From contig NC_134524.1 in assembly GCF_027942865.1 (NCBI RefSeq), forward strand, positions 30,356,536-30,420,535: 64,000 nucleotides of DNA, written 5' to 3'. Positions 1 through 64,000 of this stretch are shown in pieces. Under the pieces are notes generated by a model that saw only the letters and a program-made list of their open reading frames with translations, was not told the origin of the DNA and did no database searches. Position 1 is the first letter of the stretch. Each line of letters starts with the position of its first letter. Made by a program: the position numbers and the translations under genes. The stretch comes from Odontesthes bonariensis (taxonomy: Eukaryota; Chordata; Actinopteri; Atheriniformes; Atherinopsidae).

Positions 1-99
1 CATAACCCCCTACAGCAGCACCTCGCCACATGACAGCATTTTCAGGCATCACCCATATCTCGGGTCCAATCCTCTAGCATTTCCTTTTCTATGGTGCTT

Positions 100-700
100 C
101 TATGTTTTCTTTTAAACTCTTTTCAAACATTTTTTTCTTTCAGCCTTTTATTGTCACGGTCTCTTGCTCTGCTCTCTGGTCTGTGCCCAATCAGCCTGCA
201 ATCAACTTAACTGTACTCACCTGTTCACCTCCCTTTATAAGCAGCTCTGCAGCCCTGTTCTGCTTCTGGCTCGCTCTGACATCATGAGTACCCTGGTTAA
301 ATGATCTGGCTCTGTTCTTTGGATTGGACTTTTAGATTGTGGATTTCGGACCGGAACTGTTCCGTTTCCCTTCTCTCCTCGGACCTTACTATGACCCACC
401 TTGTTATACTGGACTTAAGATTAAGATTTTTGGCTTGGGTCATTTGGATCTCCCTCCTCCCCTGTCCTTCCTCTGCATTAACGTACATGATCTCCAAGTC
501 TCTCCCCAGTTCAGCCACATCTCCGCCTAGAACTCAGGTACCCAGCACTCCCCAATCAGTCACCTCACCTGCAGATTACTTCATTTACACTCCTGTGAAT
601 ACCGAGCCTTTTTATATCCAAATATTCCCCCCATTATCCTGGCCAGACTGCTTACTCTTATCTCTGTCCAGGCTCTAATTTTATCTGATTGAGGTTGAGA
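100..700. repeat. Possible LTR or promoter-like dispersed repeat
   Basis: The stretch opens near 153 with a TGTCACGG motif followed by a TATAA-containing, CT-rich segment. This style is familiar from dispersed retroelement ends in fish. I find no second copy in the window and no coding domain; short reading frames here do not resemble any protein I know. From 700 to 1080 I see nothing. Confidence 0.25.
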
Positions 701-1099
701 CATAACTGGAGCATTCCAAACCACAATCATGTCATTAAATGGCATAAGAAATTGCTTTTCAGGTAAGTTTTAAATGGTGTGTATTAAAAGAAATTTCAAC
801 TAATTTCTTGATGTGGCTGATACCATTTTATGGTAAATATTTTTTTGCTCAAATTTTTAAAAAAATGTTCTCTATGGAAAATAAATTGTTTTATAGTGGC
901 AGTCTTACTTAAATCCCACTGAACGGTACACTTGTGCCACATGCAGACATAAACTGGGAGGCTACTAACAATGTCCCTTTACTATTCAGGTTTGAAATTT
1001 AGGAGGTTTAGGCTCTGACAAGACAATAAACTAGCCTACCAATTATGTAGGTTGTTCTGCTGCTTAAGATATAACACTGATCAATTTTTTTTTTTTTTT

Positions 1100-1960
1100 A
1101 GCTTCTCTTCATTGGCTCCCTGTTAAATTCAGAATAGAATTTAAGATTCTTCTCCTTACGTATAAAGCTCTTAATGACTGAGCTCCATCATATCTTAAAG
1201 ATCTCATTAAAAGATATTTTCCTAACAGAGCACTTCGTTCCCAAACTGCAGGTTTACTTGAGGTTCCCAGAGTTTCTAAAAGTAGAATGGGAGGCAGAGC
1301 CTTCAGTTATCAGGCCCCTCTATTGTGGAATAAGCTGCCAGTAAATGTCCGGGAAGCAGACACCCTTTCCACTTTTAAGACCAGGCTTAAAACTTTCCTT
1401 TTTGATAAAGCTTATAGTTAGGGATGGCTCAGGTGATCCTGAAACATCCCATAGTTAAGCTGCTATAGGCCCAGACTGCTGGGGGGCCTCATCTGTCACA
1501 CCTTTCCTCACTTTACTCTCTTTTTCCCCCTGTTTAATTTCTCAAATGACATTATTTATATGTGACATTATTGTGGTGATTAACTCGTGTTTCCCTGTTC
1601 CAACAGATATCCTTTCTGTCTTCTCAAACCCCAGCTGGTCGAGGCGGATGGCCACCCTTCCTGAGTCTGGTTCTGCAAGAGGTTTCTTCCCGTTAAAAGG
1701 GAGTCGTTTCTCTCCACAGTCGCCTCAGGCACGCTCAGGACGGGAGACTGGTCTGAAGACAAGTTTCGGTACAATCTGTCGGTTTTCTTAGCTAGGGAAT
1801 TGTTTTTGAATTGGCTCTATATGAACGAATTGGATTATTTTATGAATAATTATGATTACAATGAATTGAATTCCAATTGGCTTGAATTGGACTTTATTAT
1901 CTAAGTGCCTTGAGATGACATTTGTTGTATTTGGCGCTATATAAATAAAAATGAATTAAA
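1100..1960 (+). mobile_element. L2-type LINE 3' end, copy A
   Basis: The same sequence occurs at 33571-34397, so this is a dispersed element. It encodes the end of a reverse transcriptase ([39 protein letters not shown]), then a 3' UTR ending in TTGGCGCTATATAAATAAA and a TGAAT-rich tail, as in L2/CR1-group LINEs. A TGA (1177-1179) replaces the CGA-bearing reading of the other copy, so it is dead. The next 560 bases hold nothing recognisable. Confidence 0.8.
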
Positions 1961-2524
1961 TCCTTTTTTTTTTCTTTTATTAAACTTGTTACTAAACTGA
2001 CAACTACGACCAAGAACTTCCCCCGCAGCCCACAAACTGTATGGTAATATGTGGGCTGCATTGCAATGCTTCCTGTTGGTGCCACTTGGAGAGAATTCTA
2101 CAAAGCACTGCAGCAGAGTGTTTTCAGCTTTCGAGTTGGGACCCATCCCTTTCAATATCAGATTTTGATACGGATGTAATTTTCTGTGCGTTTTACATGA
2201 CACTAGAAAAAAATTGATTGTGTCAGCCTGACCAAAACGAGAGGTTTAAAATGCATGTAAACATGTTGGTCTGCTCAAAACTGAGCCATAACACCATTAA
2301 CATAAGTTAATGCAGTGGGGATCAAACGCCTCCTGCTTATATACACTCCACAACAAAGTTCCATCTTCTTTAATCTTTTTGTGAAACCCAAAAGTACTGT
2401 ATATTAAAGGCTAAAAGATGCTGCTAAAAATGCATCTTACAAGGCATATCATTATAAAAATCTGCCATCAGTGCCATGGCTCAACATTTTTCCTTTGAAT
2501 TTGTAGAGCACCACTGAAGGTCTA

Positions 2525-2917
2525 AGGCTGCGGCTACACGGAAACGTTTTTCACTGTAAACGATACTTTTTCTTATCGTTTCGCTGTCGCGGCCACACGG
2601 AGCCGGCGTTCCCACTACCCCAAAACGATAGTTTTTGAAAACGGGTTCCAGAGTGGGAAAGTTTGAAAACGGCCTCGTTTCGTTTCCATTGTTACAGCTA
2701 AAACGTTTTTGCGTCAGTCACACGTTGACGCTGTGAGCCAATTTTAACACTTCTCTATTGTCTCACAGCGTGGCGTGACACAGCGGCGTGTGTACTGCAT
2801 CGTTTCATCGTTTCCCTCCGTTTTCGTCTGGACAGCAGCACGTTTCCGTGTGGTCGCAAGAATTTTCGTACCCGTTTTCAAAAAAAACCTCGTTTCGTTT
2901 TCGTGTAGCCGTAGCCT
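2525..2917. mobile_element. Miniature inverted-repeat element (393 bp)
   Basis: Both ends carry the same inverted sequence: AGGCTGCGGCTACACGGAAACG at the left and the complement of AGGCTACGGCTACACGAAAACG at the right. The interior is full of imperfect copies of CGTTTTC/GAAAACG. No intact gene and no clear target-site duplication. It is a non-autonomous DNA transposon of uncertain superfamily. Confidence 0.7.
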
Positions 2918-5900
2918 CAGAGAGCTGAGGTCAGTTGGCCTATATGTTCTACATAGACACTTTGGAGGACCCAGCACCAACCAATCCTGACATAAGGGGT
3001 GGGGCTTTACAGCTAATTTTATTGAGCTGTGAAGTGCAGATTAAATGAAAAGCTAGCAAGTTGAGGAAATGTTAGCACAGACTTGGTGAAGAACAGAGCT
3101 GAGGAGCCCACAATAAGCTTGCTCACTTTTTCCCAGTTCAACAAGAGATAACATAGTCGATGTATACATGTTTGGCTGAACTATGCAAATATTAGCATTG
3201 GTCACCGACAATGAAGGCCTGTGTCAGCTGTTGGCCAGACATGTGGGGTCAGAGTACCAAAGTCAGAGACCCCCCCAACCCCATTAGCTGAATGAGCAGA
3301 AAGGTGTAGCGCAAGCTCCTAATCAATTTTAGAGGCATGATATGTAAAAATTTCAGGCTACATAGGTGAGTTTTTAGAGGATTTACTACACTGCCATAGT
3401 TGGAATTTAATACAGCTGAATTCCCAATAAAGTTGCTGTTATTAACACGTTTTTCAGTTTCTTTTATCAAAATTATACATACTATGAACTCCCATAGAGA
3501 AAGTTGGAAGTGGCAGAATGTCTTGAACGCTTTTTCACACAAACCCACAGCATCGCAGTGTCGGACATACTTCAGTCGATTCTGCTTCCATGCATGTATT
3601 GGTACAGTTAAGCTGCCCAGCTGAGCTGTAACCATAGCTCAACTCGGCTTTGCATCTAATCAAGGTGATCCACATATCAAATTCCATAGTCTCATGTTTT
3701 TACTAATTACAGTAATCCTAAAATGCAATATAAGACCTTCACACTGCTTTTGCATTTTGGCTTATTTCCATTCAAATAAATAATGCCACAGTGTAATGGG
3801 TCATAATTTGTTGTTCATACGAGATTGTGTTTACCTAATTTTTAGACCAAGCAAGGATCAGGGATGAAGTTTTTTTTTATTTTTTATTATTATATATTTT
3901 TTTTGTCCCAATAAATAAGGCCTTTGAAATTAAAGACTTTTTTTCCCCCATGATTGTAGATGCTGTAAACAGTAATATCAAAACTATTACTATAGTATTA
4001 TGAAAGATATTATTGAAAGATGAGCAAGAAAAATACAAAAGGCTTTTATTGGTGGAAAGTACATTTTAGCCCTTTTTCAACCTTTTTAAAACACCTTTTA
4101 ACTGTAACTTCCCAAATGGCTCTATGTAACAAACTAAGAGGCATATCAGGTTGGCCAAGCCCTATATTGTTACAGCTCTGCTTGGAAAAAGATCAGCATC
4201 CAGAGGCCATGCTTGCAGCATTTGTTTACCGTTTTAAGTCTAACCGCAACACAGGCATACATTAACAGCAATCATATCAGTTCCCATTTTAATGCAGAAG
4301 TGTAACCGGATCTACACACACACACCCACCACTCTACTTTGAGAGTCTGTTTTTCTCGCATTCTTTTTTTTTTACATTTACAAACAAAGACTGTGGGTGA
4401 CTCAACAGTTTGGCAACAGCTCAGTGGAAGCAGGAATTTGATCCACATTAAAGTCACAGCAACTGCACTGCCATTCTCATTGATATCAAGACTTCATCAG
4501 ACCATAGAGCTATTGTATCAACATGGTAGGTCAAAATTATTTGAAAAATTGCATACTGTGCCACTAACTTTGGCATATTTGCTTAGCAGTTTCAGCAACG
4601 GGGGGGCTTTGTATATACTTTCCCAAAATGCATCAGTGTGCAGAAGAACTAACTTCAAATTATGCATGAATGCATATCAATTATCAAACGTGCATAACAG
4701 GAAGCAGATTTCTTGTGGTCTCATAAAACAAATGTTTTAGAATAATCTGACTGTTATAATGCGCCCAACTACTTGCAAATTTATATATATATATATATAT
4801 AGCCATAATCATTGAAGTACCCTTATTTAGGATCACCAGTTAATCTGAAGTCTGTTTTCATAGAGTACAGAAATCAAAACTATTTTAAACAAGGCTTTTA
4901 ATATTGTAACACTGTTGGGCTTACTGAAAAATTGTCTGAGACTTCTCTAATTTTAATTAGAAAATGATCAGATCATTATGTTATGAGCTGGTGTGAATGT
5001 TTTATTAATTATATGTATACAAATTGTTGCATTTTTATATGATAGAATAGATTTTGTTTTGCGCTTTATTCTGTTGGCTTGCACAGCTGCTAACTGGACG
5101 AGGTCTCTCTTCAGGAAGACGTTCTATCTTATTGGGACTACCTAGTTAAATGTTGGAGAAATAAGAGCTAAAAAAAACATAAACTGTTGACTACTCTGGT
5201 ATTTTTGTATTTTAGTTTTGCTTACACAGTGTGGCCTCTCTTTGCAGGTGGAAAACGAATCATATTGGCCAGAGACATTCTACAGTCATTTTTTAATGTT
5301 AGACTTTATTCATGGTCTCAAAGCACTTATAAGTAAGTAGCTACCTACCCAGTCAATAGGCCTATCAAAATTAGCAGCTTTTGTATCATAATAAAAACTG
5401 CTATCTCACATCTTCCCTATTTTATCTGGTGCGGTCATTTCAATTGACTGTTGCTCCACATTCATTAGTTCCCCGCATACAAGTACTTGAACAAGAATAA
5501 CATCCAGTAACTTTTGTTTTTGGTCACCATTGTTTCAAGCATCCGCAAAACCTTTGGTACCAATTCTGCTTTTGGGGGTCTACACTACAGACAAGTGCAG
5601 ACCTCCAGCTCAGCTAAAAATGCTCACACTGCTGGCATAGGCCGCTTACATGAGCTGTGCTGTAGGCTTTGCATCAATTAGACAAAGTATAATAAACTGG
5701 GCTAAAATCCCTTTGGTGTGAACATTGAAACTTCATAGACCTTTTACGTGCACAAAAATGCTGCACACACGGAATGTCCACAAAGCATAAAATCACCTCT
5801 TTTAGACACAGTCAACATACCAGCTTGTTGTGATGCGCTCTCTTTCCATTCAGCCTATTTACTGAAACCAAGTTGATTTTTAATTTATTTTTACAAATTT

Positions 5901-8074
5901 CTGAAGCCTTGATTAAGACAATTCCTACACACCCATGCAAGCATTCACAGCAAGTGAAGAAAATGTATGAGTCCAACCTGCTTTCAAAGGGCAGCTGCAG
6001 TGTGGACAACAAAACATGTTTCAGCATATACATTTTTTTTTCTTTTCTGTTCATTCAGTGTGAACAAACATTTAGGTGAGCACCCAATTCTGTTACAATG
6101 GTAACAAAAGCCTTGTTTTTAACTCCAAATTCTTGCTCTGACACGAAATACAAATTAAAAACCCAATATTGACTAACTTATCATGACCTTTGAAAGCCAT
6201 CATTACTGAGGTTCTGAGTTTTTGTCTGGTAAATGGAACATGAAGTTTGATTCCCCACCCCAAAAGAGTCCAATGTCAGTATTTTCTATGAAAATGTACT
6301 ATTTCAATATTGAAAATAGTTCTTTGGAACATTAAGTATTTACAACTGACTTATTCTTAACCGGTGTCAGGAGTTAACATCTGTTTGCTTCTCTCCGGTG
6401 GCATCTGCTCTTAAGAAGAGTATCTTTATACAAAACAATTACTAATAAAGCCATTTCTATTTTATCCTTGTTTATCAGACGGCACAATGAGCCAGAAAGT
6501 CTTTGTTTTGAGATTGGTTGTACCTACATGTAAAATGGAAGCAGACAGCAGCTGCCCTGTAGTGATACTTAGAGTACAGTTAGACACAGTAGGCTAAGGC
6601 AGGAGAAGTGGGCGTGTGTACTCTGCCCTGACTTGACAAACGCATGATTTCACAAAGCTTTTGTTCTACTATCCATAGATGTATCAGGAGATATGTGGAG
6701 ATTGAGAGAGAAAACAATGTATTCATGATATAGAAAGGAAAAAGGCACTTAGATGTCTAAGATAGTCAATTTTTTTATTTTTTATTTTTTAAACTGTTCA
6801 TCCAAGTGATTGAACTATAATCTGAGATCATATTTGGCTAATCCAGCCCTGACAGCAGTGACCCAGCAGGTTATTTTCAACTTTTGTTTCAGTGTGTGGA
6901 GGAAAATCAATTTACATAGTAATGTAGTATGGGCTACATTACTATGTAATGAATACAAATACTCTATTTGATCTTTTTTTCAGGATTCCTGAGAGCTCAA
7001 AGTCACAATGATACTCATGGGAGACTTGCTGACTAACATCTCCACTACAACACTGCTGCATAGACTGAAGTCTTCTGCTGAGTCTCCAAAAAGTTGTCTT
7101 TCTGCTTCAATATTCTTTTTCATCAACCTTGATTACAGCCACACATCGTGGCAGAAGATAAGATTAGTTTGCATGCGTTCCTGTTTTAAATTTTCTCTAT
7201 GGTGTGTCTTTTACTCTACTGATTTGTTGAATTCCCCAAAATGAAAGCGTTTTTCTTGTGTAGTAAAATATCAGCATTGACCTTTAAAAAGCAAACACAT
7301 CTCCTGCAAATAATTCAGTTAATCTCACATTTAACACATACTAAACAATGCCCACCTACTCCTTTTCTCTCTACCACCCACAGATGGTGCATAATGACTT
7401 CAATGGTCTACAGGTGTCGAAGCACTCTGCTTTCTGCTTATAGCTTTCTTCTTTGATTTGACACTGCCTAACATCCTGTACACCCCGACGAGAGTGTGAG
7501 GTTGCGTCTGAGAAGAGAAACGGAGAACAGCATCAGTGAGAAACACTTTCTCTTCCCCTTCTGCATGCCAGTGACTGAATGCACAGGCTGATATGTGTAC
7601 ACTGTGACTATTATTTGATAGTGGCCTTATGAACGAAACGAGCTGGTCTCCATCGCAAATCCTACACAAATCTTTGGCTCTTCTTGTTTGCGATCATAAA
7701 GGCTTAAATGATTACTAAGTAGAAAATAGGTGTTACTAAACGAACCAAATTAAGCTACAACTCCATATTGCTTTTTTTTTAAATCCTCTTTAAGCTCCGT
7801 TTTGCCAGTCTCATCAGCCTTGTTTCCCACTATCATGCACTACTAAGACATTCAGAAAATTTGCTAATTCTGAAAATCCCAAATATATCTAAGTATTTGG
7901 GATTTTAGTTTGCAACAATTTAATAAGTTAACTGCTTACCAAATGATAGCTGATTAAAGTCCATTGACTAATACAAAATATTGTATTTTTAGATTGTCAG
8001 GTTCACCCAAAAATAATAAATGCTTAAAAGGAATGGTTTTTTCAATAATAATCTTTTTAACAATCTACTGAGAC
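2918..8074. other. Gene-poor AT-rich stretch
   Basis: No splice-consistent coding exon is seen. About 3405-3660 resembles 17825-18260 (see findings). A TA run lies near 4784. Short open frames here have no conserved motif. Confidence 0.5.
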
Positions 8075-8289
8075 TTAAAGGCCTACAGAAAGGTGATTTT
8101 TTTGCACAAAACTGAAATAGCAGATCGATTCCTTATATACCATGGAATTTTTTTATGATTTTAAAATAATTTTAGGCCCCTGGATAGTCCTGATTAGGCC
8201 CAATAAACTATCACCACATTTGACTCGAATTTTGGCAAACCGACGACAGGTGCGTGACGTCGCGCGTGCCAACTGCTGGAACAATCACC

Positions 8290-8476
8290 ATGTCTGATAC
8301 TAGTGGCAAATTTCGAGCCTAATATTGTTGATGACAATGAAGAGCCTGAGGAAGAAACTGAGGAGGGATTGGGGCTAGAACCATACAGGTTCGAGCCAGC
8401 CAGTGACAGTGGGTCGGGGTCCGAGTCCGAGAGCAGTGGGGACGATGATGGTGATCATGGTGATTTTTTATTGTGA
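8290..8476 (+). pseudogene. Broken acidic reading frame, P2X7-like N-terminal exon
   Basis: An ATG opens MSDTS and hits a stop 11 codons on. One base out of frame, the sequence runs ANFEPNIVDDNEEPEEE and then GLGLEPYRFEPASDSGSGSE, ending in an Asp/Gly-rich stretch. The LEPYRFEP block with acidic flanks is like the N-terminus of the abundant P2X7-like fish gene family, as I remember it. A single-base shift breaks it, and it ends where the hairpin arm begins, so it is a fragment carried in the TTAA element. Confidence 0.45.
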
Positions 8477-9044
8477 GTAGATGTACGAAGTGCTGTGGGT
8501 GCGTGTGTTGCCCTCAGCAGCTCACACCACAGACAGAGGAAGCAGAGAGAGCTGCGGTCGGAACTCCGTGTCTCCCTGTTCGCCTGCCTCCTCTCTGGTA
8601 AAATCAGCCGGAGCGCATCCCGCCATGTTCAGCTCCCTGCGGTGCGGACACTCAGGGGGAATCCACCTGGCGGAGAGCGGACACACTCTCCGCCAGGTGG
8701 AGAGTGGAAATCAGCCGGCAGAGCGATCATCAAGCGTCAAGAGCCCCGACGTGGACACACGTCTTGATGATCTGCCGGCTGATTTCCACTCTCCACCTGG
8801 CGGAGAGTGTGTCCGCTCTCCGCCAGGTGGATTCCCCCTGAGCGTCCACACCGCAGGGAGCTGAACATGGCGGGATGCGCTCCGGCTGATTTCAGGGCAA
8901 CCATCCCGCGGTGTGTCCGCTCTCCGCCAGGGAGACACAGACACAAGTTCCGACCACAGGTCTCTCTGCTTCCGCTGTCCCCGGTGGTGTGAGCTGCTGG
9001 TGCTGAGGGCAACACACGCACCCACAGCACTTCGTACATCTACT
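8476..9044. repeat. Long near-perfect hairpin (about 570 bp foldback)
   Basis: The left arm starts AGTAGATGTACGAAGTGCTG and the right arm ends in its exact complement at 9044. Matching continues inward, with small gaps, to ACTCTCCACC and ATCAAG blocks around 8697-8735 and 8763-8800, leaving a loop of about 27 bases. Each arm also holds a smaller palindrome, CCACCTGGCGGAGAGC and its complement. Open frames of 90-145 codons on both strands are by-products of this symmetry. Confidence 0.9.
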
Positions 9045-10459
9045 AATAAAAACGTTTTATTGCCTTCAGTAGCGGCTCGTGGTCTGGAAAATAGGCGGGG
9101 CAGATGATCTGCGTTATCAAAATGCAAGCTTTTATGGAGCATACGCAATAGGCCAATAGTCTATGCAACCATACGCAGGAGGGGATGTGCGAACTCGCAT
9201 AAAAGTCTGCCATACAACAAACACAAAAGCCCCATGAAAATGAGCGAAGAGAAAGTTTGTGAAAGGATTTAATACTGCCTACGTTTCAATTAGAGGGAAA
9301 CTTGTCGCAAAGCATTACCTAGCATGGCTAATTTCATGGCACAATTCATTTGCGCCTTGCTGGACTCGTGTTTTTTTGCCTTTTCCGAAAAATGCTTCAT
9401 GTCACACACACCGACAGTGCTCCAACCTAAGCTAGCAGACAAGTAACCTACTGTACATGTAAGCTGTCAACACATTGTTTACTGTCTCAACATTGCTTTG
9501 CTCATCAAGCTAAGATATTTCATTAAATCACTCCCAGTTTCCCATTTTGCAAAGACTTCGTTCACAATCACTTAAACTTTGTAAGATAGCAACTATAAAG
9601 TAAAGTCTTTACCTACCACAAACGTGAATCCGGATTAAACAGCCAATATCCTTCATCAAATCCGACATAGTTATCCGTTTTATCCAACAAGTTTGTAGGG
9701 GAATTTGGTAGCTCTGAAGTTCCCACTGGCTAGATGGGGGGAGTAATATTTCTTAAACCCTTTGAGTCCTTTCCATGTCCAGGGCAGATCATGCACCTGC
9801 CCCAATAGCATCTATACAGGCGCGCTAAATGTAACATGATATTATGCTACGTAGGGGCCTACAGTGATTCTGATTGGTAGAATGTGCTCGAGAGTTCTAA
9901 GAAGGGGCGGCGGGGCCGGGCTTAGCTGAGAGCAGACCAGGCATCTGCCCTGGCCGATGGCCATAGATCTAACGTTAAGCAGCCACACTGGAGGTAGGCT
10001 ATATTTCAGCGAAAATAAAAACAGATTCCACTCGCAAAGTCTGTCACAAGCCACAATATGGTATAATACGATTCCCACTGTGATTGAAGTTGAAATAAAT
10101 ATTTTATCTATAATTTATAATTATCTATACTTTATCTATAAAACAAAGGTTGGGGGTGTGGAAGGCGGGGCTCTGCCCATCCTGCCCAAATACAGCGGCC
10201 GCGGCTGGCCTTCACCACTCAACAAGCATACTACAATAGCGGCAGCCAGGAAAAACCATGGCACATGTGACGTCGCACGGAAGCCCCGCCCCCAGTCTGG
10301 AATTCCAGGAAGGATTTCCAAGCAGCAAATTCAAAATCGCAAATTTCATGCGTTTATGAAATGTTTTGGTGTAGGGTCCAATGATCATTATTGTTCCTCT
10401 GTGTATGTATTATCATTATGTATTGGGTGTAGTGTCAGCTTTCTGTAGGCCTTTAAAGC

Positions 10460-10872
10460 AATACTATGTAATTTCTCAAAAAGCCCATTATGGAGCTCCC
10501 CCTACAGGCTTAGAGGTAATGTACGGTTACACTGTCGTAAATACAACACCCTTTCGCTTTCACGTTCACGTTTGTTGACGAACCGGCGAGGAGTCAGAAG
10601 GTGCAAGCTATGTCGACCGAGAAGGTAAGAGTAATCAAATGTACCTGGGAGCGTGAGAGGGGTCTATTTGTTTTTGCGGTAGGTGTGCCAGAAAGCAAGT
10701 CGCAGTACTTCCGCTCAGCTCCCGGGCCGGTCCAGCAAAGTTACATGCGCAGTTTTTCCAACTCAGACCCCCGAAGGGCATAGGAGACAGACCAATCGTA
10801 ATATTGAAACTCATTCTAGCCGCACAATTTTTTTCAAGCTGTTATTTTAAGGTAGAAATGTTACATAGTATT
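10460..10872. mobile_element. Miniature inverted-repeat element (413 bp)
   Basis: It begins AATACTATGTAA-TTTCT and ends in the complement of AATACTATGTAA-CATTTCT. It abuts the TTAA of the preceding element. The interior is not coding. The superfamily is uncertain; no target-site duplication is clear. Confidence 0.65.
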
Positions 10873-12030
10873 AATGAAAAAAAAAAAAAGTCTAAAACAC
10901 ATCTAAAAAGGTCCAAAGATGTTTAGTCTAAATTTATGTTAAAGCTGGTCTAAAAGTGAAAGAAATCCAAGAGACGTCTTGGACAAAGAGCAGCATCTAG
11001 CCAAAGCCGTTAATTCACCATTCGCATTTCGTCGAGATTTCACAATGATTCGCAACATAATGCTTTCCTCATATCGGACTCAAATTCAGGACTCAAAAGT
11101 CGGTGAAAAAGGTTATCAGTCATGTAGCTATAGGAGGCACAACCACGCTGTATCGAGTTGATTCTGAGTCTGTGGTTATTCCTGAATGATGCCAGATGGT
11201 TACCATTTCTTTACAGTTTTTTGGGGTTTTTTTCAAATTCAACTGCTTCCCTTCACAATGACCCAGAGACATCTTGACGTCAGCATATTTATGTATATTT
11301 CCATCTTATATTTCATGACGCAATAAATATGCTGAAAAAAAAAGTCAAATTTACTTATTGTTCTCTTACCTGCCAATTCACATTTTCCTCTCCTTCGGAG
11401 GATTATGATTGATGTAATATATTTTTGTAACTCTCTAAATATTATAATATACTAATTATTTTTCAAAAGTGCTGTAGGTTTCAGGATCTTTACTAAATCT
11501 CATTCTAACAGACCTCAAAATAATAAGGGACAGAGCTTTCTGGTACAACAAAAAAATCAATTGAAAATGACTTTGTTGCACATTAGCAAGAGAGACAGCA
11601 GAGGCTGTTAGTTTCTTTTTTAAATGCAGCAGTTTGAAAAGTGTTCCCTGCACACTCATGTGGTGGTTAGGTGCACAGTGAGACCAACATTACTTGTAGC
11701 TCTTCTACAACTGCTTTGTACAACTGGGACCATTTCGGAGGAAAAGCCAAATTCAAAAACGAAGAGCACCATTTCTTTTCTTTCCCCTTTTTAAAATAGT
11801 CATACCTCATGTGAAACATCAGGAGGAAGTGAGAATCGGTACGTGTGAGCGGTTGTGTGTCATTGTGAGAGGAATAGAGTATGAGGGGGTGAGGTTCTCT
11901 GCATAATAACAACGCATAGTGAGAGAATTTTGCTGGCTGCCATCAAACTGTGTTCAGTTTCAGGAAGTAACCTAATCTCACTCTTCCTTCACCTTTTAAG
12001 ATATTGCTTATCTTTTAAAAAGAAGAGCTT
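10873..12030. other. No gene recognised
   Basis: AT-rich unique-looking DNA with poly-A runs and short frames without known motifs. Confidence 0.4.
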
Positions 12031-12142
12031 AAGTACTAGCCTGATTAACATAGACTTTCAAATCTCTTCGAGATTCTGGTCTGACCAAGACCATAACGAA
12101 TACGATTCGAAATGGCCTGGTCAACCCGCCTCCCTCGGGTTG

Positions 12143-12463
12143 CTACTGGTTGTGGCCAGAAAAGGCTATGCCTAGGCTTAAGCCAATCACACCACTCTTT
12201 CCTCTGACGTATGATTTAGCTACCAGCGGGGCTAACTGGTAGATTAAACTCTTACCAAAGCCAGTAGGGAGCAAGGCGAAAACGTCTTTCCTGTCAAGAA
12301 ATGATTCAAGGGCTGTTCTTTGCTCGATTTTTAACGAGAATCTCCCGTCGAACACTTTCATTACAGCATCTACAGCAGTGTCAAAAGCTTGATGCTGCTC
12401 CATGTTGATATTGAATGAAGCGCTTCCGTGTACAATCCATGGGTTGAGTGGCAGTTCAACCAC
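12143..12463 (-). pseudogene. RecQ-like helicase N-terminal fragment
   Basis: The minus strand reads an ATG-led MEQHQAFDTAVDAVMKVFDG, then IEQRTALESFLDRKDVFALL, then the Walker A segment LPTGFGKSLIYQLAPL. This is the Q-motif/motif I region of a RecQ-type DNA helicase. Only this part is present; no DEAH box or C-terminal domains follow. A possible donor (TTTG/GTAAGAG) falls inside the Walker A codons. Surrounding sequence (about 12030-12665) looks like a dispersed fish repeat, so I take it as a fragment carried by a transposon rather than a host gene. Confidence 0.6.
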
Positions 12464-13060
12464 GTCACTACCTTGAACACGCCTCTACCCTGGGCCGTTG
12501 GCGCTGCTCAAAGTTGATTGCTTCCCGACAAAGTGGGTGGAGTTCCCATTTTTTCGGGAACTCGAATCCACCTGAATGAGCAGTTTGCCTGAGTAAGTGT
12601 AGCAGAGCCGAAGGTGTTGCGTCACTGCGAGGGCGGAGCCTGGGTACTTCAGTCCTACATTTCTGCTGAGGGCTTTTTCAAACAAAGAATCAGCAAGTGC
12701 TCTTGTGTTAAAAAAAGATAGATAAATATATTCAGATTTTTTCCAACTGAAGTGACATGTGAGATAATGCAAAGAAAGAAACCCAATATATTATGCAAGA
12801 TGCTCTTGGTGAGGCTCCCCATTTGCTGGGATAAAATAGTATGCAAACTAAATCATATTATTTGAACATGAAACATGCATATCACTATATATGCTTCATA
12901 TAACTATGAACCATAAACAATATTATTCATAAAATCTACAGGGGCAGATGTATCAATTAAATTGCTACATGTCTGCTAGCAGCTTTTTCAAGGCAGTAAT
13001 CTAAAACTACTATACAGAGGAGACTGAAAGAACAACCCGTCACTAAACAGATTCGACTTA

Positions 13061-13440
13061 AAGGGGAAGTTCGGTTTTGAACCAGGACCTTATTTCTGGC
13101 ATAAAATACGTTCATCTACTCACCAATAACGGTTTGGTGAAAGTCGGCGTCCTTCGGAAGATATTTAGATCACTCGAGATCCGCATATATCCATATAACG
13201 GGAGAGAACAGGGCATAGACAATACAACCTCTAAAAGGCATTATCTGTCTTTATTTCACCAATACTTTAAGACCAATGAATGAATAAACGCGTACTATTG
13301 CACTGTTAGCTCAGAGCTGCCGTGTTGTTATTATTGAGGGCTATTGGGGGGGCTTATGGGGGCTTTCTACACACGCATAGATGGGATGACGTCATTGACG
13401 CGCCGCTGCAGCACAGCTCATTCACTCCAGTGAGGACGTC
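13061..13440 (+). mobile_element. Possible second TTAA-type miniature element (one end)
   Basis: TTAAAGGGGAAGTTCGGTT at about 13059-13077 matches the TTAA-AGG start style of the elements at 8079 and 24045. I did not find the matching right end, so the extent is approximate. Confidence 0.3.
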
Positions 13441-13649
13441 CATCGTACTCATTGTCCGTAAAAGGTTAGCCACATTGGGGGACACTGGAGATTCCATGGA
13501 ACAGCTGTGCTTCTGTCTGTGGAAACGGTCATTGTACTTGAAGTAGGTAGTGGAGAGCCAGAGGCTCAACAGGACACAGATCTTGTAAGGAGGGAAGTTG
13601 GGTCATTCAGTGAGTCATCTTGCTGCAGCTGTTTCCCAACTGTCTCCAG

Positions 13650-14631
13650 TAGTGCTGGGCGGTATGACCAAAAATACATATCACGGTATTTTTTCACGAT
13701 ATCACGGTTTCACGGTATATCACGGTATTTTTTTTTCATGCATAATTAGGTGTTCACAGCATTTTCTACAGATTGAGAACAGAATTACTGCAGTAGATTA
13801 CCTTAGGATGGTCTATTTTACCGTCATAGAATAACGCCCCACAAAATGATGCTGTTTACAAAGAAGTGCTACTCATGATTCTAATGAAGTGAGGAATCGG
13901 AATGCAAACACAATTGCAGTCAAAATGCAGAACTTTTACTGTGCAAATTTCAAACATCTTTTATGAAAATCAATACAAAAAAGTAGTGCAACTTGCAATA
14001 ATTATATTTTTGCATCAATATGAGGTATTCACATTCAAATAAATTAGGTAGATTCACGTTCTAGCTCTAGCAAACGCGTCTTGAAGTGACATTTGGCTCG
14101 ACTTTTCTTTTGCTTTCCCCGTGTTACCTGCTGATGTGGCGGGTGCTGACCTTAACGTCATGCATTCTTGATATTCTAAGACATGCTTACGGCTAAGGCG
14201 ATGGAGCAAAGTGCTCGTGTTGCCACCTCCAGCGACAACTGTAGCCCGACAACACTTGCATAAAATGGTTGTTTGGTCGACGTCGGATTTTTTTAAACCA
14301 AAAAACTTCCAAACTACAGACACGGCTCCTTTTTTTGGCACAAGTTCTTCTGTGTCAGCATGTTCTACTAGTTCTGCAGCTTCGATTTCGGAACTTTCCA
14401 TGTCTATCCTATCCACCTTCACCTTCGCGTAACGCAAGTGCTTATTACCTCCTCGCACCCATAGACAGTAAACATGCGTGTTTAGAAGCGCAACACTGAA
14501 AAGGGTCCCGTCTCAAACAATGTCGCGCGACGCAGTGTTCCCCCCGTTGTGTAATCAAATACACCGGTATGGCGGTATATTAAAAATTCATATCATAACG
14601 AAATTATAAACTGGTATTCCGCCCAGCACTA
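13650..14631 (-). mobile_element. hAT transposon remnant with BED-finger exon (982 bp)
   Basis: Ends TAGTGCTGGGCGG (13650) and CCGCCCAGCACTA (to 14631) are inverted copies, flanked by a perfect 8-bp duplication GTCTCCAG at 13642-13649 and 14632-14639. Eight-base duplications with TAGTG ends define hAT elements. The minus strand (14458-14054) encodes about 134 residues with a BED-type finger: VWKFFGLKK, then CKCC, then LLHRLSRKHVLEY. This is the N-terminal region of a ZBED/hAT transposase; the catalytic domain is missing. Confidence 0.88.
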
Positions 14632-14639
14632 GTCTCCAG

Positions 14640-16036
14640 TGCTGCTGAAATCAGTATACGAGTAAAAAGTGGGGTCACATCAAAGGACACAGTGATTTCA
14701 CTTGGAGACAATTCAGATGTTGGATCTTCTTTCACTGTATACGACTCTATTTACAAGTCTCTTTTTGGCCTTGTAGGTGGTGTTATCACTCAGCAATGTT
14801 GTTATTTGTTGCTGTGTTGAGAACCACAGTGCATCTTCCCTCGTCTGCTGGAAAAATGGGGATGTTTTGATCTCTGCTGAGAGATGTCACTGCCGACTAG
14901 GGGTGGGACGATATGCTTTGGTCACGATTCGATTGTATCACGATTCTAAGGTGCCGATTCGATTTGTATCACGATTCTTGATAATTGCGATTCGATATAA
15001 TCAGTAATTGCAATTTTCTTCCTCCTTAAAAAACAAACAAGTTGAATCATACACTTCTAGAATGAATGTCGTTCCCATAAGCAATGCACATCAGTCTGTG
15101 TCAGTCATTCCAGCAGCTGACATTTATTTCAATTGAGACAAAAAGAGGTACTTAACATGTACAGCTTTTTTTACAGTTACAAAATTAATTGAAATGTCCA
15201 CACAGCACAAATGTGGGCTAGTCTTAACATAACGTAATGAATGTAATGTAATGAATTAATTAAGTTTTTCTGGACACGGATATGACGTAATATAATCGAT
15301 TTAGGGGAGAAAAATCGATTTTTAAAATCATCCCATAAAAATAAAAATCGCGATATGTCCATGAATCGATTTTTTCGCCCACCCCTACTGCCTTCCTTTC
15401 CTGTAGTGTGAGGTTAGAGGGAGGAGTTTTAGAGCTAGAGAGGGGTGCTGCTACCTTCATATGCAGTTGTTCCTTTTTCTGCCTCAGAGATTTTCATTCC
15501 TAATTGGAGATTCAATAGCTGTAATGAGGTCCACTACTGGCGGTTGTTGTGGAGAAATGGCAAAGTTGAGTCCTTTGGCTAAAACATCCTTTTCTGGTTG
15601 GGTGAGGTCCCCATCTGATAAGCTCTTCAACCAGTGGTCCTGAACGTCCATGTCTGTAGTGTCATCATGTCCTTGTCTGACAGATACAGATGTGTTCGGA
15701 GAAGCATTGGCTCTTAGTTGTAGGGTTTGGAATTTCCACCTTTTTAAAGAGATACTACTCATTTATTTTAGTCAGGCATTCATCTTGAGTCCTATTGTAA
15801 GAGTAAGATCCAGTGTTAACAGAGCTCAACTCTGGATAAGAATTAAACGAATCTTGAACTTCATTTCTAAATCTCCATCCTTTTTTAATTTTTTTTAAAA
15901 GGTTTTCTTTTTTTTTGGCTATTGGTTGCCGATTTAGATGGTGACAGTGCAGTAAAACAGGAAACATGAGGAAAGAGAGAAGTGAGGGCATTTTTTCCAA
16001 TATTATAAGCCAATTAATTTCTTGGCTGTCGGGCAC
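14640..16036 (-). pseudogene. Penelope-like retroelement fragment, split by a hAT insertion
   Basis: On the minus strand, 15762-15388 reads EKDVLAKGLNFAISPQQPPV, VDLITAIESPIRN and, in another frame, KTPPSNLTLQERKAVG. Across the element at 14898-15387 it continues with SLSRDQNIPIFPADEGRCTV. This order (AKGLNF, VDL...ESAIR, PPSNLT..ERKA, then PAD.GR.TVV) is that of the region leading into the reverse transcriptase of Penelope-like elements, as I know them. Several frame breaks and stops show it is dead. Sequence from 15763 to 16036 is open but not recognised. Confidence 0.6.
14898..15387. mobile_element. hAT-like miniature element (490 bp)
   Basis: Ends TAGGGGTGGGACGAT and CGCCCACCCCTA are inverted copies. 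The flanks CTGCCGAC (14890-14897) and CTGCCTTC (15388-15395) match at 6 of 8 positions, fitting an old 8-bp duplication. The inside is a series of ATCGATT/AATCGTGAT words with no coding capacity. It interrupts the Penelope-like fragment. Confidence 0.8.
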
Positions 16037-17025
16037 CTAAATGCTTCTTGCTGCCCCTGCATCAAATATAGCTTAAAAATGCTTATTTCACTTACACAGT
16101 ACTCACGTTGTGCATTTTCACATCAGAATTAAAATTAAGTTAAATGTTACATCAAAGTGTTACATCCATCACAGGGTCCCAAAAACAGGATAATCCAGCC
16201 CTGCTGAACGAGGACTGTTAAGAATTTGACTTCTGTGAAACATAAATCTCATCTGACTGAAGCTGTCACAAAAACGAAACAACACTGTGTTTGCTCTGAA
16301 TATACTAAATCTACAGATAACAAGGGAGCTATTCATTCTGATGAATGCTGGTGGAACATAAATCTCTGCATCATGACAAGCTCACTAAGAGACGAGAGCT
16401 GATTTAATAACCGAAGTTTTTCTCTAATATTTGATGTTAACAGTCACGCAGGGACTTTGTCTAAGTAAAACGCTCCAAAATGACAAATATTAATTTTCAG
16501 CAATTACCCACTAAAAGAAATCTACAAATCCAGCCACGCATTCAGTTATAGCATTTTTTTACTTTACAGACATATTTCAGTCGGTACCAAAATAGTACTG
16601 TTGTTTAATATATTGTTCTGTGAGACGAAAAGAGGCTATATCCCACCAGATTCCAGCAAAACGGCCCGTCTTGTCCTCTGAAACCCTGTAGTAGTACAAC
16701 ATTCACTGCCATTTGCTGATCCAGCTTCCTGCTGATGTCTGAGCAAATTACGCCTTAAATTAAACCCTTCGAGTTAAGTTGTTCACAAGAATTCAAAAAA
16801 ATATTAAAAATGTATTTTCAGATTAGTTATTAGCATTTCTATCACTTGTGATAATACTGTAGCAGATTTGCCTTCAAACAACTTGATTATTAAAACTGAT
16901 GATAAGTAATAATACTGATCTTATTACAATATGACCCATATAACTTAAATGGGCCGAGGTGCTCTGCGCATTATCCAAAGTTTCATCTTTTTGTGAAAAC
17001 AGTGAAATCTAAGTGTATATTATAC
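16037..17025. other. No gene recognised
   Basis: AT-rich DNA; no domain, splice-consistent exon or inverted repeat was found. Confidence 0.4.
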
Positions 17026-17033
17026 TTATATAT

Positions 17034-17814
17034 TAGGGCTGGGCGAGTTAACTCGTTAATTAGCACTTTGAGATTTTATTGTAAATGTAAAGTGCATTAT
17101 AAATAAAATGTATTATTATTATTATTTAACGGCGATAAATATTTTATCGCGCAATAACGCAGGTTTTTTTTATTTATTATTTTTCGGGGCTTTTGTGCCT
17201 TTTAATGGATAGGAAAGTTCAGAGAGACAGGAAGCAGGGGGCAGAGAGAGGGGGAACGACATGCAGCACAGGGACGTCCGATGCGGGACTCAAACTGGGT
17301 TTTTATTTTGACGGTTGATTAGCATGTCAGAATCCAATAGAAGTAACTCTCATCATTACTTCTATTGGTCAGACATTTCCTCTTGCTACACCCTCTAAAA
17401 TGGACTAAAATATTATTTTTTTTCCCCAAACATTCTATTTTAGTGGGTGCAATGGGGCCGTGAGGAGGTTTTCAGACAATATGATAAAAAATGCTCAAGA
17501 AAACATCTCATACCCCACCTTTAAAGGCAAAACACACAACTGATAGCAGCAAGTCATTCAAGGAAACAGACAGTGGAGCGAGGCTTCTACATAAAAACTA
17601 CAAAAAGATGCTGATGTTAAAAGTGTGTTTGCACAACAATGTTATGGCACTTTCATTCATATGGCAGCACATTTAAAATAAAACTAAATGCTAAAAGCTA
17701 TACACTACTTTTGGATTCATTTTTGGATTTTGCGTACAAATGCGATTAATCGTGATTAATCAGGGAAATCATGTGATTAATTAGATTAAAAATTTTAATT
17801 GTTGCCCAGCCCTA
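17034..17814. mobile_element. hAT-like non-autonomous element (781 bp)
   Basis: Ends TAGGGCTGGGC and GCCCAGCCCTA are inverted, flanked by a perfect 8-bp duplication TTATATAT (17026-17033 and 17815-17822). Sub-terminal words such as GCGATTAATCGTGATTAATC are typical of this family. An internal stretch near 17180-17300 (AGGGGGCAGAGAGAGGGGG) looks like a separate dispersed repeat. No transposase. Confidence 0.88.
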
Positions 17815-18259
17815 TTATATATACTACCAAATTCCCAATAAAGATGCTGTCATTTAAATATTTTTCAGTTTATTTAGTCAGACAGGAAAATCAGACCATT
17901 AAAACTACATGTCAAGCGATCGCTAAAAGCATTGCCACACTGTCATTCTGCTCTAAAAAACACTTTTAACGGCAGCATCATCTGAAAATACCACCATTAA
18001 AACGACTTATAGTTTATGTCTGTGCAGTAAATTTGGATATACTTGCATGTACAATGATTTCTGACAGAGGAAGTTGGAAGAAACGGAAAGTCTTGAATGC
18101 GTCCTCACACAGTCCACAGCACTGTGGCATCAGACACACTTTGGGAAGGGTTCCCCTTCTGTGCATGTAAACTGCGACGAGGATGGTGGTCTAATTAAAT
18201 GGCCTGGTCGAGCTGTAAACGTAGCTCAACTCAACAGCACATCTATCCATGCTTAAGAG

Positions 18260-21000
18260 TGTTCTGCTGGGAAACATTTTATCCTAGTAGTTCTGCAATT
18301 TTTCATTTAGTTTTTAATGCTGCATGACGAAGTTTTAACATAAATTTGTAGAGGCAACAAAGAAGAGCAAGTTTAAAAAAAAAAAAAAAACTTTGCTGCT
18401 TGTCATCGATACTTTAGATGCATTGAATCGTTAACGTGCATCTTAATAGAATCAAATCATGAGGCCAGAGCGTCAAACTTGTGAAACATTCCATTTTTTT
18501 TGGCTCTTTTTCCACACAGTCTGTCCCAAAGTGGTGAGCCCTTCCCATCCAAGACTCGCATATATGAAAATCACCGTTATACATGGATGAGCTGCCCTGA
18601 TTTCTGAAAACTGCCATGGGAAAACCAAAATCATATGGGTCGACTTCAGACAATGATATATTTTTAACATTTCTACAATTTCAAACACAAAAGAGAAAAT
18701 GGATAGTATCTGTTTGATATGGCCAACCACAACAGTGAGTTGTTCACATCCTCTAACTCATGATACAGTGTAAGTCAGTCAGCTGACAGCGATACAGAAG
18801 CATCCTTGTATGTACTAACACAAGCACATGGCACACTTTCAAGGCAAGCAATCAGCATCATTTTGTGAAATAAAATACCAGATTATCACTGCTATAAACA
18901 AAGAGCTGAGCTCCAAACTATACACAGCATTGTTTTAACTTTTGCTTTCCTCCAACAAAGAGCCAAAGCAATCTTGCCTGCAGATGTTGGCGAACAAATC
19001 CATGTGAAATTTATTGTTCCCCTGTGCCTTGAGCCCCATTAGTTTACAAGGCAAGTAAACACAAGATCAGCACATCAGGTGGGACAAGCAGGGCCTACAC
19101 ATGTGCAACAAAAGTAGCATTGTGTGTCAGTGTTGTAGCCTCTGTTTAACAGAATTGTGGGGGCAGAATGGGTGGAGCTCGACCACTCATGGTTGTAAGC
19201 TTGCTCAACTTTTTACTGGAAGAAATGCACCTATATTTTTCCCCCTATTACCTGCGCAAATAAAAATGAACTAGCAGTTCCAAGATTAGAAACGCCACAC
19301 TGTTCACTGTGCGTTTTCTGTGGACAAATCTGTCAATTGCCACTGAATCCTGAGAGCGGACACACGATCACCGTGCAACTTATCAGAAACACCAAACTTG
19401 CTTCTCTGTTACCAGGCCACGGCACAAACGACAAAGAGAGGAAGTATTGCGCAAACAAAAATACTGGATTCACACCACAAAACTGGCGAGACCCCGTGCG
19501 CAAAAACAAAGACAGCTGTGTGGACCCCAGACATTTGCACGCACTCTGCCGAAAATGCAACTCTTGCCTTTGGAGGCAACTTCCACACACCTACGTGCTG
19601 CTGTCATGTTCCTGTACATGTTGCAACCATTTAAAAGTGATCTGATCTTTGCTAAAAAGGTAGCTTTTTTTAATTTATTTTTTTAGTTTCTGTTTGTTTT
19701 GTTTCTTATTCATTTTAAGAATCACTATTAAATATCAATCAAGGTCAAGTGCACCGAGCACTACTGAACTTGATTTGAATGTCAACTATCTGTACAGTAT
19801 GAGCCCGCCTGTTTTTCCCCACTATCATCCTCCTCCTTCAAAATATAGAAAAGAATGCGGTAGCAATGCTTGTAAAAACTGCATTAGGGGAAAAAAAATA
19901 AAAATGAAAGCAGCTCTGCAAAACACCACAGCAGAAACTAATCAAAAACGTTTGAAACATTTATGAAGTGGTGCAGGGCATGCTGTCTGACGTAGGTACG
20001 TTTCCCGAAAAGTCAAATAATAGTTACATTCTTTGAGGGTAGAATGAGAGAGAGTGTTCCTCCCCAGAAACGATGTTGTGTCGGAACGCACAGTTTGCGT
20101 TCAATCACTGAACGGACAGAATATGGGTCTCGTTATTTACTCACCTAAACTGTTTGTAGAGGAGTCCATAATCCGAGGTTGGAGTTTTGTTGCAGTTTAT
20201 GTCAGAGCTCGCACTTGAAGTGTGTTTTCCATGCTGAGAGGAGTGTCACACACTGGAGACTTGTGTCAATTGCGTAGTTTTGCACGAACACCGGAAACGT
20301 GGGCTTTTCCTGTAAATAAAGCTCTTTTCATCATAACCTCCCCTCCCCCCCGCAAAAAAATTATTAGTTGAAAATAAAACGATATTGTTTAGCTAATATA
20401 ACTTTTGGCTTACAAGTAGCCTACACGGAATAGTAATTAAAAAAGGGAAAAACAGAAAAAAGGATCACACCGTCCGTGAAAGGACTAAAAATCGTCTCCC
20501 GGAAGTCAATTGGCGTGGTAATAAACGGTCTATAAATCTTCCCCGGACACTGAGAGTAAGCCAAATCATCTGGATGTAGTTAACCAGGGAATACTTGCAT
20601 AAAACTTCTTCAGAATAAATCTCAGCGCAGGTCGAGGGAAAAACTCGCTGTCTATTTGTTGGTAGGTCTTTGTCGCCCCCTGACGACTTCGTTGAGAAGT
20701 GCACGTTCTCATGTGGCCACAGCTGCTTCCTCAGATAAGACATTCTCTCCTTTGATTACATGCGATAAATGGAAGATCATGACAGTTTTAGGCTTTATTA
20801 AGCTTTCGCTTGTTAATACCTACTTGAATACATTGCTTTTAATTGATTTGCTGGGTTTAATTGCATTTTTTCTTGGACTGTACAAAGAAACGTAATCCCG
20901 AGATAAATTGCCTAAAAGGCGCTGAAATTTGACTGGAGTCAAACCAGTCCTCGCTTTTATTTCGCATATAAAAGGGATTGCAGTTTTTACGTTTAAAAGC
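18260..21000. other. Gene-poor stretch
   Basis: No exon chain could be built. 20050-20750 is somewhat richer in CG dinucleotides and could be an upstream promoter or a decayed element; minus-strand frames there show no known motif. Confidence 0.35.
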
Positions 21001-21039
21001 AGCTTTCAAAATAAGATAATAATTTCTCTATACGGGCCA

Positions 21040-21245
21040 CACAGAGACAAACGAGACACACAACAACCATCCACGCTCACACTCACTATTAGGATCAATT
21101 TAAATTCGCCTATGAACCTCACATGCACGTTTATGGACGGTGGGAGGAAGCCAGTGCCTGGAGAAGAACATGCGAACCCCACACAGAAAGGCCCCAGTCA
21201 GGATTTGAAACTGGAACCCTTTTGCTGTGAGGCGGTGGTACGCCT
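21040..21245 (+). repeat. Dispersed fish repeat
   Basis: CATCCACGCTCACACTCACT, GTGGGAGGAAGCCAGTGCC and CACACAGAAAGGCCCC are well-known words of a dispersed fish retroelement tail. A second copy with the same words lies at 28385-28520 in ecsit intron 5. Confidence 0.65.
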
Positions 21246-21449
21246 GTGTTATAAATGGCAATAAGAAATAAAAACAATGCACTGTGTCATGCCCAAAATA
21301 CTCTGGAATTATGGTTTCACATTTCAAAATTAGATCTCCGTGACAATTCATACATGAAATATAACGTTTTGAAATATATCACCAGGCTGAGATGATATTG
21401 TTTGACTCAGAGGATGTGTACTCTGAAATTAAACTGGTATGTGAATCCA

Positions 21450-21729
21450 AGATTAAGATCATATTTATTTGTCATGCATACACATGAAATTTGTCCTCCG
21501 CTTTTAACCCATCCAGGTTGGCACCTGTTGACACACACATGAGCCATTCGCAGCGCCCGGGGAGCATGGAGGTACAGTGCCTTGCTCAAGGGCACCTTGG
21601 CTGTGACAAGGAGGTGGACTCACACCCCTCCAGCTGTCAGTTCCACCTATGTTTTTGAGTGGCGAGAGTGGGAATCGAACCTGCCAACCTTCCGGTTATT
21701 GGACGACCGACTCTAATCACTGAGCCACC
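21450..21729 (-). mobile_element. tRNA-headed SINE
   Basis: Read on the minus strand from 21729 it starts GGTGGCTCAGTGATTAGAG, an A-box, and has a perfect B-box GGTTCGATTCC at 21681-21671. This is an internal RNA polymerase III promoter. The body then runs on for about 200 bases (GGTGCCCTTGAGCAAGGCAC) and ends in an AT-rich tail. The tRNA-like part cannot fold as a full cloverleaf, so it is a SINE rather than a tRNA gene. Confidence 0.75.
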
Positions 21730-22569
21730 TCACATCACTTGAATGTTATTTTGGTATTGGGAATATAAACTCATGTATGAAATGTAACTGTGATATAATT
21801 TTGAAATTTGAAACCATGATTTCAGAGTATTTTGGGAATAAGATAATTCTTTTTTTCTCCCCCTTATTGCTATTCATAACAGCAATACTAAGTGAAAATT
21901 ACTTGCAAAATATGAAATACCTTTCAGAGAAATCATGCTTTTACTTTGAAAGCTGCGCTTAAAGTTACTACCGTAATCTTCTTTATATGCGCACACAACA
22001 AAATAAAGCGAGGGCTGGCTCGACAGTCTTTCAACAAACGAGGGCTTGCTTTACCGCTGTCTTTTGATTGCATGATTAATTCTGAGGGAAAGTGCTAAAT
22101 AATTTGATATCCAACGCATAGCATATAATAAAAGAAAGATCCAGTGGAACAATAATTTGAGCTAATGTTTCTCTTGTTTGGGGGGAAGGAAATGTGCGCG
22201 CATACAGGATGTTCCGCCGGCTTCTCAACATGGAGGTGTCCCTGGAAAGAATTTTGAAGGAGACTGAATTCTGAGTATTTTTGTTTGCACGGTAGGCATG
22301 AAAACAGTTTCATATGCGAGCTTCGGATGTACTTGGAGGATATATTACAGAATATATGGATGTAACAAAAAAAGTTTGACATTTTGCTCATTTTGCCCTC
22401 ATTTTATCCAGGTGAAACTTGCTGTTGCTTGAACAAACCAGTAATACGCGCGTTTTGTTTTCTGAGGTATTGTTGTGTTAATGAATTTGGCATCTCTCAT
22501 AATTGTCCATGTGTTGTTGATTTAACTTGTACAGTCCAGTTAGCTGAAGATCAGTCGGATGGATAAACA

Positions 22570-25500
22570 ATGACGTGCTCTCGCTGCCTCCTGCAGCTGC
22601 AGTGCCTCAGACTGCTCAGGCATGCAGGCCGGCAGGCTGCCGGGTACAGTGCTCTGCTCCAGTCACCGAGTTCCAGTCAGTTCAGTGTGCATCCCGACCC
22701 ACAGCACCAGGTAATCTTTATTCTGTACTTTGGCACTCAGTCTGTGTTCAAATGATGGCTTATTTCATGTGTTATATGCTTGATAACAAGGACTGAAAGT
22801 TATGTAAGAATAGGGTTGCCAACTCCCTGAAAAATAAATAAAAGTGAAATGATTTTTTTAACTATTTTACTCGAACCTGAATTGAATTAGATGCATATTT
22901 TTGAGTGACATTACCACAAGGAAAACAAATTATTATCCAGCAATTCACTTTAATAAAAAATAACTGTTTATTAATTGAATAAAAATCAGTATCTTTCTTA
23001 AACAGAACCCTGTCCTGCTTAAATTAAAACTGTATACATTAATATAAAACAATAGATAGAAAGCAGAACATTCATTCGGTAATAGTGCACATTTTTAGTG
23101 CAATAACAAAAGTGCAAACAGAAAATCTGTAGAAAACTTTCTGTTTGCTTTGTGTCTTCCGCTATCTTCATCCCTCGACCAATGGGATGAGTGTATTCTG
23201 TATCGTCATACTTGTGTGTGAATATGCTGTCAGCTCATTGGTCACAGAGCAGGACAGGGCCTGGGAACAAGTCTACCTACATTTTCACATAAAGCGCCCT
23301 GTTATTAATTTCCATTGGCATGATACTGACTATTTTTTTACTCTCACAGTAATAAGGGACAAAGTGCGTCCCTTTTCAGCTCAATACGGGACGGGTGCTT
23401 TTGTTTCTAAATACAGGACGGTTCCGTTTTTCAAGGGACAGTTGGCAACGCTATGTAAGAATATCAGACATTTTCTGAATCTCAATTATAGTTTTTAAAT
23501 CGGTACACATTCAACCTACCTAGTTTCCCATTTTGGAATTTATTCTATAAACCGTTTGAATTTCTTATTTTCCCTGACAAAGCAAGGCTGGCTTCCTCTG
23601 TTTATTGTTTGAGTACAGTTGCTGGCCCGAAACGGTTAAAAACACATCAGGGAGCCACACGATGACGCATTCCAGATCATGATCACACTAAATGGAGTTT
23701 TTGACTCAGTCTCACAGTTACTAGCTTCTTTTTATCGTGGTTGCACTGACATCCCATAGGGCACCAAGTCAGAGCATGTTTGCTTCAGTGTTAAGATCAT
23801 TTAAAATATTTCCACAGGCACCCAGACACCAACAATTTATGTAGAACTAAAATTGTTTTAACCTGTTTTTTCACAAACATCCTTTGAATTTGATTATTTG
23901 CTGCTGACTCTTGTACTGCCTCAACAGTCAGTACTGACTTACTTATTTTATCAATTTCAAACATGCGTGGTTTTATGATAGTAATAATCATCATAAAAGT
24001 AAAATCAGTTTATGCCAGCATTCTTACTTACCACTTGGATTTAAAGGGATAGTTCCCCTCTTTTGACATAAAGCTGTATGACATCCCATATTAGCAATAT
24101 CATTTATGAACACTGACTTACCCCCTGCTGCGTCCTGTGAGCGGAGTTCCAGCTGAGTTTTGGGGTCAACGAAGCTAGTCCGGCTAGTTGGCTGGGGCTT
24201 GAAAAATAAAGCGTCTTGCTTCTCAAAAACATATGCGTTCAAAAGAGTAATACATTTGCATCACAAAATTGTTTTGCATGAAAAAGTCAGACCTCACTTC
24301 GCTTGGCGCTATTTTTGCCTCCCTTGATATCGATGCGTCCAATGTAAAACTGTGCAGACTGAAGAGTAGACCGAGTACTCCCCTGCTTCCGAGCAGCAAA
24401 CACCATAACAGGTGCAGCTATCGCTAGGTGGCTGGACGCATTGATATCAAGGGAGGCAAAAATAGCGCCAAGTGAAGTGAGGTCTGACTTTTTCATGCAA
24501 AACGATTTTGTGATGCAAATGTATTACTCTTTTGAACGCATATTTTTTTGAGAAGCAAGACGCTTTATTTTTCAAGCCCCAGCCAACTAGCCGGACTAGC
24601 TTAGTGGACGCCAAAACTCAGCTGGAACTCCGCTCACAGGACGCAGCGGGGGGTAAGTCAATGTTCATAAATGATATTGCTAATATGGGATGTCATATAA
24701 TACAGCTTCATGTCAAGAGGTGAACTATCCCTTTAAGACGATGCTGAAACTGGCCCCTACCCAATGTACAGCATTCCTCTGAGTTTGGGTGGATCATTGA
24801 GAGAGCCCAACATTTTTTAGGATTTTCCCCATGTCAATTATGTTAGAAGCAAATCATATTCATTTTTGTTCTTGTGCCCAACAGTCCCGTGAAATGTCCC
24901 GTGAAATATCCTCCCAGGTCACGTTTGCTTTTTTTCAGCCGTTAATTATTCTTTCAGGCAAAGCAATTCAAAGTTTCTGTTTTCGTACACGTATCACAAA
25001 CCAATCTTCACTTGCAGGTGTTGAGGCACATTCACGTCAGCCCAGCCTGGGCAAAGAGTCGGCCCGTGCCTGCTCGGTTTGTTAATGAGGACGACCAGAA
25101 AAGAGACAAGTCTTTGGTCACCCGTGATGACTTGTTTGAACAGGTGGCCAGAGAGACCAAAACAAAGGCCACATTTAACCAAGTAATTGAAGTGTTCAAC
25201 AAGAGGGACATTAGACGTCGGGGTCATGTGGAGTTTATCTATGCTGCTCTGAAGAAAATGCCAGAGTTTGGAGTGGAGACGGACCTCAGCGTCTACAACA
25301 GACTGCTGGATGTTTTTCCAAAAGAGGTGTTTGTGCCCAGAAACTTCATCCAGCGAATGTTTAACCACTATCCCAGACAGCAGGAGTGTGGAGTGCAGTT
25401 ACTGGAGCAGATGGAGAACTATGGTGGGTGTCTTTTGGCTTTTTAAACTTCTGGAACATCACATACTTCATAGAGCGTTATTCCAAACATACTTATATAA

Positions 25501-28500
25501 ATATATATATATATATGTTCTCCAGATATGTCTTTGAAACATTTACACAGGTTACAGACTCTGTTTAAATGTCACTGCCTGTGCTTCAGGAATAATGCCC
25601 AACATTGAGACCAAAATCCTGCTGGTCCAGATCTTTGGAGAGAAGAGTCACCCTATGAGAAAGTTCCAGCGCATCATGTACTGGTTCCCCAAGTTCAAGC
25701 ACATAAACCCCTTCCCCATCCCCCAGCAGCTGCCTGAAGACCCAGTGGACCTGGCGCGCCTCAGCCTGACTCGCATCGCCAACGACTTGGACGCCAAAGT
25801 TACTGTCTACCAGGTATAACTAGATTACGCTTGCCTAATTGAATTACACGGAATTCAATTTAACCCTAACCCGAATTCATTGGAATATTCCTTTACTAAT
25901 CTTTGTGGTTTTGCGGTGCTCGGAATCTCAATAAATCATCATAAATGCATTAGGCGATGTGCTTGTAACTTGTCAACTACTTGACATCGTTTGCATTATT
26001 GGCAGATAACAACGATGAATTCTTTGCGTAGAAAAAAAGAAATGGATGGAAACTCAAAGCCAGCATTTTAGCATAGGGCACAGAGAACCAGAATCGCACC
26101 ATCTGCACACTGCAATCCCTCCTCCTTTTTTCTGCTGCTCTTTGTCTGACAGAAGCATGGAGAGATGTTTGAGTGTAGAATATATTCTTACAGCTATGTC
26201 TCAGTGAAACACAGAATACTGCATTCTTGATACTCTAGCTGGGTTTTATTTAGCTCTCCAAGATTTAGTATTTTATTTTCCAGTGATTTCATACTCTCCC
26301 TGACAATTAAGGGAAGTAAATTGTTAACTAATGGCATTAGTTGGGATTTGGAACAATCAATCAGCTTATTGTAACAGGTGTTAAAAGGGAATGAATTCTC
26401 CGGAGAGCTTTTAAGAGGCACGGCATCTAAACCACTGTGGAAAATAAAACGTCTATGGTTTCACAGAAGCTAAGTAGAAAATCTCAAGAACATACAAAGA
26501 ACAGCACAATATGACCGGAGAACCTTTTACCGTCTGCCACACCCATAGCCTAAATGGAAAGCTCTGTCAAAAGTAAACTAACAGATGAGATGAAGCCCTC
26601 TGACTTATACGTTGTGTGTTTATATAAGGAGGATATTTGAAACTACTGCCAGGCAAGGATTAGACATTTTAAGACACGGGAAGTCTCACTTCAGCTTTAT
26701 TCGGTGTGTTGTTCTGGAAAGAGTGGTGTTCATTTTTCTGCTGTTAATGAGAAGCTCGTACAGCTCTCACAAATAGAATTTGAAGCTTCGACTCTTCACT
26801 CTGTTGAGCTGCTTGAGGGGAATGGTGTTCACATAAAGCAGATATGGCAAAGCTTTGAATTTTCGCAGTTCTCATCACAGGGTAGCCCAAATTATTCTTG
26901 CTAATATTTTCTGGAATTTTTAATCAGAGCACCAAGAAAGATCGTGAGATATAAATGATTTTAAAAGATTTTATTGAGTTAATTTCAGTACAGTTTGTTG
27001 TTGTTTTTTTCCTTCTGAGCCTCGCTAATAGTTTCAACTTTGATGTTTAACAATATTATTTTAGGTTGTCCAGATGTTAAAGCACTGTGTTCTGAATTTA
27101 ATGGAACCGAATGAAAGTTTTCGGTCTTGTTGAATGAATCCCAAGAGTTGTGTCACTTAATCTTTCCATAGTTACTTTAGTTTGATATTGTGCTCAATTT
27201 AGAAACTTATCTTTACTAAAAAAAAAATCATCTTTGTTTATTTGCTCTTCCCAACAGCTGCCTTGTACAGACATAACAGAGAGTGGAGAAGAGATAACGC
27301 TTCCACATATAGTAGGTATGAAAGTTTAATCTGCTGCTCGGGCAAAAAGAAAAAGAACTACAACAAAAGAAGGCTATGATCAGAGCATATTATGATAGAG
27401 TTTTACAATTTAAAAACCTTTCCTCTTATTTTTCTTGTTCACTATTATTCATAGCTGAGTTGATAATTGTATGTCTAAATAGTAAGAAAACAGCTGTGTC
27501 ACTGTCTGAATCGTAAGAAGTCATTCTTGTGTTGACACCAGGTACCCAGAGCCCCAGCCAAATGGAGCTGCTGGCCAAACATAATCCAAACAGGCCAGTG
27601 TTCGTGGAGGGCCCTTTTCCCCTCTGGCTGAGGAAGACATGTGTTTACTACTACATCCTCAGAGCGGACCCCACACCACCTGAAGAGCAGGTTGGAAAAT
27701 GTTCTCGTTATCTATCATTAAGTGGTAACAGTTAATGAAAATGACTGCCACTGTTGTTGTGTGAACTATGACTTAAGTCTTAATATATTTGATTAGTTTA
27801 ATTGTTAATTCTTGCATTTTTCTGAATTTTTAAAAAAGCACACAGATTTTTTTTCCGACAGTATGCAGAGCGTTTACACACAGTGCACTTCGCTCCTGCC
27901 CGAGCCGAAATAAGCCGGCCTGAAGCTGATTTTGCTTAAGCTATAAACTCTGTAAATATATAACTTTAGCAACATTTGAAACATTTTCAGGCGAGAAAGT
28001 AGTCGTTTAGACCCCCAACGTGTTGAAAACCTGACAAAATACCGACTATTTACAATTTTGTTCCAACGAATTCGGCACTACTAAAGCTAGCCGCAGTGAG
28101 TAACGCGCTTCCGGTTATTTTCACAAAATGAACCTACCCTCGTTGTAGCTAGCTTGAAACTGCCGTTTTGACAGGAAATGACGATCGGCGACGTCAAGTT
28201 ACGCTGCATCTTGGGTAGTTTAAGTATGACAAGTGATGCATACCCAACATTTCGGCGAATCTAGTATGCATCCGGGAACTTAAAAAAAGTTAAAGGTAGT
28301 GGGAGTAGTAGGCGGTTTCGAACACAGCCATTGAGAAGAAACCAATCGTCATAGCTGGACAAGTGGGTCATAGTGGCGAGCAGGAGGAAGCCGGAGTACC
28401 CGGAGAGAACCCACGTATACACAGGGAGAACATGCCAACTCCGCACAGAAACTCACCAGCCCGGATTTGAACCAGGAACCCTCTTGCTGTGAGGTGACTG

Positions 28501-29893
28501 TGCTAACCACCTAGCCACTGTGCAACTGACCGTGTAAACTTGTGTGATGTAAATAACAGACTTTTCGATATAGCCAGAGAAGTTGGTTGCAATAATGGAC
28601 GGCTACTGTTCTCTGAGAATAAATGAAAAAGCAAGAAAAGCACAAAAATTTCTTTGCGACCCAAGAACCGAATGGTTAGTACGTGTAATGGTACCCAAAA
28701 TAAGTTTTTGGTTTCCAAATCTAATCCTCAGTGTAAATCTCCATCCATTGTCATCCGCTTCTCTGAGGCAACGAGTTCAGCAGAGAAATCCTGACATCCC
28801 TATACCCAGCAACACTCTCCAGCTCCTCCCGAGGCCTTCTCAGGCCAGAAGGGACATATAATCCCTCCAGTGAGTCCTGGGTCTGCCTCCTCTCAATAGG
28901 ATGTGCCTGGAAAACCTCCAAAGGGAGGCGACAAAGAGGCATCCTAACCAGATATATCCACCTCAGCTGGCTCCCTTTGGATGTGGAGGAGCAGCGGCTC
29001 TACACTGAGTTCCCTCCAGATGGCCGAGCTCCTCACCCTATCTCCAACCCTGAGCCCAGCCACCAAGGAGATCCATTTCAGCCGCTTGTATCCACCATCT
29101 CGTTCTTTGGCTCACTACCCAGATCTTGTGACCATAGGTGAGGGTTGGAACAAAGATGGAGCAGTAAACTGAAAGCTTTGCCTTCCAGCTCAGTGGACTG
29201 GAGTAGCGCCTTCGTGACCGCTGAAGCTCCGATCCGTCTGTCCATCTCTAACTCCAAGCTGCCATCACTCGTGAACAAGATACCAGATACTTAAGCTCCT
29301 CTGCCTGAGGCAGGGACTCATCCCCAACCCGGAAACAGCATTTCTCCTTTTTCAGTGTGAATCTGAATGGTATTTCCTTTTGGCACTCACTGACCAGTTA
29401 CTGTTTCTTCTTATAGGTAGAGGAGCCCTATGATCCAGAGAGGTGTTTTGACTATCCTCTGCAACTGGAGCTCGATTTGGATCGTGATTTAGGGGACGAC
29501 GAGAGCTTTGATGTGGAAGACTGTAAGATATCTGCAACCTCGTAACTTATGACAATCATGTTTATTGGAATAATTAATTTACAGTGTATTATATATGTGT
29601 CCATCTTTTCAGTGGATGAGGGTCCGGTCTTGGCTATTTGTATGACCAGTCAGGGAGACCAGGCCACTCTCAACCAGTGGATCTCTGGCCTCCAGCAGAA
29701 CAACCCCATCCTGGGCGAAGTCCCTACCCTGTTCCGACTGAATGCTGGACCCCGGGAACTGCAAGGGGCAGCTGACACTGACTCTGACTCAGGCCATAGC
29801 CATCAGTCTCATCCAGACACCCAAACAGAAGATCCAGAGTCTGAAGCTATACTGGAAGTGGAGCCCAAGAGAAGCCGTGGGATGAAGCAGTAA
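22570..29893 (+). CDS. ecsit: ECSIT, Toll-pathway and mitochondrial complex I assembly factor
   Basis: Seven coding exons join in phase with GT-AG borders: 22570-22710, 25018-25423, 25590-25813, 27258-27315, 27542-27690, 29417-29522 and 29613-29893 (stop). They sum to 1365 nt, or 454 residues, close to the roughly 430 of human ECSIT. The start is the only ATG that opens an Arg/Leu-rich, acid-poor leader ([20 protein letters not shown]), as expected for a mitochondrial presequence. Exons 2-3 carry the conserved ECSIT core, for example [20 protein letters not shown] and [20 protein letters not shown]. Exon 5 holds the [15 protein letters not shown] segment, and the last exon gives [19 protein letters not shown] followed by an acidic Ser-rich tail. 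Known of the family: it bridges TRAF6 and MAP3K1 in Toll/IL-1 signalling, takes part in BMP/SMAD signalling, and works with NDUFAF1 and ACAD9 in complex I assembly. Introns 1 and 5 carry several transposons. Recognition is firm; exon edges are from splice consensus and phase only. Confidence 0.95.
22811..23453. mobile_element. hAT-like miniature element in ecsit intron 1 (643 bp)
   Basis: Ends TAGGGTTGCCAACT and AGTTGGCAACGCTA are inverted (one mismatch), with a perfect 8-bp duplication TGTAAGAA at 22803-22810 and 23454-23461. No transposase inside. Confidence 0.85.
24045..24732. mobile_element. TTAA-flanked foldback element in ecsit intron 1 (688 bp)
   Basis: It begins AGGGATAGTTC and ends GAACTATCCCT, flanked by TTAA at 24041-24044 and 24733-24736. 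The two arms, of about 300 bases each, are nearly exact complements (for example GTATTACTCTTTTGAACGCA at right and its complement at left), around a centre near 24345-24425. TTAA plus AGG ends suggest Kolobok. The transcribed intron would form a long double-stranded hairpin. Confidence 0.88.
27840..28370. other. CG-richer tract in ecsit intron 5, probable repeat
   Basis: The composition differs from neighbouring intron sequence and no exon was found. It reads like an old miniature transposon, but I could not match its ends. Confidence 0.3.
28715..29345 (-). mobile_element. LINE reverse-transcriptase C-terminal fragment in ecsit intron 5
   Basis: On the minus strand, the pieces [20 protein letters not shown], then [12 protein letters not shown], then [15 protein letters not shown] appear in different frames in the order expected at the end of a non-LTR reverse transcriptase common in fish. 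Frame shifts and stops are frequent. It lies antisense to ecsit between exons 5 and 6. Confidence 0.65.
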
Positions 29894-29918
29894 ACTCCGA
29901 CCAGGAAAAAATCCAAAC

Positions 29919-29940
29919 TTTCTTTCTTTCTTTCTTTCTT
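29919..29940 (+). repeat. (TTTC)n microsatellite in the ecsit 3' UTR
   Basis: About five tandem TTTC units, 26 bases past the stop. Confidence 0.9.
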
Positions 29941-30056
29941 ATTTAGGAGTATTTATCCAGACTGGGCAGAGTTGGGACTATTGTGAGATATAGATTAATT
30001 TGAAGTCCAAATACAGCAGCATCTAAAAGGAAAGTGTTGAAAAGGTTCAGTTCTTC

Positions 30057-30062
30057 AATAAA
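30057..30062 (+). terminator. ecsit: Probable ecsit polyadenylation signal
   Basis: The first AATAAA after the ecsit stop lies 164 bases downstream, in an overlapping AATAAATAA context. A TTTC repeat (about 29919-29940) sits between the stop and the signal. Transcript ends were not seen, so this is a motif call. Confidence 0.5.
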
Positions 30063-30820
30063 TAAGCAAAACTACATTTTGTGCTTCTTTTTGTTACCAT
30101 CTGAAACATATTCTATCCACACTATAGCATCTTGTTCTCTATAATTTGTGATATTCCTCTCAAGCAGGAGTCAGAACTGACAGACGTTGTTGCACTTTGA
30201 GGGGCCACATGATGAGAAGGTTGGAAACCACTCATCTAAGGTATTAGCAGGTGATACTGCTGACACGTGGAGATAGAAAAGGTGCACTGGAATATCGAAA
30301 TGCTGCAAACTATCCACAAAGGGTGCCATTTCAACTTCTGTTTAAAAGATTCTAGCTTTGCAGTTATTGATCCAGATAACGAGGGATGGTCACTGTCTGA
30401 GACCACCACCAGAGTCATTGTTTCCAGGACTTTTACTCGCCTTGCATCTGATTTCAAGTGTGTTCGGTCCAACAGTAAATGTGAATGCTGGTGTAACAGA
30501 AGGACACAACTCAAATAAAATCCTATATTTTGTACAAAGAGTTAGTAGTTCAATGATCAAGACCAAAAATATGTGTGAAATATATATTCTTCACTGTATT
30601 TAACAGAACCTCGTCTTATTTATTTTGTAACGTTTTTAAAATTGCCATATGTTCAGATTATTTTCAGGTTTACTTGATCATTTTGAATATATCTGATCTT
30701 TAGGGCCAAGCTATGAAATGAAATAAATGAAGCGGTTTAAAACCATTTCTTTAATCTTCAGTAGAAATGAGATGGTTATTGTACAAAAGATGTCAGAGAA
30801 AAGCCCAAATGTAGAAAAGG

Positions 30821-32047
30821 TTTATTACTGAAAGGCAAAGAAAAGAATCTCTTCTGGTAAACAAGTCAACGTTACATTCCAAGAAAGTGAATTAACTCGG
30901 TCACTTCCAGCTCTTTTACCGTGTTGTAGCTGTATATTAAGTGTTCTCAACCACAGTTTTGTGCTCAAACAGGAGATTTTTTTTCAGCATTTTATGCTTC
31001 ATGAAAATCATAAAAAAGATGGGAATGCATTCCAAAACTCAACTGATATACCACAGTTCATTCATTAACTACTCATGCAGAAAAGCCTTAGGATCTTCAA
31101 TGCTTACAAATGAAAATATTTTACTTCTCTAACATGGAACTATCTACGGATATTAACTATGCATCATCAGTTATAGAAGGAGATTCAATAAATATCAAAT
31201 ATAAATATTGTCGCGAGAAAAAAAACAACTTAAAAGCCCAATAAAAGTAACAATTGGCCACTCATTACCACCTTTGTATTTTTTGTATATACAGGGTAGA
31301 TTTCATCTTGAATGGTGAAGCCTAAATGAACTGCAAGGAGATTTTTGTTAAAAGGTGAGTAAGTTACTGTAAAAAGTCATCTCAATACAGAAAGCTGTTG
31401 TTTGGGAATAAATTGTATATAAGGTTCGGGGGGCTGAAGGGCAGCTCATACGAAAAAGGATGTGAAAGAGTTCCAGGCAGCTGAGAAAGGAGCCAGTAAA
31501 CAGCAAGGGTCTAAACAGTATGTTACCTGAATGCAAGCCTGCAAGTAAAGCAGGTAAAACTCAGATCGTGAAATGTATTTCTTTCCTGTGTTTTCTTTTT
31601 TTCAAACACCTGGCTGATTCAAGTGTTTAAATCTAATCTAAAAGAAAAAGCTGCTGGAATAGATTGATCTTATTAATGTTAAATTGTTACGCAGGTTTCA
31701 GTTGTATGTATACAACAGAGATATGTTGAAATGCATAATCACTGAATGTCCAAGTGTCTCGGGCATTTTTTCAAATATTTCACATAAATATAACATCTGA
31801 GTTGAGGCAGCAACAATAGAAAAAAAAACAGAAAAAAAAGCTTTATACGGCCTTTCATAAGCCCACATCATATATTGTAGAAAATGAGGTAAATTTGATT
31901 TGGGACTCAATTTTCCCAGTACAGCATTTTTAAGGTGACTTTTTTGTGAAAGTAAATAAATAAACAATACAGTATTGATAAGACAAATAAAATAAGGGTT
32001 TTCTCTCCTAGTATTCAGGTGACCCCTGCACTCTTGTCCTTTGCTCA
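30821..32047 (-). other. spindoc: 3' UTR and poly(A) signal of the spindoc-like gene
   Basis: After the stop at 32050-32048 the minus strand has no further coding signal. An AATAAA on the minus strand lies at 30826-30821, which would give a 3' UTR of about 1.2 kb ending about 760 bases from the ecsit poly(A) signal on the other strand, so the two genes converge. Other AT-rich near-signals lie within, so the true end is uncertain. Confidence 0.45.
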
Positions 32048-35000
32048 TCACTTCCTGTGTGTTTCTGCAAAACAAGTCAGAAAAGGTTGACAAATTAAAA
32101 AAAAAAAAAGAATAGTGTTAAATAGACAAACAACACTAATGACTCTACCATTCAGATCAATAAATAAATAGCTTAAATGTAGTGGAAAGCAAGAGATCAA
32201 GTTCCCAAATTGGGGTTTTAACATTAAAATGTTTAGAAAGAAAAATAAACAATAGAACCACATAACTGGGAGGGGGGGCAGGGGTTGAGGAGGAAAATAT
32301 ACAGCCAGATTGGGAAAATCTTACACAAATGGTGCTCAAAGTAAGTTATACAGTATCACGTTTCAGTGCAGCTCATATGGACTGCTTGAACTACCTCACA
32401 GGCTTACCTCTATAAGACTTACAAAAGGGGCTAAGTAAGTGCAAGACTGAAAAGCACGACCCTAGATGAAAGGTTATGACAGCTACAACTTTAAAAGCTC
32501 GAGTAAAGTCAGCAAAATGGATGGCATGCCTATCTAATAGTAAAATATATAGGTCATAAAACAACTCAAACCCCCCCAAAATGTGCCACTTCAACAAATG
32601 CTATATTATGGATTTTTACATCTTGGCACTTGACAGTTAAAACAGTTTGTTAAAACATCTTCTCAACTGAAGAATTTGATTACAATTGATTTGAACTGTA
32701 TCATTCGAATCTCATTTGACCCCCCCCCAACCATGAAAGGGAAAAAGATAGTTAGTGGAGGCCAAATTAGTGCTGAAAGGAGAGTGGACAGAAATTAGAC
32801 AAGATTATTGCAAATGATGCCGTCTTGTCTCTGTGAGCATTGCGGGTGAAAAGTCTGATGCGGACATAAACCGAGGCAAAACCCAATCTAACTGACAGGA
32901 GTGGTCACAGTGGTCTCGTTTCACCTCCACAGTAGGAAATGCCTCCTCAAGACGTCATCGCCTCCAAAGCGCTTATGATTGGGGTTGATGCAGGAATTTA
33001 TTTAGCTAATTCTATCATTTTTTTAATAATAAAGTTAATAAACTACAACCTTTTCTTTTTTTATCAGGCCAGATAATCTTAAAGTTAATATCCATGTCAC
33101 ATCAATGGATTTTCTCAGAACCTTCATACATGCTTTAAAATGACTTCCTTTCTGCCACACCACACAGTTCAGACGTATTATATATTCCCTGGGACCTGAT
33201 CGATCAAAATACTTTTATTAATAAAATATCCCCCCTTTCTAAATGAATTAATTTAGCCTATTAAGCATTTCTGCTCTGTATGCATACGTTTTGCCCAACT
33301 AGAGTCACTATGACAGACATGAGCTTTAGCCTCCTTACTCCCTACATCAGCCATGGTACCCAACTCCAACATTTTAAAAGTTATTTTGATGAATGAGCAT
33401 TAAGCAGTTTCTAGAGTCTAATGTAGAGACCTGTTCACTCTTGTCACAGACAGCATTTCAGCATGTTAAGAAGAAATTCTAACTTGCAACGATGGTCTTC
33501 AGCCCACAGAAGTAATGATGGGTTACTGAGTGCACTAGTTCAATGAGAACTAACAGGAGAGATCATATTTCTCCAGTTTTAGCTTCTCTTCATTGGCTCC
33601 CTGTTAAATTCAGAATAGAATTTAAGATTCTTCTCCTTACGTATAAAGCTCTTAATGACCGAGCTCCATCATATCTTAAAGATCTCATTAAAAGATATTT
33701 TCCTAACAGAGCACTTCGTTCCCAAACTGCAGGTTTACTTGAGGTTCCCAGAGTTTCTAAAAGTAGAATGGGAGGCAGAGCCTTCAGTTATCAGGCCCCT
33801 CTCTTGTGGAATAAGCTGCCAGTAAATGTCCGGGAAGCAGACACCCTTTCCACTTTTAAGACCAGGCTTAAAACTTTTTTTTCTGATAAAGCTTATAGTT
33901 GGATGGCTCAGGTGATCCTGAAACATCCCATAGTTAAGCTGCTATAGGCCTAGACTGCTGGGGGGCCTCATCTGTCACACCTTTCCTCACTTTACTCTCT
34001 TTTTCCCCCGTTTAATTTCTCAAATGATATTATGTACATGTGACATTATTGTGGTGATTAACTCGTGTTTCCCTGTTCCAACAGATATCCTTTGAATGGT
34101 GTTACAGTGTCCCCCCCCTTTCTGTCTTCTCAAACCCCAGCTGGTCGAGGCGGATGGCCACCCTTCCTGAGTCTGGTTCTGCCAGAGGTTTCTTCCTGTT
34201 AAAAGGGAGTCGTTTCTCTCCACAGTCGCCTCAGGCACGCTCAGGACGGGAGATTGGACTGAGTACAAGTTTTTTGTAAATTATGATTACAATTAATTGA
34301 ATTCCAATTGGCTTGAATTGGACTTTATTATTGAAGTGCCTTGAGATGACATTTGTTGTATTTGGCGCTATATAAATAAAAATGAATTGAATTGAACTAG
34401 GTTTTGAGATTTAAAAGTCATACATTGTCCACTGTCTTGATACTTCCTAAATGTAGGTTATGGTATTTAATATTGATTCCAACCAAAGTTTTAACAACCA
34501 TAACTAGCCTATGAACGATATTTTAAAATGTACCCTACACGCGTAGACTCCCTGAAGGGACAGCGTACCTGTCAGAGCCCCGCTGTGCTGCTGCAGCTGG
34601 CTGGTGAAAAAGCGCTCCCGCTGAGACACCTGCTCGTCCCAAGCCTCCAGTATCCGCTGCTTCTCCTTGGGTTCCAGCGTCAGTGTGTGGGGGTGGGTCT
34701 CATCAATGTGGGCCCTCACTCCCTCCAGGTTGTGAGAGTACTGCAGCTCCCCACACACCATACACACCAGCAGCTGGTTGAGAGGATCGTAGTCCATGAG
34801 GTAGCGGCTCCTCCACACACTGTCTGAGAGAGCACCTTCCTCATCGTTATTATCCTCATAGTCATCAAACAGAAGCTCAGACTCATCTGCAGAAGTGAGA
34901 CAAAACATTTATGTGAGCCACCTTCACCATTTTTCTGTGCATTCTTTAAGGTTTCAAGAGACATATTTGATACTTCACCTTCTACCGGTGCTCCATAATT

Positions 35001-38000
35001 GGAGAATGGAAAAGGTTCTGGGTCAGGGTCCAATGACATGCTAAGAGAAAGAGATTCCATTATCATCCTAAGTGGGGCTGACAGGAAAAATACCATAAAG
35101 AGACAAAACAAGACCTCCCACCTCATCAGATGTTCTGACTTCTCAGAGGGGTTCACCCACTGACCAGAGTCCTACAGGATTAGACAGAGAGAACAAAATA
35201 TCTGGCTTTGAGAAAAAGTACTCTACAGCACTAACCCAGTTCACCATTTTCCACCTATTCAGTATGACAACGAAATAAATAGAATCTTATATCGTTTTTC
35301 TAATTTAGAGAATGACAAATCGTAAATTGTAACAATGAATGCATGTTAAAACTTTATGGAATCACAAGAAAAGATCAAGTCTACATCTTCTCTTATCCTT
35401 TCTCTATAGCTGTTAAGTGCCTCTATGTTTAAATTACATTACATTACATTACGGTCATTTTGCAGACGCTTTTATCCAAAGCGACTTACAATTAGTGTGT
35501 TCCACATCGGTAGGCAAAAGAACTTCAGGTCACAAGAAATCACAAGTGCATTTCCTTCCAAAACCAAACAGCTGAGAGCATAACTAGTGCTCGAGTAAGT
35601 GCAGTAAGTTAGGTACCTAGACAAATGGGAAGACAATTTAGAAAACAAAGACAATTTAGGAAACTGTCTTTGTTTTCTAAATTAGGAAAAAGTGTATTGG
35701 GGCTAGGCTAGTGGCTAACCCAACCCAGTCGGTTATCCCCACCATCATACTGGCCAATGTACACTTTTTGCACAACAAGCTGGGCTACATCCATCTACTT
35801 CGCTCAACATCAAAGGCTGTGAGAGAACCCTGTGTTTTGGTATTTGTGGGAACATGGCTCAATGATAGCGTTCCAGACTGCGCCATTCAGCTCGACAGGC
35901 TAACATGCTACAGGGTACACAGAGCGCTCGTGTTTATTTTGTGCAACTTTCTAAAGATTTTGCTTTCATTTATGATTACTGCAGCTCTTCAGTTGCTTTG
36001 TGTGTTGCTTGATTGTCATTGTCATCTCTGGTTAGTTCTCTCTGTGGTGGAATTGTGCACCTTTGTAATTCTTATAAAAGTGAGGTCCACATATATGTTT
36101 GACAGTGAGTGCATAATTTTGCCTGCTTACCTCACAAAATTGGAATGAAAATGTGACTGAGGCAGACTCTCAACTTTATCTTTTTTTAAAACCAACCGTG
36201 AATTAGAGCTGAAAGAAAAAAATGCTATAGTTCTGCAAGATTACACACCATGTCAATGCCAAAACAATTATGGACATGGTTGTAAGTCTCTTAGGTTAGT
36301 TTGTGTATGACTGTTGTCATTTTGCATGTCTTTATTTCTATTCAATTAATTTTTTAATAAGAAATATTAGCGACTTTTTAAAAAAGCCCAGGGGACCATG
36401 GAGCCAGAAGACTTCTAGACCTCTGGACATGTGCCCATTCATTATGATATTCCTAGTAGAATCACTCAGTTTGAACTGCATTCTGCCATATATGGTCTGA
36501 AGGAACTTTGTTATTTATCCAGTGATGTCATCGGTGTAATCATGGCTTGGATTTGTCAATATAGACTTGTAATGGAAGACATGTGTTACAACTGGGAGTA
36601 AGCAGCTTACAAACAGACAGCATCTGGCAGTAGTATTGCAATTGGAAGATCTAGTATTGCTAGAACTTGATCCATACTAGTATACCATTTTCAGAATTCA
36701 GTCAATAAAGCAAAAAAAAAATCTGAGTTTGGTTTCTGTTAGTTTTGTCTGGTCTATTTTCGAATGCACGTTTTCTTGCAATCTGTCACTCTCTAACTTG
36801 GTATCAAGGTTTATGTTTGGCAAAGAAGTCTTGAGTTTCCTCTTTTCAGTATGAACAAAACCTAAGTGGTGTTTGATTATGGGTAATCTGTGTTTTGATA
36901 ATTAAATTAGAACATAAACAGAAAGTCTGCAGACCCCTTCAAGTTTTCCACAATTTTCCATGTCATGTTTCGAACTCTAATTTTTGAAAAATATTCTACA
37001 TGCTTCTAACAATTTGACTTGTGTCCACCGGTCCCCAATGGAGTTGTGTCATGGAATGGTTGTGGGTAAAGATACTAGAGATATTCTGCTGAATGCAAAG
37101 TGCACAAAAACACAGTTTTCCATTGTTCATCAGTAGAGGATTAGCAAATCTGGCTGTTCAGTCAAACTCAGTCAATGGCAACGTCTAACTCAGGTGGCAA
37201 ACCAATCATGAATGAGATCCAGTTCTTTGATAGAGAGCTGCACTGAAACTCAACCATTAGTGTAGCACTGCACCGATCAAACTTTTAAAGAATAGTGGTC
37301 AGACAGAAGTCCTTCCGAACTGAAAGGTACTGACAATCAGCTGTTCTAAAAGGCACCAACATGACACCAAGACCACATGAAGCAGAATCATCTGGTCTGA
37401 GGAAGAATTGAAGACTGAGCTAATTGCCAGTTGTTATATTTATGCATGACGGAAACCAATCTTTGAGTACCTGATTCATAACTATCCCTAAAGTCAAATG
37501 TAGTGATGGTAGCATTTTTCTGTGGGGATGTTTTTCTGAGACATGGGCCAGAAGACTAGCCAGGCCCAGGATAGAGTGAAAGATAGATGCAGAACAAAAC
37601 AGTGCAGTCAAAGGTGAAAACCTTTTTCCAGAGCACTCAAGATCTCAGGCTGGAGCAAAGGTTTACATTTTAGCAAGACAATGACCGAAGAACCCAGTTC
37701 TGTACCTGAATCTAGCAGAGCATGTCTGCAAAGATCTTAAAATGTGCACTCAAACTGTCCATCCAATGAGGATGAACTTTAATATTTCTGTCTAGAATGG
37801 GAGAAAGTTTCGAGAAAAAGAAGTGCCAAACCTTTTTTTTCCCAAGAAGACTTGAAGCTGTCATTGTGGCATTAGAGACACCAGTGACCACAGTCAAATG
37901 CATTCCAGGGGCCAGAGCGGGCGACGCAGAATCCTATTTAAAACTGCTGGCTAAGGATAAGCGTAAATACAGTAAAATAGTTATTCACGTTGGCGGTAAT

Positions 38001-41000
38001 GACCCCCGGTTACGCCAATTAGAGTTCAGTAAAATTGATATTGGCTTGGTGTGTAATTTTGCCAAAACAATATCAGACTTCGTAGTTTTCTCTGGACCCC
38101 TGCCAAATCTGACCAGTGATGGCATGTTGATTTCAACCAAAGTTTTAATCATGACATGGTTGGGCTACATAGATAATTGGCAATCTTTCAGGGGAAAGCC
38201 TGATCTGATTAGAAGAGACGGCATCCATCCCAGCTCTCATTTCTAAAAATGTGGCCGAATTTATTAGTTATCCCAAAACATGACAACCCAGGGTTGAGAC
38301 CAGGATGCAGAGTTGTAGTCTTACACACTTCTCTGCTGCCCCCCCCCCACAAAAAAAACCTTATAATGACTGTGTCTGCTCCTAGACCACCGAAATTAAA
38401 TAAATCAATAAACACAAGAGGAGCACATCCGGAAAAGCTCCAAAAAATTAGGACAAAAAAATTTACTGCACAAAAACATAAAACTATAAAATGTGGTTTG
38501 CTGAATATTAGATCTCTCCTTTCCAAGTCTGTCAGTATATGACTTGATTTGTGATCATCATATTGATATATTTTGTCTTACAGAAACCTGGCTGCAGCAG
38601 GAGGATCATGTTAGCATTAATGAAGCAACTCCCTCTGACTGTTTAAATGTTCACGTTCCTGGAACCACAGGCAGAGGAGGAGGAGTGGCAGCTATTTTCA
38701 GATCAGAGTTACTCATCAGTCCCAGACCCAAGATTAGTTTGAGCTCTTTTGAATCTGTGATTCTCAGTTTTTCCCACGCAAAGTGGAAATCCCAGAAACC
38801 TCTTGTGTTTGTTGTTGTGTATCGTCCACCTGGGCCTTATTCTGAGTTTCTGTCTGAATTCTCAGAGTTTTTATCCCAGTTAGTGCTGAGTACAGATAAA
38901 GTCACTGTAGTGGGTGACTTTAATATTCATGTAGATGTTGAAAATGACAGCCTGAATATGAACTTTAATTCTATATTAGACTCTATTGGATTTTCTCAGA
39001 GTGTACACAGACCGACTCACTGCCTTAATCACACCCTTGATCTTGTGCTGACTTATGGCATTGAGAGTGAACAGTTAACAGTGTTCCCTCATAACCCTGT
39101 CTTAACTGACCATTTTTTGATAACCTTTGAGTTTACATTACTTTACTAAACAGCTTCTGAGAAGAAATTAGAATGTGTCAGAGAGTGCTGGAGTGAGATG
39201 TAAAGAATTAATTTATGTGCAAATATTACAGAGGACAGCTACATGAACTCCAGCAACACTCGACTCTCTTGTTGACTGCACTATAGTTTCAATGCGTACA
39301 GCACTGGACAATGTTGCCCCTCTGAAAAGGAAGGTAATCAGTCAGAAGAGGTTGGATCCTTGGTATTATTCACAGCTGTGTGCTTTAAAGCAGAAGAAAG
39401 CTGGAGAGACAGTGGCGTTACTCTAACTTAGAAGAGTCTCAATTAGTCCTGAAAGATGGTCTAATAATCATCCCACTCTTTTCATGTGTCGTTCCACGAT
39501 GGTGGAATGACCTACCGAGCGCTACCAGAACAGGGGCGTCCCTGTCTATCTTCAAGAAACTCTTGAAGACCCAGCTCTTCAAAGAGCATCTCTAGCACTT
39601 ACCCTATACTTCCCTACTCCCTCTATGTCTGCACTCTAGCTCTACACTGTCACCTCTGACTAGTGGTTTTCCTTTTATGTAGCTTATTGTTAGCTTTGAT
39701 GTTAGCTGTGATGTTATATCCTCATTTGTAAGTCGCTTTGGATAAAAGCGTCTGCTGAATGCATAAACATAATAACATATAAGAAAGCCCTTCGTAAAGC
39801 TAGAACTGCTTATTATTCATCATTGATAGAAGAGAATAAGAATAATCCCAGGTTTCTTTTCAGCACTGTAGCCAGGCTGACTAAGAGTCCGAGCTCTGTT
39901 GAGCCAGGTATTCCTTTAACTCTCAGCAGTGATTATTTCATGAGCTTCTTCAACAATAAAACTGTTTCGATTCAAGAGAAGATTGATGGAGTCCTTCCCA
40001 CTATTATCAGTGATGTATCATCAAGTACAGCAGCTTTAGAAGTATCTTTAGAACATGATTTGTATTTAGACGGCTTCTGCCCAGTTGATCTCTCTGAGCT
40101 AACAACAGCAATAGTCTCTTCTAAACCATCAACTTGTGTTTTAGACCCAATCCCAACCAGACTGTTCAAGGAGGTTTTCCCCTAATTCATCACTTCCATA
40201 TTGGATTTGATCAATCTGTCTGTGTACAGGATATGTACTTCAGAATTTTAAGGTAGCTGTAATTAAACCTTTACTTAAAAAACCTACTCTAGATTCAGAA
40301 GTGTTAGCTAATTATAGACCTATATCCAATCTCCCTTTTATGTCTAAAGTTCTTGAAAAAATAGTTGCAGCTCAACTTTGGGATCATTTCCACAGAAATA
40401 ATCTGTTTGAAGAGTTTCAGTCAGGATTCAGAGTGCATCATAGCACAGAAACCGCACTGGTGAAAGTTACTTAAAGATACTTGTGTAATTTTACAAAACT
40501 CCCCTAGAACACACGTCTTTGCTTTGCCACTGCAGTATATTGTGTATCTAGTGATGAAAACAAAATAATTCCTTATTTTTTTAAAACTAGACTTTTGAAA
40601 GGCTCTGAAATCTTTTCATATGCACACTGAAACTTGATGTCTATAAACTTTAGAACAAGCTTTGGATATACCTTGGCTGCTCTCGTCCGTTTCTGAAGAT
40701 CCTGGGAAGGCAAGATGGGCCTCCAGTTGCTGAAGGCGCTCCTTGTAGAGATTCCTTTGTCTCGAATGGCTTTCCTAGCTCTCTGTTCCTTTTTTTTAAT
40801 CCTCCAGTACTCCCGTTTCCTCCTCAGAAAGTCCTCCTCAGATTCCCCTGGAACAGGTTTTGGAGGAACCAGGGTGCTGATAGGCGCCAGATTGGTGGAG
40901 GATTCTATCATCATTGTTGGACTCGGAAGTGGAGCGCAAGGGAGTTTTCTTGGACCAAGGGTAGAATTTGGACTTTGGCCAGGGGATTCAATAGGTTGCA

Positions 41001-44000
41001 GGTCGATGATTGACAGTGGGTTATCTGGGGGCTTGAGAGTAGGGAGTGAAGGGGCTGGATCGACTTCTGTGCTTTGAGAGGTCCAGTCTTGAGAACGGTG
41101 TTGAGATTCAGAAACTCTTGCAAAGTTAGTCACATTCTGTGAAGAGCCAACATTCATATTGTTCTTTTCTCTGCCGGTGACGGGCAGATTGACTTGGAGT
41201 GCGTCAGGTGACTGTTCAGCTGTACATGATGTTTGGCGAACAACCAAGACTCCAGTGATGCAGGTCGCTGCAGCCACAGAAGTGGCAGACAGTCTGGGCT
41301 GGGGGGCTGGTTTGGTTTGACCCACACCCTTAAGAGTGCTGGTAATAAGTCCTGGAGTCTGCAAGACAGTAATAAAGCATTAACAACGGATTCTTGCTTA
41401 GCAGAGAAAAATGTTTATAGATGTCAGGCAACAGGATTTCTCTCAAAACATGCACAAACTGTAAGTGTTTGCACCTAGTGTTAAGTGGGCCCCTTTCAGT
41501 CACTCCCCCCCTCTATTTTTGCTGTTCAAGTGTCAAATGCCAAGAGAGGTTTGTGGTGCATTGATTCAGGTTTCAGCTGGAGGGGACACTGTCTGTGCTT
41601 ACATGGCTGGTCATGCGATGTCCTCAGAAATCAATTATTTAAATGATCAGAATTTCCTAGGCTCCTTTTTTTAATTTTAATTTGTGATGCAGGCCCTGGA
41701 AAACTGGGAAACAAAGTGCTAACTCATGTGTCCTTTTGGCCCTTTACTTGGATATCCAAAACAACTCCTGCTTATAACTAGCCAATGTGCCCAAGTTTCC
41801 AGAGAATCAAAGGTTTCTTTCATCTCTGGGCAGACATGTTCCTGGGGTTTCTGCCCAGATCCCAGGACAATCAGGAAACCAAAGGTCAAAAGTTTAGAAA
41901 AAACAATGTATTTATGAGACTCAACAAATTTCAAGTCTCAGTCAAGTCGCATGGGAGCTCATCGCCCTTACTGTTTTTAAAACAAATGAAAATCAAGAGG
42001 TTCTAGGAGCAAGTAAGTAAGTAATGTTTGTTGAAACGGTTTAGAGATCAAAGAATTCAGAACTAGTGAATTGTGCGAAAAACTAACATTGCCTTGTTTG
42101 TCATTTTAGTGTCACTGTAGCACAATGAAGTGATAGTTGTGGATGTTACTTAAATGGATCTTTTTGACAGAATTCTCTCAGAAAAAAAACAGAAAAAAGA
42201 ACTCATCAAATGTCTTTTTTTTTTAGAAATACAGATAAATACTAATGTAATAGAAGCTGGCAGGCAAAGGGAAAGGGTCTCTAACTTTCCTTAATCATTG
42301 TCTGACAGATCTAATCAAAACGGTACAATACTGTATCAGCCATTTCAGACATTTATAGTACAGTATATCATACTTGTTACAATATTTTTTACATAATGAT
42401 CAGCATCTACACTGAAAATATACATCATTGCCATGGATTACTTCACCTGGGTGTTTCTTGGAATAAGCCAACTGCTGCATTCTCCATGTCTCTCTCTCTG
42501 CCTGGCCTTTAACCTCGCCCTCTGCTGCCTCTTCATCAGCTTCCAGTACTCCCTCTTCCTCTGCAGGCTGGTCGAGCCACTGTGCTCTGTCACCACACTG
42601 CAATACCTTTGTGCTGATGGCATGCCGTTGTCTTGTGCCTGACACTGTTGTTCACAGTGTTGCTGCTGTGGGTGCAGTTGGTCCACAGATGTATCTGGGA
42701 CGTGATGTAGCTTTGGTGGCTCTGGGGAACAGCACTTTTGATGGCCTCTGGTTTTGCTGCAAAGTCTCTGGGTTCTGCGTGGTGATGTTGGGCCATCGGA
42801 TGCTTCCATGGCAAGGTTCACTGTAAAGGTTGAAGGGGTCTGGGGTGGGTGCTCACAGTTGGAATGCACGATCACGTCAGAGGTGGGAAGAGGTGGAGGT
42901 GTCTCACTACTTTGTGGTGAATTCTTGAGTCGAGGGCTTGGTGAGTCTTTCTGTGCCAAGACATTGCTATCTGGCTGCCAGCTTTTTATCTGCAGTGTCA
43001 GGTCAGCAGCAATAGGTGCCATGTCATCCTTTTCAAAAAAAAGCTGAGACAAATTGGGCTTTATATCCCGCTCTGAAGCATCCTCTTTTGTCTCCATAAG
43101 TAAATCAGTCTGTACGCTTTTACACTCTGCAACTGTGCTGAGTGATTCCTCCAGGAGTTTCTTCATCGAAGCCACGGCTAGAAGAGTGGTAGCTTGGCTA
43201 TCTGTGCTCAGAGATGGGTCAGGCTCTGGCTGAGGTGCAGGAGATGTAGGTGGGGAGGTTGAGAGTTTGATATCTGGATAGATGGCCTGCTCTTGTGGAG
43301 AATTTAGGTCAACAGCTGGCACAGACTCGCTCTCCTGTTTTATCTCATTTGCTTGTGGCATAAAAGGAATGTGGCTGTTTGAGAGAGGTTGTGCATCTCC
43401 TCTACAATTTGCAAGACTTGTGCCCAGTTGGCCAGTGGCTGCCGATTCCTGTTTCTGAGCCTTCCTCCTTTGTAAGGATGCATTGGCCCTCACTTGTAAG
43501 ACATCCTGCTTCAGTTGAACAGCACGAGCTGCTCGCTGCTCACGTTTCTTTATTCTCCAGTACTCCCTCTTTTTTACCATCCTTTCTTCCTCTGTGAGCG
43601 CTGGATCTAGAGACAGAATTGATGGTGATGGTACACTACTCGAGATGACCATTTTCCTTACACAGCCACCAAAGTTGGATCCTGCCGCTGGTCTTGTTGA
43701 AGGTGCATGTTGAGGGGACTGAGGAGTTAGTGTGAGCTGACTTACATTTTGGATTGCTAATGACTGGGAATTAGGAATGGTTGTGATTTCAAGATGAGTC
43801 TGTGGTTTGATTGACATTAATCTTAAAGATTTTTTGACTAACTGCACAGCATGAGAAGAGGCTTTTACTTGGGATGGATGGAGTGGAGGGGAAAGTTGGT
43901 TTGTCCTGATGGGAGATATAGCTCTCTGTTTCATATTAGTTTGATGCTGTGGTTGTGTCGCAGGGTTATTCTTAGAAACTCCATGCAGTTCTTCTTCCCC

Positions 44001-45680
44001 CTTGTTTCCTGCTGCGTTTTGATGTTCAGGACTCTGGGGGATGTTAACCGTCAGTGTCCCATCCTCCTTGATGAACCCGCCAAAGGTCTCAGAGGCATGG
44101 GTAAGGACACTTTCTGTTGAGCGTGTCAGTGCCCTTGCCTTCCTCATTTCTTCAAGGATTTGCTGGTAACGTTTTACTCTTCGCATCAAAGCGTCTTTAT
44201 CCTTCAACCGGGATTTCATTTCCACTGACAGCTTAGCTCGCTGTTCGCGCTTTTTAATCCGCCAGTACTCTCGCCTTTTGGCTATTATCTGCTCAGGTGT
44301 GTCACTGGGTTCACTTTTGTGCATGTCTCTGGTACCAAACATTGAAGCCATCGAGGGAGGTTTACATCTGAAGTTTCTCTGATTCATAAAATTCTTCTGC
44401 GTCTCAATGAATCTTTGTCTTGGTGTTTTACAACGTGCAATTCCTCGGATAACATTGGAATAATGTGTGTAAGCATGAACTTTTCTCTGTGGTTGTGCTG
44501 GCTTTTTTACTGAGGCCCAGTCAATTGCGATGTCTGTCTGCGATACCTTTCTCCCGTGCGGCTTTTGTACAGTCATCTGATCCATTTGCAGGTCAGTTAC
44601 AGCTCCAGTGGCGGCTGCTTTTGGCGGTTTCTTAGTATCCCTTTTGATAGATGGAAATGATGCATTACCTCGAATAGAACACTGCTTTTGAGCTGCTCCT
44701 CTCAAAAACAACTGAGGTTGAAGAAGTACCGAGTTGGCCACAAGTCCTGTTTTCTGTGCTGTTAGCCTCTGAAAAGACACGTTTCCGCCCTGCGTTTTCT
44801 CTCTGACTTTAGCTATCCGAGCTGCCAGCTTTGCTCTCTGCTCTCGTTTTTTGATCCGCCAGTGCTCTCTGCGCTTGGCTGCTTTCTCTTCGTCGGACTT
44901 CGGGGGAGGCTGTGCACTGCCAATACCTTTAGCCCTTTGCGTAGTGACCGAGGCACTCTTTGTTCCACTTTGAGGTGTCGTGTTTATTGTTTTGCCTTCT
45001 GTCTTGACAGAAACACGGCCACATGGAGACACGAGAGTCACATCTAATGCACAAGCTGCATTGGATGCGAACACAGATCGGGTTTTGGGAACTGTGCTCT
45101 GCATAGACACGCATGGCTGAGATGCTGTTTTAGTGGAGCTGCCATTGGAAATTCTGGTCATTGTGACGGGAGGCACTGAGGAAATGATGTTCAGCTGGGC
45201 TCCATTTAATGAGGGTGTGGAAACAACTTTGCAACCACTTCTCATTGATGTTTTTTTTACAATGGCTGTGTTGCCCTCAGCTTTTTTGGAAGGTGATATG
45301 AACTGTAAAACTTTGTTAACTTTCAGTGGCTGATGCCATTCCTTTTGGTTGTCATCACCCTCAAGTGAACTTTCCCCAACTGCGTTTCCACTCTGCGATC
45401 CAGTATTGTACGAGTCATTGCCACTCTGAGAAAGAGGGGACAAAACAGCAAACGAGTCTGACAAACTGGGATTCACCCCTGCAGAGACATATAGGTGTGG
45501 GAGCTTTCCTCCTCTGCTGTCTGGTGTCGGCTTCCCTCTCTGCTCTGACAGGCGGGCCCTCTGCTCTCGTTTCTTGTTTCTCCAATATTCTCTCTTTTGG
45601 GCAAGAGTGGCATCATCATACTCCGAGGCTGGCCGGTAGCGATGGGACATCGAGCCAACTTTACTTTTTTTAGCTGGCAT
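32048..45680 (-). CDS. spindoc: SPINDOC-like protein with six basic REYWR-type repeats and one zinc finger (1455 aa predicted)
   Basis: Coding exons on the minus strand: 45680-42447, 41358-40672, 35171-35122, 35040-34979, 34886-34569 and 32064-32048 (stop). Junction phases are 0, 0, 2, 1 and 1 and all agree; the total is 4368 nt. Donors and acceptors are good consensus (for example CAG/GTGAAG at 42447 and a TTTTGCAG acceptor before 32064). The C-terminal exon encodes [20 protein letters not shown] and a C-x2-C-x14-H-x4-H finger from about residue 1386, followed by [19 protein letters not shown]. This resembles my memory of the human SPINDOC finger, a protein that binds SPIN1 and blocks its histone-mark reading. 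The gene is divergent from zfta, as I recall for human SPINDOC and ZFTA. Odd: the mammalian protein is under 400 residues, so most of this one (Ser/Thr/Pro/Gln-rich with six basic motifs) has no counterpart I know. The gene model is strong and the orthology is inferred. Confidence 0.75.
33571..34397 (+). mobile_element. L2-type LINE 3' end, copy B
   Basis: Near-identical to copy A at 1100-1960, in the last intron of the spindoc-like gene and antisense to it. The reading frame 33543-33947 is open: [60 protein letters not shown]. It ends TTGGCGCTATATAAATAAA plus a TGAAT repeat. The close identity with copy A suggests fairly recent activity. Confidence 0.85.
34569..35171 (-). CDS. spindoc: Zinc-finger exon cluster of the spindoc-like gene
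   Basis: Three closely packed exons, 35171-35122 (50 nt), 35040-34979 (62 nt) and 34886-34569 (318 nt), are separated by introns of 81 and 92 bases. The two small ones are too short to stand out alone but fit by phase: the reading is [16 protein letters not shown], then [19 protein letters not shown], then [17 protein letters not shown]. The acidic run leads straight into the finger (Cys codons at 34764-34762 and 34755-34753). After the finger comes an [17 protein letters not shown] helix. The 34569 donor is CTGACAG/GTACGC. Confidence 0.85.
35430..35640 (-). mobile_element. Second-family LINE tail, reversed
   Basis: An ATTAC repeat (from about 35438) runs into TGCAGACGCTTTTATCCAAAG, the complement of the tail seen at 39728-39765. 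It is a truncated 3' end on the minus strand. Confidence 0.6.
35695..35935 (+). pseudogene. LINE endonuclease fragment
   Basis: The reading frame gives [20 protein letters not shown], then [20 protein letters not shown], then [12 protein letters not shown], matching the start of an apurinic-type endonuclease in fish LINEs (the usual TETWL is changed to VGTWL). It stops being recognisable after about 35935. Confidence 0.6.
36905..37880 (+). pseudogene. Decayed Tc1/mariner transposon
   Basis: The nucleotide order follows Tc1 transposase DNA: CATCTGGTCTGA (37390), then GATGGTAGCATTTTTCTGTG with GGGATGTTTTTCTG (37505-37540), then GACTAGCCAGGCCCAGGATA, then TTTTAGCAAGACAATGACC, then AAGAAGACTTGAAGCTGTCA. 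Numerous indels break the frame. The 3' end is cut at about 37880 where the LINE begins, so the LINE probably landed in it. Confidence 0.65.
37881..40475 (+). mobile_element. L2/CR1-group LINE with esterase-type ORF1, truncated and broken
   Basis: ORF1 remnant 37881-38246: [30 protein letters not shown] and [16 protein letters not shown], the blocks of an SGNH esterase. ORF2 from about 38365: [12 protein letters not shown], then [41 protein letters not shown] and LTDHFLI, the endonuclease motifs in order. Then [12 protein letters not shown] and, in another frame, the RT start ([44 protein letters not shown]). It stops near 40475 before the RT catalytic motif. Stops at 38541 and 39147, plus an insertion, kill it. 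It lies in the largest intron of the spindoc-like gene, antisense to it. Confidence 0.85.
39455..39779 (+). mobile_element. LINE 3' end nested in the larger LINE
   Basis: Inserted between KDGLII and [14 protein letters not shown] codons of the host LINE. It encodes the end of a reverse transcriptase ([16 protein letters not shown], stop) and a tail TAAGTCGCTTTGGATAAAAGC followed by TGAATGCATAA. Its tail matches the reversed fragment at 35430-35640. Confidence 0.75.
40672..41358 (-). CDS. spindoc: In-frame cassette exon of the spindoc-like gene with the sixth motif
   Basis: The exon is bounded by the acceptor TGTCTTGCAG (ending 41359) and the donor AAG/GTATAT (exon end 40672). It is 687 nt, exactly 229 codons, and both borders are phase 0, so it could be skipped without changing the frame. 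It encodes a Pro/Ser/Thr-rich stretch and then an acidic lead ([10 protein letters not shown]) into [16 protein letters not shown] near residue 1257 of the full protein. Leaving the donor unused would run on for about 30 residues to a stop at 40575-40573. Confidence 0.8.
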
Positions 45681-45860
45681 GCTATCGCAAGCTTGGACAG
45701 TCCATCAGTTATCATCCAAAAGTAATGGTCTTTCTTTGTCCCAATGAATAAAGGTCCTCAGTCCAGATTCCTCATGGTTGTTAACCTCATAGTGTCCTCC
45801 TCTTAGATGCGGTTAAGCAGTTGTCAAATTTATCCGGCATCACATTGGTACGCAGGTGTC
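42447..45860 (-). CDS. spindoc: Large exon of the spindoc-like gene (1078 codons plus 5' UTR)
   Basis: An acceptor (GTTTTTCAG) ends at 45861, so the exon runs from 45860 with 180 bases of 5' UTR before the ATG at 45680. The N-terminus is basic ([13 protein letters not shown]). Five copies of the motif begin near residues 29, 267, 467, 703 and 1039: [56 protein letters not shown] and the divergent [14 protein letters not shown]. Most copies follow a short acidic lead ([14 protein letters not shown]). Spacers are low-complexity, rich in Ser, Thr, Pro and Gln, so probably disordered. Reading through the donor at 42447 adds only Val-Lys before a stop at 42440-42438, so intron retention would give a 1080-residue protein with no zinc finger. 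The motif is lysine/arginine-rich and predicted helical; DNA, RNA or chromatin contact is a guess. Confidence 0.85.
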
Positions 45861-47255
45861 CTGAAAAACACAAAACAATAAACCTTTAAAACTGGCATAT
45901 ATTTCAAATCTATCAAAAAAATGATATACATTATTGAAGATGTACTAATATCAAATTATTCTTTGATAATAAGATAGATTGACATCTTTTAATGAAAAAA
46001 AATACAACACTGGCTAACATAAAAGTGATGCAGTGACTGTTTACGAAAGATATCAAGCACTCATGTCCCAATGTATGAGATGGCCCTGTAATCTAACTCA
46101 TTCACCATAAAGAAAAGATAGTTTTGCTATAATTCTGCAGGAGTTTTAAAGTAATTCTATAAAATCTAACGCAATGCAGTGAAAAATACAGTTATTGCCA
46201 ACATTTTGGAAAGATTTTTGTTTTGCAACTCATGATTGTATTAACAAACTGCAACATATCTTCTCACAAAGTTATTTGGTCTTTCAAATATCTTTTTTGC
46301 TATATCAAGGTCAAAACATTATGGGAAAAGTCTGCAACAAATCCCTCAAACTCAAGCTGACATCATTTAAAGTCGTCCATTGTTTGACTAAGAGATATTT
46401 GCATTTTAATGGATGGAACCAGTAGGTTTAAAATATTTGTTGCCTAAAAAGTTACCAAAATTAGTAACAAATCAATGTATTTATTGCTAATCTTCTTGTT
46501 TCAGTATGTGGTGCACATGTCAAACAGTAACTTTTGAGAGCAGATATGAGCATTAGTCATTCATCTCAGATGTAACTTTTAAGGAAATGTGTTCCGTCAA
46601 ACACATGCTGTGGATTCCCACACACATGCACGAGTGGTTTGTCGTACTTTTTCCTTAAGTTACCGGAAGACATTTCAGCTCACAAAAACCGGATTCAATG
46701 CAAATCAGGAGACAATGCTTATGACTAGAACGCCCGTGTTATGCACTGTAGGAAACACAGAAAGGAACATGATACCTTTTAGTTGTACGAATGTGTACAT
46801 ATTATACTCAAATTTATATATATTTGAAAGATTGTGATCCCTTTAACCCGTTGTGTGGGGGAAATGTATCGGCAACTGTAACCAGGAATGAAGCAAGGTC
46901 GCTGTCCCTTTAAACCTGTCCCTTTTAATCACAAATTGTATCCGTCGAGAGCCATTTTTATTCTTTATTTTCTGTAGTTTTATTAGAAACGCGAGCAAGT
47001 TACTTAGCTGAGCCACAGTAAACAAAATGTTACAAAACCTAATCGAAAACACAGTCGCACTGGGGAGTAAATCGTGCTTAAACCCCTATGTCTCTCAACG
47101 GCACAATGGACAAGATCTTCCGCCTCTTGTCCTCACGGACGGACGCCTGTCTGAATCTGCTGCCTGTCTAAAAGACTCGAGAAAAAGGCCACACATTACA
47201 GTAGTAATGTAGCTAGCGTGGAATTGTGAGAAAGAAAAACATGCATATCCGTTAC

Positions 47256-47450
47256 CTTTTGGTTAAACCTAACTTTCCGGGACACTTTGTTGGAACGTTT
47301 TTGGACAGATATATGGCCAGGACACTGCAGCTACTTTCCGCCAGTCAGCCGTGCTCTGAGGCTGCCTTGACAACGCTGAAAAGTACCAGGATGTAGGACC
47401 TCGATGCTTGCTGCATATGTGTGGGGTGGACACAACTATAGTACAACGCC
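47256..47450 (-). other. spindoc: Candidate non-coding first exon of the spindoc-like gene
   Basis: The large coding exon needs an upstream exon, because its 5' UTR begins at an acceptor. A minus-strand donor, AAAAG/GTAACG, lies at 47256/47255 below a moderately GC-rich stretch, and the exon would join to 45860. The 5' edge given here is a guess; no TATA box or start site is evident. Confidence 0.35.
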
Positions 47451-47456
47451 CCCCTC

Positions 47457-49050
47457 CTTTACATTTCAAAGCCATAACCCATTCATTCGTCTTATTTGAA
47501 GACATTTAGCTAAATTGTGACAGTAAACAAATAAATCATAAGGCCCTAGCATAAAATCCGTCTGACTGGCTGCTCGTTATAGTATATCTGATAAGCGGAA
47601 CCAACATTTGAGATCATTCAATAACCGAAAGAAATTGAACGAAAAAAAGAAAAAGAAAAGGGAAAATGCAGATTACATAAAGACGGTGAAAACACATTGT
47701 TCTGATGCTTGAACACCTGAACAATTCATTGATTTATCGACTGTTTGTGCCGATGACTTCAACTGATTTAGTGGGGAAGCATTTAGCAGACACACAATTC
47801 AATTTATGTTTAAATGACATGTACATGCATGACAATCAAATGGAGATCTGAGCCAAATTGATTACAAATTAAAATGGCTCAGTTATTTCATACACTGGGA
47901 GTCCAGTACCCAACAGCGTAAGAGATGTTACTTTGACTAATAATGGGAATTCAACAGAAAACATCAGAATGTATGCTGAATCAGCACAGGTTAGGGAATG
48001 CATCTACATGTTTTGCTTTTAATTGAATGGCTGAGATTTGGATGGCCTTAAAATGATGCTTTTTCATATTTACATTGCTACATTTTAAGAAACAGCATCA
48101 AAGTACAAAATGTTTGATAAGAGAAAAAAAAAAGGTTTTGCTGATTTTGAACTGCTTAGCTTCTAAAGGGCCATCTTTGCTTGCATTGTAAGTTGCATTG
48201 TAAGTATTTGGGTATGGTGATCTAATGAATTCTCTATTAATTAATTAATTAATTAATTAATTAATTAATTAAGAAAACAATGCATCTGTCAGTGATGAAA
48301 ATGACTGTGTAGATCAGTTTATTATGTTGACTTGACCTAACTGAGCTACTGTAGTACACTGAAAACAGTATCTTATTCAAACGGCATATGGAATATCCAG
48401 CAAAAAGCTCTGTGAAGCTGGAGCTCGTGGGGGCCCTGATTTTGCCATGGAGCCGCCTCGTGTTTTAACTAGTAATCTGCCGAACCAAAGCACCTCTGTC
48501 ATAGCATGGCTATGAGAGAGAGAACAGCAGTTGTATGTGAAGCTTATCAGCATTAGCGCCTGCTGCTCCATCTGCCCCCCACTCCGCCCTCCGGGGTGGG
48601 TGTGAATCGTCGACACTGTTACTGTCTCTTTAAATTTACCCAGGAGCCCCTTAAGGAGCCCCAGGGGCCCCTAGTCCGGCTCCCCACCCAGAAGACAAGC
48701 AAGAACCTTAAAATACATTACTAGAGGCCTACGCTGAGGCGCATCCACCTTGAGCGGCACGGAGCAGTGGACTCGTTCAGCCAGTGAAATACGTGATTGA
48801 GTGAATTCTATGAAAAGTTAACTTGGCTCCCGTGCGGGGCGCGTGGGGGGGACAGTGGGAGAGCCCGGGCTCCAAAGCGATGGGCTCGTTATAGCGCCTG
48901 CCAGATGCGTGTCGAACGGTGCTGCGGAACATGTTACAACTGTGACATGTAGTTGATGTGAGCGTGACATGTCCCGCTTGTAGCCTTGCGATCCATTGAA
49001 GGAAAGGAGGAGCACGAGCCACTAACCAAAAGCAGCAGCCCAGGTCAGTG
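47457..49050. promoter_or_regulatory. Intergenic space between divergent spindoc-like and zfta genes
   Basis: No coding exon is seen here. The part next to zfta (about 48540-49050) is much more GC-rich than its surroundings and holds GGGGCCCC-like runs near 48650-48690, fitting a promoter and 5' UTR. The rest is AT-rich with an AATT repeat. Use as a shared or bidirectional control region is inferred from the head-to-head layout. Confidence 0.4.
48236..48272. repeat. (TTAA/AATT)n microsatellite
   Basis: Nine or so tandem copies of a TTAA unit, which is self-complementary, lie about 0.8 kb upstream of the zfta ATG. Confidence 0.95.
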
Positions 49051-54834
<5,784 letters not shown>

Positions 54835-55532
54835 AAAGGGCTTCTATCTGTGGCTCCTTACAAGGTTTCTGTTCAGAAACAGCCCCGCACTTTCTTTTCA
54901 GTAGGAAAATTCAAGTGTTTGTCTGAAAGCATTGTGATTCCTAATGCTCGAATCGTTAAAAAGTGCAGGTGCTCATTAAATTTGTTACTATGACCAGGTG
55001 TCAAAATGAACAAAAATCTAAAAGTGTTAGACCAATGTTGACAAAACTGGAATTTTCCAGGTAGTAGGTGTCACTGAGAAAATGGCATGATGTGAAAATA
55101 TCAATGCCTTAAAGAAACTGAAAGTCCAGTCACTCATTTGATGGTACAGCTGCATTTGGACACAATTTTTCACCCCTGATGGTAGCACGGATAGGCTCCC
55201 CCCATTACCCTAAAGAAGAGATACCAGATATGGAAAATGAATTAATGAAAACATATTGACAATAACTTAGTCAAATAGATCTGTCTCCTTAATAGATTTA
55301 TGAACCTCATAAAACTATACCAAAAACCGTTTCAGAATGAAAGGGTAAAGCTATATTTCTGCTTAGATATCAGAGCCTTTTATAGTTACTGACATCAGTG
55401 TGAGCATCTATACCTGTGTGCTGTGTGTCTGCGTCTTTCTTCAATTCAGATCTTAAAAGCATTGTAGTTGCGGGGATGGTCAAAGTTGAACCATCGTCTT
55501 TGAAATGGCAAAATAACAACCTTCAGAATATT

Positions 55533-55668
55533 CCATCTATCCATTAATTTTCTATAGCCTCTTAGTCCAACCTAGGGTCGCGGGGGGGCTGGAGCCTATC
55601 CCAGCTGTCTTTGTGTGAGAGGCGTGGCACACCCTGGACAGGTCGACAGTCCATCACAGACCATTAGA
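55533..55668. repeat. Dispersed retroelement copy (same family as 49953-50078)
   Basis: CCATCTATCCATTAATTTTC, GGGTCGCGGGGGGGCTGGAG and CACCCTGGACAGGTCGACAG match the zfta intron 1 insert. A possible target duplication was not resolved. Confidence 0.75.
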
Positions 55669-58665
55669 ATATTGATAAACGGAATATGTAACATCAAACA
55701 TTTCAGAATTTTCTGTCAGAATTTGCATTCTTGAATCACAAGCATGTAGTATTTGAGCTAAGTATGCTGTGTAAACACATATCAAGTGCAACAATCACAA
55801 ATGTTATCGCCTTGGAGGCTACGTTGCAGGCTAAGACTTGTGGTACATGATCATAAATAGGATCCAATATATACATAGTTCCTAAAAAAGGCTCTATATT
55901 TACTGGCAGTATAAATACAGGCTCAATCAGACCACTATAATGATGAAATTTCACTGTACAATAAATTATTTCAATCAATATTTAGGGTTTTGCTTGGAGC
56001 ATATATGAATTATAATTAGTATATACTCCTATATTAATATATGGAGTTTTATTTTGGTCAGCTACGACATGCGCATTTGTGCTACTGAGAAATAGCAAAA
56101 CGTGCTAATAAGACAGGATATTATCTGTCACGCTGGGATTGTATCTTATCTGCTCTTTCAGAACAGAAGTGATTAATTAAAAGTATATTCCATTATAAGG
56201 ACAAATCAATTATATAAGGTATAATTATCTGTGGAATAACTTTTTGTCTTGCTAATGTTTTGCTGGCTGGCATTCAGTATAACAGCTAGCCTGGTGGAGC
56301 TATGAGTCTTATCACCTTCTTTAATCCTTTTTCAACTCTACTAAGAAACCTTTTTATCAGCTCTAGTGAGCAACAACGACAATTGTCAGAAGTTGAGTGC
56401 TTTACGTTTGAACAAGCTTAACAGAAATTGAGTCGTCAGAAATTAAAACCGAGAAATTCCAATTGCTAGGACTGACATGTTTGAAGGCTAGCATGTACAT
56501 TCATTACAGTAGCCTTTGTTTCTCCAGTACCTGCTGTTTCAGGAGGATTCAAAATCCAATTTTGCTTAACAATTTTCTGCTGTCATCAATAGTAATAGTC
56601 TGTGTTTTAGGACATTGAAACCCCCCCATGCATTATTTTATTGACCTTCTTCACAGCAAAGTTGTAATAGCAGGAACAACACACCTGTGAATAACATTAA
56701 AGTGGTTCAAATGGTTTTTGATGAACCGGTTTTAAAGGCTCGAGCATTGCATTTGGCTCACTGGCACGACTCATGTTAAACAGATCTGCGTCATCTTTGC
56801 TTTTCCTAGAATAAGTGAAAATGTTCATTGTGATGAAGTTTTATTCTTTGGACATCAAATGAGTACCTGGACTTTTAAGGTTTTGATGGCACCATAAAAT
56901 ATTTATGGACATATTTGGTGTCTTTTTTTGTTTTTTTTTAGGGGGCCAGGGCTTGTTTCTGGTCAGGGCTTGAGTCTTTTCTCAGGAAGTTAAGAGTCTT
57001 GGACAAGACCAAGGTGGATTGGTCTAACAAAATGTGTCTTGAGACAACACAGCACTTTGTCCCCTAAAATATAGTAAACCCCGACTTTCCTTGTGTACAG
57101 CCAATTGAATGAGACTGTGTTTGATGCTATTGCTAAAGACAATGAATGACACTGTGTGGTCAGTGAGTTCAGATCTCTGCAGTCTATTTAATTCCTTGTT
57201 TACAGTGCAGGAGGAGAACCTCCTTAGTTATCCAATATAATGAGATATGTTATCTCAGTCATTCTAAGTTATACACGGCCTGCATCCGTTTCATTAACCA
57301 CAACCCATTGTATCTTAACACTGCACAAAAACATGTAAATATATGAAAATTAGAAGTATTTTTCATTTGTATGAGCACTTTTTTGCATCCTGGTTTTTAC
57401 AAAATGTTTGTAACCAAGTCCAGTTTTTCTACTTAGTTCCTTAACGGCTAGAAAATGGCTTGTTGGACTTTTGAATTCCAAGTTTGCTTCAGCTTTGTAC
57501 AGTTTCCCCCACTCTTTTTCCTTTCATTGTATAAAGTTATGCAACAAAAGAAGTTAAATAGTAACTCTCTAAGTAAAAAACAAACAAACAACAGTCTGCC
57601 ATAAAACATCACTTCACACTTCAAAGTGTGTCTCAGGGATTCTGTTTTTTCATCAGTAATCTTCTCTGTAAGTATGCCGTGGATATTTAAAGATTCTGGA
57701 TGTGTGTAAGCATCAGTTATATCAGCCTATGTTTGAGCATAAATACCACAAAGTAAGGCCATGGTTTAAAACCTCCACTAAAGAAAGACATTTTCAGAAT
57801 ATCGATAGCTTTGATTTAAAAAACTCAAACGTCAAGATTTTTTAAACGATTTTTATTTTTTTTAAATGTTTAGAAAATAAATCATTTTGATAGTCGTTTG
57901 GTTTAAAGAAAAAAGTAATATGAAAAAGGTCATATAGTGAGAAAAAGTGACATCACCAGTTGGAATGCTATAAAAAAAGTTTATATATTTGAGAATTACC
58001 TGAGCATAGTTCTTTTCAACAGAAGTCTTAAAATTAGAATAAAAGGTCACATATGGTCACATTCCAATATAAAAGTAAAAATATTTGAATATTTTTAAAA
58101 AATTGCAAAATATTTTTTTGGCTGTCCAAAAGATATAAGAATATTTATTCTTCCCACTTTTCTGAAAGATATTTTATGTTTAAAAAACTAAGTACACCTT
58201 GGAGAGTGCTCATCCACCAATCAAAGAGTTTTACCCCCTTCGACAAAGCATCAAAGTTTGTGCTGTCAGTGGCCGCGTTACTCTGTTGTATTTATTTGTA
58301 TTTCATTTTAAGTTGTCACGTTTTTGATGAAGCATAAACAAAGCTAATGTATTGATAAAGTGGAAAAGAACATGCCTCTTATTTTAATTTTTTTTTATCA
58401 GAATAAATCCCTCATCACTTTAAGAGTTCCAACATAGCACTTAATTATTTAAAATCACAGTAAAATGACTGATAGAAGACTTGTCGAAGTGAGAAGTGAT
58501 GCATGTCCTGTGTATGAGTCACACAATGTTAATTCTTTTATATGTGGGGAGAGATCCTGAGATGTGGCTGATAGATTCACTCGTTGTTTTTCGTCATATT
58601 CTCTTCACTTTTCATCTGTACATGGCCAACATGTGACATGTGGATTCTCTACTCAGTGACCTGTG
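55669..58665. other. AT-rich DNA downstream of zfta
   Basis: Possibly a long 3' UTR. No coding exon, inverted repeat or known repeat was recognised. Confidence 0.35.
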
Positions 58666-58671
58666 AATAAA
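58666..58671 (+). terminator. zfta: Possible distal zfta poly(A) signal
   Basis: An AATAAA followed closely by a GT-rich stretch (GGTTGTCTGGT) at about 58687-58697, 3.8 kb past the zfta stop. The intervening sequence has no coding signal, but a fish repeat at 55533-55668 lies inside it. Nearer signals may be used instead. Confidence 0.3.
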
Positions 58672-59074
58672 TATGAAACACCACAAGGTTGTCTGGTACC
58701 CTCATTTCTTCATTGGACTGAAAGTGTGTTGACCTGTCTTAAATGTACTTTTGTTTTTGTGTTTTTTTTATTATGTGGGATTTTTTTACTGTTACAATAC
58801 AACAGAAATTGAGTAGTTTATGCACCAAAATGTTTCTGTTGTTACGACCGTGTATGCAAGTAAAGGATGACATGATTTTCTAGCTGTTTTATTGTTAAAA
58901 CAATAAAAATAAATGAAGCAAATCAAAGGTATGACACAAAACAATTCTATTTTAACATCTGAATATTTTAGCCTTGTAAAGCATACTTTAAAAATAATTA
59001 ATAACTTCAATTTCCGCCAGAAATGAGTTCATATTGAGATCCACACTGTTTTATGGCATTGTTATTGAGTTGAT

Positions 59075-60102
59075 TTGTCTTTTCTGAAAATAATTGTATC
59101 GCTATTTGTCCTGTTGCGAGATGCATTATAATCCTGACAAATCACTTGATACTTTTGACTGAAGGAATGAGGAAACGGCCCAAAATTACAATGTACCCCC
59201 TTTCCATTTACCATAGAGGTAATGACTGCCATCTCCCGTGGTCTTTTACCTGACATTAACCCCATTTCATCAATGATTGTGAAAACTTGCTTTCTTCAGG
59301 CAGTCATGTTTCTGTTTCATTGGACCTGCTCCAAACAAAAGTTTCAGCAGCATCTACTTGCCCAATGCAGATTGGTGATTCATCACTGAATATACTCCTG
59401 ATCATCCAATCATCAAGTCAATAACTGTTTCTCTTTAGTCCACCTTGTAACCTTGTTTTCTTCCGATTAGCTGTTAATAGCAGTTTACATTCTTTTTAAT
59501 ATTTTTTTTTCATATAAATCCCATTTTCTCCAGTCGGTTTCTTAGTGTTCAGTCACAAACATTGACTCCTGTTTCTTCCCAAATTGATTTAATGTCTTTT
59601 GTTGTGTATTTTCTAGTTTTCTGTCCTGAAGCTTTCACAACTTCCTTGGTGGACCTGCATGTTTTCCTTTAACAATCTTCTAATTTTGTTAATACTTGTT
59701 CCAAAATTTAGACAGCTGACAGAGAACAACCAAATATTTTTCCCACAATTACCTTTCTGAAGGAGTTTTATAATCCTTTCCACTGTTTCCGGTGACAGCT
59801 CTCATGTTGGGGCCATTTTTTCTGTCGGCTTGTTAAGGCCTGCAAGCAATTTCATTTAGCTGCAAGCTAATTTGCATATTAAAACTTTAACTGATAATTG
59901 TTTTAGAGATGCAAATTATAAGTTGATTCCATAATTCTTTCCCCTACTTGATGTAGAAAATTACAAAAATGACATGTATGTTATTCTGTTAATTTAAATT
60001 GTTTTGTCTTATAAATCTGAAGTTGATCTATTTTTTAGAAAATAAAACAATTGAATGAACGTCCTCTAAGAGTGGTGATTCTATCATTTTTGCCAGGGGT
60101 AA
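59075..60102 (-). pseudogene. Decayed Tc1/mariner transposon, second family
   Basis: On the minus strand the sequence reads WMIRSIFSDESPICIGQ, VDAAETFVWSRSNET and, downstream, MSGKRPREMAVITSMVN then FSQKYQVICQDYNAS. This is the catalytic DD(E/D) order of a Tc1-type transposase (FSDES..., then QDYNAS for the second Asp). The right end carries the complement of ACCCCTGGCAAAAATGATAG, fitting a terminal repeat of this family. Frame shifts are frequent, so it is dead. Confidence 0.7.
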
Positions 60103-60479
60103 CAGTCAAACAAGACACATTCTTCTAAGATGTAGAATGATTATTATTTATCTTCTTTTTTTTTTGGTTTAATCTTTTACAGCTTCAAAATGCTGAAAAT
60201 AAAATTAAAGGGCTTCAAAGCAAAGTTTATGCAAGTTTATTCCGGCATGGTCACTTTTCAGTATTTTCAGTTCTTGTTCCCCTTGCACAATATACAGTAC
60301 ATTTACACAGTGTCACTAAGTTTGGACGATTACATTCATGCATAAGTTTGTCTTTATTTTGACTTTTTCTCCCTTTATAGATCAATGCAGAAAACATCCA
60401 AACACCAGCTTCATGAGGTTATAACCTGAAATGCGTTTCAATTAACAGATGAGTGTTGAAAAAATTTGAACTTTTATTT

Positions 60480-60660
60480 TTATGGAGACACTGTTATCCA
60501 AAGCAACTTACACTCATATCTCAGGTAGCGTAAAAGGGTCTTGCCTAAGGACCCCTGCTGGAGGTAGTACCTTTCATGCAGGGGGGGGTTAAGATTCAAA
60601 CTCCGGTCACCTTGGCCACCCACATGAAAGGCAGAAATCTTACCACCACACACTTTTTAG
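60480..60660 (-). repeat. Dispersed SINE/LINE-type repeat
   Basis: GTTATCCAAAGCAACTTACA followed by CTTGCCTAAGGACCCCTGCT is a diverged version of a fish retroelement motif also seen at 35465 and, in complement, at 39730. Confidence 0.5.
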
Positions 60661-62139
60661 TTAAACTTCTTGCTTTCTTTTGAGATCTATTGAATAGAGG
60701 AGATTTTGGTTGCAACCCATTATGTGTCAAGAACCACTCAACTGAGTAGAGGAAGAAGAACAATTGTATCAAGGTCGATCAATATGAAAAACCATTAAAC
60801 TGTAAAGTAAACTAGCACTCACGAGGGCCATCTGGGGACAGTATCACCAGGGTTCGGGTGGAATGACCTCCTATAGTCTTAAGCTTTTTTTTCTTAAAGC
60901 ATAAATTCGCTATACACATACTACACTTTTATTGTCAATTTGGCCCATCAAAGAGCTTTTATATTACAAGCCACATTCAACTATTCCTTGACCTGAGTGG
61001 AAAATGTCGTGGGGATGCAGACGGATGGAAAAATTCTTAAGGACTTGGAAAAGACGATCACACTGCCTCTGAATTTGACCAAACCTACACTAAGCTGTGA
61101 TGTGGGTTACAGCGCTGAAACTACAGCTGTTCAATAATACTTCATGTAATAAAGTCTTATCACACTGAGGTATGGTCATCTCATATATCATAATAGAGTA
61201 ATATACAGTAGATTGCTTGTCAGTGTAATTAAAGTGTTGTCACAGGCTGCTCATCCTCATTTATCCACACAAATTACGTCTCTTATCAATGGATGAAAAA
61301 TGATCGAGCATCCTTATGAAAGTGGCGGCTGCAAGGAATTGTGGGTACGAATTGTCTTCTTTTTTTTCCCCTAAAGAAGGGCCCAGTATTTCTTCTCTGA
61401 AGAAGATAATAAAGTGAGCACTGAAGCTCCTTTCTGTAGCGCTGAATTTGAACAGCTCTTTTCATGCCTGTTGCTTGGATACTTCGGAGTCATTTCATTT
61501 TGTTAGGGACCTTCCTAAGCAAAAAAAAAAGCCTATTCAACTGGACCCCAGCACTCATTGTTGCAGAGAAGTGTCCAGTTTTACTCCTTAAAGTGGTCCC
61601 TTTAATGTAGGGGTCCCTTTAAAGGAGGCTTATTACTGTTTCTAGTAATCACTGCATCATTAAGCAGGGGATGTACTGTCACTGAATTGGTGATTTAAAG
61701 AAATAACTAAGCTGTGAAAACCAAGTTATCAACTTGCATTCCATGGATCTTACATTTGGTAAATTTGGTAGACTTGATATAATTGGTAAATACAGTCAAA
61801 CCCTGGTTAAGCAGTTAAGCTGATCTGTAACACGGCAGTTAACTGTAACATTTTGTTTTAGGATTATATGGCTTTATTTTCATTGTAAAATAAGATCTGA
61901 CAGTTTACATGAGGTTTGATGTGGGCGAGTGACTGCTCATGGTTTCGCTATGTATTAAACCTCTCTCCACCCAAACAGAATATTATTATTTTAGATATCT
62001 GGATGCATTTTTTTTTAAAATCATGTTTCCTCCAACACTTTAGGTATGTTGGGAAGATAATTGTGTTTGACTTGAGCCTTTGAGTGCTCTTAATACGCAG
62101 AAAGGTGAACACACCCACCAAAAGCCACAGACCTTTGAG

Positions 62140-64000
62140 TTGTTTTTATTAATATCACTTTTACATCAGTACAGAGACCACATACTTTTTTTTTCAGTTT
62201 TCTTTTTTCCTGCAACAGCTTTCCAAAAGCTTCAAAAAATTGGAACAAAAGTCATAGCTGATACAAAACTCAGCCGATGTTAGTGAACAATGTCTAGATA
62301 CTCATTAAGAGTTCAAAGCAAAATAGAAGACAACAACTCAGACACATTCTTGCACTCACTCCCGTAACCAAGTAAAAACACGAACAGGAAAATAGCAACA
62401 TGCCGTGAGGGAACAGGAGAAAATATATAGTTTTATTCATATCATATCTTACAATCTAAAGAAATAAGCCAACTTGGTGATCTACTAAGCCTTGGCAGCA
62501 TTCGAACACAGGTAACATTGTTTGACTATGGTTTCACTTATAAGCGCAGTGCATCTGGAAAACTAAACTGGCTTTGATAGCACACTTGTCTGGCGAGATT
62601 AATAAATATCCAAAGTTTTAGCATGCAGGGATGGGATTCCAATTAATCACACCAGAATTGAGGACTACAGCTACAAATCGGTTTTAAACGATGTGATCAC
62701 ACACAAAATAAATAAAATAAAAATAGTTCATATAAATACTGCAGTTTGTGCGTTCTCTAGTTTACCTAAAGCGGAAAGATCATACTTTTTTGGTAATAAA
62801 TTGCACTTCTGTTGTTATTAAGATGCTGTATTCGAAGAAAAGAACACAGTCTCAGCAGTACTTATAGGCACTACCTCCCATGCAAAAAAGGGTTCAGAGG
62901 GTGGGGCTTTCTAATTTTTCTAATTATGGTTGGCCTTAGAGATCTCTGATTAACTCATTTTCATCAGTCCAGTGGCATTAAATAGTCAAATACAACTAAT
63001 CCATTTACCTGACAAGAGGCCAATTCGTTTGTGGTCGAACTCACCTCGGAAATGACCAGAACTTGTGTAAATCAAGTCTCAAGCAGAATTGTGTGAAGTT
63101 GAATCAGAATGAGAACATAACCTTTTAAAGCCACAATATGCAACTTAAATAACCAACATATCACTAATCTCTGTATATAAGCGCGTCTCAGCCTTAGACT
63201 GTCTCATACTTCAGTTTTTACCCCAGTCCGAATCAGACTCTGTGCATGCAGTCGACAAAGACGCTTTAGGCGGCATTCACAGTGGCATGACATACATGTG
63301 GGGGGGTAAGCGTCAGAAGGAATGTTCCAGATGAGAGAACATTCAGGACACTGATATCTCAGGAGTTGTTGCTGTTTAACTAGTTGAATTGAGACGCACT
63401 TGAAGGATGTCTTGAGTTTTCCAGGAAAATGGAAAGCAACAATAACATGTGACATTAATTCCCATCAATACATATCCTTCGCTTAAAGTAATGTGGAGAT
63501 GTTGCTTCTGTGCTAACATGTGACTATTGTTTTTTTTTGACGGAGTTTAAAAACACCACAGAAACAATCACAAGTAGTAACCTTAACCAAAATTCAGGGT
63601 CAAGAATATGATACAGCCAATATAAGGGGTGAGAATCCATTTCCAGCTTACACTATGACATGCACTTCATGGCAGTCAAGATAGGAAAAAAAAAAAGTTC
63701 TATGATAACCACTCCAACAATATCTTCTATCCTCTCCAGCTATGCTCTATTCAAAATGGCACCTAGTTTTTTTTTGTTTTGCTTAGACAAATCCCAAATC
63801 TCTCAACGTCCTCTCAGATTACTGTGGAGATCTGAATGGATGCAAAATGTGCCAAAATAATATATCTGCCACATTAGTGGTGCAGAACATAAAATACCAC
63901 ACTGATACCTTAAACAATTTGACAAGAAAGTTTCATATCTAATTTAAGTTTCATCGAAAAAATAAAATCAAGGCTCAAACATTCAAGTTTGACTTTTCAT
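62140..64000 (-). other. Possible 3' UTR of a convergent gene
   Basis: A minus-strand AATAAA-type word sits near 62146 and the following 1.8 kb is AT-rich without repeats I know. In the human order I remember, RTN3 converges on ZFTA, so an rtn3 3' UTR would be expected here, but no reticulon sequence is visible. A small cysteine-bearing frame lies at 63455-63204 (see findings). Confidence 0.25.

Follow-up and report, generated by a model that had tools for sequence, protein, structure and literature searches.

A constrained six-copy basic motif and a SPIN-DOC zinc finger in a predicted 1455-residue protein of the fish Odontesthes bonariensis

The 64,000-nucleotide stretch of Odontesthes bonariensis DNA analysed here (the window) carries, on the minus strand between 45680 and 32048, a predicted gene whose six exons can be joined across five GT-AG introns into a frame of 1455 residues followed by one stop (4368 nt spliced). 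The 1455-residue reading proposed in an initial annotation of the same DNA was thereby recovered (Table 1). The large first exon lies within an open frame of 1088 aa (42438-45704) and contains no Pfam family above its cut-off. Read by eye, upstream stops and an acceptor-like site that puts the exon start near 45860 leave its ATG behind a 5′ untranslated stretch. Exon phases are compatible across the model, and the five donors are among the best-ranking 3.3% of minus-strand GT sites, a figure that must be read in the knowledge that these donors were chosen because they fit. A search downstream of the finger for a longer last exon gave five candidate frames of 45-72 residues, none of them Spindlin-dock-like by eye. 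Divergently from the motif gene runs a ZFTA-like gene with four zinc fingers, and reticulon, menin and ECSIT genes are further neighbors. Fish protein databases may well list the motif gene as uncharacterised. Within its intron 2, on the opposite (plus) strand, LINE-like endonuclease and reverse-transcriptase frames were recognized by eye (37776-40474).

Table 1. Coordinates of the features at the locus, counted from the first base of the window (/ marks an exon boundary)
Feature	Position	Strand	Details
Large coding exon	42447..45680	-	residues 1-1078, motif copies 1-5; ATG at 45680; donor CAG/gtgaag
Coding exon 2	40672..41358	-	residues 1079-1307; begins and ends in phase 0; acceptor ttgcag/, donor AAG/gtatat
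Short exon 3a	35122..35171	-	50 nt; placed by splice sites and phase only
Short exon 3b	34979..35040	-	62 nt; placed by splice sites and phase only
Finger exon	34569..34886	-	placed by splice sites
Proposed last coding exon	32048..32064	-	17 nt, ...ETHRK and stop; placed by acceptor gttttgcag/ and frame; least secure exon of the model
Motif copy 1, core RE..QRA	45555..45593	-	residues 30-42
Motif copy 2	44832..44870	-	residues 271-283
Motif copy 3	44235..44273	-	residues 470-482; within predicted long helix
Motif copy 4	43530..43568	-	residues 705-717
Motif copy 5	42516..42554	-	residues 1043-1055; most divergent; [14 protein letters not shown]
Motif copy 6	40777..40815	-	residues 1260-1272, in coding exon 2
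SPIN-DOC zinc finger (PF18658)	34633..34818	-	about residues 1368-1429; E 3.3e-27; 94.9 bits in whole-genome search
ZFTA-like gene, four fingers	50318-54834	+	PF18658 at 50693, 51855, 53017, 54550; each finger in a separate open frame
Reticulon neighbor	locus L039		Reticulon, E 4.7e-15
Menin neighbor	locus L042		Menin, E 2.2e-52
ECSIT neighbor	24.9-29.9 kb		

The predicted protein contains six copies of the motif [KR]RE[YH]W[RK]xxK[KR][EQ]QRA, with an invariant core R-E-x-W-x3-K-x2-Q-R-A. All six copies reported earlier were found again, the conserved RE starting at most four residues from the earlier figures (at 30, 271, 470, 705, 1043 and 1260). Their description as nearly identical suits five of them better than it does copy 5. 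A 29-base degenerate DNA pattern, broad enough to cover all six copies, gives seven exact matches in the genome of 945,434,557 bases, six being these copies and the seventh an A-rich place on C18; a backward control pattern matched once in the same genome, and both genome matches of a stricter pattern lie within the motif gene. The occurrence of the six copies is beyond chance and, within this genome, confined to one gene. Neither a paralogue nor a retrocopy was found in the genome by protein searches at E 1, in which the large exon retrieved, besides itself, motif 6 and two weakly matching places (E 0.47 and 0.81), and exon 2 retrieved itself and three motif copies.

Relatives of the motif were also sought outside the genome. 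In Pfam, the two motif exons matched nothing above cut-off (GPR128_N, at E 0.15, was below its cut-off), and the six motif segments, searched at E up to 10 with HMMER filters that drop most weak matches, gave three weak unrelated families and no bZIP or AT-hook. NCBIfam, a prokaryote library, had no yield for the motif exons. The 67-residue stretch around copy 3 had four matches in the PDB, of which the best was BAG-1 at E 0.16, and a profile of the six copies matched no PDB sequence. Viral contigs searched with the large exon returned seven pattern stretches and prokaryotic genome contigs searched with the motif alignment 30, none confirmed in either set and none matching the exact DNA pattern. 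In the full-text literature searched, the sole match to the motif letter strings was an unrelated coral Fat1 peptide. A homeodomain-like reading was considered and rejected, as the W-to-RAK spacing expected of a homeodomain does not fit by eye.

Between copies, 168 of 210 residue pairs (80%) are identical over the 14 core columns, as against 31/165 and 26/180 in the flanking bins beside the core and 21/270, 30/375, 29/450 and 45/750 in bins further outward (6-19% overall). As a stand-in for the dN/dS test proposed earlier, codons were compared among the copies within the genome. Of 153 core pairs that share a degenerate residue, 93 differ in codon, and the gene's own codon usage predicts 92.4 if codons are drawn independently. 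Since the codon differences match such draws, the synonymous sites keep no memory of a common origin while the residues stay. It follows that the copies are of old date and under constraint rather than recent duplicates, a conclusion of which we are highly confident. The earlier suggestion of selection acting on the motif is in this way supported from within the genome. What the codon and residue pattern shows is age and constraint, not function, and it is compatible with convergence.

The five spacers separating the copies (175-314 residues as cut) consist to 39-53% of S/T/P/Q/N/G. Their earlier characterization as low-complexity does not hold in a strict sense, since only 0.8% of 40-residue windows fall below 3.2 bits of entropy (mean 3.62). 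A charge-hydropathy index called two of the five disordered; judged from composition, the spacers would be mostly unstructured. The six 24-residue motif stretches carry a net charge of +0.17 to +0.33 per residue. Structure prediction took in copy 3 alone, with the six copies as alignment, and gave one helix spanning residues 8-69 of the model, with a block-mean pLDDT of 96-97 over the motif; because pTM was 0.45, no tertiary fold is claimed. We infer that all six copies are helical. An S or T stands nine residues before the conserved R in five of the six copies, and a D or E two residues after that position also in five, both features being present in four; S/T followed by D/E is a pattern common at helix caps. 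The invariant positions do not clearly lie on one helix face, for which support is weak: in a helix-face test of the seven positions, 196 of 1716 placements were equal or better, and the best single angle was 95 degrees (289/5000 shuffles), with 518/5000 at 100 degrees. Copy 3 leads on to a helix, predicted at about 60 residues (44106-44318, minus strand), that may be a coiled coil; after the other five copies the sequence is less similar than after copy 3.

That the 3′ part of the gene encodes a SPIN-DOC finger, as the initial annotation had it, was confirmed by the match to Pfam PF18658, a finger common to SPINDOC, ZFTA and transposase genes. Its ligands C41, C44, H59 and H64 are invariant in an alignment with the four ZFTA-like fingers. 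Compared with the PDB by sequence, the finger had four matches (best E 0.14), and its model (mean pLDDT 77.2) had 143 Foldseek matches at E 10 and none at E 0.001. Alignment with ZFTA-like fingers 1-4 gave scores of 139, 134, 124 and 145, and alignment with a presumed sequence of the human SPINDOC finger gave 135 with 28 of 64 residues identical; this human sequence itself scored 106, 131, 101 and 112 with ZFTA-like fingers 1-4. Since the scores of the window finger are 124-145 on the ZFTA-like side and 135 on the SPINDOC side, finger similarity alone favors neither.

By position, orthology to SPINDOC is likely. On human 11q13 we take the neighbors of SPINDOC to be ZFTA and RTN3, with MEN1 in the same band. 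The ZFTA-like and reticulon neighborhood expected of SPINDOC is present in the window; ECSIT, which presumably is not part of the human neighborhood, misfits that order. A literature text search for the ZFTA/RTN3/SPINDOC gene order returned nothing relevant. The SPINDOC identity claimed earlier is supported by the ZFTA-like and reticulon neighbors, on the presumed human order, whereas the dock peptide was not found and the finger similarity does not decide. Descent as a SPINDOC orthologue is, in our judgment, somewhat favored, the estimate having been lowered because of the scores against the ZFTA-like fingers; the best reading would be a divergent SPINDOC relative.

In human SPINDOC, the SPIN1-binding part has been mapped to residues 219-305 (PMC7878818) and the SPIN1-binding motif to 251-293, while residues 115-165 interact with the PARP1 DNA-binding domain, for which DNA competes (PMC8568969). 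The available portions of PMC8568969, PMC10400593, PMC7878818, PMC8795269, PMC7941712, PMC8442334 and PMC8270879 mention neither a fish SPINDOC form nor the motif, and a literature text search for teleost spindoc gave no match. For the SPIN1 Tudor-3 docking segment (human 256-281), a presumed 26-residue peptide, of which the first 19 residues are identical to PDB 7cna_B, had no genome match at E 10 in a search run without a positive control. Across 144 kb its best score was 32, equalled or exceeded by 5 of 12 shuffles. Because the protein model stops 26 residues past the finger domain, the SPIN1-binding part is missing from it. The evidence lends no support to the predicted protein acting as a Spindlin dock. 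Spindlin genes do exist in the genome, as PF02513 has thirteen matches at four places. Exon 3b (34979-35040) encodes LDPDPEP, which we take to occur in human SPINDOC too, there after the finger, so that the order differs.

Joining of the motif exons and the finger exons on one mRNA is predicted, and fits the phases and the splice sites, and the finger probably belongs to the same protein as the motif array. Alternatively, there could be two genes, a motif-array gene made of exons 1 and 2 and a separate short SPINDOC-like finger gene starting near exons 3a and 3b: the link is made by splice signals only, these two exons are short, and from in-frame ATG codons where the two meet a short finger protein could be translated. 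However, the exon 2 donor is usable, its phase 0 fits exon 3a, and the next AATAAA comes only at 38265; since this signal is absent from the minus strand between 43554 and 38265, an early transcript end within intron 2 is not favored. We regard two genes as unlikely, though deserving of some weight. The array itself might have been ascribed to a recent functionless internal duplication, a sequence being repeated within one gene, but the residues are retained though the codons look independently drawn, and identity in the outer flanking bins is down to 6-8%. On these grounds recent duplication was rejected and has next to no probability.

The leading reading, to which we give even chances, is a single protein that is a multivalent nucleic-acid or nucleosome binder, with a flexible chain carrying six basic helices and one SPIN-DOC finger. 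Given the strong basic charge of the copies and the finger beside them, the target would be DNA, a nucleosome surface or RNA, and binding of nucleic acid or nucleosomes by the motif itself seems slightly less than an even proposition. Every copy would bind the same kind of partner, six weak contacts would together bind or bridge chromatin tightly and multivalently, with targeting or a protein contact contributed by the finger. Against this reading, no common helix face is clear, and neither Pfam nor the PDB yielded a relative of the motif from which its binding target could be read. Alternatively, rather than binding nucleic acid, the motif may serve as a short helix on which a protein partner docks, in six-fold use as with the BRCA2 BRC repeats. 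Besides the basic residues, all six copies keep E, W, Q and A invariant, which points to a specific surface and not to charge alone, but all six copies are positively charged and the motif has no known partner; protein docking is a possible though clearly less than even reading. Clusters of K and R in every copy would also suit redundant nuclear localisation signals. Such a signal, however, has no need of the invariant E, W, Q and A, and one copy would be enough for import; localisation signals alone were rejected because of this invariance, and are improbable.

The likeness of the array to the BRC repeats, whose binding partner is known, lies in short conserved motifs between long unconserved spacers; it is an analogy only, and no sequence relation is claimed. 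From STPR repeat proteins, with their tandem 23-residue repeats, the array differs in that its copies are dispersed. SPINDOC (C11orf84, Spindlin interactor and repressor of chromatin-binding) shares with the fish gene one SPIN-DOC finger and the ZFTA-like and reticulon neighbors, but the fish protein has about 1300 residues with six motifs ahead of the finger, and mammalian SPINDOC is not known to have the repeated motif. ZFTA (C11orf95) has a finger of the same family, with four fingers as against one finger match in the motif gene, and the motif pattern has no match inside the ZFTA-like gene. The adjacent plus-strand gene agrees with ZFTA in finger number, four being predicted for ZFTA (PMC8795269).

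More tentatively, the multivalent-binder reading may be extended to a history in which a lineage-restricted helix motif, undescribed in the sense of having no Pfam family, PDB sequence or text match in the literature searched, would in its six copies make up a chromatin-binding array, multivalent and of old date, joined to a SPIN-DOC finger. Fish SPINDOC would then be a chromatin scaffold, of which mammalian SPINDOC retained only the finger and the Spindlin dock. SPINDOC is tied to Spindlin1 histone reading and PARP1 activity and ZFTA to ependymoma, and the role of the finger that they share is not well understood. With its constrained six-fold array, a fish member would offer a natural test of what SPINDOC and ZFTA proteins bind, and would supply a new short motif family to characterise.

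In the genome at large, a search with PF18658, in which 150 of 779 candidates were scored, gave five matches above 80 bits, all in the window, the next being at 55.2. Four of the 145 lower-scoring loci were inspected, and all four were hAT-transposase-like by eye, with two DUF4371 matches that were both below the Pfam curated cut-off. The transposase-like genes thus share the finger family with the motif gene, at 55.2 bits or less, but contain no match to the motif pattern. A 2.7-Mb region (C3:33192642-35898021) holds 28 of the 150 scored matches, each at 47.4 bits, and 22 of these 28 form opposite-strand pairs 32-33 kb apart; the appearance is that of an extensive array of duplicated units bearing a transposase-type finger.
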